Positions 1 to 57,128 of a stretch of DNA of 57,128 nucleotides are shown piece by piece. Made by a program: the position numbers and the translations under genes. Every line of letters starts with the position of its first letter. Positions within the stretch are counted from its first letter, which is position 1. Under the pieces are notes generated by a model. The model had not been told where the DNA came from. It ran no database searches and saw nothing but the letters and a program-made list of their open reading frames with translations. Source of the DNA: Hyphomonas sp. TMED17 (lineage in GTDB: Bacteria; Pseudomonadota; Alphaproteobacteria; Caulobacterales; Hyphomonadaceae); the NCBI GenBank assembly GCA_002172915.1, contig NHBW01000008.1, forward strand, positions 51,767 through 108,894, given 5' to 3'.

Positions 1-318
1 CGGCGGTATAATGTTAATGCCGATACCGCGGCCGGTGCGATCGCCGCCGCGCTCGGGGCCAAACGTTTGCTATTGCTAACCGATATTGCCGGTGTACTCG
101 ATCATTACGGAAACCTGATCCGGGAACTCGGCCAAGACCAGATCGCCGAGTTAATCGATCAGGGCGTTGTCAAAGGCGGCATGATCCCGAAACTGGAAAC
201 CGCTGCGGAAGTTGTTAGAAATGGTGTTGGCGGGTCTGTCATTTTAGATGGCCGGGCAAAAAATGCCCTGCTTATGGAGTTGTTTACCGAACATGGTGCT
301 GGCACAATTGTTTACTAA
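1..318 (+). CDS. argB: Acetylglutamate kinase, C-terminal part (5' end outside window)
   Basis: ArgB phosphorylates N-acetyl-L-glutamate, the second step of arginine synthesis, in the cytosol. The reading frame is open from base 1 and begins inside the protein. The segment [18 protein letters not shown] followed by [12 protein letters not shown] is the conserved nucleotide/substrate site of the amino-acid kinase fold. The later [11 protein letters not shown] and SVILDGR motifs are also typical of the family, and the C-terminus looks complete. The N-terminal half lies upstream of the window. The next gene starts inside its last codons, so the two are probably co-transcribed. Confidence 0.95.
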
Positions 319-1363
319 AGCAACCTTACTCGCGGCCCGTTCCATCCGGCTAATTCTGACATTAGCAATGCTTTCGTTATCAAGTCCGGCACTGATGGCG
401 CAGGATCGTTCCGACGATGGCTGGTCTGTCTGCAATTATACAAGCTACATCATTGAAACCGCCATAGGTCACTTCGACGAGCAACGCACCGTAATTAATG
501 GCTGGTCGCGACTTCGCCCCGGCGCGTGCGAGATTGTGCTTGCCGCGCCTCTGAAACCCGGTGTCCACTATTTGCACGGCCGTTCTTCAATCGCTTATCA
601 TGACGGGCAGCGCTTGTGGCGTGGAGATGTTCCTCTCTGTATCGATCCGACCGGCAGCTTCTCAGTCGAAAACATGCCCGATTGTTCCGTGCTTGGGCTT
701 ACAAATGCCGAGTTCATTCCGGTGATGATTGAAGATGAACGCAGCTGGGAGACCCTTTTTACCGAGACCGAAAACTGGAATAGAGACAAAGCCGCCGCAG
801 CTGGTGTCCAGCGCCTGCTAGACAGCGCCGGGGTTTATTCCGGCCAGATCGATGGTTATATCGGTCGCAGCACGCGGCGATCCATCGGTAATTTCCTAAG
901 ATCAAAAAACCTGGATGCATCCACCAGCGACGCTGATCTTATGGATATTCTCGAGCAGACAGCCGTCCAGAGAGGCCGCAATGTCGGGTTAAAATTCTGC
1001 AACCGCACCAGTCATGCGCTATGGGCGGCAATGGCACGGGAATCTGATGGCGAAGGCGAGAGCCAGGGCTGGTGGCAGATCGGCCAGGATAAATGCGTAA
1101 AAGTCATTGACCGCCCGATGCCGGACGAAACACATTTTGCTTTTGCCGAAATGCAGACTGAAGACGGAAAATTGTGGCGCCTTAAAAATGGCAACGAACC
1201 ATTCTGCTTATCACGGGCAAAATTTGTGATTACCGGTCGGACCCAATGTGAAGCATCGGCCTATCGAACCGGTCAGTTCATCGAAACAGCAGCGGTTGTC
1301 GATAATAGCATCGTTGTCGAGTTCTTTGACGACGACTTCGTTGATGTTAGCCATGACCGCTAG
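293..1363 (+). CDS. DUF1036-domain secreted protein with two DUF1036 halves
   Basis: The protein has about 356 residues, taking the ATG at 293, which overlaps the end of argB by 26 bases. An earlier in-frame ATG at 248 would place extra hydrophilic residues before the signal peptide and is less likely. Residues about 10-35 form a hydrophobic export signal ending near ALMAQD. Two similar modules follow. The first has [13 protein letters not shown] and a later [11 protein letters not shown]. The second has [14 protein letters not shown] and [10 protein letters not shown]. Both match the DUF1036 pattern of a Cys-Asn-x-Thr start and a later W...PG/Q..C. Between them, around residues 165-215, is a segment ([20 protein letters not shown]) resembling a peptidoglycan-binding helix bundle. 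The role is unknown; a periplasmic or envelope location is inferred. Confidence 0.8.
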
Positions 1364-1386
1364 ACCAGGCGACTGGGGACACAAAT

Positions 1387-2073
1387 ATGATTGATTTAAC
1401 TGATCGCAACATTTGGGTATTTGATCTCGACAACACGCTGTATCCGGCTGAATGCGATCTGTTTGCGCAAATTGATGTGAAAATGACAGATTTCGTTGCC
1501 GGCTTTCTCGGTCTCGACAGATCAGAAGCCCGTGCGATCCAAAAGAAATACTATGCCGAGCACGGCACGACTTTGAATGGGTTGATGACGGTTCACAATA
1601 TGGACCCGGCTGACTTTCTTGCACATGTACACGAAATCGATCTGTCTCCGATACCGGCGATGCCGAAGCTCGCCGACCGGATACAGGCGCTGCCCGGACA
1701 GAAATTTATCTATACGAACGGCTCCAAACGACACGCAGAGCGCGTCTCCGACCATATGGGCCTCAGCCACCTGTTTGATGGCAGCTTCGGTATAGAAGAC
1801 AGCCTATATACACCGAAACCTGAGCCGGTCGCCTATGACCGGTTTTGTAATCATTTCGATATCGCGCCACACCGCTCAGTTTTTTTCGAAGATCTTGCCC
1901 GCAATCTGATCCCGGCCCACCAGATGGGTTTCAAAACGGTTCTTGTTCAATCAGACAAGGACTGGAGTCACGAACCAGAAAGTGTTCGCCCGGCAATTAG
2001 TGGGGATGACCTTCCGCCCGAGATCGATTATGTGACCGATAACTTATCCGATTTCCTACATTCCCTGGTCTGA
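1387..2073 (+). CDS. HAD-superfamily pyrimidine 5'-nucleotidase (SDT1-like)
   Basis: A 228-residue cytosolic HAD phosphatase. Motif I is DLDNTLY at residues 13-19, whose first Asp would be the phospho-acceptor. Motif II is IYTNGSKRHA near residue 107, motif III the Lys in YTPKPEP, and motif IV FFEDLARNL near 166. This set is typical of the SDT1/YjjG-like pyrimidine 5'-nucleotidases, which dephosphorylate UMP/CMP or related nucleotides. In alphaproteobacteria this gene commonly sits between argB and dapD, as here. Substrate choice cannot be read from the sequence. Confidence 0.88.
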   Translation: MIDLTDRNIWVFDLDNTLYPAECDLFAQIDVKMTDFVAGFLGLDRSEARAIQKKYYAEHGTTLNGLMTVHNMDPADFLAHVHEIDLSPIPAMPKLADRIQALPGQKFIYTNGSKRHAERVSDHMGLSHLFDGSFGIEDSLYTPKPEPVAYDRFCNHFDIAPHRSVFFEDLARNLIPAHQMGFKTVLVQSDKDWSHEPESVRPAISGDDLPPEIDYVTDNLSDFLHSLV

Positions 2074-2109
2074 AACATTACCAGCCGGTCCTATCAGAAA
2101 GACGTACGC

Positions 2110-2937
2110 ATGCACGAGAGTTTAGCCGCAAAGATCGAACAATTATGGGAGCAACGAGACACCCTTAACGTCGGCGCTCCGGATGATACTAAGGCGGCGG
2201 TAAACGCGGCCATCGAGCTACTGGACTCCGGCCAGGCCCGGGTCGCACAACGCGCCGACAATGGCGAGTGGACAGTCAATCAGTGGTTAAAGAAAGCCGT
2301 CGTGATGTCATTCAGGCTAACGCCGAACCAGATCATTTCTGGTGGAGTGAATGGCGGCCCATGGTTTGACAAAGTGCCGTCGAAATTTGACGGATGGAGT
2401 AGCGAAGATTTTAAAGCTGCCGGGTTTCGTGCCGTACCCCCGGCCGCCGTCAGACGCGGTTCGTTTGTTGCAAAAGACGTCGTTCTAATGCCGTCTTACG
2501 TAAATATCGGTGCTAATATCGGACAGGGGACCATGATCGACACATGGGCCTCCATCGGTTCCTGCGCACAGATCGGCGCACATTGCCATATTTCAGCCGG
2601 CGCCGGGATTGGCGGCGTGCTTGAGCCATTGCAGGCCAACCCGACAATTATCGAAGACAATTGTTTTATCGGCGCCCGCTCGGAAGTCGTAGAAGGCGTT
2701 ATCGTTGGTGAAGGATCGGTTGTCGCAATGGGCGTCTTCATTACCCAGTCAACGAAAATTGTTGACCGTGGAACCGGCGAGATCATCTATGGACGTATCC
2801 CACCGTATTCCGTCGTAGTTCCCGGCAGCCTGCCGGACCCGAAAGGCGGCCCATCGCTTGCATGCGCTGTTATCGTTAAAACGGTTGATGCAAAGACACG
2901 CTCGAAAACCGGGATTAACGAGCTACTTCGAGACTAA
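2110..2937 (+). CDS. dapD: 2,3,4,5-tetrahydropyridine-2,6-dicarboxylate N-succinyltransferase
   Basis: DapD transfers succinyl from succinyl-CoA to tetrahydrodipicolinate in the succinylase branch of lysine and diaminopimelate synthesis. The 275-residue length is standard. A helical N-terminal part precedes a left-handed beta-helix built of hexapeptide repeats. Examples are [20 protein letters not shown] and [16 protein letters not shown], with the family signature IGGVLEP...[17 protein letters not shown]. The C-terminal [10 protein letters not shown] is also typical. It follows the nucleotidase on the same strand after 36 bases. The other dap genes are not in the window. Confidence 0.97.
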
Positions 2938-3079
2938 GGTCGGGGTTAATCTTACACCGTTTCTCAGCACCGGAAATACTGCTCAAGTATAATTGCGAAT
3001 AGGCGCGTTTTTGAGCCGAGGGGACTCGCCTTATACACGTAAGCGCGTATAATCTGGTGCAGACACAAGGAGTTTTTTT

Positions 3080-3664
3080 GTGACGATAGAAATAGCAGGT
3101 CGGCATATGGATGTAGGCGAAACGCTTACCTCGCGCGTCGCTGACGGTCTTAATATTGCCATCGAAAAATACTTTGACCGCGGCTTCAACGGTAATGTGA
3201 CGATTGAGAAGCTCGGTCACGAGATTATTGTTGATTGCAGTGTGCATCTTCCCTCGGGGATCACGCTTCAGTCCACCGGACGCGCCGGTGAACCATATGC
3301 GGCTTTACAGATCGCTCTGGATAAAATCGAAAAACGGGTTCGCCGTTACCACCGCCGGTTGAAAAACCATAATAAACAAACGCCGATGCCGTCAGAAGCG
3401 GTAACAGATTTTGTTATTCGCAGTGACGAAGACACCGAGCCGTCCGAGGCTGCAGATTCCGATGACGCACCGCTAATTATTGCGGAAACCGCCGCTCAAA
3501 TGAAAACCATGTCAGTCTCCGAAGCTGTCATGCAAATGGAATTATCTGAAATGCCTGCTGTACTTTTTCGAAATGCAAAGCATAAGGGCTTGAATATGGT
3601 TTTCCGCCGTGCGGATGGCCATATTGGCTGGGTGGACCCAGAAACCCCTTCGAAAACCTCTTAA
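3080..3664 (+). CDS. hpf: Long-form ribosome hibernation promoting factor
   Basis: A 194-residue protein starting at GTG 3080, preceded by AAGGAG. The N-terminal domain (residues 1-105) is the HPF/YfiA fold, with IEIAGRHMDVGETL and a basic KRVRRYHRRLK strand that would contact the 30S decoding site. An acidic linker follows. The C-terminal domain (from about residue 145) contains SVSEAVMQMELSEMPAVLFRNA...RADGHIGWVDP, the dimerisation domain of long HPF, which pairs 70S ribosomes into 100S particles in resting cells. It is followed by ptsN after 18 bases. A TATAAT hexamer sits at 3048-3053, but no matching -35 is visible. Confidence 0.95.
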   Translation: MTIEIAGRHMDVGETLTSRVADGLNIAIEKYFDRGFNGNVTIEKLGHEIIVDCSVHLPSGITLQSTGRAGEPYAALQIALDKIEKRVRRYHRRLKNHNKQTPMPSEAVTDFVIRSDEDTEPSEAADSDDAPLIIAETAAQMKTMSVSEAVMQMELSEMPAVLFRNAKHKGLNMVFRRADGHIGWVDPETPSKTS

Positions 3665-3682
3665 AGTCATAGGTTACAATAG

Positions 3683-4156
3683 ATGGCGCATGATCTCGCA
3701 CCCTTGCTGACGGATGGATTAATCCTACCGGTGTCGTCGGCGACCAGCCGCAAGCAAGTTCTCAAAATGCTGTCTGAGGCGCTCGGCAACAAATTAAATC
3801 TGGATTCAAGGACTATTCTCGACGCGGTTATCGAGCGGGAAAACCTCGGATCAACCGGCGTCGGCGAAGGCGTGGCGATCCCACATGCCCGGAATGTCGA
3901 GCTTACGGCTCCGATCGGCGCTTTTGTCCGGTTAGAAAATAGCGTTGATTTTGATGCGATTGATGGCCAGCCATGTGACCTGATATTTATGTTGCTGGCA
4001 CCGACAAGCTCAGGCGCAGATCACCTCAGGGCGCTAGCCCAAGTTAGCCGGGCCTTCCGTAATTCGAATTTACGCAAAACGCTACGTAGCGCCGAAACAG
4101 CCGACGAGCTGCGGCTATTACTGTGCCCCAACGGTCTGCTGCAAAACGCCAGCTAA
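3683..4156 (+). CDS. ptsN: PTS IIA-like nitrogen-regulatory protein
   Basis: EIIA-Ntr is the last phosphoryl acceptor of the nitrogen PTS (EI-Ntr, NPr, EIIA-Ntr), which regulates rather than transports. The 157-residue protein has the phospho-histidine motif GVGEGVAIPHAR around residues 57-68, and DLIFMLLAPTSSGADHLRALAQVSR in the second half, both family hallmarks. It directly follows hpf, an arrangement common in proteobacteria. Kinase partners are outside the window. Confidence 0.95.
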   Translation: MAHDLAPLLTDGLILPVSSATSRKQVLKMLSEALGNKLNLDSRTILDAVIERENLGSTGVGEGVAIPHARNVELTAPIGAFVRLENSVDFDAIDGQPCDLIFMLLAPTSSGADHLRALAQVSRAFRNSNLRKTLRSAETADELRLLLCPNGLLQNAS

Positions 4157-4477
4157 GCTAACAGCCTCTAAATCGTGCCCACCCGCGCAGCCGGCGGTAT
4201 CCGCTTGCCACTTTGGCAAATACCGGCAGGTGGGCCATACCGAACACATATGAGCTCATAGGCGCCAGTCGAATACATGTCGGATTATTGGAACCGCATA
4301 AGGCAACCGAGACGCAGAAATCATAAGGCCCGCTGCTAATTCCGCATACTGGTTCGGGGGTAAAAACGTCAATTCTACCACAAAATGGCCATGCGAGGCT
4401 AATTTGCCTGTCGCAAAACGCTACACCGACTTGAACAACTCGTCTGACGCAGAACACAGACCATGCCCGCCAAGCAG
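4157..4477. other. Intergenic, no recognisable gene (321 bp)
   Basis: This spacer lies between the 3' ends of ptsN and the facing minus-strand GNAT-like gene. An open frame on the minus strand across 4158-4457 is cysteine-rich and has no domain-like pattern, so it is not called. No strong hairpin followed by T residues was seen. Confidence 0.4.
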
Positions 4478-4996
4478 TTAATCATTTGGCCGTGGCTCGA
4501 CCCGTGCATGCGAGAACCATTTGACGAAAACGGGCCGGTTTTTCTTGTTGAAAGCAGCGAGATACTCGCCACCGCCCGGATAGGGAATATTGCCACGATG
4601 GTCAAAGCGATTGGTTTCAAGGACATATAGCACGCCTACAAGCCCTTCTGCCGGGTTCTCTTGCGACCAGCCTTCAAGATAATCAAATGCCGCCTCACCG
4701 AGCATAACCGGCACCCGCCTGTTCCGGTAATCTGGCGCGGTCGACGCATTAATAAAGCTGAATTTGAGATCGTCTCTGAAAAACCTTCCAATGGCGGCGC
4801 TCAAGACACCGACAACTTTCCCCTGATGCAAGGCTATCGAAACGACTGTCGGCAAACGATTTTTGACGAGTTCGGGGTCCGATAGAATATTATGCTCCGC
4901 CCAGTACTCTATAATCTTGTCGCTGATATCGGCCGGGCAATTGCGCCAGACAATTTTCACCTCGATATCATCAACATCAGTCATCTGCTTCCCCAT
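4478..4996 (-). CDS. GNAT-like uncharacterised protein
   Basis: 172 residues. The layout resembles a GNAT acyltransferase: an early strand-helix (ADISDKIIEYWAEHNIL), a strand pair with GKVVGVLSAAIG, then STAPDYRNRRVPVMLGEAAFDYLEGW, which sits where GNATs carry the acyl-CoA loop and alpha-3 helix, and a C-terminal NKKNRPVFVKWFSH. The exact Q/R-x-x-G-x-G/A loop is not clean, so activity is uncertain. Two ATG starts are possible, 4996 and 4984, and neither has a decisive ribosome-binding site. It stands alone, convergent with ptsN. Confidence 0.55.
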   Translation of the reverse strand: MGKQMTDVDDIEVKIVWRNCPADISDKIIEYWAEHNILSDPELVKNRLPTVVSIALHQGKVVGVLSAAIGRFFRDDLKFSFINASTAPDYRNRRVPVMLGEAAFDYLEGWSQENPAEGLVGVLYVLETNRFDHRGNIPYPGGGEYLAAFNKKNRPVFVKWFSHARVEPRPND

Positions 4997-5284
4997 GCAC
5001 CTTTTCTATTCACCCCGATAAGGCCGCCTCCCACCATGCCAGTGCTTTATGCCCGGAACAACCATCATTGTGCCGGCGCTTGATCGCCATGATTTTCAAC
5101 CAAACCGCGCCCCCGCGGGCATGATATCTTGCGTCGCCAGAACCGCCCGGTCAATGCGAAGCAAATTTCACAACACGCATGACGGGTGTCCCCGAAAGAC
5201 ATCGGCGCCATCGTAACTTGTTTGCAAGCGTCACTGTTCAACACCTGTGCCAGCCGCTCCGAGCGACCGTCACCAGGCCGTTGC

Positions 5285-6304
5285 TTAATCGATACGATCT
5301 TCCACCAGGCGGGGATCACCGGCAGGAACAACATATTGCTCGGCCAATGCCGCCCATTCGACCCGAAGCAGGAAACGCTTCATATCAGCAAGCGAGATTG
5401 CAGCAATTTCCTCATGCGGCAAATGCCCGACATTGTCATAGATAATATTTTGAGCTTCGGGCACCGCTGCCATACTTGCGTCTGCATTGGCAACATCGAC
5501 CAGACCGTCATTACGTCCCCACATTAGCAGTATCGGCATATCCAGACCGGCAGTATCGAGGATGTCTTCAAACGTGCGTGGTCGCGTCAATAATGCAAAC
5601 ATGGTCGCGCGATGTCCGGGCGCTCGCGATAATGCAATATAACGCTCTACCATTTCTTCAGTTGCAAAACTTGGATCAAAAAACGATTCCTCGAGCTCCG
5701 ATCTGGTAAGACCGGACAGGTCGAGATCACGAAGTAAACGGCCAAGAACCGGCGCTCTCAACAGGCTGAAAATCAAATACTGGCCTTGCGATTCATGCCG
5801 CGCCTGCGCCAGCCCGCTCGAACCGACCAAAGCGAGACCTTCGACTCTCTCCGGCGCAGCAACCGCCATACGCGCAACCACATTGCCACCCAGCGAGCTG
5901 CCGACAAGCGTCATTGTCTCAACCTCTCGGGCTGCAAGCAGCTCGAACACCACATCTGAAAACCGCTCAGTCGTCGCCATATCTGGCGACTCCGCCCGGC
6001 TAAGTCCATGTCCGGGCAAATCAACCGAGATTACCCTATACTCGTCCTTAAGCTCGTTTCGCCAGTTTTCCCACGTATGCAAAGATGCTGCAAATCCGTG
6101 CACGAGCACAATGACCGCCCGGTTGCGCTGACCGCTATCAGTATAATGAATTTTCAGACCACTCTCGAGGGTCATGAATTGGGAGTCCTGATCGGCATAG
6201 ACCGCCTCCAGCTCTTCATACGGGATGTCCGGCTTGCTCAACGCCAGAAGCGCCACACACAAAAGCGCAAATACGCCCAGAACTATCGCAATAGCACGTC
6301 TCAA
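5285..6304 (-). CDS. Membrane-anchored or exported alpha/beta hydrolase
   Basis: 339 residues. The N-terminus (RRAIAIVLGVFALLCVALLAL) is a signal anchor. The hydrolase core has VHGFAASLHTWENW as the oxyanion segment, DLPGHGLS, the nucleophile elbow GSSLGG (catalytic Ser), a late Asp in LLMWGRNDGLVD and the catalytic His in NVGHLPHEE. This is a complete Ser-Asp-His triad of the epoxide hydrolase/esterase/lipase type. A helical cap lies between residues about 175 and 250. The substrate is unknown. It stands about 65 bases downstream of the MoeB-like gene on the same strand and may be read with it. Confidence 0.85.
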   Translation of the reverse strand: MRRAIAIVLGVFALLCVALLALSKPDIPYEELEAVYADQDSQFMTLESGLKIHYTDSGQRNRAVIVLVHGFAASLHTWENWRNELKDEYRVISVDLPGHGLSRAESPDMATTERFSDVVFELLAAREVETMTLVGSSLGGNVVARMAVAAPERVEGLALVGSSGLAQARHESQGQYLIFSLLRAPVLGRLLRDLDLSGLTRSELEESFFDPSFATEEMVERYIALSRAPGHRATMFALLTRPRTFEDILDTAGLDMPILLMWGRNDGLVDVANADASMAAVPEAQNIIYDNVGHLPHEEIAAISLADMKRFLLRVEWAALAEQYVVPAGDPRLVEDRID

Positions 6305-6369
6305 AGTCTCATCCCTTTCAATCCTCGATTGCTAAAATCGGCCATTACCCGAAAATATCAAAGAAAACA

Positions 6370-7110
6370 TCATCCCTGACAATGACGACATTCTCTGTCC
6401 GGAGATAATTTGACCGTGCGGCTGCTACCAGACAATCCATCAATAATTTGAACCTTGCCGACCGAAATATCACCCGCCCCGGTAATGATTTTTATCGTTT
6501 CAAGTGCCATCAAGCTGCCGATCTGACCTGTGAGTGCACCGACAATACCAACACCGTCACATGCCTCGGCTGCGGGTGGCGATTCAGGCACAAAACAGCG
6601 GTAACACGGTACCTGCGGCAGAACACCAGAGCCAAACACCGCGATCTGGCCACTCCACCTCGCGGCCGCACCAGAAACTAGATACCGGCCAGAATTATGG
6701 GCAATGTCATTCAGGATAAAACGTGTTTCGAAATTATCCGTCGCATCAATCAAAATATCGCCCGCCGGCTGCGATGATGCATCCAGCCGCTCAATCACCG
6801 CGGAAACTGATAATGAGGCATCGAGAGCGAGCAGGCGCTGTTTAAGACAATCAGCTTTCAACAGGCCAATATCTGACTCCTGGAACTGTATTTGCCGCTG
6901 AAGGTTGGACAAATCGACCGTATCATCATCCCAGACTTCAATCTCACCAATACCGGCCGCAGCGAGATAGAGACTGCAAATACCGCCCAGTGCACCCGCC
7001 CCGATCACTGAAACACGCGACGCCTGCAATTTCTGGAGACCGGGTCCGCCAATCTCTTTCAGGAGAATATGCCGTTTATGCCGTTCAAGATTGATATCAG
7101 AAGAAGCCAT
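6370..7110 (-). CDS. HesA/MoeB/ThiF-family adenylyltransferase
   Basis: An E1-like enzyme that adenylates the C-terminal Gly of a ubiquitin-fold sulfur carrier (MoaD or ThiS). Taking the ATG at 7110 gives 246 residues beginning ASSDINLERHKRHILL; a longer TTG start at 7179 adds a non-conserved tail. Visible motifs are the ATP loop VIGAGALGG, the DDDTVDLSNLQRQ acceptor segment with the R that reaches across the dimer, DATDNFETR, and two CxxC zinc pairs (PCYRCF and CRHC at the very C-terminus). There is no rhodanese domain. MoaD or ThiS partners are not nearby, so moeB and thiF cannot be told apart. Confidence 0.88.
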   Translation of the reverse strand: MASSDINLERHKRHILLKEIGGPGLQKLQASRVSVIGAGALGGICSLYLAAAGIGEIEVWDDDTVDLSNLQRQIQFQESDIGLLKADCLKQRLLALDASLSVSAVIERLDASSQPAGDILIDATDNFETRFILNDIAHNSGRYLVSGAAARWSGQIAVFGSGVLPQVPCYRCFVPESPPAAEACDGVGIVGALTGQIGSLMALETIKIITGAGDISVGKVQIIDGLSGSSRTVKLSPDRECRHCQG

Positions 7111-7218
7111 GAGCTGATCTAATCCATATTCATAAGAATGACGAGTATTAGTCGTTGGTGCGATTAGACTGCCATTCAAACCGCCGCCGGTTCACCATTA
7201 TGATGTCTCCGCGTAGAG

Positions 7219-8667
7219 GTGGCGAATGCCCTTCTCAAGGCAAAGACATTGCCGGTTTCGCTGCGAAAACGCCCCTCGCCTGCTCTGACAAATCCGATTA
7301 TGCATGAGGGGATGTCCGATTCATATGAAATCACAACGGCTGACACCGAACTGATCTATGAACGCGCCACAGATTTAGTGGCGCAAGGCGCGGGTGCGCA
7401 AGGCAATCTGTTTCTCACCGGCCGTGCCGGTACCGGCAAAACCACGATGCTCAGACAATTCATTGCCGAAGCCGGCGATAGCGCAATTGTTCTGGCACCC
7501 ACTGGCGTTGCAGCCATGAATGCCGGCGGCCAGACGCTTCACTCATTCTTCAAATTTCCGCCCCGGCTTATCGAGCCGCAAGACGCAAAGCGCCTGCGAA
7601 CAGCGCGCCTGATGAAAACCGCAAAAACACTGATTATCGACGAGGTTTCGATGGTCAGAGCTGATATGCTGGATGCAATCGACCGCTCGTTGAAACTGAA
7701 CCGTGGCTCGAAACGGCCATTTGGCGGAATCCGCATGATACTGGCAGGAGACCTGCATCAATTGCCGCCGGTCATTCGCGGTGACGAAATCGAAATTATG
7801 CAGGAACGCTATGGCGGCGGTTATTTCTTTAATGCCCCGGCCTTTCACGAAGCTGAGTTTTCACTGCTCGCACTCAAACATGTTTTCAGGCAGACCGATC
7901 CGCGCTTTATCAGCCTGCTGGGATCATTGCGGCAGGGACGACTGACTAGCTTCGAGCAGGAATTACTAAACTCGCTCGTATCGGAGCGGTCCGCCGTCGA
8001 AGCCAGCCAAACGCATATTGTGCTCACGCCGAACAATGCAAATGCGCACCGGATCAACCAGGCCCGGCTCGACGAGCTGCCCGGCGCGGAAAAAATATTC
8101 TCTGCTAAAGTCCAGGGCACATTCGAAGAGAAATCATTCCCGACAGATGGCGATCTCGCCCTGAAAATCGGCGCGCGCGTAATGCTTATCAAGAATGACC
8201 CCGAAGGGCGCTGGGTGAATGGTTCGCTCGCAAGTGTGGTGGATTACAATTCCGGTAATGTGATCGTCGAACTAAATGGACGTCATTATGAAATCGAGCC
8301 AGCAGCCTGGGAGAAGTATCGTTACTCTCTGGACACTAAAACCAATAAAATAGGACGGGAAATTGTTGGTACCTTTAAACAGGTCCCTCTGCGCCTCGCT
8401 TACGCGGTAACTATCCACAAAGCCCAGGGCCTGACACTGGATAAGGTCTTTATCGACTTCGATAATGGTATGTTTGCGCATGGACAGGCCTATGTCGCCT
8501 TTTCACGCGCGAGTTCACTCGACGGGCTTGAAATTTCGCGTCCCCTCAGATCCCGCGATCTAGTCATCGACAGGAGTGCTTTCGATTTCGGCCCCCTCGA
8601 CACAATTGAAGAAAATGAGTCCTATCTACTGGCCCAGTTTGCAAAAACGGATGATACGTTGGTGTGA
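7219..8667 (+). CDS. Pif1-like SF1B DNA helicase
   Basis: Up to 482 residues. Walker A is GRAGTGKTT, with motif Ia VLAPTGVAAMNAGGQTLHSF, the Pif1-like pattern. Walker B is LIIDEVSMV, motif III LAGDLHQLPP. The C-terminal half has FRQTD, then AYAVTIHKAQGLTLDKV and AYVAFSRASSLDGL, the UvrD_C_2-like end with the VI arginine. It would unwind DNA 5' to 3'. The start is uncertain: GTG 7219, ATG 7300 and ATG 7312 are all in frame, none with a well-spaced ribosome-binding site, and conserved sequence begins after residue 40. It lies opposite in strand to moeB and dut, which flank it. Confidence 0.88.
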   Translation: MANALLKAKTLPVSLRKRPSPALTNPIMHEGMSDSYEITTADTELIYERATDLVAQGAGAQGNLFLTGRAGTGKTTMLRQFIAEAGDSAIVLAPTGVAAMNAGGQTLHSFFKFPPRLIEPQDAKRLRTARLMKTAKTLIIDEVSMVRADMLDAIDRSLKLNRGSKRPFGGIRMILAGDLHQLPPVIRGDEIEIMQERYGGGYFFNAPAFHEAEFSLLALKHVFRQTDPRFISLLGSLRQGRLTSFEQELLNSLVSERSAVEASQTHIVLTPNNANAHRINQARLDELPGAEKIFSAKVQGTFEEKSFPTDGDLALKIGARVMLIKNDPEGRWVNGSLASVVDYNSGNVIVELNGRHYEIEPAAWEKYRYSLDTKTNKIGREIVGTFKQVPLRLAYAVTIHKAQGLTLDKVFIDFDNGMFAHGQAYVAFSRASSLDGLEISRPLRSRDLVIDRSAFDFGPLDTIEENESYLLAQFAKTDDTLV

Positions 8668-8981
8668 CCGCCGAAATCCCGGAATGAATGGCCCAGCAGA
8701 CGGCGCACAGCATTGTATTGAAATCGTCCCTTAAAAATACGGACCCGCCAGATCCGTTTGAAAAGTCAGACATTGTCGGTCGCCACTTTGCGACCTGGCT
8801 TGGTCCAGACCAAAAGCCGGCCACAATGCCCGACAGCACCGCATCATACTGCAAGCGGCAATGACGATACCCGACCCACCACCAAACCAGTCCGTCTTTA
8901 AGAACCGTCACCAGCCCATTTTAAAACATCATCACATCTGCAGCTAAGCAGCGTCATTCCCGCACAACTCACCGCAGCATG
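8668..8981. other. Intergenic, no recognisable gene (314 bp)
   Basis: Convergent spacer between the ends of the helicase and dut. An overlapping minus-strand frame runs into the helicase gene and looks like a shadow. No hairpin with a T tract was found by eye. Confidence 0.4.
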
Positions 8982-9437
8982 TTAACGCCCGGTGCTGCCA
9001 AATCCGCCAGCGCCACGTTCAGTATCGGGTAATTCGGAAACTTCCTGCCATTGGATACGGCTTACGGCCGCCAAAACAATCTGCCCGATGCGCTCACCAC
9101 GCGCGATGACAAAATCCGAAGCGCCATGATTGATCAAAATCACTTTCAATTCACCGCGATAATCGCTGTCGATTGTTCCCGGTGAATTCAAGCAGGTAAT
9201 GCCATGCTTTGCCGCTAATCCCGAGCGCGGCCGCATCTGGATTTCGTATCCCGACGGGATTGCAACACTCAAGCCGGTCGGAACCATGGCGCGCTCGCCA
9301 GGCTTGATTGTAACAGGCTTATCTTCTTCAACCGCAGCACGGACATCCATGCCAGCGGCACCTAATGTTTCATAAGCCGGCAATTGCAGGCCCTGAAAAT
9401 GCGGTAAAACCGCAATGGAAACAGCAATAGAACTCAT
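8982..9437 (-). CDS. dut: dUTP diphosphatase
   Basis: dUTPase hydrolyses dUTP to dUMP and pyrophosphate, keeping uracil out of DNA and feeding thymidylate synthesis. At 151 residues it has all five trimeric dUTPase motifs: [29 protein letters not shown] with the catalytic Asp, GERIGQIVL, and the flexible C-terminal arm [10 protein letters not shown]. It lies 51 bases downstream of coaBC on the same strand, the usual alphaproteobacterial pairing. Confidence 0.97.
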
Positions 9438-9488
9438 TTCTCCAGAGGAATGGAGTCGGTGTCGGTCGTCAAGCCGATGGCGGCGCTA

Positions 9489-10718
9489 TCACACCTCTTT
9501 TTTACTGGAAAAATAATGCCCGATGCGCTGGCTCAACTTCGCAGCAACATCGCGCTTGCTCATCCGCGCCCAGGCCTCCGCTCCAGCATCGGTGATCAGC
9601 ATTATCTGGTTGTCCGCGCCCCCCATAATATCGCCAGAGACATCGTTAGCGGCTATCCAGTCGCATTTTTTCCGGCGCCTTTTATCATGCGCAAGTCCTT
9701 CAACGTCATGGGTTTCGGCGGCAAAACCAATCACCAGCTGCGGGCGACGCGATTCCCGGGCGGCAATCGTTGCAAGAATATCGGGGTTTTGCGTAAGCAC
9801 GATATTCTGCGTCGGGCCGGCACCGTCACCTTTTAATTTGAGTTTTTTGTCCGCGACCGTCTCCGGACGCCAGTCTGCAACGGCCGCAACCGAGACAAAA
9901 ACATCAACATCAGGCGCAGCTTCACAGGCCGCAAGCATTTCAAGCGCTGAATCAACCATAATGCGATCAACACCATTTGGCGCATCAAGTTCGACTGGAC
10001 CAGACACGAGCGTAACCTTCGCCCCGTCAGCCGCGAGTGCTGCGGCGATCTCATACCCCTGCCGACCGCTCGAATGATTTGACAAATAGCGCACCGGGTC
10101 GAGCTTTTCACGGGTTGGCCCGGCCGTAACCAAAGCATGATATCCGGTCAGGCTCCCTTGCCCCGGCATAGCATCGCGCGCCCCGAAATAACTGGCTATT
10201 TCGTCAACGATTTTGACCGTTTCAGGCAGTCGGCCAGGCCCGAACTCACCACATGCCATCTCGCCATTATCGGGATCGAGCACGCGAATGCCGTCCTGAC
10301 GCAATATTTCCAGATTTCGCTGGGTCGCCGGATGCTGCCACATCCGAACATTCATGGCTGGTACCATAAGAACCGGTTTATCCGTTGCAAGCAATGCGGT
10401 TGACGCCAGATCATTGGCGAGACCGCTCGCAGCTTTTGCCATCAGATCCGCTGTTGCCGGACAGACCACGACCAGATCCGCCGATCGCGACAGTTCGATA
10501 TGTCCCATTTCAGCTTCATCATTAAGATCGAAAAGATCGGTAAAAACCTTCTCGCCGGACAAGGCCGACACCGACAGAGTGGTAACAAATTCCGCACCTG
10601 CACGGGTCACAATACACCTGCAAGATATACCACGCCGCGACAAATCGCGGATCAGCTCAAGCGACTTATAGGCGGCAATTCCGCCGCCAATGATCAAAAG
10701 AACCCGTTTCTCGTTCAT
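9489..10718 (-). CDS. coaBC: Bifunctional phosphopantothenoylcysteine decarboxylase/phosphopantothenate-cysteine ligase
   Basis: Carries two steps of coenzyme A synthesis. The first 180 residues are the FMN-binding CoaC domain, with [30 protein letters not shown] and the substrate-clamp segment [12 protein letters not shown] including its Cys. The second half is the CoaB ligase, with [25 protein letters not shown] and [10 protein letters not shown]...KLK. The 409-residue length is standard. It is probably the first gene of a coaBC-dut unit. Confidence 0.97.
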
Positions 10719-10887
10719 ACTTATCCTGCCGACTAGCTTTCAGGAGATATCGCACACTTAAGCTGGAAAGACGACCTCGTCAGCAACCGCTCTGGAAAAT
10801 TGAAATGACTGCCTCATTTGCGATGCTCATCATCTCCGCCTCTGCCGACGCACATCTCTGCGAGAAGCGCGCAAAGCTGATCCGGCA

Positions 10888-11076
10888 TTAGCGGTCGTAT
10901 TTGCTACCCTTCAGCACAAACTGGCGGTCACAATATTTACATGAAACCCGGCCATCAGGGCCCAATTGATACCAAACCAGCGGGTGTCCAAGACTTCCGT
11001 CACCGCCGCTACAGGCGACCTGCTGGGTTTCCACAATAATAATTTCACGCGTATCTTGCGACACTGTATCTGACAT
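10888..11076 (-). CDS. Small zinc-finger protein (zf-CHCC type)
   Basis: 62 residues. A short N-terminus is followed by VACSGGDGSLGHPLVWYQL and VSCKYCDRQFVL, giving a C-x-H-x-C-x2-C zinc site. This matches the zf-CHCC family, related to the NDUFS6 accessory subunit of complex I and common as a free-standing gene in alphaproteobacteria. A role with respiratory complex I is family knowledge and not shown here. Single gene, divergent from the ABC ATPase downstream. Confidence 0.85.
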   Translation of the reverse strand: MSDTVSQDTREIIIVETQQVACSGGDGSLGHPLVWYQLGPDGRVSCKYCDRQFVLKGSKYDR

Positions 11077-11197
11077 AAGACTTTCCCGATGCGGTTAATT
11101 GAGATTGACTACTTCAAGCAGGCATAAATGGTCAATCGGCCTATGAAGAAGCAAATGTGATAGATATAAGAATATGGCCGCTACAAAGTGAGAAGCA

Positions 11198-12139
11198 ATG
11201 ACCGCACCCGACTTTGCAATTGAAACGATAGATCTTTGTAAAACCTATCATGCTGCTGGGAATATGCCTGAAAAACTGGCATTGGATAAAATCAATCTGA
11301 AAGTCCCGAGAGGAAGTATTTTCGGATTGCTAGGTCCCAATGGCGCCGGAAAATCGACATTCATCAATATTCTTGCAGGGCTGGTCACGAAATCCTCTGG
11401 TAAAGTGAATATCTGGGGCCTTGATATCGATACGAATCCGAGATCGTCGCGATCGGCTATCGGTGTGGTGAACCAAGAAATTGCCATGGATCCATTTTTC
11501 ACCCCCCTTCAGGCACTGAATTTTCAGGCCGGTTATTACGGCGTCCCCAAAGAGCAAAGGCGGATACTCGAAATCTTGCAAGCGGTCGGGCTGGACGACA
11601 AGAAGGACGCCTATGTTCGCCAGCTGTCCGGTGGCATGAAGCGTCGCCTGATGGTGGCGAAAGCGCTGGTTCATAATCCGCCGGTCCTGATCCTTGACGA
11701 ACCCACGGCCGGGGTTGATGTCGAACTTCGTCGGTCCCTCTGGTCCTATGTACGTGAACTCAACGAAATGGGCACAACAATTATTCTGACGACTCATTAT
11801 CTCGAAGAGGCTGAAGAGCTTTGCAATGAGATTGCCATTATCAATGACGGACGCGTGCTGACGCAGGAACCCAAACAGCAATTATTAGGACGACTCGACA
11901 AAAGAGTTCTGAGCATCACCCCCCGCGAGCCGGTGACGCAAATACCCGATAGCCTTGCCGGTCTTGACGCCAGTATTTCTGCCGATGGCACAATCCTGAT
12001 CAAATTCAGAACAGCTGAAACGGGAATCGGTCGCTTGCTGGAACAGGTTCGCGAGGCCGGTATAGGAATTTCCGACCTCGCGACCTCGCAACCGAGCCTT
12101 GAAGACGTATTTGTCGCGATGACGAGTAGAGCCGCTTAG
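11198..12139 (+). CDS. ABC transporter ATP-binding protein (YadG/DrrA-like)
   Basis: 313 residues. Walker A is GLLGPNGAGKST, the Q-loop NQE, the signature LSGGMKRR, Walker B LILDEPTAGVD with the catalytic Glu replaced in none of the key positions, and the H-loop TTHYLEEAE. The C-terminal 80 residues are the extra domain seen in drug/lipid or polysaccharide ABC-2 exporters. Such ATPases normally pair with an ABC-2 permease encoded next to them. Here the next gene is the convergent mtnP, only 4 bases away, so any partner must be elsewhere. The substrate is unknown. Confidence 0.9.
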   Translation: MTAPDFAIETIDLCKTYHAAGNMPEKLALDKINLKVPRGSIFGLLGPNGAGKSTFINILAGLVTKSSGKVNIWGLDIDTNPRSSRSAIGVVNQEIAMDPFFTPLQALNFQAGYYGVPKEQRRILEILQAVGLDDKKDAYVRQLSGGMKRRLMVAKALVHNPPVLILDEPTAGVDVELRRSLWSYVRELNEMGTTIILTTHYLEEAEELCNEIAIINDGRVLTQEPKQQLLGRLDKRVLSITPREPVTQIPDSLAGLDASISADGTILIKFRTAETGIGRLLEQVREAGIGISDLATSQPSLEDVFVAMTSRAA

Positions 12140-12143
12140 GCAG

Positions 12144-13025
12144 CTATTGCGGGCTTAACACCCGCCCGGCGACGGCATCCAGCTTGGCGATCTGATCCGG
12201 ATCGCGAGCCTCTGGCGCGGTAATCAACGCAAAATCGAGACAGGTCTCGATCCCCTGTGGCGACAATGTTCTTGGAACCGCCTGCAGCTGCTGGGCCAGA
12301 TTCTGCAATGTCTGCTGCGCGTGCGCTGTATTTTTCTGCATAATATCGAGGACATCGGTAACTTCGACACCATTTTCGCCTTCGCGCCAGCAGTCATAAT
12401 CGGTGACCATGGCCATTGTCGCATACGGCAGCTCCGCTTCACGCGCCAATTTCGCTTCAGGCATATTTGTCATCCCGATTACATCACATCCCCATTGCCG
12501 ATAGAGGTAGCTTTCGGCCCGGGAGGAAAATTGCGGCCCCTCCATAGCGAGATAAGTACCGCCTTGGTGAATTTTTACGCCCGTCGGTCCGGCAGCCTCG
12601 GCAACCAGTCCAGACAAGCGCCGACAGACCGGATCAGCCATTGAAACGTGCGCCACAACCCCGTCACCGAAAAAACTATTGTCACGGTGGATCGTTCGAT
12701 CAATGAACTGGTCAACAAACACGAAGTCACCGGGCGCATAGGCTTCACGTAACGACCCGCAGGCCGAAATTGACACAATATCGCTACAGCCCAGACGCTT
12801 TAAAGCATCGATATTCGCACGGTATGGTACGGCTGAGGGTGTTAGCCGGTGTCCTTTGCCATGACGGGGCAGAAAGACAAAGCTGATGGCACCGATCCGG
12901 CCTTTGACAAGGCGATCGGATGGCGCGCCCCAAGGCGTCTCCAAATCTATCGTTTCGGTATCCTGCAGGCCTTGTAGATCATACAGCCCAGATCCACCGA
13001 TCACACCGATTACCCAATTATCCAT
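12144..13025 (-). CDS. mtnP: S-methyl-5'-thioadenosine phosphorylase
   Basis: Phosphorolyses methylthioadenosine to adenine and methylthioribose-1-phosphate, recycling the by-product of polyamine and homoserine-lactone synthesis. At 293 residues it shows IGGSGLYDL, the phosphate and base segments (FLPRHGKGH, NIDALKRLG, SACGSL), GPQFSSRAE and the purine-site GMTNMPEAKLAREAELPYA with TDYDCW. It starts 16 bases after a rho-independent terminator that closes the petABC operon, so it needs its own promoter inside or just upstream of that hairpin, or it relies on read-through. Confidence 0.94.
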   Translation of the reverse strand: MDNWVIGVIGGSGLYDLQGLQDTETIDLETPWGAPSDRLVKGRIGAISFVFLPRHGKGHRLTPSAVPYRANIDALKRLGCSDIVSISACGSLREAYAPGDFVFVDQFIDRTIHRDNSFFGDGVVAHVSMADPVCRRLSGLVAEAAGPTGVKIHQGGTYLAMEGPQFSSRAESYLYRQWGCDVIGMTNMPEAKLAREAELPYATMAMVTDYDCWREGENGVEVTDVLDIMQKNTAHAQQTLQNLAQQLQAVPRTLSPQGIETCLDFALITAPEARDPDQIAKLDAVAGRVLSPQ

Positions 13026-13040
13026 TGCGCCGCTCCATAC

Positions 13041-13070
13041 AAAAATCCCGTCCAGATTGCTCTAGACGGG
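13041..13070 (-). terminator. Rho-independent terminator of the petABC operon
   Basis: On the minus strand the sequence folds as CCCGTCTAGA, loop GCAA, TCTGGACGGG, with one mismatch in a 10-bp stem, followed by ATTTTT. It lies just after petC and just before mtnP. Confidence 0.8.
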
Positions 13071-13092
13071 ACTAATAAGTCTAGGGTTTTTC

Positions 13093-14034
13093 CTAGTGTC
13101 CGACATTCCGCCAGATGCGCTGATATGAGAACCAGAGCAGGCCGGCAAGGAATATAAGGTAAAGCATTGTAGGCAGTCCCAACGATTTGCGCTGGGATTG
13201 TTTCGGCTCGCCTGCCCATTGCAGGAACTGCGCGACATCATAAGCCATCTGGTCAATCGTCGCTTCAGTTCCGTCCATGTAATCCACCCGACCATCGGTC
13301 AACTGGGACGGCATGGCGAGAAAGCCGCCATACGGCACATGACGCGGATCACCTGACCACTGCGCACTGACATCACCGGGCATATACGGATTGTAGTATT
13401 GTCCCAGCGGCTGGACCAGCTCACCATGGAAGTAGTCGTCGTCAAACGTAATGACATTAACCGGAAGACCATCCTCGCCAGTGCGTGTTTCGATGTCTTC
13501 AGGATCGAGATATCCAGTTAGAAGCGAGTAAACATAACTTGCGCCGTCACCGTCATTCCCGTGTCCACGCGCTTTGGTGATCACCGACAGGTCCGGCGGC
13601 AGCGCACCATTATTGGCAGCGCGTGCAGCCTGATCATTTGCATACGGAGATCTGAACCGGTCCGACGGACGGGCCGGCCGGTAGTCATAGTCACCAACAT
13701 CATTTGGCACCGGATCGAGGATTTCATCCTCAGCGGCAAACTGCTTTACCAGCGGATTGTCATTCGCATTCGGGTACATTGCGTCATAGAAAGGTCCACC
13801 CGGTTCACCGAGATTACGATATGAGAGCAGCTTCATACCGTGGCAGGACGCACAAACTTCACGGTAGACTTGGAAGCCCCGCTGCACACTGTCGATCTCT
13901 AATTTACCAACCGGGCTAGCGAAACTCCAACCATCCTCTGGTGCGTGGGCATGTTTTGCACCGCCAGCAGCGTGAGCCGACAGGCTCAATGCAGATGCGG
14001 CGAATACAGCGTTCAAGATTCGGAAAAACGTCAT
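13093..14034 (-). CDS. petC: Cytochrome c1
   Basis: Heme-c subunit of the bc1 complex (complex III), which passes electrons from the Rieske centre to cytochrome c in the periplasm. 313 residues with a cleavable signal ending near HAAGG. The heme site CASCH lies near residue 60. The Met-ligand region is around GGFLAMPSQLTDG. A C-terminal membrane anchor (TMLYLIFLAGLLWFSY) is followed by a basic tail. It is the last gene of petA-petB-petC, 15 bases after petB, and is followed by a terminator. Confidence 0.97.
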   Translation of the reverse strand: MTFFRILNAVFAASALSLSAHAAGGAKHAHAPEDGWSFASPVGKLEIDSVQRGFQVYREVCASCHGMKLLSYRNLGEPGGPFYDAMYPNANDNPLVKQFAAEDEILDPVPNDVGDYDYRPARPSDRFRSPYANDQAARAANNGALPPDLSVITKARGHGNDGDGASYVYSLLTGYLDPEDIETRTGEDGLPVNVITFDDDYFHGELVQPLGQYYNPYMPGDVSAQWSGDPRHVPYGGFLAMPSQLTDGRVDYMDGTEATIDQMAYDVAQFLQWAGEPKQSQRKSLGLPTMLYLIFLAGLLWFSYQRIWRNVGH

Positions 14035-14049
14035 AACCGTTCAGAGTCC

Positions 14050-15495
14050 CTATTCAGCCGGTACGGCAGAAGCGCCGTCCTGATGGCCTAACACAGCCTT
14101 GTGGATTGCTTCTGGCTCACCTTTCGGTTGCTCGCGAAGTCCGAGCAATGGCAGAATGACCAGGAAATAGGCGAAGTAATAGACGGTCAGGATCTGCGCG
14201 AGGTGGATAAACCGGAACGCAGCGGCCTTCGCAACGCTAATCGATACCACCGCACCTTGCGCAGCCTGCTCAGCTTTGAACTCGATGGCGGCATCATAAT
14301 CCTCGAACAGTTCGCGCCCCTCGACGCCTGCCACTGTCGTATATTCGATGACCAATTTGTCGGACCCCATCGAAATGATTGGATCGTCCGGATTGGAGGC
14401 ACCACACCAACCGAGTAATAGACACACCGCGACAAATCCGAAGAAGAACTGCTTTGCCACCGGGCGATAGCGCATTGACTTCACTTTCGAAGAGTCGAGC
14501 CATGGTAGCACGAAAAGTACGGCTATTGCAGCAAACATGAACAACACGCCGAGCAGCTTCGCCTCAATCGGGCCGATGTCGAATGTGATCGCCCGCAGGA
14601 TCGCGTAAAACGGCAGCAAATACCATTCCGGCACGATATGCGCCGGTGTCACCAGCGGGTTCGCCTCGATATAATTGTCAGCATGTCCCAGCACGTTTGG
14701 TGCGTAGAAAACAAAGCCCGCAAAGACGACCAGGAAGACAACAATCGCGAAACCATCCTTGACGGTATAATAGGGGTGGAAAGGAACCGTATCCTTTTCA
14801 ACATCCTTAACTTCGACACCGGTCGGATTGTTATTTCCGGGAACATGCAATGCCCAAATGTGAAGAATGACAACGCCAGCGATCATGAATGGCAGCAAAT
14901 AGTGCAGCGAGAAGAAGCGCTGCAGCGTCTGGTTACCGATCGAGGGTCCGCCCAGAAGCCAGGCCTGAATGCTTTCCCCGACAAGCGGAATAGACCCGAA
15001 CAGGCTGATAATTACGTTTGCGCCGTGCAGCGACATTTGTCCCCATGGCAACATATAGCCAAGGAATGCCGTGGCCATCATCAACAGATAAATGATGCAG
15101 CCAAGGATCCACAGAACCTCTCGTGGCGCCTTGTATGAGCCATAATAGAGACCGCGGAACATATGGATATATACTGCGAGGAAGAACATGGATGCGCCGA
15201 CGGCGTGCATATAACGCAACAGCCAGCCAAACGGCACATCACGCATGATCCGTTCGACTGAGGCAAAGGCCAGATCGACTGATGCTGTATAGTGCATCGC
15301 CAGGACAATCCCGGTAATAATCTGGATCATCAGACAGATCGCCAGAATACCACCAAATGTGTACCAGTAATTCAGGTTTTTTGGGGTCGGGAAATCAACA
15401 AAGCTATCATGCGCCAGCCGGATTATCGGTAGTCGCGTATCTAGCCATTTCTCAAAGCCACTATTTGGCTTGTAGGTGGACTCGTGTCCGCTCAT
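14050..15495 (-). CDS. petB: Cytochrome b of the bc1 complex, with an extra C-terminal loop
   Basis: Membrane subunit with two b hemes and the Qo/Qi quinone sites. At 481 residues it is longer than the usual 405-440. The N-terminal transmembrane core has [16 protein letters not shown] and [13 protein letters not shown], the His ligands, and [14 protein letters not shown] as the PEWY Qo motif. Between [13 protein letters not shown] and the final helix ([16 protein letters not shown]) lies an unusual soluble insert of about 45-50 residues rich in Glu and Ala. The C-terminal tail after the last helix is hydrophilic. It is the middle gene of the operon, 18 bases after petA. Confidence 0.96.
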
Positions 15496-15513
15496 CGGTC
15501 CTTGTCCTTTCCG

Positions 15514-16083
15514 TTACAGTGAGATTTTGACGACACTGGCCGTCACATATTCATAATTGGGAATCGGCAGATTAGTCGGCGCGGGCCCCTTACGGATGCG
15601 GCCGGACGTATCATAGTGGGATCCGTGACATGGGCAGTCCCAGCCGCCATAGTCGCCAACATTACCCTGTGCCGGGCCAACTGGAACACAGCCAAGGTGG
15701 GTACAGCTGCCCGAGGTTACCAAAATCGCCGGGTTCAAAGACCCATCAGGCAAAGGTGCCAGACGATCAGCATCGGTTTCCGGATCGCGCAGATCGGCCA
15801 GAACCGCATTATCTGCCTCGGCAATCTCGTTTTCCGTCCGGTGACGCAGGAAAAACGGTTTGCCACCAATCAAAACACGGATTTCACCGCCCGCCGGTAT
15901 TTTCGAGACATCAACCTCGAGACTCGACGCGGCTTTTGTGTCGCCCGCCGCATTCATTTGATCGATCAAGGGGTAAGCTACCAGACCCGCCCCGCCGGCC
16001 GCGGCCGCGATGGTGGCAACGTGTATAAAATCCCGACGTTCCTCATCGACCGCTTCTAGAGCTGCACTATGATTATCACTCAC
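15514..16083 (-). CDS. petA: Ubiquinol-cytochrome c reductase iron-sulfur (Rieske) subunit
   Basis: 189 residues, GTG start at 16083 with a GAGGA-like ribosome site. The N-terminus carries a twin-arginine motif (ERRDFIHVATIA) followed by a hydrophobic helix, so export is by Tat with the helix kept as an anchor. The 2Fe-2S cluster boxes are CTHLGC and CPCHGSHYD, each supplying one Cys and one His ligand plus the disulfide Cys. First gene of petABC. Confidence 0.97.
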   Translation of the reverse strand: MSDNHSAALEAVDEERRDFIHVATIAAAAGGAGLVAYPLIDQMNAAGDTKAASSLEVDVSKIPAGGEIRVLIGGKPFFLRHRTENEIAEADNAVLADLRDPETDADRLAPLPDGSLNPAILVTSGSCTHLGCVPVGPAQGNVGDYGGWDCPCHGSHYDTSGRIRKGPAPTNLPIPNYEYVTASVVKISL

Positions 16084-16146
16084 GTCTTCATATCCTCAGG
16101 CGAAGTTTTATTTATCCAACCGATAAACGCATAACCGTTTCATTGC

Positions 16147-16167
16147 ATTGCGGCGCAGCGCCGCAAT
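16147..16167. repeat. Perfect 21-bp inverted repeat between petA and hemF
   Basis: The sequence ATTGCGGCGC-A-GCGCCGCAAT reads the same on both strands around one central base. It sits in the 242-bp divergent spacer, 64 bases upstream of petA and 159 upstream of hemF. It has no T tract on either side, so it may be an operator or a structured leader; no known regulator box was recognised. Confidence 0.6.
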
Positions 16168-16325
16168 CGGCTATTCACAGGCCGCTAACCCGACTTGCAG
16201 ATGTTTTCAAGCTCTTCGCGCGTCAAATTCTGCGACAGAATATCAGTTAAGCTTCATTATCGGCTTTATGAACCTTAATCTAACGTGACATAACAACCCT
16301 TCCGCAATTTAAAAAGAAACACGAG

Positions 16326-17204
16326 ATGACAGTGAAAAACTCCCAAAAAGAGCGTGCCGCAGATTGGTTCCAGAAACTCCAATCCGACATCATCGCGCGT
16401 TTTGAAAGCCTCGAACAAATGGCAGAACCGCCGCTTTATCGGGGTGCAGCGGGAACCTTTGAACGAAAAGACTGGGTACGCGGCGACGGCTCCGAGGATC
16501 TTGGAGGCGGCAAAATGGCAATTATGCGCGGTCGGCTTTTCGAAAAAGTCGGTGTGCATTTTTCCGAAGTCAAAGGCACGTTCAGTGAAGCCTTTCAGGC
16601 CCAGATCCCGGGCGCTGCGGAATCGGGTGGGACATTCTGGGCAAGTGGAATTTCCCTGATCGCACACATGTGGAACCCGCATATTCCGGCTGTCCATATG
16701 AATACCCGCATGCTGGTGACCTCTGAAAGCTGGTTTGGCGGCGGCGCTGATCTGACTCCGCTGCTCGATTGTGACAGACAGCCGGACGCACCTGACACTG
16801 TCGACTTTCATGCGGCCATGAAATCGGCATGTGATGCCCATGACCCGACCTTTTACCCGACTTTCAAAGATCGCTGCGACACGTACTTCCACCTCGCCCA
16901 CCGGAACGAGCCACGCGGCACAGGGGGTATCTTTTACGATCGCCATAATACCGGCGATTGGGAAAATGATTTCGCATTCACACAGGATGTCGGTCGGGCC
17001 TTTGCCAATATTTACCCCGAACTTGTGAAGTGGCGGATGAATAATGGCTGGAACGAAAGCCAGCGTGACGAACAACTCATTCGGCGCGGCCGGTATGTCG
17101 AGTTCAATCTTCTCTATGACCGCGGCACAACCTTCGGGCTGAAAACCGGCGGCAATATAGAGAGTATTCTTTCAAGCATGCCGCCTTTGGTAAAATGGCC
17201 CTAA
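16326..17204 (+). CDS. hemF: Oxygen-dependent coproporphyrinogen III oxidase
   Basis: Decarboxylates coproporphyrinogen III to protoporphyrinogen IX with O2, late in heme synthesis. 292 residues. Signature stretches are [42 protein letters not shown], and the C-terminal [20 protein letters not shown] with [13 protein letters not shown]. It is divergent from petABC, whose cytochromes need heme. Its last 4 bases overlap the end of the convergent cca gene. Confidence 0.97.
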
Positions 17205-18412
17205 TCTCGCAATTTAGGCAGTAAAGAAGACCGGCTAAGCTGAAAATTAGACTTAACCCAGTCATGCTCAAGCCGCTTCAGAGCCTGACCAATCTTCGCA
17301 CCGCTTAGTCCCGCCGCCAGCGCATCATCACCTGACACCGGGAATGATGGCCGTTGCCAGTTCGAACAAAATTCTACCAGCGCAGCGTCCGGCACGCATC
17401 GATCATACCCGCTATCTGTGAGAACCCGGTCTAAAACTGCGACGCAACCGTGCCAGTAGAGCAGACGACTTAAATCGGGGATGGCTAAGGATCGATCAGA
17501 CTTATTAACCGCAGGCAGGGTTATGGCTGTCCACTGCCGTAACCGGTCACGGGCCTTGTTCGGCAATTTCAATCGGGCGGATAGATCAAGCGCGTCCCGC
17601 TCCTGCCGAGGGAAAAGTGTCATAAGACGCCGAACGGGATCAGGCGACAGACCGAGCTTCCTTTCGTTGTGCAGCAATGTCTGAAGCCCGACCAGATCGT
17701 GCTGACAGGCCCCGATAATTTTGCTCAGAACGTTACTATCCAGCATCGCGCTGACTGATGGCAACGGATCTGGCGCGGCCAATAATTTCTGCATTTCCTT
17801 CCAGAGCCGCTCCTGCGCGATCTGTTCAAGCCCGTCACGATGGCGCTGACACGCAGCTAGCCCGCCCGGATCAATCCCGCCGCCATACCAGGCATTAAAC
17901 CGGAAGAACCTCAAAATCCGGAGATAGTCTTCACGCAGACGCTGATCAGCATCCCCGATAAACACAACCTGCCTTCGCCGCGCATCATCGACGCCATTGA
18001 ACGGGTCCCAGATTTGACCCTCAGCCGTCATGTAAATGGCATTCAGTCGGAAATCGCGACGGCGCGCATCTTCTTCCCAGTCTTCGGTAAATGCGACCAC
18101 GGCACGCCGGCCATCAGTAGATACGTCACGTCGCAAACTGGTTATTTCAAAGCTGGTGCCATCAACAATGGCGGTCACCGTACCATGGTCCAGCCCAGTC
18201 GGTATTACCCGGATGTCCGCCGCCTCCAAAGCCGCCAGAACCGCCGCCGGCTCGAGCTGGGTCGCAATGTCAATATCATCGACAACATGATGCATTATTG
18301 TGTTGCGAACGCAGCCGCCGACAAACCGCGCACAATCTGGCCTGACGGTGTTGAACACAGCCATGAGTTTGCTTGTGTGCGCTGCAGTCAACCATTCAGG
18401 AGAAGGCATCAA
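17201..18412 (-). CDS. cca: CCA tRNA nucleotidyltransferase
   Basis: 403 residues. Adds or repairs the 3' CCA of tRNAs, or functions as a poly(A) polymerase-like relative. The head domain has [11 protein letters not shown] and the metal-binding DIDIAT, with [11 protein letters not shown] and [12 protein letters not shown] as the later nucleotidyltransferase motifs, and the [15 protein letters not shown] neck motif. The C-terminal part is helical and weakly conserved, as usual. It is followed 2 bases upstream on the same strand by the DUF6111-like gene. Confidence 0.94.
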
Positions 18413-18414
18413 AC

Positions 18415-18783
18415 TTACCTATCTAACGCAGTACTGTCAGGATTATCATCAAGCCCCACACCCTCGGCCACACCGCCCGGATCATCCGTTCCGGGAACAC
18501 CAACACGACTGAGATCACTGTCGCAAACATAGCGTTGCCCTGCGATCAGCTCGCCATCGACCAGCTGGCTTTTAGAATAACAGTAACCGCGATCGACATT
18601 ATCAAGGACGATGAAGGCAAACCACGATATCAATGCGAGTATCAAACCGGCACCAAACAATGTCTTGGTAGGCCAGGCCTGTCGTCCCTCCTCGGCCGCA
18701 TTTGATATTGCAAGTCGGTACAGCCCATAGCCAATGAATGGCAGCAGAAAGAAAAATAGCTGGAACAATAGTCTAAGCGGCAT
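18415..18783 (-). CDS. Small membrane protein, probably DUF6111 family
   Basis: 122 residues. Two predicted membrane helices, residues 3-20 (LRLLFQLFFFLLPFIGYGLY) and about 40-60 (FGAGLILALISWFAFIVL). The C-terminal half is soluble and acidic, with two Cys. Position between cca and a CoA pyrophosphatase-type NUDIX gene is the usual place of DUF6111 proteins in alphaproteobacteria; that name is inferred from context and N-terminal pattern. No function is known. Confidence 0.7.
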   Translation of the reverse strand: MPLRLLFQLFFFLLPFIGYGLYRLAISNAAEEGRQAWPTKTLFGAGLILALISWFAFIVLDNVDRGYCYSKSQLVDGELIAGQRYVCDSDLSRVGVPGTDDPGGVAEGVGLDDNPDSTALDR

Positions 18784-18786
18784 GTG

Positions 18787-19413
18787 TCAAACCTCGATAT
18801 CGTACAATGTGTCATATAATACGCGAATAATGCCAGCGGTAACGCCCCAAATTCTAAAACCTTGCCATGGCATTTCAACATAAGAGCGCCGGCGTCCCTG
18901 CCAGACGCCCTCGCCATGATTGTGATTGGTCTTGTTAAAAATGAAACCCAATGGCGCTTCAAATACGTCAGCAACTTCGTAAGGATCCGGTTTCGCGATA
19001 AAATTCGCTGGCAAAACTCCAATAACCGGCGTGATTCGGAACTCGCTGCCCGAAATATACGGGGCCGAACAGCCAATCAGATCAACATGCGTTGCATCGA
19101 CGCCAACCTCCTCGCTCGCTTCGCGCAACGCCGCTGCCACAACACTTTTGTCACCGGCATCAACCTTACCGCCGGGAAACGCCACCTGCCCGGGATGAGA
19201 GGCCATTGTGTCAGGTCGCCGGGTCAATAGCATCGTTGCTCCCGACGCACGTGGTATGACGGGAATCAGAACGGCCGCCGGCCGCACCAGCGGCAATTTT
19301 TCCGGCGCAATCATATCAGTGTCGCCGCCAACCGGCAGGCACCCCGCTTCATCGACCGGATCAAGACGGACCCGGGCGCGATCAAGGAAATCGTCGAGTG
19401 TAGAAAAAGTCAT
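18787..19413 (-). CDS. NUDIX hydrolase, CoA pyrophosphatase type
   Basis: 208 residues. The NUDIX box is GGKVDAGDKSVVAAALREASEEVG; Asp takes the place of the first Glu, as is common in CoA pyrophosphatases of the NudL/YeaB type. The preceding VLIPVIPRASGATMLLTRRPD and SHPGQVAFPGG match the same subfamily (UPF0035-like segment). It probably cleaves CoA to 3',5'-ADP and phosphopantetheine. Its start overlaps the end of the DUF1285 gene by 4 bases, so the two are translationally coupled. Confidence 0.9.
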   Translation of the reverse strand: MTFSTLDDFLDRARVRLDPVDEAGCLPVGGDTDMIAPEKLPLVRPAAVLIPVIPRASGATMLLTRRPDTMASHPGQVAFPGGKVDAGDKSVVAAALREASEEVGVDATHVDLIGCSAPYISGSEFRITPVIGVLPANFIAKPDPYEVADVFEAPLGFIFNKTNHNHGEGVWQGRRRSYVEMPWQGFRIWGVTAGIIRVLYDTLYDIEV

Positions 19414-19997
19414 TCCTCTGACCGTCCAAGCTCGAAAAAGACACCTTGTGACCAGACCCCGAGAATATCCGGTTCCGCTTCGCTGGGTACCGCCATGTCA
19501 ACAAGCTCGTAGAAAACAGGACGGCTTAACTTCGCATCCAGACCACCCCGCACCCGGACATAAGGCGCCGGCTCGAGCGTTTCGCCGCTGTATCGCACGG
19601 TCAATGTCCGATCCGGGCCAAGCAATGTCACATCACCAAGATTGGTCGTAAACGCCAGCACCTGATCCGATCCGGCGGGGCCGGCGCGGTCAACCCGAAC
19701 GGCGATGAAAGGGGCATCTTCAACGTGCACGACGACTTTTTCATAGGGGGTTACCAAATAGATACAGCCATCATCATCCTTGCGCAAAATCCTCGAAAAC
19801 AGCTTCACCAGCCGCGCCCGGCCGATCCGGTCACCTTCATGCCACCAGCTTCCGTCACGCCGGATTTCCATCCCGATATCGCCGCAATTTTCAGGATGCC
19901 AGGATTCAACCGGCGGTAATTTTCCGTCCAAGCCATCCGGGGCGATCTTTTTCATCAATTGTTCTAACGAAAAAAATGGGTTCGAAGGTGCTATCAT
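19410..19997 (-). CDS. DUF1285 domain-containing protein
   Basis: 195 residues, no signal peptide or membrane segment. Family marks are SWHPENCGDIGMEIRRDGSW, HEGDRIGRARLVKLFSRILR, DGCIYLVTPYEKVVVHVEDAPF and a later DRTLTVRY. Function is unknown. It is the first gene of a minus-strand run DUF1285-NUDIX-DUF6111-like-cca, seen in many alphaproteobacteria. Confidence 0.88.
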   Translation of the reverse strand: MIAPSNPFFSLEQLMKKIAPDGLDGKLPPVESWHPENCGDIGMEIRRDGSWWHEGDRIGRARLVKLFSRILRKDDDGCIYLVTPYEKVVVHVEDAPFIAVRVDRAGPAGSDQVLAFTTNLGDVTLLGPDRTLTVRYSGETLEPAPYVRVRGGLDAKLSRPVFYELVDMAVPSEAEPDILGVWSQGVFFELGRSEE

Positions 19998-20225
19998 TAA
20001 ATGCTCCGGGGTGCGCTCTTCTAGAGGTAGGGCGAAGACACCGCTGAGTGAAGCCGCTGTTTAATATTGCCTTCCGAACCGAACAGGAAAAGAGCTTTTA
20101 TCATGCCGGCAGCGCGATCATGGTGCACGCCTTGCGCAATTGTTGCCGACACAGCGTGTCTTGCCGGTCGTCGGACAAGCATGCCTGGTTCAGCAGCTCT
20201 GAACGTGGCCAGCATTCGAAAACAG

Positions 20226-20729
20226 TTAGCAGACAGCCTTATCCGCGCGAACCAGTCCACGCAGCGTAACATTCGTATCTGCAAGCCCGATTGTCAAAAC
20301 TCTTTTGACATCCTGCGGACCGGGAAACGTCAATAAATCCGCATGTTGCGCCGAGAATCCAAGTCCTTCGAAATACTCTCGCGCGCCGATTATGACACCG
20401 GCCGGCCAGCCAGCCTCGGTCGCCGCCGCAATACAGTGATGGATAATACGCTGCCCGACCCCCTCACCCTGATACGCCGGATCGACAGCAAGTGGCCCAA
20501 AAAAAACGGCCCCGACTGCATCGCTACCAACTTTCAGAGGCCATAAACGACAGACCCCGATCACACAGCCATTTGCTCGCCCAACACGCGATAGATCCGG
20601 CAGAGAGGACGTACCCTCGCGCAGCCGCTCTGCTGTTTTCGCAAAATGTCCCGGGCCAAATGTATAATCGTACAGCGCCTCAATTTCAGAGGCGTCACGG
20701 CAGGGATCTTCAGGCAGTATTTCGATCAT
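20226..20729 (-). CDS. GNAT-family N-acetyltransferase
   Basis: 167 residues. Motif A is FGPLAVDPAYQGEGVGQRIIHHCI, with the Q-G-E-G-V-G acetyl-CoA loop, preceded by the beta strand GAVFFGPLAV and followed by AGWPAGVIIGAREYFEGLGF. This pattern fits the YhbS-like predicted N-acetyltransferases (N-acetyl transfer to an unknown amine). It is transcribed 44 bases downstream of the alpha/beta hydrolase. Confidence 0.85.
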   Translation of the reverse strand: MIEILPEDPCRDASEIEALYDYTFGPGHFAKTAERLREGTSSLPDLSRVGRANGCVIGVCRLWPLKVGSDAVGAVFFGPLAVDPAYQGEGVGQRIIHHCIAAATEAGWPAGVIIGAREYFEGLGFSAQHADLLTFPGPQDVKRVLTIGLADTNVTLRGLVRADKAVC

Positions 20730-20773
20730 CGGCTGGCCTTAGCGGCCCGCTTAAAAAAACGCAAACCCGGTAT

Positions 20774-21721
20774 TCAGACCAATTGCCGAAGCAATACCTT
20801 TAATTTTTCGACAAAGTCGAGTGGCTGGTCCAACATGACATGATGCTGGGCATTATCGACCGATGACATCAATATATCGGGCCGTAACTCCCGCATATAC
20901 GCCCAGGAATCGTCAGTCACCAAAACCGAATCGGCGCCTCGCATCACCGCCAGCGGACAAGTGATTTCGACAAACACGTCTCGAAACTCTCGCTGGAACT
21001 CGAAACGGCGCCAGATAAAAGGATCGAATTTCCAGGTCCAGCCCTTGCTGCCATCGTCGAGATCGACCTCTTTCAGACTGTGACGTCCGATATAATCGAC
21101 AATAAAATGATTCTCACACGGCTGGGCCGGCGCGAGCCGGAAGCGCGCCAGCGCGGCCTCGAAACTCGGATAGATCCGGTTAGGTCTGGACCGCTCAGGC
21201 GGCCCTTCATGCGGACCGTCAGGACGACGGATCGCACTGTCTACCACGACAAGCCCGGCAAACTGGTCGGCGTAATCGGCTGCAGCGAATAATCCTACAA
21301 AGCCGCCGAAAGAATGGGCTACAAGTATCGGCTTGCGGCCGTCTTCATTAAGGCCGGAGGCCAAAGCCACAGCTAGCAATTCCCGGCTAAATGTCTCAAT
21401 ATTGTAGATCGGACGCTGGGAGCTGTCGCCCATCCCGCCGAGCGTGATTGCGACGACATAATACGTGTCGAGCAAGGCCGGTGCAATAAAATCATACCAA
21501 TGCGCATGCGCGCCATTACCATGCACGAGTAGCAAACCCGGCTTGGTCCGGTCCCCCCAGGTTTGATAGTGGATTTTAGCACCGTCAACATAGACCGATT
21601 CTGTCGTGTAATTCGTATTAACGGCCTCGACGAACCAGTCGGGTGCCTCGGGGCGCTTTCCACGGTAACATTTCAGGGGCAATTTCTCGCTATTGTCGCC
21701 GCCGGCATACAGATCAGCCAT
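20774..21721 (-). CDS. Alpha/beta hydrolase
   Basis: 315 residues, cytosolic. VHGNGAHAHWYDF gives the oxyanion segment, ITLGGMGDS follows, and AHSFGGFVGL is the nucleophile elbow with its Ser. The late acidic residue is in MRGADSVLV and the catalytic His in NAQHHVMLDQP. It overlaps by 8 bases with the thioesterase upstream on the same strand, so the two are probably co-expressed and may act on related acyl substrates; that is inference. Confidence 0.86.
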   Translation of the reverse strand: MADLYAGGDNSEKLPLKCYRGKRPEAPDWFVEAVNTNYTTESVYVDGAKIHYQTWGDRTKPGLLLVHGNGAHAHWYDFIAPALLDTYYVVAITLGGMGDSSQRPIYNIETFSRELLAVALASGLNEDGRKPILVAHSFGGFVGLFAAADYADQFAGLVVVDSAIRRPDGPHEGPPERSRPNRIYPSFEAALARFRLAPAQPCENHFIVDYIGRHSLKEVDLDDGSKGWTWKFDPFIWRRFEFQREFRDVFVEITCPLAVMRGADSVLVTDDSWAYMRELRPDILMSSVDNAQHHVMLDQPLDFVEKLKVLLRQLV

Positions 21722-22157
21722 TCTGCTCTCTTCTCTTTATCGTTTTGAAAACACCGCTGCCGGTCATAATCACGCGATCATTCGTCCAGATACGGCCGGT
21801 CACTGTGTGGAGGTTATCAATACTTGAAATGACATCTCCGCGTCCCATAACCCAGTCGCCTAATTCCGCGCCTGAAAGAAAGTCGCAGACTAACCGCACT
21901 GTTACCCACCAGGTTTCATCCGACTGAGCCACCGCGGCGCCCCATGACATATCGGCAAAAGTCATCAACATGCCGCCATGCGCATTGGTCATGCCATTAA
22001 TGTGATGTTCGGCCACTTCGAATGCCCGAACCGGAGGCCCGTTCCCCCGCTTCTCGAGCAATGGTCCGACCTGTCGACCAAACCCCTTATGCCATGGCAA
22101 AGGCTTAAATCCGGCCGGCGCGGCTTGGGACAAATTCTGCGTCAGATCATCACTCAT
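21714..22157 (-). CDS. PaaI-family hotdog thioesterase
   Basis: 147 residues. The hotdog pattern NAHGGMLMTFADMSWGAAV supplies the Asn/Asp-type acidic active-site helix, followed by SGAELGDWVMGRGDVIS and TGRIWTNDRVIMTGSGVF, the outer strands of the sheet. It would hydrolyse an acyl- or aryl-CoA. First gene of a two-gene unit with the alpha/beta hydrolase. Confidence 0.88.
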   Translation of the reverse strand: MSDDLTQNLSQAAPAGFKPLPWHKGFGRQVGPLLEKRGNGPPVRAFEVAEHHINGMTNAHGGMLMTFADMSWGAAVAQSDETWWVTVRLVCDFLSGAELGDWVMGRGDVISSIDNLHTVTGRIWTNDRVIMTGSGVFKTIKRREQNG

Positions 22158-22486
22158 GCAGCCGGAATGCGCAAAACCGGCCGCAAGAGCAAGTCCTCAC
22201 CCGACGCCAACAGGGCAAGTTACTTTGACCGGATTAAGCGGAAACCCGCCGCCGGAGAATAGATTTGTAAAACCCTGGCACACTTAAAACCGGGTCAGCT
22301 CATCCCCCCAGTGATGCGCGATTAAAAAGATCGCCGGCTCACCAATATGAGCGTCTTTTCCGGATTTTAATGCCCGTTATGGTTCAAGGCTCGACACCAG
22401 CGTTTTTATTAAATAACCTGCATCCGGGGGAGAGCGTTTTTTGTGCTCTCTATCACCGAGAAAAGAATAACTTGGAGAGAGTAAAC
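22158..22486 (+). promoter_or_regulatory. Leader region of the lipoprotein gene, with a hairpin
   Basis: A 329-bp divergent spacer between the thioesterase and the lipoprotein at 22487. Just before the start, GAGAGC (22430-22435) pairs with GCTCTC (22445-22450) over a T-rich loop; the T residues are inside the loop, so it is not a terminator on the plus strand. TTGGAGAGAG at 22472-22481 is a strong ribosome site for the ATG at 22487. No clear -35/-10 pair was found. Confidence 0.45.
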
Positions 22487-23356
22487 ATGAAAACTTTTAA
22501 CATAATGCTTGCAACCACAGCCATCGGCGTGCTGGCGGCTTGTCAGCCGGTAACCGAAGCAGCCGACGAAGCCGAAGCCACTGTTGATGCCGCTGTCGAG
22601 GTTGCCGAAGTAGAAGTCATGGATCCGGAAAGCTTTGATAACTATGGCGGTTACATTGAATATGTCTGGCTAAAAGCTGGCGAGAATAATTCACCGGAAA
22701 CATTCTCAGCCTTTGTCGCCGACTGGAACGCGGCGACAGATGAAGCTGGCAGTGAAATGAGCGCCTATGCTTATGTCCCGATGCAAGAAAATGAAAACTG
22801 GGACGGACTTTGGGTCAATGCATTCCCGAACAAGGCCGCTCGCAACGAAGCTTGGGCAAGCTATGAGGCAGCCGGAACCGAAGCCGCGCTCGCTGCAGCT
22901 CACCCGGGCGTAATCGAGCCAGTTGGTGAAACCTATGGCGACAATGCTTATGGCTTCTATCGCTATGATGCCGAAGACCTGCCAACAAATACAATGACCG
23001 CATCGACGGGCCCTGACCAAACACCTTATGCTGTTGGCGTTCTGGCCTGTAGCTTCAATGAAGGCCAGAGCTGGGATGAACTCGGCGCAGCAATCGAAAC
23101 ATCATATATTCCTTGGCTTGCAACGCTGGACGAAGACACAAGCGGTTATGCCATGGCCATCGAAGTTCCTGATTTTGAAACAGATCAGTTCGACTATCTC
23201 TGGAAGAATATTCACCAGACAGCCGAAGGTGCTGCCGAAGGCGGAGCCGCGTGGGCAGAAACCGGAGCTGAGGTTCAGGCTGTATTAGAAAGCATTGCGA
23301 CCTGTGGCGAGCAGTCTTTCAGCGCCGGATATGTTCTGCGTTTAAACGAGAGCTAG
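22487..23356 (+). CDS. Lipoprotein of unknown function, 289 residues
   Basis: Start ATG 22487 has GGAGAGAG 5 bases upstream; longer in-frame starts lack one. The N-terminus KTFNIMLATTAIGVLAACQP is a lipoprotein signal with lipobox LAAC. An Ala/Glu-rich linker follows (residues 20-45). The body may hold two similar halves, each with Tyr/Trp-rich segments (YGGYIEYVWLKAGENNSPE and TDQFDYLWKNIHQT), but the domain is not recognised. It resembles the NIPSNAP/ABM-like small-molecule fold only loosely. It is closed by a very strong terminator. An envelope location is inferred. Confidence 0.8.
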   Translation: MKTFNIMLATTAIGVLAACQPVTEAADEAEATVDAAVEVAEVEVMDPESFDNYGGYIEYVWLKAGENNSPETFSAFVADWNAATDEAGSEMSAYAYVPMQENENWDGLWVNAFPNKAARNEAWASYEAAGTEAALAAAHPGVIEPVGETYGDNAYGFYRYDAEDLPTNTMTASTGPDQTPYAVGVLACSFNEGQSWDELGAAIETSYIPWLATLDEDTSGYAMAIEVPDFETDQFDYLWKNIHQTAEGAAEGGAAWAETGAEVQAVLESIATCGEQSFSAGYVLRLNES

Positions 23357-23387
23357 ATCTTTCGCGTTTCCTCTGAAACGTAAAGCA

Positions 23388-23417
23388 GCCCGCCGGATTC
23401 GTCCGGCGGGCTTTTCT
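23388..23417 (+). terminator. Strong rho-independent terminator after the 289-residue lipoprotein
   Basis: A perfect 10-bp stem GCCCGCCGGA/TCCGGCGGGC capped by a TTCG tetraloop and followed by TTTTCT. The loop is among the most stable known, and the hairpin begins 31 bases after the stop codon. Confidence 0.92.
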
Positions 23418-23790
23418 CTGTCCCGAAATTGAAGGTTTGCCGGAAATGACAAAAGCGAGCACTGGCCGGCAGGCACTCGACCAGCAGACGTTTTAATCCG
23501 ATGGCGGTTTAAAGCCTGGCCTTCGAGGTCTGGCGCCCGGCAAATTGACGCCGGAGCGTACCGATTGATAGACGCATAAAAATCGCTATTGCACCGAAAT
23601 CGGCTGCGGGAAGATCCCATTTTACCTGCGATTGCATCAAATTTGCCCATTCACTCGGAATCTATGCTCAAAAAAGCCGGTGCACAGCAGGCTTTTATTT
23701 GGCATGACTTATGTAGATTGGCGAAGTTTAAGTATTCTGCTAGACGATTTCCTCCCCCCCCCGAGATTTTTGTTAAAAAGGATTTGATAC
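23418..23790 (+). promoter_or_regulatory. Spacer and leader of the acidic lipoprotein
   Basis: This 373-bp stretch holds no gene. It contains an inverted repeat AAAAGCC...GGCTTTT (about 23672-23696), a run of nine C residues at 23754-23762, and the ribosome site AAAAAGGA shortly before ATG 23791. No promoter could be assigned with confidence. Confidence 0.4.
23754..23762 (+). repeat. Run of nine C residues in a 5' leader
   Basis: Nine consecutive C bases end 28 bases before the ATG of the acidic lipoprotein. Mononucleotide tracts of this length can gain or lose bases by strand slippage and so alter transcript or promoter spacing. Phase variation here is inference only. Confidence 0.75.
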
Positions 23791-24060
23791 ATGACAAAAT
23801 GGACATTGGCCGCGAGCCTTTTGGCTTCTGGAGTACTTGTTGCATGCCAGCCGGCAGAAGCTCCTGCTACCGAAGCCCCTGAAGCGCCTGTAGAAGAAGT
23901 CGTTGCAGAAGAAGGCGTCGAAGCTGAAGTTGTTGTTGAAGCAGAAGAAGCAACTGAAGAAGCTGCTGAAGAAGCTCCTGCTGAGGACGCTGCTGAAGAA
24001 GAAGCACACGCAGAAGAAGAGCATGCTGAAGAAGATCATGCGGAAGAAGCTGCCGAGTAA
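23791..24060 (+). CDS. Small acidic, low-complexity lipoprotein, 89 residues
   Basis: The N-terminus TKWTLAASLLASGVLVACQP is a lipoprotein signal with lipobox LVAC. The mature part is almost entirely Glu, Ala, Val and Pro, with three HAEEEH/DHAEE-like repeats near the end and no aromatic residues. It is probably an extended, strongly negative chain attached to the membrane. No known family was recognised. The signal and the ACQP junction closely resemble the 289-residue lipoprotein 435 bases upstream. It has AAGGA at the ribosome site and its own terminator. Confidence 0.8.
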   Translation: MTKWTLAASLLASGVLVACQPAEAPATEAPEAPVEEVVAEEGVEAEVVVEAEEATEEAAEEAPAEDAAEEEAHAEEEHAEEDHAEEAAE

Positions 24061-24120
24061 TTTTACTTCGGCCTAATCTTCATCGGAATAAATTTTCCGA
24101 TTGCAGGCTTTAAAACATTA

Positions 24121-24152
24121 AGGTGTCGGGAAACGTTCCCGACACCTTTTTT
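24121..24152 (+). terminator. Rho-independent terminator after the acidic lipoprotein
   Basis: A perfect 12-bp stem AGGTGTCGGGAA/TTCCCGACACCT with loop ACG, followed by a T run. It lies 60 bases after the stop codon and just before the 3' end of the facing SDR gene, so it could serve both strands, though the minus-strand T tract is weaker. Confidence 0.92.
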
Positions 24153-24156
24153 AGCT

Positions 24157-24942
24157 CTAGAAAATTGAATATCCGCCATCAACGACGAGCGTCGTTCCAG
24201 ACTGGTATGCTGACGCGTCCGAAGCGAGATAAACCGCAATACCGCCAAAATCGTCCGGTGTACCCCAGCGTCTCGCTGGCACTCGGGAGATTACTTTGCT
24301 TTCAAATACATCTGATCCTTGAGCAGCTCCGGTCATATCAGTTGCAATCCAGCCGGGTAAAATGGCGTTCGCGCGAATACCGTATCGCGCATGTTCGACC
24401 GCAATCCCTTTCAACATCGAAATCAAGCCACCTTTGGTTGCGGCATAGGCCTGATTTCGTCCAGCACCTTCAATTGCCGCAAGCGAGGCAACCCCCACGA
24501 CCGAGCCACCCGGATCGCCGGCTTTAGCACGATCAACAATATGCCTGACGCTCTCACGCAGCGTCCAGAACGCGCCATCAAGATTAACCGCCATGTTTTT
24601 CCGCCATGTTTCGGTATCCATATCGACGAAATTCGGCGCGCCAAAACCGACACCCGCATTTGCAAAGCAACTGTCAATCCGGCCCATTTTTGAAACCGTC
24701 TCATTTGTGGCATCTACCACTGCCTGTTCGTCAGCGACATCAACCTCCCATGACATCACTTCGCCTGTCCCCAGTTTCGACAGCTCCTCAACCGCCTCGC
24801 GATTCGCATCAGCCTTTCGCCCCCAAATTGCAACCGAGCCGTTACTCGCCGCAATGGCTCTTGCCATACCAAGTCCAATTCCGCGATTTCCGCCCGTTAC
24901 GAGGGATACTTTGCCAGCTAAATTATACGGTGAATAAGTCAT
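24157..24942 (-). CDS. Short-chain dehydrogenase/reductase (SDR) family oxidoreductase
   Basis: 261 residues, classical SDR. The cofactor loop is TGGNRGIG at residue about 17, NAG is in CFANAGVG, and the catalytic set includes VASLAA (Ser) and YAATKGG (Tyr and Lys). The PG motif is LPGWIATDM. The residue after the second beta strand (WGRKADANRE) has Arg and Lys near the ribose site, which may favour NADP; this is inferred. Substrate is unknown. Confidence 0.92.
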   Translation of the reverse strand: MTYSPYNLAGKVSLVTGGNRGIGLGMARAIAASNGSVAIWGRKADANREAVEELSKLGTGEVMSWEVDVADEQAVVDATNETVSKMGRIDSCFANAGVGFGAPNFVDMDTETWRKNMAVNLDGAFWTLRESVRHIVDRAKAGDPGGSVVGVASLAAIEGAGRNQAYAATKGGLISMLKGIAVEHARYGIRANAILPGWIATDMTGAAQGSDVFESKVISRVPARRWGTPDDFGGIAVYLASDASAYQSGTTLVVDGGYSIF

Positions 24943-25015
24943 GCGTTTTCCTCTTCATATCTTCGTTCACGATGTCATCGCGCTGTTGAAAAGAAAAGGA
25001 CCGACGGCAAAAGAA

Positions 25016-26002
25016 TCAGGAAAATATCGACTTTTGGACATGATGAAGAAGTGGCTTGCCCTCTAGAAAATGCTGCAGATTTTCGAGAAATAACGCATCC
25101 GTGCGATCGGATGCCTGCTGGGTCACCGCCGAAATATGCGGGGTCAGCATCACTAGTGGGTGGGTCCAAAACGGGCTGTGATCGGCTAAAGGCTCCTGCC
25201 GGAAGACATCAAGCGCGGCATATCCCGGCCGTTTTCCAGCAAGACCGTTTAGCAAGGCTGCTTCATCTACGAGTGCACCCCGGCCGACATTCACAAACAG
25301 GCTTCCCGGACGCATGCGGGCAAAGAAATCAGCATCGGCAATTGCCTCTGTCTCGGCATTGTGCGGCATTGCCAGAAGCACTGCATCAGCGGCCCCCAGC
25401 GCATCGTGCAATCGATCCGGCGCAATCAATATATCTGCATGCTCATCCATTCCGGGCGAGCGGCGCACTCCGGTCACATGCGCACCGAGTGCCTTCAATC
25501 GCCGGCCAGTTGCACGTCCGATCATCCCAAACCCGAGAATAAGCCATCGCGTCGAACTGATCTCGCGTGCAGAAATGCGCCTCCAGGCCTTGTCGCCCTG
25601 TGCTGCACGACGAGCTGCACCATTTTGAAAGTAATCAAGCCCGGCCCATACAATCCATTCGGCAATCGCGTCTGATTGCGCGTGACTATTACTAAACTGG
25701 TCAGCCTTGGCGCCAAGCGCCGTTAACATGGGATGATCAAATCCAGCGGCACCAGATTGGAACCAAACAAGATCCGGCCCAGCGAGCAAATCTGCGAAGA
25801 AGCTTGCAGCAATAGGGCTAAAATAGATATCGGCAGACCCGAACGCGATTGTCCCGCCATCGCTGCCATCAATGCCATTATGCCATGGCTGGCGGACCTC
25901 ACCATTATCACAATAGATACGCGGACAGATTTGAGACCCAAACGGCTTCAATCGTTCGCTAAGCCTGAGAAAGGTCGCCTCATGTAAGAAGACTGACAGC
26001 AT
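25016..26002 (-). CDS. D-2-hydroxyacid dehydrogenase family protein (NAD-binding)
   Basis: 328 residues. The Rossmann dinucleotide site is GFGMIGRATGRRL, with VTGVRRS after the second strand. The conserved VLLAMPHNAETEAI and FVNVGRGALVDE (catalytic Arg) lead to DVFRQEPL (Glu) and TPHISA (catalytic His). This is the set of the 2-hydroxyacid dehydrogenase/phosphoglycerate dehydrogenase family, of the GhrA-like type. The exact oxoacid substrate is unknown. No close operon partner. Confidence 0.9.
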   Translation of the reverse strand: MLSVFLHEATFLRLSERLKPFGSQICPRIYCDNGEVRQPWHNGIDGSDGGTIAFGSADIYFSPIAASFFADLLAGPDLVWFQSGAAGFDHPMLTALGAKADQFSNSHAQSDAIAEWIVWAGLDYFQNGAARRAAQGDKAWRRISAREISSTRWLILGFGMIGRATGRRLKALGAHVTGVRRSPGMDEHADILIAPDRLHDALGAADAVLLAMPHNAETEAIADADFFARMRPGSLFVNVGRGALVDEAALLNGLAGKRPGYAALDVFRQEPLADHSPFWTHPLVMLTPHISAVTQQASDRTDALFLENLQHFLEGKPLLHHVQKSIFS

Positions 26003-26103
26003 AAAAATCCCGATGATCTACTATATTAAAATAGTTGACATTGATTTTTACGATTGACCAGCCTCGAACAATTCGCACTGCGCTTTGTCACGCGGACGGC
26101 GCA

Positions 26104-26850
26104 TTAAGGTTTGACCCGCGCTTTGCCGCGTCCAAGCGCCAGAACTTTTATCGCGCCACGAAATGTCCGGACTTCCTGCACCGTCCAGTTACCCCGGATG
26201 AAGCCATTACGGATATTTGTTTTCATCAGCTTGGTTTTGTCGGCCGGATAAAAATAACCGGCCCGCTCGAGCTCATCCTCTAAGTGCTCAAACATTCTGA
26301 TGAGATCGCTACGAGGCGCCAATTCACCAACGCCCTCATTTGTGCCTTCAAATCGGCCTTGCCGACCTTGTAAAGCGCCCCAGCTGGCACAAAAGACACC
26401 GACGGCCTGCGCCAGATTTAGAGAAGCAAAATCGGGATTGACCGGATACGTCATTATAATATCGGCAAGACCCACAACCTCGCTCGGCAATCCACTGCTT
26501 TCACTGCCAAAAATAATGCCCGTGTCAGACGGAGCACGCGCTGCTGCATCAGCTGCCCCGGCAGCGTCTTCAACAATTTTTTCCATCCCGCGCGGGCGGG
26601 CAGTAGCCGCGATTACAGTCTTGAGATCACCGATCGCCGCTTCAATATTCTCAAATACCTCGACGCGCAGCCCCGAATCGAACGCACCGGCCGATAATGG
26701 CAACGCCGCCGGATTGGGCCAACCATCGCGCGGAGCAACTAATCGGAGCTCGGATATCCCAAAATTCAACATAACCCGTGCAACCGAGCCAATATTTTCG
26801 CCCAATTGCGGTTTATGCAGTATTATTCGCGGAGCAGATTGTAAATTCAT
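26104..26850 (-). CDS. trmJ: TrmH/SpoU-superfamily RNA methyltransferase (TrmJ-like)
   Basis: 248 residues from ATG 26850; an upstream extension to 26985 is Cys-rich and not conserved. Knot-fold motifs are NIGSVARVMLNFG (motif 1), IIFGSESSGLPSEVV (motif 2) and YPVNPDFASLNLAQAVGV (motif 3), where the Asn/Leu pattern marks TrmJ-type 2'-O-methylation at tRNA position 32. The C-terminal region (FEHLEDELERAGYFYPADK...IRNGFIRGNWTVQEVRTFRG) is typical of TrmJ. A terminator-like hairpin lies 33 bases before the start. Confidence 0.88.
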   Translation of the reverse strand: MNLQSAPRIILHKPQLGENIGSVARVMLNFGISELRLVAPRDGWPNPAALPLSAGAFDSGLRVEVFENIEAAIGDLKTVIAATARPRGMEKIVEDAAGAADAAARAPSDTGIIFGSESSGLPSEVVGLADIIMTYPVNPDFASLNLAQAVGVFCASWGALQGRQGRFEGTNEGVGELAPRSDLIRMFEHLEDELERAGYFYPADKTKLMKTNIRNGFIRGNWTVQEVRTFRGAIKVLALGRGKARVKP

Positions 26851-26882
26851 AAGTTTTCCCGGAGAAGAATAGCAATCGAGGC

Positions 26883-26906
26883 AAAAAAACGGCCCGTCAA
26901 ACGGGC
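26883..26906 (-). terminator. Terminator-like hairpin in the leader of the TrmJ-like gene
   Basis: On the minus strand GCCCGT, loop TTG, ACGGGC is followed within two bases by seven T residues. It is placed upstream of the gene, not after one. Nothing is encoded between it and the divergent icd promoter, so it may end a short leader RNA or act as an attenuator. Confidence 0.7.
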
Positions 26907-26945
26907 AACATAGCAATTGCCAGCACGAAAATGCAGACACCCCTT

Positions 26946-26973
26946 TTGACGCCGGCAGCAAGCCTGCTATAGC
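26946..26973 (+). promoter_or_regulatory. Likely housekeeping promoter of icd
   Basis: TTGACG and TATAGC separated by 16 bases, close to the sigma-70 consensus. The -10 ends 33 bases before the ATG of icd, which has AAAGGAAA as ribosome site. Transcription start is inferred, not measured. Confidence 0.6.
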
Positions 26974-27006
26974 GCACGCAAACACTACTGCAAAAGGAAA
27001 TCAGTA

Positions 27007-28227
27007 ATGGCAAAGATCAAAGTCGAAAATCCAGTTGTTGAGATGGATGGCGACGAGATGACCCGCATAATTTGGCAGATCATCAAAGACCAGCTTATCC
27101 ACCCTTATCTGGACATTGATCTAAAATATTACGACCTCGGCATCGAGTGTCGCGACGACACCGATGATCAAATTACAATTGATTCAGCGATGGCGACAAA
27201 GGAACATGGTGTCGCGGTAAAATGCGCAACCATTACCCCCGACGAAGATCGCGTCGAAGAGTTTGGCCTCAAGAAAATGTGGCGTTCACCCAATGGTACA
27301 ATCCGTAACATTCTCGGTGGCGTTGTGTTCAGAGAGCCAATCGTAATCGACAATATTCCGCGGCTCGTACCTGGTTGGACCCAGCCTGTCGTGGTCGGCC
27401 GCCATGCTTTTGGTGACCAGTATAAAGCGACTGACTTCCTTGTTCCCGGCGCGGGCAAGCTGACTATGAAATGGGTTGCTACAGACGGCTCCGACAGCCA
27501 GGAATATGAAGTCTTTGATTTCCCGGACGCCGGTATTGCGATGGGAATGTATAACCTCGACCAGTCTATTCGTGACTTCGCGCGCGCCAGCTTCAATTAT
27601 GGGCTTGTCCGGAAATGGCCGGTCTATCTTTCCACCAAGAACACCATCATGAAAAAATATGATGGTCGGTTCAAAGATATCTTCCAGCACATTTTCGACA
27701 CCGAGTTTAAAGACCAGTTTGCCGAATTCGGCGGTACTTATGAACATCGACTGATTGACGATATGGTTGCGTCGGCAATGAAGTGGTCGGGCGGTTATGT
27801 CTGGGCCTGTAAAAATTACGATGGCGACGTACAATCAGACACGGTTGCGCAAGGCTATGGTTCGCTTGGTCTGATGACATCGGCCCTGCTGACACCGGAT
27901 GGCAAAACCATGGAATCCGAAGCGGCGCATGGCACAGTAACCCGCCATTACCGCAACCATCAGCGTGGCGAACCAACTTCGACAAACTCGATCGCTTCGA
28001 TCTTTGCCTGGACACGAGGCCTCGAACATCGTGGCAGACTGGACAATACCCCGGACGTCACGAAGTTCGCCCGTCTACTTGAAGACATTGTCATTCGGAC
28101 CGTTGAAAAAGGCCAGATGACAAAAGACCTCGCCTTACTGGTCGGTCCCGATCAGCAATGGCTGACGACGGAAGGCTTCATTGAAGCCGTCTCCAACAAT
28201 CTTGAAACGGCGATGTCGAAAGCCTAA
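27007..28227 (+). CDS. icd: NADP-dependent isocitrate dehydrogenase (eukaryotic-type dimer)
   Basis: Oxidatively decarboxylates isocitrate to 2-oxoglutarate in the TCA cycle, making NADPH. At 406 residues it belongs to the dimeric type II group, with [41 protein letters not shown] (isocitrate phosphate loop Ser and Arg), the metal/substrate segment [16 protein letters not shown], and [12 protein letters not shown]. This type is found in many alphaproteobacteria. It has a promoter and a terminator of its own, a single-gene transcript. Confidence 0.97.
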
Positions 28228-28247
28228 GCGCATACGTTTCCGAGAAG

Positions 28248-28278
28248 GGCTGGTCTGGAAACAGATCAGCCTTTTTTT
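28248..28278 (+). terminator. Rho-independent terminator after icd
   Basis: A 10-bp stem GGCTGGTCTG/CAGATCAGCC, one G-T pair, closed by a GAAA tetraloop and followed by seven T residues, 20 bases after the icd stop. Confidence 0.92.
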
Positions 28279-28376
28279 GGCTGCGGTTTGATTGATCACA
28301 CAAAGCAGCGGCGGCGCCTGATCCCTGCGCATCGATCATTTCACGGCATGTCCCACGGCTTCTGCTCAGTCCAGAT

Positions 28377-28745
28377 TTAACCGAAAATAACATATTCCTG
28401 ATTGAACCAGAGGGGTGATCTGGCGAGATCGATAAATTTTCGCTCATCCTCGAGCAAAGCCCGGGACGCCAAATCAGCGCCCGGATTTTTAGCCGCAGCA
28501 AAAAAGCTATCCCAGCTGTCAAACCAGAGTTCTGCAATACCGTCATAAGCCTGTGGCGCGCCACGCGGACCGGCAAAAGTCTGATCAGCTTTATGCGATA
28601 GCGCATGTGTCTGCACATAACGCCTGATATTCAGGGTCGCGGCATGACTTGCAACAAGTGGCGCATGTGTCTCGCGCCAATAGGTCTGAAAGGCGTCTCG
28701 GCTCAGATCAGGTAAACGGTGCAGACAGAAAGTGAGCTTGATCAC
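28377..28745 (-). CDS. EthD domain-containing protein
   Basis: 122 residues with the ferredoxin-like dimeric alpha/beta-barrel pattern: MIKLTFCLHRLPDLSRDAFQ, WRETHAPLV, then AYDGIAELWFDSWDSFFAA and the closing DLARSPLWFNQEYVIFG. The RETHAPL segment is the usual EthD signature. EthD relatives take part in breakdown of ethers or in polyketide-like chemistry; here no activity can be assigned. It follows purS by 15 bases on the same strand. Confidence 0.82.
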   Translation of the reverse strand: MIKLTFCLHRLPDLSRDAFQTYWRETHAPLVASHAATLNIRRYVQTHALSHKADQTFAGPRGAPQAYDGIAELWFDSWDSFFAAAKNPGADLASRALLEDERKFIDLARSPLWFNQEYVIFG

Positions 28746-28760
28746 GCCTGCACCCCTGGC

Positions 28761-29003
28761 TTAATCCAACAGCTCGTAGCGGTAGACTTCGATAACCGTA
28801 TTAGCCAAAAGCTTTTCGCACATATCCTTAATTCGGTCAGCGGCGCGATCGGCAGGAATATCTTCAAGATCCAGTTCGATCACTTTACCGATACGAGCGC
28901 CATTCACTTCGTCGAATCCCATGCGCAGCAAAGTATCCGAAATCGCTTTTCCTTGCGGATCCAGGACGCCCTGCTTTAACCCAACATGCACAACAGCTTT
29001 CAT
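28761..29003 (-). CDS. purS: Phosphoribosylformylglycinamidine synthase subunit PurS
   Basis: 80 residues. PurS is the small subunit that joins PurL and the glutaminase PurQ in FGAM synthase, the fourth step of purine synthesis. The pattern VHVGLKQGVLDPQGKAISDTL, then MGFDEVNGARIGKVIEL, is diagnostic. PurQ and PurL, which usually follow it, are not here: the next gene downstream is the EthD protein. Upstream is a sulfotransferase remnant and then purC. Confidence 0.95.
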   Translation of the reverse strand: MKAVVHVGLKQGVLDPQGKAISDTLLRMGFDEVNGARIGKVIELDLEDIPADRAADRIKDMCEKLLANTVIEVYRYELLD

Positions 29004-29058
29004 CTATTAAGGCTCCGCTCCGATGATTCTATGCGCCGTTTATAGACCAAACAACCCG

Positions 29059-29774
29059 CTATGAAAATGCAAGATACGCTGAAACTGCCATACCGGCCAG
29101 ACCGATCGCAGCGACCCATGGCAGATATCTCAACATCCTCAGCCGTTTGAGCAACTTACCAAATTGCTGGGTGTCATTCAGCCGGGGAAACGCACCTTCG
29201 GGAACTGGCACGTCAAGAAAGGCGCAAAGAGGCTCCCATCCGTCCCTGACGTCAAAAACCAGCAAACGGTCCGGTGGCAGTTCCGCCTGTACATCCCCTA
29301 AATGTTGCTCCCAGATCTGTTTGGTAAACGCTTTATCGCCAAAGCGGCCCTTGAAAACGGCTTGCCAAATAACGGCATCCAGCATGCGTGTGATTTTTTT
29401 ATCCGGGGAATCCGTCGCATCCTTACCGGAAACCCGCTGGCGACCTGAAAAATCGTAGCATCCGCACTCGCATACCAAGCATCAAAATCCCGGACATTCA
29501 GAATGACTTTCGCCTCCGGAAACGCCTCGGCGAGCTCGCGCCAGTATCCGCAAGCCGGGAAATCCACACAGGCCTGATACCCGTCAAAGACAGCATGCCA
29601 ATCCGGCGCCTCGCCCTGACCGATCTGATCCCAATAATCAAGCTGCGCGCCCGACCCGGCACTGAGCACCTCGACCATATGGTGGGTTTTTAAATATCCA
29701 AGCTGCTCTAAAGCAGGTTTCATCGATAATGTACCGGTCCGCCCGAAGCCGCCACCAATAACTTTCAGTCCCAA
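29059..29774 (-). pseudogene. Frameshifted sulfotransferase (Sulfotransfer_4-like)
   Basis: The N-terminal frame starts with GLKVIGGGFGRTGTLSMKPALEQLGY, the PAPS 5'-phosphosulfate loop and first helix, and runs to residue about 105 (FDAWYASADATIF). The C-terminal half, AVIWQAVFKGRFGDKAFTKQIW...DVRDGWEPLCAFL, is in the next frame and ends with a hydrophobic anchor (YLPWVAAIGLAGMAVSAYLAF). Joining them needs one extra base, most simply in the T5 run at 29448-29452 (A5 on the plus strand). Length would be about 238 residues. It lies between purC and purS; a sequencing error cannot be excluded. Confidence 0.8.
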
Positions 29775-29809
29775 TCGCTCACTCCATCATAATTGCAGGG
29801 CGATGATAA

Positions 29810-30580
29810 TTATTTTGGCCCGGCCTGAAAGTCGACAATTTCGGCTCCACTGGCCGATGTTTTAAGAATACCAAGCCGCCGTGCGACCTCTGAATAAGCT
29901 TCGGTCACCCCACCGAGATCGCGTCTGAACCGGTCCTTATCAAGCTTTTCATTTGTATCGAAATCCCAAAGCCGACAGCTGTCTGGACTGATTTCATCAG
30001 CCAGGATTGTTCGCTGTAAATCACCGTCGAAATGACGTCCAAATTCGATTTTGAAATCGATTAGCCTGATATTGACCGCCGCGAACAGGCCACACATAAA
30101 ATCGTTAATCCGCAGCGCATAGGAAATGATCTCATCCATTTCCTGTGGCGTTGCCCAGTTGAAGCACGCAATATGTTCTTCCGAAACTACCGGATCACCC
30201 AATTCATCATTCTTGAGGCTGAACTCGACCAGAGCTCGCGGCAATGCCGTTCCCTCTTCGACGCCGAGCCGCTTTGTTAATGACCCGGCCGCGACGTTAC
30301 GGACAATCACTTCAAGCGGGATGATATCGACTTTCTTGATCAATTGTTCGCGCATATTCAGGCGGCGAATGAAATGGTTCGGAATACCAACAGCATCGAG
30401 GCGTTTCATCATAAACTCGCTAATGCGGTTATTGATAACGCCTTTTCCGTCAAGCACGGCCTTTTTTTCGGCATTGAACGCCGTCGCATCATCTTTGAAG
30501 TACTGAATCAATGTCCCAGGTTCCGAGCCTTCATAAAGAATTTTGGCCTTTCCCTCATAAATTATGCGTTTTCGTGTCAC
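29810..30580 (-). CDS. purC: Phosphoribosylaminoimidazole-succinocarboxamide synthase
   Basis: SAICAR synthetase, which joins CAIR and aspartate in purine synthesis. 256 residues with [11 protein letters not shown], a nucleotide-binding strand, [31 protein letters not shown] and [12 protein letters not shown], which are family hallmarks. It is the first gene of a minus-strand run purC-sulfotransferase remnant-purS-EthD, and is divergent from the DUF1476 gene, a layout typical of the class. Confidence 0.97.
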
Positions 30581-30788
30581 GTTCTGTCCTTAAAAAATCG
30601 GTTAGATCTCGTCCATCTACCCCGCCAAACCCGTCCTCGGTCTGTACGCCATGCTGTGCCAGAAAGCAAAACGAACTGACAGAAAACTTCAAATATCCCG
30701 ATCAATTACCGGTACGACTGCTTGTTTTCGAGGTACTGCCATGCCCATATCAATCTTGGGGGGCTGTTTAACAACGGAGACCTTATAA

Positions 30789-31115
30789 ATGTCGATATTT
30801 GACGAACGCGAAGCCTCGCAAGAAGCCAAGTACTCTCTCGAACAAAAGCTCGAATTTCGGATTCTGGCTCGCCGTAACAAACTGCTTGGGCAATGGGCCG
30901 CCGAATTACTTCAACTGCCAAGTGATGACATTCCGGACTATGCTTTCGCCGTCGCCCGCGCCGATTTGGAGCAACATGGAGAGGAAGATGTGTTCCAGAA
31001 ACTTCGCACTGATTTTGACGAAGCGAATGTGAACTGTAGTGACAGCGAAATCCGCGACCGTATGGCAGAGCTAATTTCTATTGCCCGCACGCAGGTTCTC
31101 AGCGAAAAGGACTAA
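30789..31115 (+). CDS. F1-ATPase inhibitor, zeta subunit type (DUF1476)
   Basis: 108 residues: MSIFDEREASQEAKYSLEQ, FRILARRNKLLGQWAAELL, then DYAFAVARADLEQHGEEDV. This is the four-helix DUF1476 protein. In Paracoccus the homologous zeta subunit binds F1 and inhibits ATP hydrolysis; the function here is by homology. It is divergent from purC and 35 bases upstream of grxD. Confidence 0.9.
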   Translation: MSIFDEREASQEAKYSLEQKLEFRILARRNKLLGQWAAELLQLPSDDIPDYAFAVARADLEQHGEEDVFQKLRTDFDEANVNCSDSEIRDRMAELISIARTQVLSEKD

Positions 31116-31150
31116 GAATGCGCTAGTCGAACTTACTTATGAGGTAAACA

Positions 31151-31483
31151 ATGTCGAACGACATCCAAAATTCTTTGCGTCAGGCCGTTGATAGCAATGA
31201 AATCCTGCTCTTCATGAAGGGCACGCCAACATTCCCACAATGCGGGTTCTCTTCGGTCGTTGTCCAGGTTCTCGATTATCTCGGCGTTGGCTACCAGGCT
31301 GTGAACGTGCTCGAAGACGAGGAGATCCGCGAAGGCGTGAAAGTATTCTCGCAATGGCCGACCATTCCCCAGCTTTATGTCAAAGGGGAATTTGTCGGTG
31401 GCTGCGACATCATTAAGGAAATGTTCGAAAGCGGTGAACTGCGTGACTATCTGACAGAAAAAGGTATTGAGCTCAGCGCATAA
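31151..31483 (+). CDS. grxD: Monothiol glutaredoxin
   Basis: 110 residues. The active-site motif is CGFS ([11 protein letters not shown]), with KGTPTFPQ before it and [19 protein letters not shown], the GSH-binding TVP-like loop. Monothiol Grx of this type carries 2Fe-2S clusters, often with BolA, which usually sits just upstream; no BolA gene is in this position here. Its stop codon overlaps the rimO start (TAATG). Confidence 0.95.
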
Positions 31484-32823
31484 TGTCTCAGCCTCTTTCT
31501 GAATTTTCGACCGCGCCAAGCGTCGGTATCGTTTCGCTCGGCTGTCCGAAGGCGCTTGTCGACTCCGAACGGATCATCACCCGGCTGCGCGCCGAAGGCT
31601 ACGCCATTAGCCCGAACTATGATGGTGCTGACCTGGTGCTGGTAAACACTTGTGGATTTCTTGACAGCGCTCGAAATGAAAGTCTGGATGCTATTGGCGA
31701 AGCGATCAGCTCAAACGGCCGGGTCATCGTCACAGGCTGCCTTGGTGCCGAACCGGACGTCATCGAAGCCCGCCATCCAAAAGTCCTCGCAATCACCGGA
31801 CCTCAACAATATGAGCAGGTTATGGATGCTGTACACCAGCATCTGACACCGCCGCATAATCCGCACCGGGATTTACTGCCGGAGACCGGCCTCAAACTCA
31901 CCCCCCGCCATTATGCCTATTTGAAAATTTCCGAAGGCTGTAACAATCGATGCAGCTTCTGCATTATTCCAAAGTTACGCGGTGATCTGGCCTCACGACC
32001 TATACATCACGTCCTCAACGAAGCCGAAAAGCTAGTTGATGCTGGTGTCAAGGAGTTGCTGGTCATTAGTCAGGATACAAGCGCATATGGTCTCGACCTG
32101 AAATATGCCCCGCAAACATGGCGCGGCAATGCATATGAGACCCGCTTCCTCGATCTCGCCAAGGGCTTGTCGAGCTTAGGTGTGTGGACCCGGATGCATT
32201 ATGTTTACCCTTATCCGCACGTCGACAATATCATTCCAATGATGGCCGAGGGTCTGATCACGCCTTATCTGGATATCCCGTTCCAGCACGCCAGCCGGAA
32301 CGTCCTGAAAGCGATGAAGCGCCCCGCTAATCAGGACCGGGTGCTTGAACGTATCAAGCAATGGCGCCGCGACGTACCCGACCTGGCTATTCGGTCGACT
32401 TTTATTGTCGGCTTCCCGGGCGAAACTGAAGAAGATTTTGAAATACTTCTCGATTTTATCGCAGAGGCGAAAATCGACCGGGCGGGCTGCTTCAAATATG
32501 AAAATGTTGCACATGCCGACAGCCAGTCGCTTCCCAGTCATGTTCCGGACGATGTCAAAGAAGAACGCTGGCATCGTTTTATGCAAGTTCAGTCCGAAGT
32601 ATCGGCAAACCGGGCCAGTGATCAAATCGGTAGTTTGCAAGATGTTATAATCGACGCGGCAGGCGAAGCCTCTGGCGAATATATTGCACGCAGCAAAGCC
32701 GACGCGCCTGAAGTCGATGGCATGGTTTATCTACAAAGCGATGCCGCCCTTAATCCGGGTGATATTGTGTCAGCAAAAATCACTGCAGCCGATTCATATG
32801 ATCTCTATGGCGAGACGGTATAA
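31483..32823 (+). CDS. rimO: Ribosomal protein uS12 (Asp88) methylthiotransferase
   Basis: 446 residues. Radical-SAM enzyme that adds a methylthio group to S12. The N-terminal cluster Cys are in [23 protein letters not shown] and [10 protein letters not shown]. The radical-SAM motif is CNNRCSFC. The central barrel has [17 protein letters not shown], and the TRAM domain lies at the C-terminus (residues about 380-446). It overlaps grxD by one base, so the pair is probably co-translated. Confidence 0.96.
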
Positions 32824-32968
32824 ACCGCCACGATCACACTCGCCTTGCTGCCTGAAACGGACTTTGTCCGAATTATAAGGCGCTTATCGGTGCAGCAGAT
32901 ACCCGACTGGCCAATTCGCCCGGCGGTTGCATCCGGCGGATTACCCGGACCCAATGAACCGGTCGGGC

Positions 32969-33853
32969 CTAGCCCGCCTCAAACATAGCGATGGCTTCGG
33001 CCACAGCAACGATTCGTCTGGCCTCATCCAAGTGGAGAAGCTCCGTCATTTTGCCATTCACTTTCAAAACGCCTTTTCCGGCATTGGCAGGATCAGAAAA
33101 CGCTTCGATGATTGCTTTTGCCTGTGTGACATCCTCGCCCGCCGGGGCAAAAACAACATTTGCGACCGCCAATTGTAACGGGTGAATCAAGGTTTTTCCA
33201 TCAAATCCGAGAAGGCGCCCCTGATGGCACTCCGCCTGTAGACCGTCGCCGTCTCCGATATCGTTAAAGACACCATCAATTGCGATAATGCCAGCCGACC
33301 GTGCCGCGGCGATTGACAGGCTCAAAGCGGTCTGAAATGCCGTCCTGAAAGGCGGATCATTAATCGCGCGCATCTCTTTGGCGAGATCATTGGTTCCCAT
33401 TACAAACGTCGCAAGTCGCGTGGTTGCGGCAGTATCAGCGATTGCAGACAAATTGAAAATCGCCTTCGGCATTTCGATCATGACCCAGAGCCCCATATAG
33501 TCTGGCGCGCCAGCCGAAGTCATCGCCGCATCAATCGTCAATATGTCTTCGGCGGTCATGACTTTCGGCACTAATATCGCATCCGGCCCTGCTGCAATTG
33601 CAGCCACAAGATCGGCCTGCCCCCATTCAGTATCCAGCCCATTGATCCGGATCACAATTTCACGTTGCCCGTAACCGCCCTGCGCCAATGCAGATTGTAT
33701 CGTTTCGCGAGCCGAGACTTTCGCATCAGGCGCAACAGCATCTTCGAGATCAAAAATAAGCGTATCCGCCGCCAGACTCTTGGCTTTTTCAAGCGCCCGC
33801 GCATTTGCGCCGGGCATATATAGACATGATCGACGGGGACGGATTACGGTCAT
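32969..33853 (-). CDS. HpcH/HpaI-family CoA ester lyase (malyl/citryl-CoA lyase-like)
   Basis: 294 residues. The family signature RPRRSCLYMPGANARALEKA opens it, with LIFDLEDAVAPDAK as metal-binding Asp/Glu region, VRINGLDTEWG, VLVPKV and IEMPKAIFNL. FDGKTLIHPLQ is typical of the malyl-CoA/beta-methylmalyl-CoA lyase or thioesterase branch. The exact thioester is unknown. Divergent from the serine hydrolase at 34036. Confidence 0.88.
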   Translation of the reverse strand: MTVIRPRRSCLYMPGANARALEKAKSLAADTLIFDLEDAVAPDAKVSARETIQSALAQGGYGQREIVIRINGLDTEWGQADLVAAIAAGPDAILVPKVMTAEDILTIDAAMTSAGAPDYMGLWVMIEMPKAIFNLSAIADTAATTRLATFVMGTNDLAKEMRAINDPPFRTAFQTALSLSIAAARSAGIIAIDGVFNDIGDGDGLQAECHQGRLLGFDGKTLIHPLQLAVANVVFAPAGEDVTQAKAIIEAFSDPANAGKGVLKVNGKMTELLHLDEARRIVAVAEAIAMFEAG

Positions 33854-34035
33854 TTTATTTACTTCCTTCCAGAGCAGAAACTTGTTGTCTCAATTGCCTG
33901 AGGCGCGCGTTTTAATCAAGCGCCGGCAATTTAGGTAAACCATCAATATCCGCTTTCTTCACATGCCCGACAGGTCTATGAGAAGCTTTGGCCTGTCGGT
34001 CTGGCCGGCTGCAAGCCGCATGATTAAAGGTCAAA

Positions 34036-35160
34036 ATGACAAAGATCCCTATATCCGGTTATACCAGCCCAGGATTCGAACCGGTCCGGGCCGCGTTCGA
34101 GAGCAATTTCAGTAAAGCCGAGGAGCTAGGCGCAGCGTTCTACGCCGAATGCAATGGCGTCGTTCTTTTCGATCTGATCGGTGGCTGGACCGACCGGTCA
34201 CGCCAGCAGCCCTGGACAGGCAATACGCTGGCACCGGTATACTCTACCACAAAAGGGATCGCTGCACTGGTGCTGGCATCGGTGATTAGCAAACTCCCCA
34301 ATGGCTATGAGACACCGGTTAGCGAGTTATGGCCTGCTTTTGCCGCGCACGGAAAAGAGCACCTCAGTATTGCCGAGCTCGCGAGTCATCAGGCCGGGCT
34401 GCCCGGTTTTCCCGAGCCGATTGACCCGGAATTATGGCTGGCGCCGGACCAATGTGCCGACGCGCTTGCATCTCTCGCCCCCTTATGGCCACCGGGAACT
34501 GCACATGGCTATCATCCGCAGAGCTGGGGCTATCTAATCGGCAAACTGGTCAAAATTATCGATGGCCGTAGCCTTGGAACCGTTCTACGGGAAGACTTCA
34601 CAGCGATAGCAGACATTGATTTTCATATCGGCACCGCGGCCTCGGAACATGCACGGATTACCGATATTATGCGTCCGCGACAATTAGCTGATCTCGGTGA
34701 GATTAATGAACCAACCCGTGTCGCTTTTCTCACCAAATGGGCCGCCTCGAACCGGAATGCCGATACATGGCGAACGATTGAAATCCCTTCTGCCAACGGA
34801 CACGGGCACGCGAAATCGACCGCCCGCCTTTACAGCCTGTTTGCTAATCAGGGACGGCTTGACGACCGGCAGATCATTACGCCAGAGGCCTATGACGGAC
34901 TAATCAAACGCCGTACAATCGGACCGGATCTCGTCCTGCCATATGAAACCGATTTCGCCGCCGGCATTATGCGGAATAATCTTGGCTTCTTTGGTCCAAA
35001 CCCGGAAACATTCGGACATGCCGGATGGGGCGGCTCAATGGCACTGGCAGACCCCGATGAACGGATTAGTGCCGCCTATGTCATGAACCAGCAATCCAAT
35101 AAATTAATTGGCGACCCTCGTTCGAAACGCCTGATAGACGCATTGTATAAGTGCTATTAG
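34036..35160 (+). CDS. Class C beta-lactamase-related serine hydrolase
   Basis: 374 residues, no signal peptide. The nucleophile motif SxxK is in YSTTKGIAALVLA; a Tyr-x-Ser/Asn-like element is GYHPQSWGYLIGKL, and HAGWGGSM fills the role of the KTG triad. This is the EstB/beta-lactamase-like esterase family and probably cytosolic. Its actual substrate is unknown, and resistance activity should not be assumed. Confidence 0.86.
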   Translation: MTKIPISGYTSPGFEPVRAAFESNFSKAEELGAAFYAECNGVVLFDLIGGWTDRSRQQPWTGNTLAPVYSTTKGIAALVLASVISKLPNGYETPVSELWPAFAAHGKEHLSIAELASHQAGLPGFPEPIDPELWLAPDQCADALASLAPLWPPGTAHGYHPQSWGYLIGKLVKIIDGRSLGTVLREDFTAIADIDFHIGTAASEHARITDIMRPRQLADLGEINEPTRVAFLTKWAASNRNADTWRTIEIPSANGHGHAKSTARLYSLFANQGRLDDRQIITPEAYDGLIKRRTIGPDLVLPYETDFAAGIMRNNLGFFGPNPETFGHAGWGGSMALADPDERISAAYVMNQQSNKLIGDPRSKRLIDALYKCY

Positions 35161-35179
35161 CAGCACCGCCGCTTCCGAC

Positions 35180-36082
35180 TTAGGATGGCGTCGGAGCTTG
35201 TGTCCCCCGCAGCTTTTGCTCATGCATCACGCTATCGGTCGAATAGATCAATAGCGCGGTCCAGATTGCAGCAAAAGCGACGAGGTCGTCATCCCCAAAC
35301 GGCTCCTTGAAGATCAGGACGGCCACCAGAAATTGTAAAGTCGGCGCAATGTACTGCATCATACCGATCGTCGATAATTGCAGGCGCTTTGCCGCCACCC
35401 CGAACAATATAAGAGGCACAGCGGTAATCGGGCCGGCCAGCATTAAAAGTCCGATACTCCCGGCGCCGGTCATTTCCGCTGGTGCATTCGACGATGTCAG
35501 TATCAACAGTCCGATAATCGCAAACGGCAGCAGGATCATCGTTTCCATGAGGAACCCGACCCGGCTATCGACGATAACCAGTTTACGAATGACGCCATAT
35601 AGCGCAAAGCTGAGACCGAGCGACAGCGCGAGCCATGGAAAATTACCATAGGCCACAGTCATGATCAGGACACCTAGTGCCGCGATTGCAAAAGCCAGCC
35701 ACTGAACACGCCGAAGCCTTTCCTTAAAAACGATTCCGCCGAGCACAACATTTGCCAATGGATTGATATAATAGCCCAGGCTCGCCTCCATGACGCGCTC
35801 CTGATCGACGGCATAAATATAGATCAGCCAATTGGTCCCGATAAGCAGCGCAGAAAGCGACAATAGCAACATCCGCCGAACCGTCAGAACGGCTCTAATT
35901 TGCGACCAGTTGCTGGCAATCAGAATGAATACCAGCGCGGTCGGAACGCTCCAGATAATCCGGTGCGCTAGCACGGCCAGCGGTACAATATGATCAACAG
36001 TCCTGAAATAAAGCGGCAACACGCCCCAAATCAAATAACAGCCCAAGCTGCATAGAAAACCAAGTCGAATTTGCGTGTTCAT
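35180..36082 (-). CDS. rarD: EamA-family permease RarD
   Basis: 300 residues, about ten membrane helices and two EamA halves. RLGFLCSLGCYLIWGVLPLYF opens it, then AHRIIWSVPTALVF and SAKRLQLSTIGMMQYIAP-like segments (AAKRLQLSTIG). The family exports or imports small metabolites, and RarD of E. coli is poorly known. No linked genes suggest a substrate. Confidence 0.9.
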   Translation of the reverse strand: MNTQIRLGFLCSLGCYLIWGVLPLYFRTVDHIVPLAVLAHRIIWSVPTALVFILIASNWSQIRAVLTVRRMLLLSLSALLIGTNWLIYIYAVDQERVMEASLGYYINPLANVVLGGIVFKERLRRVQWLAFAIAALGVLIMTVAYGNFPWLALSLGLSFALYGVIRKLVIVDSRVGFLMETMILLPFAIIGLLILTSSNAPAEMTGAGSIGLLMLAGPITAVPLILFGVAAKRLQLSTIGMMQYIAPTLQFLVAVLIFKEPFGDDDLVAFAAIWTALLIYSTDSVMHEQKLRGTQAPTPS

Positions 36083-36174
36083 CCAGAAGCCGTATCAGGG
36101 GCAATGCAAAGAGACCACAAGTTTTATATATCTCGGGTGTTTGTCAGCATATCACTACGTTTCATAACATTGGC

Positions 36175-36864
36175 CTATGCAACCAGACGGTAGCCACCCC
36201 CACCGGTGATCAACAATTTGGCGTCCGCTGGATCCCGTTCAATTTTCTGTCGCAAGCGGTAAATATGGGTTTCAAGTGTATGTGTCGTCACCGCAGCATT
36301 ATAGCCCCAGACCTGTCGCAGAAGCTCTTCACGCGCGACGACCTGTTCGGGAGAGCGATACAGATAGACCAAAATACTTGTTTCTTTTTCGGTGAGCCGG
36401 ATCCGCCGTCCGTCCGGGTCGATTAGCAATTTTGCCGAAGACTGAAACTGATATGGACCAAGCTTGAAAGACGCGGCGTCAGAATTTTCAAATTCCTGCA
36501 AAAGCGACCAGACCTTCCTGAACAGGGCCGAGAACCGAAACGGCTTTTTCATAACCAGCCCCACTTGCCTGGCCTCTAAATCGCACATCGCTGCCGCGTC
36601 AGCCTCTCCGCTTAGCATAATCAGGGGAGCATTAAGACGAGCAGCTTCCATATGGCATTCCAGACCGTCCAGCTCAGCCGCAGGCAGGCTGTCAGCATCA
36701 ATTAAAATCACATCAATTTGCAACCGCAGCCGGAGATCCTTAATCGTGGCCACCGACGGCGCATATTCGATTGTGAAGTCATTGTTAACGCAGAACTGTT
36801 CCGACAATGCCTGCTGCGTATGAGGTGCGAGACCAATCAGTAGCAGCGTCTTCCTTGCAATCAT
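36175..36864 (-). CDS. OmpR-type response regulator with a degenerate receiver
   Basis: 229 residues. The C-terminal half is a winged helix with LTEKETSILVYLYR, VVAREELLRQVWGY and THTLETHIYRLRQKIE, and GGGYRLVA. The receiver half has a candidate phospho-Asp in VILIDADS, a Ser in MLSGEAD and the Lys in KKPF, but the usual N-terminal acidic pair is absent (LLLIGLAPHT). Phosphorylation may therefore be weak or absent. There is no histidine kinase next to it. Divergent from the L,D-transpeptidase. Confidence 0.85.
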   Translation of the reverse strand: MIARKTLLLIGLAPHTQQALSEQFCVNNDFTIEYAPSVATIKDLRLRLQIDVILIDADSLPAAELDGLECHMEAARLNAPLIMLSGEADAAAMCDLEARQVGLVMKKPFRFSALFRKVWSLLQEFENSDAASFKLGPYQFQSSAKLLIDPDGRRIRLTEKETSILVYLYRSPEQVVAREELLRQVWGYNAAVTTHTLETHIYRLRQKIERDPADAKLLITGGGGYRLVA

Positions 36865-36906
36865 TTATTTAGCCCTTGCCGGATCACCTTGAAAAGAGAA
36901 TGAGTG

Positions 36907-37464
36907 ATGACATACACTTTGTCATCAAAATTGTCACAAAGGAGACGTGCATTGCGACCGTCTTTATTCACGGCGACAGCCCGCGGTACTTTTTCGGGGC
37001 CGGGTATATCCTGCCAATGCGCTGTGGGCCGGAGTGGAATCCTGCTGGCCGAACAAAAACGTGAAGGCGACGGGGCCAGCCCGCTTGGTAGCTGGCCGAT
37101 GCGGCGGGTCTTCTACCGGCCTGACCGGGTCGGACGGCCGGACACAATACTACCATGCATCGCATTAAAACAGCATGATGGCTGGTGCGACCAACCCGGC
37201 CATATCCTGTATAACCGACCTGTCAGCCTGCCCTTTTCAGGCCATCACGAAGTCCTCTGGCGTGATGATTCCATTTACGACATCATTGTCGAACTCGGGC
37301 ATAATGATAATCCGGTACGACATGGCCTCGGCAGCGCTGTTTTCCTTCACGTCGCCCGCCCTGACTATCCTGCGACCGAAGGCTGTATCGCCCTGTCCAT
37401 GCCAGACCTGAGACAGGTTCTGCAACAATGCGACGAACAGAGCGAGCTTAAAATCTGCTTCTGA
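36907..37464 (+). CDS. L,D-transpeptidase family protein (YkuD domain)
   Basis: 185 residues; ATG 36907 has AAGAGA upstream. The active-site region has HVARPDYPATEGCIAL, with the His and Cys of the YkuD fold. Earlier segments include EGDGASPLGSWPMRRVFYR and HDGWCDQPGHILYN. Such enzymes cross-link peptidoglycan through 3-3 bridges or attach lipoproteins. No signal peptide is visible, as in many alphaproteobacterial members of this group, so how it reaches the periplasm is open. Confidence 0.82.
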   Translation: MTYTLSSKLSQRRRALRPSLFTATARGTFSGPGISCQCAVGRSGILLAEQKREGDGASPLGSWPMRRVFYRPDRVGRPDTILPCIALKQHDGWCDQPGHILYNRPVSLPFSGHHEVLWRDDSIYDIIVELGHNDNPVRHGLGSAVFLHVARPDYPATEGCIALSMPDLRQVLQQCDEQSELKICF

Positions 37465-37542
37465 TCAGCTATCACGATTTTGTCCGCCGCTTGTTAAAAG
37501 CGGTCAGAATGCTTGCATCGACACGGTATCGCGGACACCGGT

Positions 37543-38199
37543 CTAATCTTCGCGAGGACCAAAAAGCGCTGTGCCGAGTCGGATATGTGTCGCGCCGGAT
37601 TTGACGGCCAGTTTATAATCTCCGCTCATCCCCATCGACGCATCCGGCAGAGCGTGCTGGTCGGCAAGCTTTTTCAAAAGCCCGAAATGCGCTTCTGGCG
37701 GCTGGTCGACTGGTGGAATGCACATCAACCCCCTGACCTTGCCCGGCCAGCTTTTTCGGGCGCGCTCCAAGAGCGCTGGTAAATCAGAAATTGAAACGCC
37801 TGCCTTTTGCGGCTCATCACCTGTATTAACCTGAATCAATAGGTCCGGCGGCTTTACGCCAGTCCTCTCGACCGCCCGGATCAATGCCGTTAGCAATTTC
37901 TCCCGGTCAAGCGTCTCGATTACATCAAACAGGCTAACGGCCGCATCGGCTTTATTGGTCTGCAACGGCCCTATCAAACGAAGTTCAAGATCCGGGATAT
38001 TGCGCCTTGCCTGCCAATGACGTTCTGCTTCCTGCACCCGGTTTTCGCCAAATACACGCTGTCCTGCCGCCAGAGCCGCTGCAAGGCGGTCATCAGACTG
38101 TCGTTTTGAAACAGCGACCAAAGTCACCGCATCACCAATTTCGGCTAGAATTGCAGATCGGGTCTCGCCAATCGTCAGAGTCTCTGTCTTGTTATCCAT
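37543..38199 (-). CDS. yggS: YggS-family pyridoxal phosphate homeostasis protein
   Basis: 218 residues from ATG 38199; a longer frame to 38268 is unsupported. It has LVAVSKRQSDDRLAAALAAG with the PLP Lys near the start, VFGENRVQEAERHW, LRLIGPLQTNKADAAVSLF, LIQVNTGDEPQKAGV, MCIPPVD and MGMSGDYKLAVKSGATHIRLGTALFG. It keeps PLP in balance in the cytosol and has no known catalytic activity. Its ATG is one base away from the ATG of the divergent ThiE-like gene. Confidence 0.93.
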   Translation of the reverse strand: MDNKTETLTIGETRSAILAEIGDAVTLVAVSKRQSDDRLAAALAAGQRVFGENRVQEAERHWQARRNIPDLELRLIGPLQTNKADAAVSLFDVIETLDREKLLTALIRAVERTGVKPPDLLIQVNTGDEPQKAGVSISDLPALLERARKSWPGKVRGLMCIPPVDQPPEAHFGLLKKLADQHALPDASMGMSGDYKLAVKSGATHIRLGTALFGPRED

Positions 38200-38200
38200 T

Positions 38201-38821
38201 ATGGACAAAAAGCACATTTCTAAGGCTCGTCGCAAGCTCAGAGCCGCTGCGCGCAAAGTCACAGCCAAGCGCCTCGGGAATGTGCCGCGCCTGTTTTACC
38301 TGACCGATCCCGTGCGAACGCCGGACCCGGTCAAAACTGCTAAAAATCTGCCCGCGGGCACAGCAATAATATACCGCCATTTTGGCGCCTCCGACAAAGC
38401 GGTGCGCGCCCGACAATTAGCCAAGATTGCAAAACGCCGCCATTTATATCTTCTTATCAGCGCTGACCCGGAATTGGCACGCAATGTTGGCGCCGCAGGG
38501 GTTCACTGGCCGGAAAGATGCGTCAGACAGGCCCGCTACTGCGCCGGCAAATTCGGTATACAAACCATCAGCGCTCACAGTCACAAAGCGATTAGCCGGT
38601 CACATTCTAACCGCTTCGATGCTGTGCTTATGTCGACAGTGTCCGCCTCATCAAGTCCGAGCGCAGGAAAGGCGATGGGATCGATCCGCTTTCGCAAACT
38701 CGCTTTGACAACAGCGAAGCCACTCGTCGGACTCGGCGGCCTTGTCCCAGAGAATGCGGCTTCAATCTCAGGCTTTGCTTCTATCGCCGCCATAGAGGGT
38801 ATCGAGGCCGCTTTTAATTAG
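38201..38821 (+). CDS. Thiamine phosphate synthase-like protein (ThiE/TenI fold)
   Basis: 206 residues from ATG 38201. A basic N-terminus (KARRKLRAAARKVTAKRLG) precedes PRLFYLTDP, PAGTAIIYRHFGASDKA, LLISADPELARNVGAAGVHWPE and LVGLGGLVPENA, which together follow the TIM-barrel order of ThiE/TenI. Several ThiE catalytic residues cannot be checked by eye, and no thi gene is near, so the reaction is uncertain. Its 5' leader lies inside the yggS coding region. Confidence 0.72.
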   Translation: MDKKHISKARRKLRAAARKVTAKRLGNVPRLFYLTDPVRTPDPVKTAKNLPAGTAIIYRHFGASDKAVRARQLAKIAKRRHLYLLISADPELARNVGAAGVHWPERCVRQARYCAGKFGIQTISAHSHKAISRSHSNRFDAVLMSTVSASSSPSAGKAMGSIRFRKLALTTAKPLVGLGGLVPENAASISGFASIAAIEGIEAAFN

Positions 38822-38873
38822 GAATTGCCGGCGAGGTTGAAACGCTGAAAGTCCAACCGGCCGAGATACTGCG

Positions 38874-40217
38874 CTAGACCGAACGCACAATTTCAGCCAG
38901 ATCATCAACAACCTTGTTCATCAAGCTGGCATCATTCGCTTCGGCCATAATACGGATTAGTGGCTCGGTCCCTGACTTCCGGATAACCAACCGGCCATCG
39001 CTACCCAGGACATCCTCAGCCGACGAGATCGCCGCCTTGACCGTCGCATTGGCCAACGGACTTTTGCCTTTATAGCGAATATTGACCAGTTTTTGCGGGA
39101 ACGGTTCGAAGACATGGGCGAGCTTAGACAAAGGCTGCTCGGCCTCGACCATGACGGCCAGAACCTGTAATGCCGCCATCAAGCCATCGCCGGTCGTCGA
39201 ATAATCAGACATCACAATATGGCCGGACTGCTCACCACCCAGATTATACTGGCCGCTGCGCATACGTTCGACAACGTAACGGTCACCAACCATTGTCCGT
39301 TCAAGTGTCAGACCAATATTTTGAAGGTGACGTTCAAGACCAAGGTTTGACATCACGGTTGTGACGACGCCGTCACGTGACAGACGGCCCTGTGATTGCC
39401 AGTGACCCGCGATCAGCGCAATTAGCTGATCACCATCAATTTCGCGCCCGTTTTCATCAATGATGATGCAACGATCAGCATCGCCATCCAGCGCAATGCC
39501 GATATCCGCCCGATGCGTTTTAACCGCCTCTTTAAGCGCCCTTGTATCCGTCGAGCCAACCTCCTGGTTGATATTTGTCCCATTCGGTCCGATACCAATC
39601 GGGAACACTTGGGCGCCTAGCTCATATAAAGCCAGCGGCGCCACTTTATACGCCGCTCCATTGCCGCAATCGACGCAAATTCGCAGGCCGGACAGTCGCA
39701 TCCGTCGGGGGAAACTCGCCTTAACAATCTCTATGTAGCGCGCCTGCGCATCATCAACCCGTTGCGCGCGGCCGAGATCGGTCGACAAAGCCAGCATGCT
39801 GTCTTGCTCACGCTCCATTCCCTGTTCGATTTCAAGTTCAATCGCATCGGACAATTTGTACCCATCCGGGCCGAACAATTTAATACCATTATCAGCGTAA
39901 CCATTATGGCTCGCCGAAATCATAACTCCAAGATCAGCCCGCAAAGACCGGGTCATCATTGCCACCCCCGGCGTCGGCAGCGGCCCGAGCAACGTCACAT
40001 CCATGCCAACGGCGGTAAACCCGGCAACCAGTGCGGGCTCCACCATATAGCCCGATAGACGTGTATCCTTGCCAATCACAACCGAGTGTCGCCGCGGCGT
40101 ATTTGTCCGGAAGTATTCGCCCGCAGCCATGCCAAGCCGCATAATGATACCCGGGGTCATCGGCGCCTGATTAGCGGTTCCACGAATACCATCTGTGCCG
40201 AAATACTTGCGGGTCAT
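38874..40217 (-). CDS. glmM: Phosphoglucosamine mutase
   Basis: 447 residues from ATG 40217, which has GGAGAA at 8 bases; a frame extending to 40316 adds a hydrophobic stretch with no such site. Converts glucosamine-6-P to glucosamine-1-[11 protein letters not shown], the phosphoserine [16 protein letters not shown], the Mg loop [15 protein letters not shown] and the phosphate site [10 protein letters not shown] are all present. It is divergent from glmS, so two steps of the UDP-GlcNAc pathway share one promoter region. Confidence 0.97.
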
Positions 40218-40529
40218 AAAATTCTCCAATGGACGACCAAGACGACGCAGGCAATGACACAAAATCACCCCGAATGCCAAGATCAGAATAATTTCAGACA
40301 AACGAATACCGCCCATCCTGCGCTATCGGCAGGCGCCACTTATTCCCCCACCTCATGCGACCGGCGCCCCCGATACACCCACAATAACTACCGATTCAGA
40401 GGCAAGGCGACGGCTTTGGTCTTAAAATCGCGCAATCTGCTCAGGTCATAAACTGAAACTGAATGTGCTCTAGCCGCCGGGCCAGAAATACGAATAAAAG
40501 AACAAAGCATTATCGAGGGGTCTATTTGC
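40218..40529. promoter_or_regulatory. Divergent glmM-glmS spacer (312 bp)
   Basis: Both genes should be controlled from here. Overlapping frames in this spacer are not gene-like. GAGGGG stands at 40516-40521 ahead of the glmS ATG. There is no sign of a glmS ribozyme core, which is a Gram-positive feature. No convincing -35/-10 pair was identified. Confidence 0.45.
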
Positions 40530-42368
40530 ATGTGCGGAATTATTGGGATTGTCGGACAACACGACGATGTATCAGATAAGCTCGTCGAAGCGCTCGCACG
40601 GCTCGAATATCGCGGCTATGATAGCGCCGGCATTGCAACTCTGCAGGACCAGCAAACCGATCGCCGTCGGGCTGCCGGTAAACTGTCCAATCTGCGCGCC
40701 TTGCTCGCCGCCGAACCCGTCAATGGTACGTGTGGGATCGGTCATACACGATGGGCAACCCATGGCCCGCCAACGACGACTAATGCCCATCCGCACCAGT
40801 CAGGGCCGGTCACGCTTGTCCATAATGGAATTATCGAAAATTTCCGCGAATTAAGAGCAGAGCTTGGACAGGGCGGCCATGTTTTTGAAACAGATACCGA
40901 CACTGAAACAATCGCTCATCTAATCCATCACAATCTAAAGGCTGGGCATCAGCCAAGTGAAGCGCTCGCGCTCGCCCTGGGCCGGTTGAAAGGCGCGTTT
41001 GCACTTGCCATTCTAATTGAAGGTCAGGACGACATGATCATGGGCGCCCGCAAGGGGTCGCCGCTTGTCATCGGAATTGGCAACGATGAAATGCTGCTCG
41101 GATCCGACGCGCTCGCGGTCGCACCTTTCACCAACAGAGTTATCTATCTCGAGGAAGGCGACTGGTGTATTCTGAGACCGGACGCTTCCGAGATTTATGC
41201 CGAAGACGGCACAGCAGTCGAGCGCCCGGTTACGATCGTGCAGGGCAGCGCTGCAGCTGCCGAAAAAGGCAATTATCGCCATTTCATGCAGAAGGAAATC
41301 TACGAACAGCCGGAAACGACTGCTCGGACAATCGGTGCCTATGTCGATGCGCTGACCCAAACTGTGACACTGCCGGGTCAGAACGAAACCATTATCGACT
41401 GGGCGTCGATCCAGAACCTGCAAATCATCGCCTGCGGAACAGCCTATTATGCCGGCTGTGTCGCAGAATACTGGTTTGAACAGCTTGCCGGCATACCGGT
41501 CAAAAGCGATATTGCATCGGAGTTTCGCTACCGTGAGCCCGCTTTACCGGCCCAAGGTGGACTGGCTATTTTCATTAGCCAATCCGGTGAAACAGCCGAT
41601 ACGCTTGCCGCCCTACGATATTGCAAACAGGCCGGTCTTAAAACAGCGGCTGTCGTTAATGTAGCAACCTCATCAATCGCGCGCGACGTCGATTTCATTC
41701 TCCCCACGCTCGCGGGTCCGGAGATCGGGGTGGCCTCGACCAAAGCCTTCACCGCCCAGCTTTGTGCTCTCGCCGCCTGCGCCATCGCCGCGGCGAAAGC
41801 ACGTCTGCGAATTGACAGAGATACTGAAGTCAGCCTGACCAATGCGCTCAATAGCGTACCCCGCCTGATCTCGGACGCGATTGCACTGGAAGACGATATC
41901 ATCGAGCTCTCCAAATCACTATCGAAGGCAAGTGATGTTCTTTATCTCGGGCGCGGACCGCATTATCCGATTGCGCTCGAAGGCGCCCTTAAACTCAAGG
42001 AGATCAGCTATATTCATGCTGAAGGCTTTGCCGCCGGTGAACTGAAACACGGCCCGATTGCGCTGGTCGAAGAAACGACACCTATCATCTTCGTCGCCCC
42101 CGACGATCATCTGTTCGAGAAATCCTTATCGAACCTCGAAGAAGTCGCTGCACGTGGCGGCCAGATTGCTCTGATATCAGACCATGCGGGGCTTGAAAAA
42201 GCCGGCGACAGTCCGCTCTTAAAGCTCTGTATTCCCGCCTGCGACCCATTCGTCGCACCTATTCTGGCGGCAATTCCGATCCAGATGGTTGCCTATCATA
42301 CAGCGGTTGAAAAAGGCACAGATGTCGATCAACCCCGTAATCTGGCCAAGTCGGTTACAGTGGAGTAA
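40530..42368 (+). CDS. glmS: Glutamine-fructose-6-phosphate aminotransferase (isomerising)
   Basis: Makes glucosamine-6-P from fructose-6-P and glutamine. 612 residues. The N-terminal glutaminase begins CGIIGIVG, with Cys-2 as nucleophile; GIGHTRWATHG follows. Two SIS domains carry the sugar part (CGTAYYAG, SQSGETADTLA and SYIHAEGFAAGELKHGP). The C-terminus NLAKSVTVE is the conserved end, the DNA of which is the attachment site of Tn7-like elements in other bacteria. Degenerate copies of this end occur downstream. Confidence 0.97.
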   Translation: MCGIIGIVGQHDDVSDKLVEALARLEYRGYDSAGIATLQDQQTDRRRAAGKLSNLRALLAAEPVNGTCGIGHTRWATHGPPTTTNAHPHQSGPVTLVHNGIIENFRELRAELGQGGHVFETDTDTETIAHLIHHNLKAGHQPSEALALALGRLKGAFALAILIEGQDDMIMGARKGSPLVIGIGNDEMLLGSDALAVAPFTNRVIYLEEGDWCILRPDASEIYAEDGTAVERPVTIVQGSAAAAEKGNYRHFMQKEIYEQPETTARTIGAYVDALTQTVTLPGQNETIIDWASIQNLQIIACGTAYYAGCVAEYWFEQLAGIPVKSDIASEFRYREPALPAQGGLAIFISQSGETADTLAALRYCKQAGLKTAAVVNVATSSIARDVDFILPTLAGPEIGVASTKAFTAQLCALAACAIAAAKARLRIDRDTEVSLTNALNSVPRLISDAIALEDDIIELSKSLSKASDVLYLGRGPHYPIALEGALKLKEISYIHAEGFAAGELKHGPIALVEETTPIIFVAPDDHLFEKSLSNLEEVAARGGQIALISDHAGLEKAGDSPLLKLCIPACDPFVAPILAAIPIQMVAYHTAVEKGTDVDQPRNLAKSVTVE

Positions 42369-42371
42369 TTC
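42344..42371 (+). repeat. glmS-tail sequence, copy 1 (native glmS end)
   Basis: The native 3' end of glmS, GGCCAAGTCG followed by GTTACAGTGGAGTAATTC (42354-42371). It is the reference for the two degenerate copies at 42801 and 42971. An ATG follows 27 bases later. Confidence 0.75.
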
Positions 42372-42398
42372 ACAACAGTAAATTAAAGAGAAGGTACT

Positions 42399-42527
42399 AT
42401 GGAAGGATTAGCAGTAATGGGTTTTGTTTTCGGGATGATAGGCGTTGTGGCGCTTGTTCGTTTGGAGAAATTAACAAAAATATTAAAAGAAAAAGGAATT
42501 TTGGATCAGGATTACAAGGAAGAATAA
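42399..42527 (+). CDS. Tiny membrane protein, 42 residues
   Basis: Too short for routine ORF calls. It starts ATG 42399 after AGAGAAGG. The predicted single membrane helix is LAVMGFVFGMIGVVALV, then a basic-to-acidic tail KLTKILKEKGILDQDYKEE. The codon usage is AT-rich and unlike glmS. The topology and tail suggest a small regulatory or holin-like protein, but no family was recognised. First of a series after glmS. Confidence 0.65.
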   Translation: MEGLAVMGFVFGMIGVVALVRLEKLTKILKEKGILDQDYKEE

Positions 42528-42578
42528 ATGACTGTTGTAAAACATTCCATAACTGTCGAATAGAAATTACCAAATGCT

Positions 42579-42782
42579 ATGCAAAAATATCTAGTCATTT
42601 TCTTAGTGTTAATTCTATGTCTCTTTGCCGCCAGTATCATGCTTGATATTGCACGATACGTCATGAATGGGATGCCAAATTATGACTTTTATGTCCTTCC
42701 CATTGGGGCTTTGATACTAATGATTGGTCTGCCAATCATCTATAATTTGATTAACGATTTGATTAAAAAGAGAAGTAAGTAA
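42579..42782 (+). CDS. Small membrane protein, 67 residues
   Basis: Two predicted helices, residues 4-25 (YLVIFLVLILCLFAASIML) and 40-58 (VLPIGALILMIGLPIIYNL), with a basic end (IKKRSK). It follows the 42-residue gene after 51 bases in the same AT-rich stretch. No family was recognised. Confidence 0.6.
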   Translation: MQKYLVIFLVLILCLFAASIMLDIARYVMNGMPNYDFYVLPIGALILMIGLPIIYNLINDLIKKRSK

Positions 42783-42800
42783 TTTTAGGTGACAATATCG

Positions 42801-42837
42801 GGTGGGGCAAGAACTCTCCGTTACAGTGAAATAGTTC
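42801..42837 (+). repeat. Degenerate glmS-tail repeat, copy 2
   Basis: The last 18 bases, GTTACAGTGAAATAGTTC, match the native glmS end at 15 of 18 positions. The whole 37-bp block aligns without gaps with copy 3 (25 of 37). It does not code for glmS here. The 31-residue ORF begins 29 bases later. Confidence 0.65.
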
Positions 42838-42866
42838 TAACCAGATTAATTACTGCAGGAATAAAA

Positions 42867-42962
42867 ATGCAAACTCATGTGAGACGTTTTATTATCTCCA
42901 TTATGGTTAATGCAATTATGTGGGGGCTCATTTTTTGGTTCTTTTTTGCGTTTATTTTCTGA
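42867..42962 (+). CDS. Tiny membrane protein, 31 residues
   Basis: MQTHVRRFIISIMVNAIMWG followed by LIFWFFFAFIF: a short basic N-terminus and one long hydrophobic helix, ending in TGA at 42962. GCAGGA lies 7 bases before ATG 42867. Not listed by length filters. Unknown function; possibly a membrane-active peptide. Confidence 0.5.
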   Translation: MQTHVRRFIISIMVNAIMWGLIFWFFFAFIF

Positions 42963-42970
42963 TTATTTTG

Positions 42971-43007
42971 GGCCGGTCAAGAATACGCGGTTGCAGCAGA
43001 ATAATTC
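42971..43007 (+). repeat. Degenerate glmS-tail repeat, copy 3
   Basis: GTTGCAGCAGAATAATTC matches the native glmS end at 14 of 18 positions. It lies 26 bases before the ATG of the MAPEG gene, close to the spacing after copies 1 and 2. Confidence 0.6.
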
Positions 43008-43033
43008 AGAAAAACTCGGTGGGATAAAACAAA

Positions 43034-43396
43034 ATGATTGAGATAATTGCCGGCACATCCGTGTTGTATCTAGTTCAACTTTTGCTTCCCATTTACCTTA
43101 AGACAGGAAGCGAACCCGCAAAAAGGGCCGCCAGAGCAGTCAAAAATCTGGGGGAGTCGCTTCCGGTATTCTTTACACTAGCTGTCCTATCAATTGTTAT
43201 GGACGTGGAAGCGAACACATCGATCGCGCTTTTTTGGCTGATCATCAGATTGCTATATTTCGTTATTTACACAACCGGCATCGGAAGACAGGAAAGATCA
43301 CAAAACGGTACACTTCAGGAGACCCAAAAGATAAGATCCTTAACATGGTCTGCGTCTCTATTCTGTTTAATCTGGATGACGGGTAATTTGATATAA
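43034..43396 (+). CDS. MAPEG-family membrane protein
   Basis: 120 residues, about four membrane helices. The pattern RAARAVKNLGESLPVFFTLAV, after a hydrophobic N-terminus, is the MAPEG signature (eicosanoid and glutathione metabolism in eukaryotes; unknown in bacteria). GGTGGGA precedes the ATG. Its composition is AT-richer than the core genes, and it is part of the glmS-tail array. Confidence 0.75.
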   Translation: MIEIIAGTSVLYLVQLLLPIYLKTGSEPAKRAARAVKNLGESLPVFFTLAVLSIVMDVEANTSIALFWLIIRLLYFVIYTTGIGRQERSQNGTLQETQKIRSLTWSASLFCLIWMTGNLI

Positions 43397-43581
43397 TCCA
43401 TCCGATAATTTCTTAGGCCATCAGGGCGTGTTGGAGAATTTACTAGCGGATCTGATAAGCCAGACGAAACGATCGTGAATTATCATCACTAAGAGCGCCA
43501 TTGCGGAAAAGGTTTAGATCGCGAGCGTCGGATAAGGTATTTTCGCAGCCGGTTACGGTTTCACAAAAGGCAGGTCCGCCC

Positions 43582-44207
43582 ATGTTCTATAATAGCATTC
43601 TTCTAAAAGCCCTCTGCCTGATATTATTCGACTCGAGCATTATTCTGATAGAATTTGTCGGCTTTCTGCAGCCTGACTACAATTCGACGGGGCATTACAT
43701 CAGTGAACTTGGCGCCACCGGGGCACAATATGCAAACATAATAAATTATTTTAGCTTCCTGCCGGTCGCCTTTAGCTCATTGATTATAATACTTTTTCTA
43801 CAGTCTAAATTTCAACGAGCATACTATCGCGGATAGGATTTTTATGTATCGGCCTGGGGATCCTTATCGGCTATTTCGGCGCCTTCATGTATCCTTGCGA
43901 CTATGGCTGCCCGACCGAGGGCAGTTTTAGTCAAATCATGCATAATGGTCTTGGTTTGATATCTTATATGATTTGGCTCAAAGACACTCTGCTTCTGACG
44001 AAAAACATCATTCCACATAATCTTGTCGTCAAAAAGCAAGACGACGGGCTGCAGCTTAAAATTATTGATGGGCTCGGATGCGCCTCTTTTATTCCGCTAC
44101 CCGAAATGAACAGACGATTTGCCCGACAATATGTGAACAGAAGAATAGAATTGATGCACGCACGAATTCGCTGGGACCTGTCGGGCAGGCAAGGCGAATG
44201 GAAATAA
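43582..44207 (+). pseudogene. DUF998 gene remnant joined to a YrbL-like gene remnant
   Basis: The start (ATG 43582) reads FYNSILLKALCLILFDSSII and QPDYNSTGHYISELGATGAQYAN, a DUF998 membrane protein, and breaks at a stop at 43834. The next frame resumes with GFLCIGLGILIGYFGAFMYPCDYGCPTEGSF...HNGLGLISYMIW, the continuation of DUF998. Directly after it comes LKDTLLLTKNIIPHNLVV and IIDGLGCASFIPLPEMNRRFARQY, the C-terminal end of a YrbL-PhoP-regulated protein. So one frameshift plus a deletion joining two genes. It ends at 44207. Confidence 0.75.
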
Positions 44208-44640
44208 CGCCCCCCAATCGCGCGATATGAGCGACAGTCTGGGCGCCAGAATCATGCATCTCTGTTTGATACTTTTAATGCACCAATTCTAATTCGCTTC
44301 GCCGCGATCGATTTACCACCGTCCCGATATAAACCAATCCGGTCCGGCAGACAGCCGCAGCCAGCAAGATGTAGCAGGCAATAAGGTCATAATTGCTGCC
44401 AACACATATGCGGTAATGCCAGGTCACTCGCCGGAACGCCATTGCGCCAATGTCGCCAAACAACCTGACAGGTTTCAACATCCGTTCGCGATTGAGTCGG
44501 GAGGCTTCCAGCGCAAACCGGCGCTGTCATGCCCGCTGCGGTATCGATGCACGAAACACTTAAATGCGAGTTGCTTTTCAGCGCATATACGCGTTCTTTA
44601 GAAATAACGTGCTCTAAATGGTGCAGGGGGACAGATCATC
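44208..44640. other. Spacer before the FG-GAP lipoprotein (433 bp)
   Basis: No gene is clear. A minus-strand frame at 44275-44481 has one hydrophobic stretch and a weak start; it is not called. Near the end, AGGGGGA (44625-44631) precedes the lipoprotein start region and lies inside an 8-codon plus-strand frame (44618-44644). Confidence 0.35.
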
Positions 44641-46476
44641 ATAAGCCGAACACTAATCATCGTTTGCGCGACAGCTTTAACCGGCGCGTGTGGTGGCGGC
44701 GGAGGCGGCTCAACTCCGGCGCCGCTGCCCACAACACCATCAGCACCGACGGTTTCAATAACTGCAAGCCTGACCAGCCTCATTGTCGACGAGCAAGTAA
44801 CGCTGACCTGGTCATCATCGAATGCGGTTGCCTGCGATGCTTCTGAAAGCTGGGATGGCGCCAAAGATACCAGGGGGCAGGAAACGCTAACCATCACGAC
44901 CGCCGGCGACAATGTTTTCAGCATCACATGCCGCGGCAGTGGCGGAACATCTCAAGCCAGTGTCACGGTTACCGCGACGCCGAAAACTCAGTTTAAACCG
45001 GTCCCCATCACAATCACCGACCCAGATCTCTACCCGCTGGCCTGCAATACCGATTATTCAGAAAGCCAGCCCTCGATACAGTACGCAATCCCGGTTGATA
45101 TCAACAAGGATGGCTGGGAAGACTTCATTGTCCATCAATGGTGCGATCTTTACCGTGACAATTTTGGTGACGTAATTGAAGGGCCAACACCGGACCTGCT
45201 TGTCACCCACCTTTCCAATGGCGACGGCACTTACCGTAATGGCAATCAGGAGGTATTTGGCGACAGCCTGCCGAATCTCGGCGGCGCTAGCCGGAAGTAT
45301 GACCGAGGTGACATTAATGGTGACGGGCGAGATGACTTTGGCTTTGCGATGAATTGGGAAGATGGCAGAAACGGCGACCCCAGGGCGTTCTCTCGTGCCT
45401 CACCGGCTATAATTCTGTCAAAAAATCAAAGCGAATATGAAGTCGTGAAAATCGGCACACCGGACTGGGGGCACGCTGTCGCAATTGTCGCCGATAATGA
45501 TGGCGGCGGCGATGCGGTTTTTGCCGGCTTTACAGGCGTCGGGCTACAGGCGTTCCGGTATAATGCGGATGGCTGGCAAGACGTAAAAGACGAATACCCC
45601 GCCGAGGCGATCTGGGACGAGAATTGGAATATTGTTTCACAGGGCTCGTCGACATGGAGCACCGAATTTAAATATCAGGATGGTTACATTGTGGCCGTAG
45701 ATACCACGGCCGACGGATCCGCCCAGGGCCTGGCCTTATGGCGTAGAACCAACGATGTCTGGGAAAAAGTTGACCAGTATCTCATCCCGGTCGAATTCTA
45801 TGTCGACTCGATCTCCTGGCAGGGGTCGACAGGACAATATGCCGTCTACCGCGTCGATGACGACCTTGTTGCCGACTACACGCCGGAAACGATGTGCTTT
45901 TTTGATGACAAATTTGATGATAGCGGACACCGAACTTTCGCGGCCCTTTTCGCATCGCAAGTTCACAAGACCGGCCGGCTGATAACCGAAGGCGAAACCT
46001 ATTCTGATGATGAATTTAACGCCCGCCAGGATGTCAAAATCTTCCAGATACAGGATGATGAAATCGTTGAACTAAATAACCCGTTCGACCGCTGTAATGA
46101 TCTGCTATTCACCAATTTCCTCGACTGCCGCGATATCAACAATGATGGCTATGCCGATTTCACCAGACATGTGTTTTCCAGAACGTTCGGCTATGTCGTC
46201 GCACGGGAAAGAGGTGGCACGCCGACAGTTCATATTAATGATCGCACCGGCCGGCTTATTGATTACGAAAATGACCAAGGGTTTGAAATGCCTGGACATT
46301 CACTACTCCTGAATGCCGGTCACGGTCAGGGATACACGCGGGACGTCAATGGCGATGGTATCGAAGATATTGTCGTTTACGGCGAAACCACCCGAAACGA
46401 GTTCAACAGCTATGATGGCAGCATCGAAGTGTACACTGGGTCTTATGATTTCAGCCTACAGTCGCAGGAAGACTAA
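44641..46476 (+). CDS. FG-GAP/VCBS-repeat lipoprotein with no canonical start codon
   Basis: The frame is open from 44608 to the stop at 46474, but no ATG, GTG or TTG occurs before 45349. An ATA at 44641, with AGGGGGA 9 bases upstream, would give about 611 residues: SRTLIIVCATALTGAC is a lipoprotein signal (Cys-17), then GGGGGGS. Residues about 40-115 form an Ig-like domain (VDEQVTLTWSSSNAVAC). Calcium-loop FG-GAP-like motifs follow: DINKDGWEDF, DINGDGRDDF, DINNDGYADF and DVNGDGIEDI. Such beta-propeller lipoproteins are surface or envelope proteins of unknown role. Either a rare start is used or the start was lost. Confidence 0.72.
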   Translation: MSRTLIIVCATALTGACGGGGGGSTPAPLPTTPSAPTVSITASLTSLIVDEQVTLTWSSSNAVACDASESWDGAKDTRGQETLTITTAGDNVFSITCRGSGGTSQASVTVTATPKTQFKPVPITITDPDLYPLACNTDYSESQPSIQYAIPVDINKDGWEDFIVHQWCDLYRDNFGDVIEGPTPDLLVTHLSNGDGTYRNGNQEVFGDSLPNLGGASRKYDRGDINGDGRDDFGFAMNWEDGRNGDPRAFSRASPAIILSKNQSEYEVVKIGTPDWGHAVAIVADNDGGGDAVFAGFTGVGLQAFRYNADGWQDVKDEYPAEAIWDENWNIVSQGSSTWSTEFKYQDGYIVAVDTTADGSAQGLALWRRTNDVWEKVDQYLIPVEFYVDSISWQGSTGQYAVYRVDDDLVADYTPETMCFFDDKFDDSGHRTFAALFASQVHKTGRLITEGETYSDDEFNARQDVKIFQIQDDEIVELNNPFDRCNDLLFTNFLDCRDINNDGYADFTRHVFSRTFGYVVARERGGTPTVHINDRTGRLIDYENDQGFEMPGHSLLLNAGHGQGYTRDVNGDGIEDIVVYGETTRNEFNSYDGSIEVYTGSYDFSLQSQED

Positions 46477-46651
46477 TCCCTGCCGGGTTAGGAGCAGCAG
46501 TTTCTACCGAATGCACGAAGCGGCCCTCACAGGCCCATAGCCTGTCACTTGCATTGCGGGCAGCACAGCTCGTAAACGACTCATATAGTAGTTTACTAAT
46601 GTCGTTCGACGTGCCCTGAAAATGCGCCCGACGATCGCAAGCGGAGCAAGA

Positions 46652-46972
46652 ATGAGCACTTATACGATCCTGTTTGCAGCAATCGCGTTTGAAGTTCTCG
46701 GCACCATGCTGCTGCCAGCCTCCCAGAATTTTTCAAAACCGTTGCCAAGTGCGGTTCTGCTGCTGTCATATGCAATGGCGTTTTATTTGCTAGCAATCCT
46801 CTCACAGCGGCTATCACTCGCAGTTATTTATGCATCTTGGTCCGGCCTTGGCATATTTTCGGTCGCGCTGCTAAGCTATGTCTTCTACAAGCAGACATTG
46901 AACTGGCTGTCGGTCGTCGGACTATTCTTGATCATTATTGGGGTTACAATCGTCAATTTGAATAAGACTTGA
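46652..46972 (+). CDS. Small multidrug resistance (SMR) family transporter
   Basis: 106 residues from ATG 46652, which has GGAGCAAG upstream; an ATG-like start at 46622 is less likely. Four membrane helices. The essential membrane Glu is in AIAFEVLGTMLL, and AVIYASWSGLGIF is the second SMR signature (Y-A-x-W-x-G-x-G). SMR proteins export cationic compounds or guanidinium by proton exchange. Substrate is unknown. Confidence 0.87.
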   Translation: MSTYTILFAAIAFEVLGTMLLPASQNFSKPLPSAVLLLSYAMAFYLLAILSQRLSLAVIYASWSGLGIFSVALLSYVFYKQTLNWLSVVGLFLIIIGVTIVNLNKT

Positions 46973-47029
46973 TCTTGGTGAAATGTCACACAGCCGGCTA
47001 AACAATGATCGCAAAACAGGGTGGATGAT

Positions 47030-47428
47030 ATGGATCTAGCAATTCTTTTTCGGGGTTTGATCTTGCTGCAAATTGCGGCGTTTTTTGCGCAAAGTTATTC
47101 GGTGCCTGTCGAGGAACTTTCGGATGCAGAAACCATCGCCCTGTTTCTATCAGCAGACGCCATCGAAATTGCATCGCTCGTCTATCTCGCCGTCTGGGCC
47201 TTCTCATTATACCTGCTCTTCCATTTCAAACCATTCTCCAGAGCCCTCTATGTAGCGCTTATAGCTGTCGGCATTGGTCTTTCATTTGCGGCGGTCGGGG
47301 CCGAGCGAGTCGAAACCAATTCGATTTACGATATCGCGGTATGGTTTTCCGGCGCCCTCGATGGCGCAATACTGACAATGCTTTATCTGACCGCTATCCG
47401 AGACAATTTTTCAAACACAAAAGTTTAG
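47030..47428 (+). CDS. Membrane protein of unknown function, 132 residues
   Basis: ATG 47030 has AGGGTGGA upstream; a GTG at 47021 is in frame. Four helices: residues 2-20, 45-65, 73-92 and 103-123, with Glu and Asp in the loops. The layout recalls DUF4386-like proteins, but no signature confirms it. Confidence 0.6.
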   Translation: MDLAILFRGLILLQIAAFFAQSYSVPVEELSDAETIALFLSADAIEIASLVYLAVWAFSLYLLFHFKPFSRALYVALIAVGIGLSFAAVGAERVETNSIYDIAVWFSGALDGAILTMLYLTAIRDNFSNTKV

Positions 47429-48278
47429 ATCCGACTGACAATCTGACCGGGTCTGCGACCCCGTTACCCCTAAAGGCCGGAATTGCCGCCCGACGCTACA
47501 CGCTCACCGATGGCAATTGACGTCTCCGCTAGAGGCAGACTGCATCCGAAAGCATGTCAGCAACCGAAAAACGGTCGTGCGAGCAGAAACACTATCCTGT
47601 CCTAGAGCAGACACAGCAGCCCGCCCGGCTTTAACCGGTTTACAGAATGCTTAGCGCGAAGAGGTCGTTTGGCTCGGCTTGAGGGACGTTTAGATTCAAA
47701 TCGCACCAGTCCATGCCCAGGCCGCGCTTGCAACACTGTCAATTCCGCCTGGTCTTTATACCCCCTGACACGCAAAGGGGACCCGACGACACAAGCGCTC
47801 AGGAACAGTCCCGGTCAATTTTCTTATCCGGGGTTCGGGGCCCGCCATCTCCATTCAGGAAATCCAGCAGGGCCAGTAATTCGCTGCTCCATCCGCTCAC
47901 ACCATGAACGCTAAGGATCACTGGTCGATGCGATTTGCAGTATCAAAACCTTCAAACAAACCGGGCACAAGGCATAAATATTTCGCCACTTGCACGCTAT
48001 GAACGGTCTCTATACTGACGCACTGCGCGCTGCCGGCGCGTTTACTCTGATGCTGGGACATGGTCCGCATATGCGCCTGATTTCCCGCTTAAGACATAGA
48101 ATTGACATCCAACCGGCCGCGTCGCACTCTGCTCGGAAGCACTGGGTCGTTGAAAAGCATAGGCAGGTGCCGATGCAATGGTCACAAGCGACTTACAGCC
48201 GGAGCCGATATCACATCGCCAGAAACAATTATGGCGGGACATGCCCGCCATAATCTCATCTCGCTGAAATACTGAATA
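47429..48278. other. Gene-poor spacer with a possible gene fragment (850 bp)
   Basis: No convincing gene. A short minus-strand frame at 47799-47921 reads VSGWSSELLALLDFLNG in a protein-like way but has no family match and may be a remnant. An 11-bp hairpin lies at 48228-48254. The rest holds only ORF-track-like shadows without codon logic. Confidence 0.35.
48228..48254 (-). terminator. Hairpin after the 38-residue gene, possible terminator
   Basis: A perfect 11-bp stem ATTATGGCGGG/CCCGCCATAAT with a 5-base loop. On the minus strand it is followed by TTGTTTCTGG, which is T-rich but not a run, so termination is only likely. Confidence 0.5.
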
Positions 48279-48395
48279 TTAAATTATAAATTCAGCGAAC
48301 AGCAAAACGAAGCCAAAACTGGCAGCCGCGACCGGAACAGCAAGAAGCGCCGCGAACAGGCCTTGCCTGGCTTCTGTTTGGGAGGAAACGCGCAT
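48279..48395 (-). CDS. Tiny membrane protein, 38 residues
   Basis: MRVSSQTEARQGLFAALLAV, then a hydrophobic end PVAAASFGFVLLFAEFII. ATG 48395 is preceded by AGAAGGAAT at 8 bases, a good ribosome site. One membrane helix, with the positive N-terminus probably inside. The hairpin after it supports a transcription unit. Unknown family. Confidence 0.6.
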   Translation of the reverse strand: MRVSSQTEARQGLFAALLAVPVAAASFGFVLLFAEFII

Positions 48396-48493
48396 GGGAT
48401 AATTCCTTCTATTGCGAGCATAGCGGACACAAAAAGCGCCGCCTGATCTTTGGTAGAAAGCCCAATTCGAAAATTCAATGAATATTCTAAAAA

Positions 48494-49111
48494 TTATTCA
48501 TTTTCAGTATCGGGTGACGTATTATCAGGCACAGCCAGCCCGGAAAGAACAATTTCTAGAATGCCACGCAGCTCGGCTTCCAGTTTTGCCAGCGGCAAAG
48601 GACTGAACATTTGCGGGAATCTGAACTTCATCGTGGCCGACTGAAGAACGCCAGCCAGCCATGCTGGGTTTTCGATTGGTGCAAAATGACCTTCATTTAC
48701 GCCCTGCTCGAGAATTTGAGCAATAAAGACCTGCTCCTGTGCAAGTTCTGCGTCGGTATAGTCTGGCCGTTGTCGCGAGAGGATATCGGCGACTTCGACC
48801 AGCTTTGGCTCGTGATCGAGTTTTCTGAAGGTTTCCTTCAACGCCGTTTGGTGAATCGCGTGCAGCTTTTCAGGCGCTGTGCCCTCGCCCCTTACCAGGG
48901 CAGCACTTTTCTGGTGAAGTACGAGATTAGCTTTTCGGGCCAGTGCTTCGGCAATATCCAGCTTAGAGCCAAAAAACCGGTAGATATTACCCACTGACAT
49001 GGCGCAATCACTTGCAATTTCTGCCATCGTGGTTTTTGCATAACCATAGTGCGTAATACGTGCACGGGCGGCCGTCAGAATTTGATCACGGGTATCAGAC
49101 TGGTCGTTCAT
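48494..49111 (-). CDS. TetR/AcrR-family transcriptional regulator
   Basis: 205 residues. The DNA-binding domain has DQILTAARARITHYGYAKTT, AEIASDCAMSVGNIYRFFGSK, the helix-turn-helix with recognition helix. The C-terminal ligand domain is helical and unassigned. Targets are unknown; the neighbouring tiny membrane gene and gpsA are candidates only by position. Divergent from gpsA. Confidence 0.9.
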   Translation of the reverse strand: MNDQSDTRDQILTAARARITHYGYAKTTMAEIASDCAMSVGNIYRFFGSKLDIAEALARKANLVLHQKSAALVRGEGTAPEKLHAIHQTALKETFRKLDHEPKLVEVADILSRQRPDYTDAELAQEQVFIAQILEQGVNEGHFAPIENPAWLAGVLQSATMKFRFPQMFSPLPLAKLEAELRGILEIVLSGLAVPDNTSPDTENE

Positions 49112-49134
49112 TCATAGCGTGTACTGACAAACCA

Positions 49135-50166
49135 ATGGATGATCAACAAGTGTCTACCTTAAGCTCAACACCAGCAACCACGCTGGACAAAATCGGAATC
49201 CTCGGTGGCGGGGCATGGGGAACCGCGCTCGCTGTTGCCGCAAAAGAAAATGGCCGTGATGTCAGAATCTGGGCAAAGGAGGAAGAGGTCGCAAGGTCAC
49301 TTCGTGAGGGTAAAGGCAATCCTGTTTACCTTCCAAACACCCCTTTGCCTGCTATTCCCGCATCGAACGAGATTAGCGATCTGGCCGGCTGCGACGCGAT
49401 ACTTGCAGTGGTACCGGCGCAGTTTTCGCGGTCCACTTTCACAGCTTTGGCCGACCATGTCGCAGCGAATACACCAATCATACTGTGCTCGAAGGGCATC
49501 GAAAGCCAGACGCTTAAACTGATGACCGAAGTGCTTGCTGATACAATCCCATCAGCGGTTCCGGCGGTGCTCTCGGGACCAAGCTTTGCGGCCGATGTCG
49601 CCGCGCATTTACCGACGGCGGTAACGCTTGCCTGCGCCGATGGGGACGTCGGCCAGGCCTTGGCACTCGCGGTGGGGCGACCAACTTTCAGGCCCTATCT
49701 CACGGACGATTTGATCGGCGCCGAAATCGGCGGCGCGGTGAAGAATGTGCTGGCAATCGCATGCGGCATGATAGTCGGGCTGAAGCTCGGACAATCAGCC
49801 CATGCCGCCCTGCTGGCGCGCGGCTTCGCTGAAATGACGCGACTGGGCGTCGCTCTCGGTGGACGGGCAGAAACGCTCGCCGGTCTATGCGGGCTCGGCG
49901 ATCTGGTACTAACCTGTTACTCAACCCAGTCTCGGAATATGAGTTTTGGAAAAGCCCTCGGCGAGGGGCAGCCTGTCGAGGCAATACTTGCGCAACGCCA
50001 GGCCGTCACGGAAGGGGTGGCATCGGCACCTGCAGTTGTCGCACTGGCTGAGAAAGCCGGCGTCGAAATGCCAATATGCCAGGCTGTTAACAAGCTGCTA
50101 ATAGGTAATGAAAATGTCGGGACAATCATCGAAGACCTGCTATCACGTCCATTTAAGGAGGAATGA
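49135..50166 (+). CDS. gpsA: Glycerol-3-phosphate dehydrogenase [NAD(P)+]
   Basis: 343 residues from ATG 49135 (GTG 49150 is also possible; longer starts run into the tetR leader). Makes sn-glycerol-3-P from DHAP for phospholipids. GILGGGAWGTALAV is the cofactor loop, SKGIESQTLKLM and LSGPSFAADV follow, and the substrate-site AEIGGAVKNVLAIACGM with the catalytic Lys is clear. CGLGDLVLTCYSTQSRN is also diagnostic. Followed without a gap by the YciI gene. Confidence 0.96.
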   Translation: MDDQQVSTLSSTPATTLDKIGILGGGAWGTALAVAAKENGRDVRIWAKEEEVARSLREGKGNPVYLPNTPLPAIPASNEISDLAGCDAILAVVPAQFSRSTFTALADHVAANTPIILCSKGIESQTLKLMTEVLADTIPSAVPAVLSGPSFAADVAAHLPTAVTLACADGDVGQALALAVGRPTFRPYLTDDLIGAEIGGAVKNVLAIACGMIVGLKLGQSAHAALLARGFAEMTRLGVALGGRAETLAGLCGLGDLVLTCYSTQSRNMSFGKALGEGQPVEAILAQRQAVTEGVASAPAVVALAEKAGVEMPICQAVNKLLIGNENVGTIIEDLLSRPFKEE

Positions 50167-50466
50167 ATGGCCCTATTTCTGATTAATGCGCGTGACAAAG
50201 CCGGCAGTTTGGAATTGCGAATGGCAAACCGTCCCGAACATCTAAAATGGGCCGCTCAATTCGTCGACCGGATAGCCATGGCTGGGCCGGTTTTCCTCGA
50301 AGACGGCAAGACGATGGCCGGCTCAACATTTGTTGTCGAGTTTGACACGCTAGGCGATGCCGAAGCATGGGCCGCAAACGACCCCTACGCGCTGGCAGGC
50401 CTGTTCGACCGGGTCGAAATCATACCGTTTCATTGGGCAATTGGCGACGGCAAGCCGAATGGCTAA
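50167..50466 (+). CDS. YciI-like protein
   Basis: 99 residues. ALFLINARDKAGSLELRMANR, HLKWAAQFVDRIAMAGPVFL, DGKTMAGSTFVVEFDTLGDA and NDPYALAGLFDRVEI match the YciI-like alpha/beta barrel with its His and Asp. Function is unknown. It starts straight after the gpsA stop (TGA-ATG), so it is co-translated, and it overlaps the next gene by 8 bases. Confidence 0.88.
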   Translation: MALFLINARDKAGSLELRMANRPEHLKWAAQFVDRIAMAGPVFLEDGKTMAGSTFVVEFDTLGDAEAWAANDPYALAGLFDRVEIIPFHWAIGDGKPNG

Positions 50467-50923
50467 GACGTTGCCAGACCGGTTCTGGGATTCCAAAAAG
50501 CTCGAAGACATGTCTCAGACAGAGTGGGAAGCCTTGTGCGACGGCTGCGCAAAATGCTGTCTTATCAAGCTCGAAGACGAGGACAGTGGTGAGATCGCAT
50601 ATACGCGATTACACTGTAAATTACTCGATGGCCGCACATGCCGGTGCAGCGACTATGAAAACCGGAAATCGAAGGTTCCAGATTGTGTCATCCTGACGCC
50701 AAAATCTGTCGCTGAGTTAAAATGGATGCCAGACACATGCGCCTATCGGCTGATACACGAAGGCAAACCTCTATATGATTGGCATCCTCTAATCAGCGGC
50801 GACCCGATGAAAGTTCATCGTGATGGTCACTCTGTTATCGGCCAGACCGTCAGTGAAGAAGACGTCTTTGAAGAAGATGCAATTGACTGGATCTTTGACT
50901 GGTCCGACCAGACCGGAACTTAA
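50459..50923 (+). CDS. YcgN-family cysteine cluster protein
   Basis: 154 residues. The Cys cluster is CDGCAKCC, then HCKLLDGRTCRCSDYENR, CVILTPKSVAELKWMPDTCAYRL and the closing acidic WIFDW. This matches the UPF0260/YcgN family, which probably binds a metal or Fe-S cluster; function unknown. Third gene of gpsA-yciI-ycgN. Confidence 0.92.
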   Translation: MAKTLPDRFWDSKKLEDMSQTEWEALCDGCAKCCLIKLEDEDSGEIAYTRLHCKLLDGRTCRCSDYENRKSKVPDCVILTPKSVAELKWMPDTCAYRLIHEGKPLYDWHPLISGDPMKVHRDGHSVIGQTVSEEDVFEEDAIDWIFDWSDQTGT

Positions 50924-50927
50924 AAGA

Positions 50928-51920
50928 TTAAGGCCCTTCGACGACGTGCCCCCGGGCGCGCAACATGGCAGCCAGACTATCCGGACCGGCCAGGTGCCCG
51001 GCACCAACCGCCACAAAGACAACGCCCGCCTCATCCAGCATTGCTTCAATTCCTGTCACCCAGCTCCGGTTCCGCTGGACAAGCAGTGAGTCATACGCTT
51101 CCGGACCAAGTCCGACTGCCGACGGGCTTGAAATCATCGCAGCAATGCCAGCGACATCGCCATCTCGCCACTCTGCAACAAGATCGTCGAGCATTTCAGG
51201 CATCTCATCAAGCATGAGTGCGGTCTCATACAGCAGTTCGATTTGTTCCGCCTCCGATATCCGGTCAAACGCCTCCGCCTGGTCAGAAATCGCTTCAAGG
51301 GCCCCGATCGATTTCCCTTGTGCCAGAGCTTGCTCATAAAGATACGCCTCGAGCCCGACGGCCTGCTCGAACCCTTCATCCTGTACTGCCAATGATGATA
51401 GATTTACCATAACCAACCAGGGTTTGAACTGGTCGAGCATATCCAGCGACAGGCCGTATCGGACAACGGCCGTCTCGATAATGGCAGCGTCCGAGCGCGA
51501 CAAAACCTGACGCAATGTCCGGCCGTCCTGATAGGTCCCGCGCTGCACAAAATCAGTGATGAACGCGTCCTGCGCCGCCTCACTTGTTGCATCTATCTCC
51601 AGAACAAGACGATCGGCACGCGCGAAGGCCGCGTCGAAAGCTGGCGATCGCCAGACCGTACCCGGGCGCAAGACATGCACCGTTCCAAACAGATAAATAT
51701 CTGTATCCTCATCTGAGACCATCCAGACGGGTGGCGCCCCGGCCCCCGAGGTTGAACGCGCCGCCTGCAACGACATCGCATAGTTGGCCTTTAGCGTTTC
51801 GACATCAGGGCGGGCCGCCTCGGCGTACTCGGCTACGGGGCCGATTTCGGTCGTTTCATCAGTGACCGGCGCGCAAGCCGAAATAATCAAACATGACAAT
51901 AATACTGCCCGAATTAGCAT
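50928..51920 (-). CDS. TraB/GumN-family lipoprotein
   Basis: 330 residues from ATG 51920, which has AAAGGGGCG upstream; a frame to 52007 adds an unsupported tail. The signal LIRAVLLSCLIISACAP ends in a lipobox. The TraB/GumN signature has VWMVSDEDTDIYLFGTVHVL and a closing GVVFVAVGAGHLAGPDSLAAML, with the conserved H and GxxH pairs of this putative metalloprotease-like fold. Function unknown. It faces the ycgN gene, 4 bases apart. Confidence 0.87.
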   Translation of the reverse strand: MLIRAVLLSCLIISACAPVTDETTEIGPVAEYAEAARPDVETLKANYAMSLQAARSTSGAGAPPVWMVSDEDTDIYLFGTVHVLRPGTVWRSPAFDAAFARADRLVLEIDATSEAAQDAFITDFVQRGTYQDGRTLRQVLSRSDAAIIETAVVRYGLSLDMLDQFKPWLVMVNLSSLAVQDEGFEQAVGLEAYLYEQALAQGKSIGALEAISDQAEAFDRISEAEQIELLYETALMLDEMPEMLDDLVAEWRDGDVAGIAAMISSPSAVGLGPEAYDSLLVQRNRSWVTGIEAMLDEAGVVFVAVGAGHLAGPDSLAAMLRARGHVVEGP

Positions 51921-52207
51921 TGCGACGCCCCTTTGATCAGCTCTCAGACCGTTTAATCTGCAGGGGCTTAAAATCACGGAACAATATCCGGCCGCATGCA
52001 GTCTCAAACGATGATACCCGATTATGCAGTTATCTCGAACCGCCGCTACTTCTGACTGATGCCGCTATCGTCGCCCGCACGCGCATCAGGCTGCTTCCGA
52101 TTGACCGGCTTACCGGCCAATAAATGCGTCCGCACGAAAAAATCATCGCTCATCGACACATCTAGCCAATTGCATACCGGCGACGCATCGCCTAAGAGGC
52201 TTGTAAC

Positions 52208-52284
52208 GCACCCATAGCTCAGCTGGATAGAGTGCTGCCCTCCGAAGGCAGAGGTCATAGGTTCGAATCCTATTGGGTGCGCCA
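52208..52284 (+). tRNA. tRNA-Arg (CCG)
   Basis: A full 77-base cloverleaf with encoded CCA. Acceptor GCACCCA pairs with TGGGTGC; the D arm is TAGCTCAGCTGGATAGA-like; the anticodon stem is CTGCC/GGCAG with loop CTCCGAA, anticodon CCG; the T arm has GGTTCGAATCC. It reads CGG codons. Confidence 0.97.
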
Positions 52285-53150
52285 CTCTCTAAATAATTAG
52301 AATAGCTCACTGCCCCAAAACGACGGCAGGCTGATCATCTGAAGCCGCCCGCACGCTCGCGGCAGAATTTCAAGCACGGCACCAAGGAGGTTCTCGAGCC
52401 CCTTGGCAGCAGATGAGAAACTTTGCCCGATATAAACAATAATATCTTTTGACGGGCTTATCACGAGTGACCGCCCATAAAGCCCGGGCCGGGTACGCAT
52501 CGTCCGGCGCCGCTTGCATCTCGTGGGTTCCGCTTCTCGCATCCGGCCAGAATTACACCGCACAAGCCCTTGCTCGCAGAGAAGCCCCGAACGCTTGAGA
52601 CAGCTTGAACCAAAAGCGCCAATCGAAAACAGATAAAGGCCGACAGCCAGTGCCACCCGGCCAAGTGATTTCTACACGTTCAGCACGGCTGGCACTATCG
52701 CCTCTTCCGCGGGCGGACCTAACAACGCTTTGATAAGTCTTCAGCAGATTATACTTCCTGCCGGAAAGTCGTACTTATCGCAAATCACGCTTAACCCGGA
52801 ATGATGTTCAATGACTCATGTATAATCTCTTTTCCGGCAGTCGCATGGACAAATGCCGACGGAAATAAGGACCGCGACCTTCTCAAGATTGCGTGACTTT
52901 TTACCCGTTTGCGTCTTTACCCGTATGCCTTTTCGCCTGCATGACTTTTTGGCTGCATGACTTTTTGGCTGCATGACTTTTTGGCTGCATGACTGGCGAC
53001 ACCGACTGCCATCAATTGATATCCGGTGTGAAAAGAGTTGGCATACAGAACCGCAATAATTAAACGCTGGCATATCCGATCTTGCGGCTACTTGTGTTAA
53101 AAAGGCAAAGCAAACGGCGCCGGTCAGGCAGCACAGAAAGACATTATTAA
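52285..53150. other. Gene-poor stretch after tRNA-Arg (866 bp)
   Basis: No convincing gene on either strand. A minus-strand frame at 52297-52656 has no family pattern, and one at 52816-53073 is made largely of the 16-bp repeat. The stretch holds the tandem array at 52891-52994. No integrase and no second copy of the tRNA end were seen. Confidence 0.45.
52891..52994 (+). repeat. 16-bp tandem repeat, about 6.5 units
   Basis: Three exact units GCATGACTTTTTGGCT (52939-52986) and half of a fourth. Upstream, three degenerate units keep the same 16-base period: 52891, 52907 and 52923. Its function is unknown; the identity rising along the array suggests recent copying at one end. Confidence 0.9.
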
Positions 53151-54179
53151 GTGAAAGTTCGAAAATTGCTGCGAATTCATTCCACCCGTCTTTTCCCGGT
53201 CCGTCTTGGTGCGCATCAGTATAAAATTACAGGCATTGCCAGCAAGTGCGACTGGGTCGTCCTATCTGACTTGAAACAGCCACATATCGAACTGAGGAAG
53301 CAACGAAATTCACAGCGCCCCGAAACAATATACTTATCGCTACGGGCTCCTATTCACGCGCTTAATTATTTTGTCCGATTCGTTTTGCCCAGCCTGACAC
53401 ACCCGTTTATTCTTATTAGCGGGTCGGAAGACTTCACACTTCCCAGACAAATCGACAAACGATTTCTAGACCGAAATACGCTCGCCCATAGATATGTAAA
53501 TATTATTCTGAATCACCAATTTTTGCGTCACTGGACGGTGGAAAACCTCGACGATAACCAACATCCAAAACTCCGCCCGCTTCCACTCGGCATGCTATTA
53601 GAGCACAGCAAAGATAATGAAGATGTAATTGAAATACCGGATACAGCTAATCTCTTATCCCGGCCGCTGCGCGCATTATCCGCGCATCGGGTTCGCGCGC
53701 ATGCGCAATGGGACACCCGCAAACGGGTCACAAAATTAGTAAAGCAGGACTGGTCAGACTGGTGTACATCTCTGGAAAGCGAAATTAGCGAAGATAAATA
53801 TCTGAAACTTCTGGGCAAATATTCCTTCGTTCTCTGTGTCGAAGGCGGCGGGCTGGATCCCTCACCAAAAGCATGGCAGGCAATTCTTCACGGCGCGATA
53901 CCCATCATAAAGAAGAATGCGCTCTCTCAATGTTATCAGCAGTTGCCTGTTATCTTTATCGACGACTGGAACGCCAACGCCTTATCCCATCAGAAATTAG
54001 AGCAATTCCGCTCAAAGCTCAGTTATTATTACGATACAGAAGCGGGCCGTAGAGACACCCTAAAACGGTTAAGTCTCGATTATTGGTGGCGTTATGCAAT
54101 ACGTCCGGCAAACCGCCTGATCAAAACTGAGGCCGCGCATTCAACGCCGCCAGCGGAACAGGTCGCCAACGGTATTTGA
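53151..54179 (+). CDS. Exostosin-like glycosyltransferase-type protein
   Basis: 342 residues, GTG start at 53151. The C-terminal half has LGKYSFVLCVEGGGLDPSPK and AWQAILHGAIPIIKK, a pattern typical of exostosin (GT47)-type glycosyltransferases at the donor-binding region. The N-terminal half is less conserved and has no signal. It may belong to surface glycan synthesis; acceptor and sugar are unknown. Gene neighbourhood offers no help. Confidence 0.65.
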   Translation: MKVRKLLRIHSTRLFPVRLGAHQYKITGIASKCDWVVLSDLKQPHIELRKQRNSQRPETIYLSLRAPIHALNYFVRFVLPSLTHPFILISGSEDFTLPRQIDKRFLDRNTLAHRYVNIILNHQFLRHWTVENLDDNQHPKLRPLPLGMLLEHSKDNEDVIEIPDTANLLSRPLRALSAHRVRAHAQWDTRKRVTKLVKQDWSDWCTSLESEISEDKYLKLLGKYSFVLCVEGGGLDPSPKAWQAILHGAIPIIKKNALSQCYQQLPVIFIDDWNANALSHQKLEQFRSKLSYYYDTEAGRRDTLKRLSLDYWWRYAIRPANRLIKTEAAHSTPPAEQVANGI

Positions 54180-54327
54180 ACAGAACCAAAATAGCGCTGT
54201 TGTGTAATAATGCAGACTCAGACTGGCGGTCGACGTCTATTTATAGGGTTTGACCCATCCACCAGCACAACCGGCCGACATCAAGCCGCTATTGCGACGA
54301 TAAGCCATTGCCATGGCGGCCTGTCAT

Positions 54328-55011
54328 TCAGTCGTCAAAACCCACAAACACGGTCGCTTCGTCAACGCTCTTGCGTTCCGAGACCACCGCATTGGCTGGG
54401 AATGCATGGTCAGGCCAGCCCAGTGCAACCGCTTTCATAATAACCTGATCATCGGCAATTCCGGCATGCTCTCGCACCACGGGCGACTGCATGATTCCCT
54501 GACTATTAATAACCGCGCCAAGGCCACGCGACCAAGCCGCATTTACCAGCGCCGTCGTCACCGCGCCGCAGTCAAACGCCGTGTCATCACTATCGGCAAG
54601 CACCTTGTCATAGGTTACAATCACACATACCGGAGCATCAAACTGACGGAACCCCCGCAGGACCCAGTCTTGTCGTGCCGCCTTGTCGTCTCGGGCAATG
54701 TCCATGGCCGAGAATAATTGCTTGGCGACCCCGATTTGCCTTTCACGGTGCTGCCCGGCGAACGCCTGGCCAATACGAAACTCGCGAGAATGTGGAATTC
54801 CGGCCAGATTTCGTTCCGTATTTCCAGCGCGGATACGGTCCAGCGGTTCACCCGATATCACATAGAAATTCCATGGCTGGGTATTCATCGATGAAGGTGC
54901 CCGCATTGCGAGCTGAAGAATTTCTTCGATCAAAGCTTTCGGGACCGGCTTTTGCTTGTAACCGCGAATACTGCGGCGACCCAAAACTACGTCATCATAT
55001 TCCATCGTCAT
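54328..55011 (-). CDS. Nitroreductase-family protein
   Basis: 227 residues from ATG 55011. RRSIRGYKQKPVPKALIEEIL, APSSMNTQPWNFYVISG give the FMN-binding elements; then RQFDAPVCVIVTYD, GAVTTALVNAAWSRGLG and ALGWPDHAFPAN form the rest of the flavin fold. The protein would reduce nitroaromatics or quinones with NAD(P)H, but the real substrate is unknown. Confidence 0.92.
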   Translation of the reverse strand: MTMEYDDVVLGRRSIRGYKQKPVPKALIEEILQLAMRAPSSMNTQPWNFYVISGEPLDRIRAGNTERNLAGIPHSREFRIGQAFAGQHRERQIGVAKQLFSAMDIARDDKAARQDWVLRGFRQFDAPVCVIVTYDKVLADSDDTAFDCGAVTTALVNAAWSRGLGAVINSQGIMQSPVVREHAGIADDQVIMKAVALGWPDHAFPANAVVSERKSVDEATVFVGFDD

Positions 55012-55371
55012 ATCCACTATTGCCCACAATCAAACCTGTGTTTGAGCAACGCTACCGCTCATCGTCGCCGACTTCCATAGCTTTTGCAAAACTAAACAAT
55101 CGATTTGTTTTGCACATAACGGCAAAATCCGTCGTCTTCTTATCAGAAGGACACCAGCGCGCGCGACGATTTTTAGGCTGAACGTAACGATAAGGTGATC
55201 AAAACGGACTTATGACCGCGCTTCGGTCTGAACGCCTGACCGCGTTTAAAACCAGGACAATGATAAAAACGATACGAAATCACTAACTATCTGCGCCTAA
55301 GCAAAAACTTTTCAGACTTTTCTGGCTTTGTCTATCATTAAAAGAAGTTTTCTGTCACGAGAATATAATCA
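55012..55371. other. Spacer between nitroreductase and a sulfotransferase remnant (360 bp)
   Basis: No gene. A small hairpin GACCG/CGGTC lies near 55214. AT-rich sequence just before 55372 could contain promoters for both sides, but none is clear. Confidence 0.35.
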
Positions 55372-56138
55372 ATGTCACAAAAGCCGATCATCAGGACTAT
55401 CCATCATTTATCATGCTCTGGCGGTAGCGTCGTAAGCAAGTGTATTGGGGCCATGCCCAATACCCAGATTGTAAGCGAAATACACCCGTTACGCCTCAGA
55501 TATGATTTCATTCCGTTCGATCCGCTACAAACATTTCTGACCCAAACCAAATTGAAGAATGATATCAACCTAATAAAAAAGATCTTCTTGCGCCGGCTGC
55601 TATCGGTTCACGATTTGGCGCAACAACTCAATTTGAACGTCGTTTTAAGAGATGACACACACCGACTATTTAAGACCAAATAGCATCGACAAACTCCGTA
55701 ATCGTTCAAGCCTGCTATCAGTTACTAAAGACCACTTTCAGATTAAGTCCGTTCTGACGGTCGGGGATCCGATAGATTCATATACCAGCGCGCTTGAAGG
55801 GAAAATGCTATCTTTCGATATGTCATTCCAGGACTATTGCGAGCGATTTCTTATGATGTACGAAACTTACAAACAGGCTGGCGCCGAAATTTTTCGCTAC
55901 GAAGATTTTTGCGGAACCCCGGATAAAATACTGCGCGAAATTTGCGCTGCCCTCGACCTCTCCTATTCCGATCAATATGCCGACAAATTTCACGAGGTGC
56001 GAATGACAGGGGATAGTGGTAGAGCCCGCAGAATAAAAAATCAGGCCGCTAAAACGACGAGAAATAACCGATGCATTCTTGGATGAAGTCGCGGCATCAA
56101 ACGCTTATAAAAAGATCAGGCAGCTCCTCGATTACTGA
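55372..56138 (+). pseudogene. Sulfotransferase-like gene with two frameshifts
   Basis: Three consecutive frames make up one protein of about 254 residues. The first has TIHHLSCSGGSVVSKCIGAMP, a PAPS-loop-like start, and ends at a stop in the AC-rich stretch near 55654-55663. The second begins THTDYLRPNS and has SVLTVGDPIDSYTSA and FRYEDFCGTPDKILREIC, typical sulfotransferase C-terminal parts. The third, after the A6 run at 56035-56040, reads RPLKRREITDAFLDEVAASN and YKKIRQLLDY. Each step needs removal of one base. Confidence 0.78.
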
Positions 56139-56226
56139 TCTTTCGGCGCCGGACAATACGGGATAATTGTCGGTCCGACGGGCGATAGTACGCGCCCGCA
56201 ACGCCCCGCACTCCCGAAATTATCGC

Positions 56227-57128
56227 TTATTCGCGCCCGCCGCGCCGCATCACGGCCATCAATGGCTCTACCATATACGCCAGAAGCGTGCGTGAATTAC
56301 CGGCACGAATGAACACTTCGACCGGCACGCCGGGAAGCACGGTATCTTCAAGTCCGGCAAGTTCATCCGATGACAATTGCACCCTAGCCTCGTAATAATT
56401 GTAAGTATCATCCGGTGATGATTTAAGGTCCGCACTTATTGTTGTGATTTCGCCTTTAAGCGGCTCGGTTCGCCAACTATCGATACCAGAGAGACGAAGA
56501 TCTACCAGCAAGCCTTGTTTAATGGCGTCCCGGTCCACCGGCCGGACTTCCAGAACAGCATAAAGTGACGTTGCCTCGGGGACCAATTCCATAATCGGAA
56601 TACCTGGCCCGACGACTCCACCTTCGGTCGTGTAGTTGAGGTTTAGAACCGTGCCATTGCCCGGCGATTTAATTGTTGTTCTTTGTACAACATCCGCTGC
56701 TGTCGCATAACGCTCCGAGAGTTCAGAAACGTCTTGCTCGAGCGCCAGTCGTTCTGTCCCCAACTCTTCTACAAAGCCGAGGGCTGTCCTATTGTATTCA
56801 AGAGACGACTCAGCCGCACCGGACTCGGCCTGAATCAAATTCGTCTGCAAACTCGCTATACGGCTTTCTAACGCGCTCTCTTCGCGCTCAAGTTCGAAAA
56901 CAGCATCGCGCGGCATCAGGCCCCGCTCGAATAAACCGCGCTTGATTTCGAGTTCTGCTTGAAGCTCGCGGATAGTTTCGGACAATAATGTCATTTCCCT
57001 TGCAAGACTTGCCGCGCTTGCCTGAAAGCTCTGGCGCCGTCTTGCAATTGGCGCCAATAATGCGGCGCGCGACTGCTTTTGCTGTTCAAATAATTCAAAT
57101 TGGCGAGCAATGATATCCTGCCGCTCGA
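56227..57128 (-). CDS. HlyD-family type I secretion membrane fusion protein, C-terminal part (5' end outside window)
   Basis: The frame is open past the right edge, so the N-terminal membrane anchor is missing. A long coiled coil (about 200 residues, with LQAELEIKRGLFERGLMPRDAV and SALESRIASLQTNLIQAE) is followed by the lipoyl/barrel region TIKSPGNGTVLNLNYTTEGGVVGPGIPIMELVP, then ATSLYAVLEVRPVDRDAIKQG and LPGVPVEVFIRAGNSRTLLAYM. This is the HlyD/PrsE type adaptor, working with an ABC exporter and TolC in RTX-type secretion. The ABC partner should lie further right. Confidence 0.92.
   Translation of the reverse strand, partial: ERQDIIARQFELFEQQKQSRAALLAPIARRRQSFQASAASLAREMTLLSETIRELQAELEIKRGLFERGLMPRDAVFELEREESALESRIASLQTNLIQAESGAAESSLEYNRTALGFVEELGTERLALEQDVSELSERYATAADVVQRTTIKSPGNGTVLNLNYTTEGGVVGPGIPIMELVPEATSLYAVLEVRPVDRDAIKQGLLVDLRLSGIDSWRTEPLKGEITTISADLKSSPDDTYNYYEARVQLSSDELAGLEDTVLPGVPVEVFIRAGNSRTLLAYMVEPLMAVMRRGGRE

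Follow-up and report, generated by a model that had tools for sequence, protein, structure and literature searches.

The window, as we call the 57,128-nucleotide stretch of Hyphomonas sp. TMED17 DNA analysed here, carries behind glmS what is best explained as an array of tiny integrated gene cassettes. It is probable that these were joined at a threonine codon by a large serine recombinase from larger elements that use the same site, and that each of them rebuilt the glmS C-terminus. The array members would be 195, 271 and 170 bp long with one small membrane ORF each, and perhaps there is a fourth with a MAPEG-family gene. The features of the window are as follows.

40530..42368, forward strand: glmS, 612 aa; in our model the newest cassette supplied its C-terminus
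42351..42368, forward strand: glmS tail A (SVTVE*), in our model the attachment site in use
42358..42552, forward strand: cassette 1, 195 bp between its two putative crossover places
42363..42382, forward strand: left arm of cassette 1, 14/20 against the right arm
42399..42527, forward strand: ORF1, small membrane protein of 42 aa, with an 83% identical copy in genome G293
42528..42547, forward strand: right arm of cassette 1, pairing with the left arm
42546..42563, forward strand: displaced tail B (SITVE*), absent from the list of the earlier note
42553..42823, forward strand: cassette 2, 271 bp, no recognisable arms (6/20)
42579..42782, forward strand: ORF2, membrane protein of 67 aa, for which a convincing relative was not found
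42817..42834, forward strand: displaced tail C (SVTVK*)
42824..42993, forward strand: cassette 3, 170 bp, weak arms (9/20)
42867..42962, forward strand: ORF3, small membrane protein of 31 aa
42987..43004, forward strand: displaced tail D (AVAAE*), the weakest copy
43034..43396, forward strand: ORF of the MAPEG family (120 aa), which would open a possible fourth cassette
48228..48254, forward strand: hairpin with a perfect 11-bp stem, resembling the hairpin 3' of glmS in relatives of the genus
48279..48395, reverse strand: small ORF, which 22 of 26 genus loci have a short way behind glmS

Because a hairpin of this kind comes after glmS in these relatives, the right edge of the inserted region should lie before it. 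When the right end of a possible fourth cassette was sought, the best arm match was 13/20, with no adjoining tail. Nine promoter-like sites were found against 9.1 expected, which is uninformative.

Copies of the glmS tail

The repeats of the glmS tail are real and go beyond chance. We searched the native 18-mer over the whole window on both strands, and the top three matches were 42354-42371, 42820-42837 (15 of 18) and 42990-43007 (14 of 18), in the places and with the letters that an earlier note on this DNA had given. The next-best matches were three places at 13/18. Dinucleotide shuffles of 42372-43036 reached 15 in 2 of 3000 cases and 15 plus 14 together in none of 3000, so that equal matches, by which the earlier note proposed to judge the repeats, are rare in shuffled sequence. 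On the match ranking and the shuffles we reject a chance origin of the tails.

What repeats is a coding tail, TCN GTN ACN GTN GAR stop, and not an 18-mer of DNA as such. The six codons that end glmS (Ser-Val-Thr-Val-Glu-stop) have three displaced copies 3' of the gene; two were already known from the earlier note, which had overlooked the third, TCCATAACTGTCGAATAG at 42546-42563. The degenerate tail TCNRTNACNGTNRARTRR occurs twice within 665 bp 3' of glmS, while none of 20,000 shuffles contained at least one occurrence, and the 2.45-Mb assembly matches it exactly in just three places, in glmS and in the two copies behind it. Copy B differs from glmS at seven places, six of them third codon positions, and copy C at four, three of them third positions. 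This is expected if both once terminated working glmS genes. Copy D, GCGGTTGCAGCAGAATAA, differs at first and second codon positions too; a tail resembling it, TCGGTTGCAGCGGAGTAG (SVAAE*), lies 3' of glmS in G539. Resemblance to glmS in the window ends at the tail.

The region is AT-rich, as had been noted before (34.9% GC in 42369-43033 against 52.4% in the window). The small ORFs of 42 and 31 aa and the MAPEG gene do stand behind tail copies, and to them must be added ORF2 behind tail B, which had escaped attention. A constant distance from repeat to ATG, in which the earlier note saw the unusual part, was not borne out: from stop codon to ATG there are 30, 15, 32 and 29 nt, so the spacing is not what makes this region unusual.

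Inverted arms at the ends of cassettes and elements

In cassette 1 the two ends are inverted copies of each other (14/20), with the threonine codon at the centre. Inverted arms on this common axis were found in cassette 1 and in 12 of the 16 end pairs measured outside the window, some of which share one element type and are not independent. Elements with a recombinase scored 18/20 (L077 and L093), 17/20 (G536) and 16/20 (G538). The other scores were 17 for L162, 16 for G551 (read on two contigs), 15 for G293 and L163, 14 for cassette 1 of G152, 13 for G029 and L165, and 12 for L177, which equals its best slid position (12). Six of all 19 end pairs stayed below 12/20: cassettes 2 and 3 of the window (6 and 9), cassettes 2 and 3 of G152 (8 and 9), L164 (8) and cassette 2 of L177 (10). 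The two junctions of the ORF1 unit in G293 read AT and AC at the axis. In appearance the sites are attachment sites of a serine recombinase, with this inverted repeat wherever the ends are recognisable. From one cassette to another the arms vary in sequence, and one enzyme therefore need not serve all of them. Inverted arms alone are compatible with a tyrosine recombinase too.

Elements with a recombinase at glmS

Elements of 10-13 kb at glmS carry a large serine recombinase and share their axis with cassette 1. They were found in IMG/VR (L077, L086, L093 and L116), and all three relatives of the recombinase found in genome contigs lie at glmS (G538, Pseudidiomarina taiwanensis G536, and G537). 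The protein has Resolvase, Recombinase and Zn ribbon domains, and its best NCBIfam model is CcrB (E 9e-30), at 103.8 bits against a cut-off of 900 bits. The outer halves of the element sites follow the host and the inner halves are nearly constant. The left junctions begin with host-specific TCGGTGAC, TCAGTGAC, TCCGTTAC, AGTGTTAC and TCGGTAAC, followed in 5/5 by [AG]GTGGAATA[AG]ATTTCG; the right junctions begin with constant CGAAATTYAYTCC.., followed by host-specific sequence. A scan of viral contigs with ATTCCATNACNGTNGARTAR gave 18 loci, three of them with the right end of a recombinase element (L077, L093 and L116); the remaining 15 were judged from their short flanks to be chance matches. 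L074, L083 and L091 look like chance matches, and L082, assembled back to back and with the tail on two upstream sequences that differ, was not used.

Distant relatives of the recombinase were present at E<=1e-8 in 44 of 130 relatives, and phage records held distant relatives only (14 records, <60% identity). At the same threshold the genome of the window (G000, an assembly 91% complete) gave no match, and none of the ORFs of the array is a recombinase gene of its own. As no such recombinase was found in G000, we infer that the cassettes moved in trans.

Empty and occupied glmS ends

Family f13, which consists of AT-rich alphaproteobacteria, has both empty and occupied glmS ends, and these show insertion of foreign DNA. 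An 80-aa gene begins on the glmS tail itself at the empty end of G541, and at the same base of a displaced tail in G152, G553 and G565, where 1.6, 2.7 and 1.2 kb, respectively, separate this tail from that of glmS. The exception is G552, with the gene 163 bases behind the displaced tail. G152 has an array of its own, with tails at 1, 238, 500 and 1593 and hydrophobic ORFs of 50 and 60 aa between the first three. Left out of the counts were G546 (L161), whose second tail lies within a longer glmS-like stretch, and G544, where both contigs read as glmS ends. G135 was not counted either: it has two tails at a distance of 27 kb, and each is the end of a glmS-like frame.

The ORF1 copy in G293, a genome of a different family, has kept the 30-nt leader and its own arms, and lies on another contig than glmS. 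In 69 loci from the same genus and the same family, ORF1 was absent from 414,665 bases around glmS and downstream of it, and it gave no match with plasmids. The search for ORF2 covered 385 genomes, that of the window and 384 others, of which five gave weak matches (E 0.0025-0.0096); these sit in much longer frames and were not accepted. ORF3 was searched for in the loci at hand.

Proposed mechanism and alternatives

We suggest that a cassette would exist as a circle with one small ORF and an attachment site, the right half of which encodes the glmS end (..GTN GAR stop). A large serine recombinase, whose nearest named family is the SCC recombinase CcrB, would be provided in trans by a larger same-site element and would join the cassette site with the glmS end at the threonine codon, with AC at the symmetry axis; the exact crossover base is a presumed one. 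The GlmS C-terminus would stay intact because the cassette supplies one, and the former C-terminus would be shifted to the far side, where an SVTVE*-like tail would remain of it. Further insertions, each at the rebuilt end, would give the order tail-cassette-tail-cassette, with the newest cassette adjoining glmS and all ORFs in the glmS direction. Cassettes 2 and 3 were presumably mobilised in the same way as cassette 1, and the small ORFs may be expressed from glmS.

The same array could have been moved by a tyrosine recombinase, for example by the host XerC/XerD on imported sites, which we consider unlikely. The core sites of such enzymes likewise fit inverted arms around a short centre, and G000 has XerC- and XerD-like proteins while the element-type serine recombinase was not found there at E<=1e-8. 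However, elements with a large serine recombinase beside the site use the same axis and target. Moreover, serine-recombinase attP sites have arms 10 nt apart that extend about 20 nt, and the arms here are likewise 10 nt apart and reach ~20 nt outward. It is quite improbable that the glmS 3' end was repeatedly duplicated in part, or copied by gene conversion, with no recombinase taking part. G546 and an exact 18-bp tandem copy of its own tail in G058 are precedents for this, but in the window no similarity to glmS extends past the tail, cassette 1 is bounded by inverted arms, ORF1 and its leader move together, and the f13 sites show that foreign DNA was inserted.

Fossils of Tn7-like insertions at attTn7 would explain the address, and in Pseudidiomarina a TnsA-like gene (PF08722 E 3.2e-18, PF08721 E 1.3e-14) stands behind a displaced tail. 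We nevertheless regard such fossils as extremely improbable, since in the account of PMC11406308 Tn7 and its relatives make a 5-bp target duplication, whereas here a coding tail was copied with mostly synonymous changes. TniQ was found in 4 of the 61 genomes searched and not in G000. In substance the earlier note was right to suspect that the glmS 3' end holds fossil attachment sites or the borders of cassettes; its link to Tn7 is unsupported. Hardly credible, too, is a regulatory or leader sequence that is shared by the small ORFs and resembles the glmS tail by coincidence. Every tail lies 15-32 nt ahead of an ATG, but this distance varies, the tails keep the glmS coding pattern, and they are far above chance behind glmS.

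Comparison with known systems

Tn7 shares with the cassette array the chromosomal address at the glmS 3' end. It is not known to rebuild the C-terminus of its target gene, and its insertion should leave no copy of a coding tail; the copied unit here is an 18-nt coding tail and not a 5-bp duplication. Tn7 also needs a TniQ-type target selector, which was not found in G000. Integrons resemble the region in their arrays of tiny same-direction ORFs, and in them the newest cassette is expected next to a fixed site. Ordered capture of single-gene cassettes in integrons rests on a tyrosine recombinase, whereas here the end of a coding gene serves as the site, and its symmetry is of the serine type. 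No integron integrase model was above the cut-off in G000, the scores being far below it; its two tyrosine recombinases are best described as XerD-like (PRK00283/XerD) and XerC, and on these models the integron reading was rejected. With elements of large serine recombinases the sites share an imperfect dyad around a short core, seen in cassette 1, L077/L093, G536 and G538. The larger glmS elements carry their own recombinase and the array of the window carries none.

The array works like SCC at rlmH and is not a member of that group. Staphylococcal and Enterococcus cassette chromosomes (SCC/ECC) are described as inserted at the rlmH 3' end and moved by CcrA/CcrB, with attachment sites of direct repeats and of inverted repeats with dyad symmetry, and remnants without a recombinase are also described (PMC6222049; PMC3637587). 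In both, a conserved gene takes up the insertion at its 3' end, and the glmS elements have a recombinase nearest to CcrB among NCBIfam models. Of the repeats that restore the host gene and the inverted repeats at the ends, the former are present as tails and the latter as arms in cassette 1 and in 12/16 pairs outside, not in cassettes 2 and 3. The array differs in its target, glmS instead of rlmH, in its hosts (those named here are Alpha- and Gammaproteobacteria) and in its cassettes of 170-271 bp with one ORF each; as for CcrA/CcrB/CcrC, G000 had no match to the element recombinase at E<=1e-8.

Tentatively, and with some doubt, we propose that serine recombinases have an equivalent of the integron. 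In several alphaproteobacterial families, minicircle cassettes of <300 bp, each with a single gene and no recombinase of its own, would be taken up in order where an essential housekeeping gene ends, by an enzyme from SCC-like elements, and would be expressed downstream of that gene. No description of such a system was found in the open-licence literature searched. If true, this would be a second route to ordered single-gene cassette capture, using a site of the serine type and the stop-codon end of an essential gene, and it would account for small AT-rich ORFs behind glmS in integrase-free genomes. The model gives a directly testable site, the crossover at the threonine codon. Besides Tn7 the glmS end would gain another user, which would make it a docking point in common use; the Pseudidiomarina case points that way.

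Copies of the glmS tail in the window

The 18-mers that the earlier note had described as degenerate copies of the glmS end lie exactly where it placed them, and no other 18-mer in the window, on either strand, comes as near to that end. When the 665 bp behind glmS were shuffled, the pair was reproduced in 0 of 3000 cases and the better copy alone in 2 of 3000. In codons, the repeat unit is Ser-Val-Thr-Val-Glu-stop, the last six codons of glmS (the tail). A loose six-frame tail motif has five matches in the window, four of them within 42351-43007 on the plus strand; as a yardstick, 40 same-family regions behind glmS (270,787 bases) contain 8 scattered matches. A stricter degenerate DNA pattern matched only glmS and two of the copies in this genome.

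Tails found with the six-frame motif
within 42351-43007, + strand, glmS tail SVTVE*
42546, + strand, tail copy SITVE*
42817, + strand, tail copy SVTVK*
42987, + strand, tail copy AVAAE*

The repeats are real. The copy at 42546 and ORF2 had been overlooked, and the repeated spacing claimed behind the tails does not hold, the distances not being constant. The tails delimit cassettes 1, 2 and 3 with ORF1, ORF2 and ORF3. Locus L177 (genome G539) has an SVAAE* tail (TCGGTTGCAGCGGAGTAG), near the AVAAE* copy of the window, 1774 bases from the glmS tail; the two may represent another version of this site.

Larger recombinase-bearing elements at glmS

Viral contigs were scanned for the glmS tail, which gave 25 loci. 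In L077, L086 and L093 the glmS end continues into one common sequence, ATTTCGTAATATAAAATG, and a fourth contig, L116, has the right end. L077 and L093 carry a second, bare tail, SITVE*, about 10.5 kb after the glmS end. A large serine recombinase with Resolvase, Recombinase and Zn-ribbon domains adjoins the right end of L077. Among genome contigs it has three relatives, and the element is at glmS in all three of these genomes. The alphaproteobacterial MAG G538 has the left end on one contig and the recombinase with the right end on another. In Pseudidiomarina taiwanensis (G536), whose recombinase is 73% identical to that of L077, the glmS and recombinase loci overlap by 565 identical bases. 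In the gammaproteobacterial MAG G537 the contig ends inside the recombinase gene, hiding the right end.

At five left junctions the first eight tail bases are host-specific (TCGGTGAC, TCAGTGAC, TCCGTTAC, AGTGTTAC, TCGGTAAC), and in all five they are followed by [AG]GTGGAATA[AG]ATTTCG. The right ends are near-constant up to the Thr codon and differ beyond it, except that L077 equals L116. These junctions place the crossover at the Thr codon and show that the glmS end comes from the element. Its two ends form an inverted repeat (16-18/20), with tail positions 6 and 7 on either side of the axis. In P. taiwanensis, a TnsA-like gene (L147, 11641-12915) is located close behind the displaced tail of the serine-recombinase element; given this gene, two kinds of element are stacked at glmS there.

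Inverted arms and ORF1

The inverted-repeat ends (arms) of cassette 1 score 14/20 at the same axis as the larger elements. The shuffle mean was 5.8, none of 20,000 shuffles was as good, and the best of 60 slid positions reached 10. Cassettes 2 and 3, tested at this axis, scored 6/20 and 9/20 and did not pass. At least 12/20 was reached by 13 of the 19 end pairs measured, which are partly non-independent (L077, L093 and G538 are one element type; L162, L164 and L165 have a common right end); among those reaching it, L177 does no better than its best slid position. In L164 the left end is like that of L163 and the right end like that of L162, a combination that a pair of adjacent elements might leave once the inner tail was lost. 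In G029, of the window's family, one contig runs from the glmS end into an AT-rich gene broken off at the contig end, and another has an AT-rich start followed by a bare tail and chromosomal genes. These ends give 13/20 arms, and we infer that the contigs are neighbours.

The occurrence data present ORF1 as a moving sequence. Of 385 genomes from the class, two encode its 42-aa protein: the window's own and G293, of another family, where it is 83% identical. It was not found in the 414,665 bases surrounding and following glmS in 69 loci of the same genus and family, or in the plasmid collection. In G293, ORF1 and glmS are on different contigs; ORF1 there still has a tail-like sequence 30 nt upstream of its ATG, and its arms score 15/20. 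In L093 an ORF1 relative (20/28 residues alike) immediately follows the displaced tail.

Other arrays and the empty site

In the class sample, the strict tail matched in 61 of 106 genomes. In one of them, G152, about 520 bp hold three tails, with two hydrophobic ORFs (50 and 60 aa) between them; a fourth tail, YVTVE*, was found by reading the sequence. In the family of G152 the strict tail matched in 24 of 32 genomes, and six (G152, G546, G552, G553, G562, G565) have at least two tails on one contig and strand. G546 was excluded, its second tail being part of a longer glmS-like stretch. The strict motif had no match on the opposite strand of the 17 regions with a glmS end (of 20 from this family). 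G541 shows the empty site, where an 80-aa gene begins on the glmS tail itself. In G152, G553 and G565 this gene starts on the displaced tail, again at that base, and in G552 it lies 163 bases further on.

The larger inserts of this family include cytosine-methylase-like genes; inspection by eye of the listed ORFs of six inserts showed no full recombinase. Small proteins close to the site, at the right end of L162 (E 4.3e-6) and in L148 (5713-6075, E 1.5e-5), have a lone Recombinase domain (PF07508) without a catalytic domain. Relatives of the L162 protein are encoded in L164, L165 and L173. Such proteins beside the attachment site are a possible accessory factor.

L031 (G027) and L032 (G023) have a membrane-protein gene behind glmS and a AACAGTGAATTAGGATCGA-like stretch present twice; L031, where the arrangement lies 582 bases behind the glmS stop, also has an SVTLE* tail. 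An older cassette within the genus of the window may be present here. In L105 (G058), 509-544, the glmS tail is in exact 18-bp tandem copy with nothing between. G015 and G135 each have two glmS genes or glmS-like ends.

Extent of the insertion

Of 26 genus loci, 22 have a small ORF in reverse orientation that starts at most 350 bases behind glmS, and in five of the seven relatives measured a hairpin lies 18-29 nt after the glmS stop codon, the remaining two having no perfect stem. The window has features of both kinds far downstream.

Right-edge features of the window
48228-48254, hairpin of the kind behind glmS in relatives
48279-48395, reverse ORF of the kind behind glmS in genus loci

Because of their positions, we place about 5.9 kb of inserted DNA behind glmS. 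TTACAGCCGGAGCCG at 48193-48207, about 20 nt before the hairpin, is in the expected place of the original glmS tail and is perhaps a remnant of it; it was left out of the tail counts. The left 0.7 kb of the insertion has a GC content of 35%. The right part holds decayed genes: at 43582-44207 a DUF998-like frame is truncated (PF06197, E 3.3e-4, below cut-off), and behind it lies a YrbL-like protein of which the C-terminal part is present (PF10707, E 2e-9).

Mechanism and comparison with known systems

The data support a site-specific insertion that uses the Thr codon and rebuilds glmS. A serine recombinase may have inserted the tiny cassettes too, because they have the axis and target in common with the recombinase elements. 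The window's genome has no match to the element-type serine recombinase at E<=1e-8; the best scores of its two tyrosine recombinases are as XerD-like and XerC-like proteins, both below the equivalog cut-offs. The small ORFs would be expressed from the glmS promoter, as their direction suggests.

We found no description of cassette arrays of this kind behind glmS in the open-licence literature covered, including passages of PMC10872708. Tn7 makes a 5-bp duplication, according to PMC11406308, and TniQ was not found in the window's genome; on these grounds Tn7 was rejected, although a TnsA gene follows the displaced tail in Pseudidiomarina. In PMC6222049 and PMC3637587, SCC and ECC are described as lying in the 3' end of rlmH, with att repeats of dyad symmetry and remnants left. 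The glmS system works like SCC/ECC, but its target gene is another and its recombinase is far below the CcrB cut-off, so that it does not belong to them.
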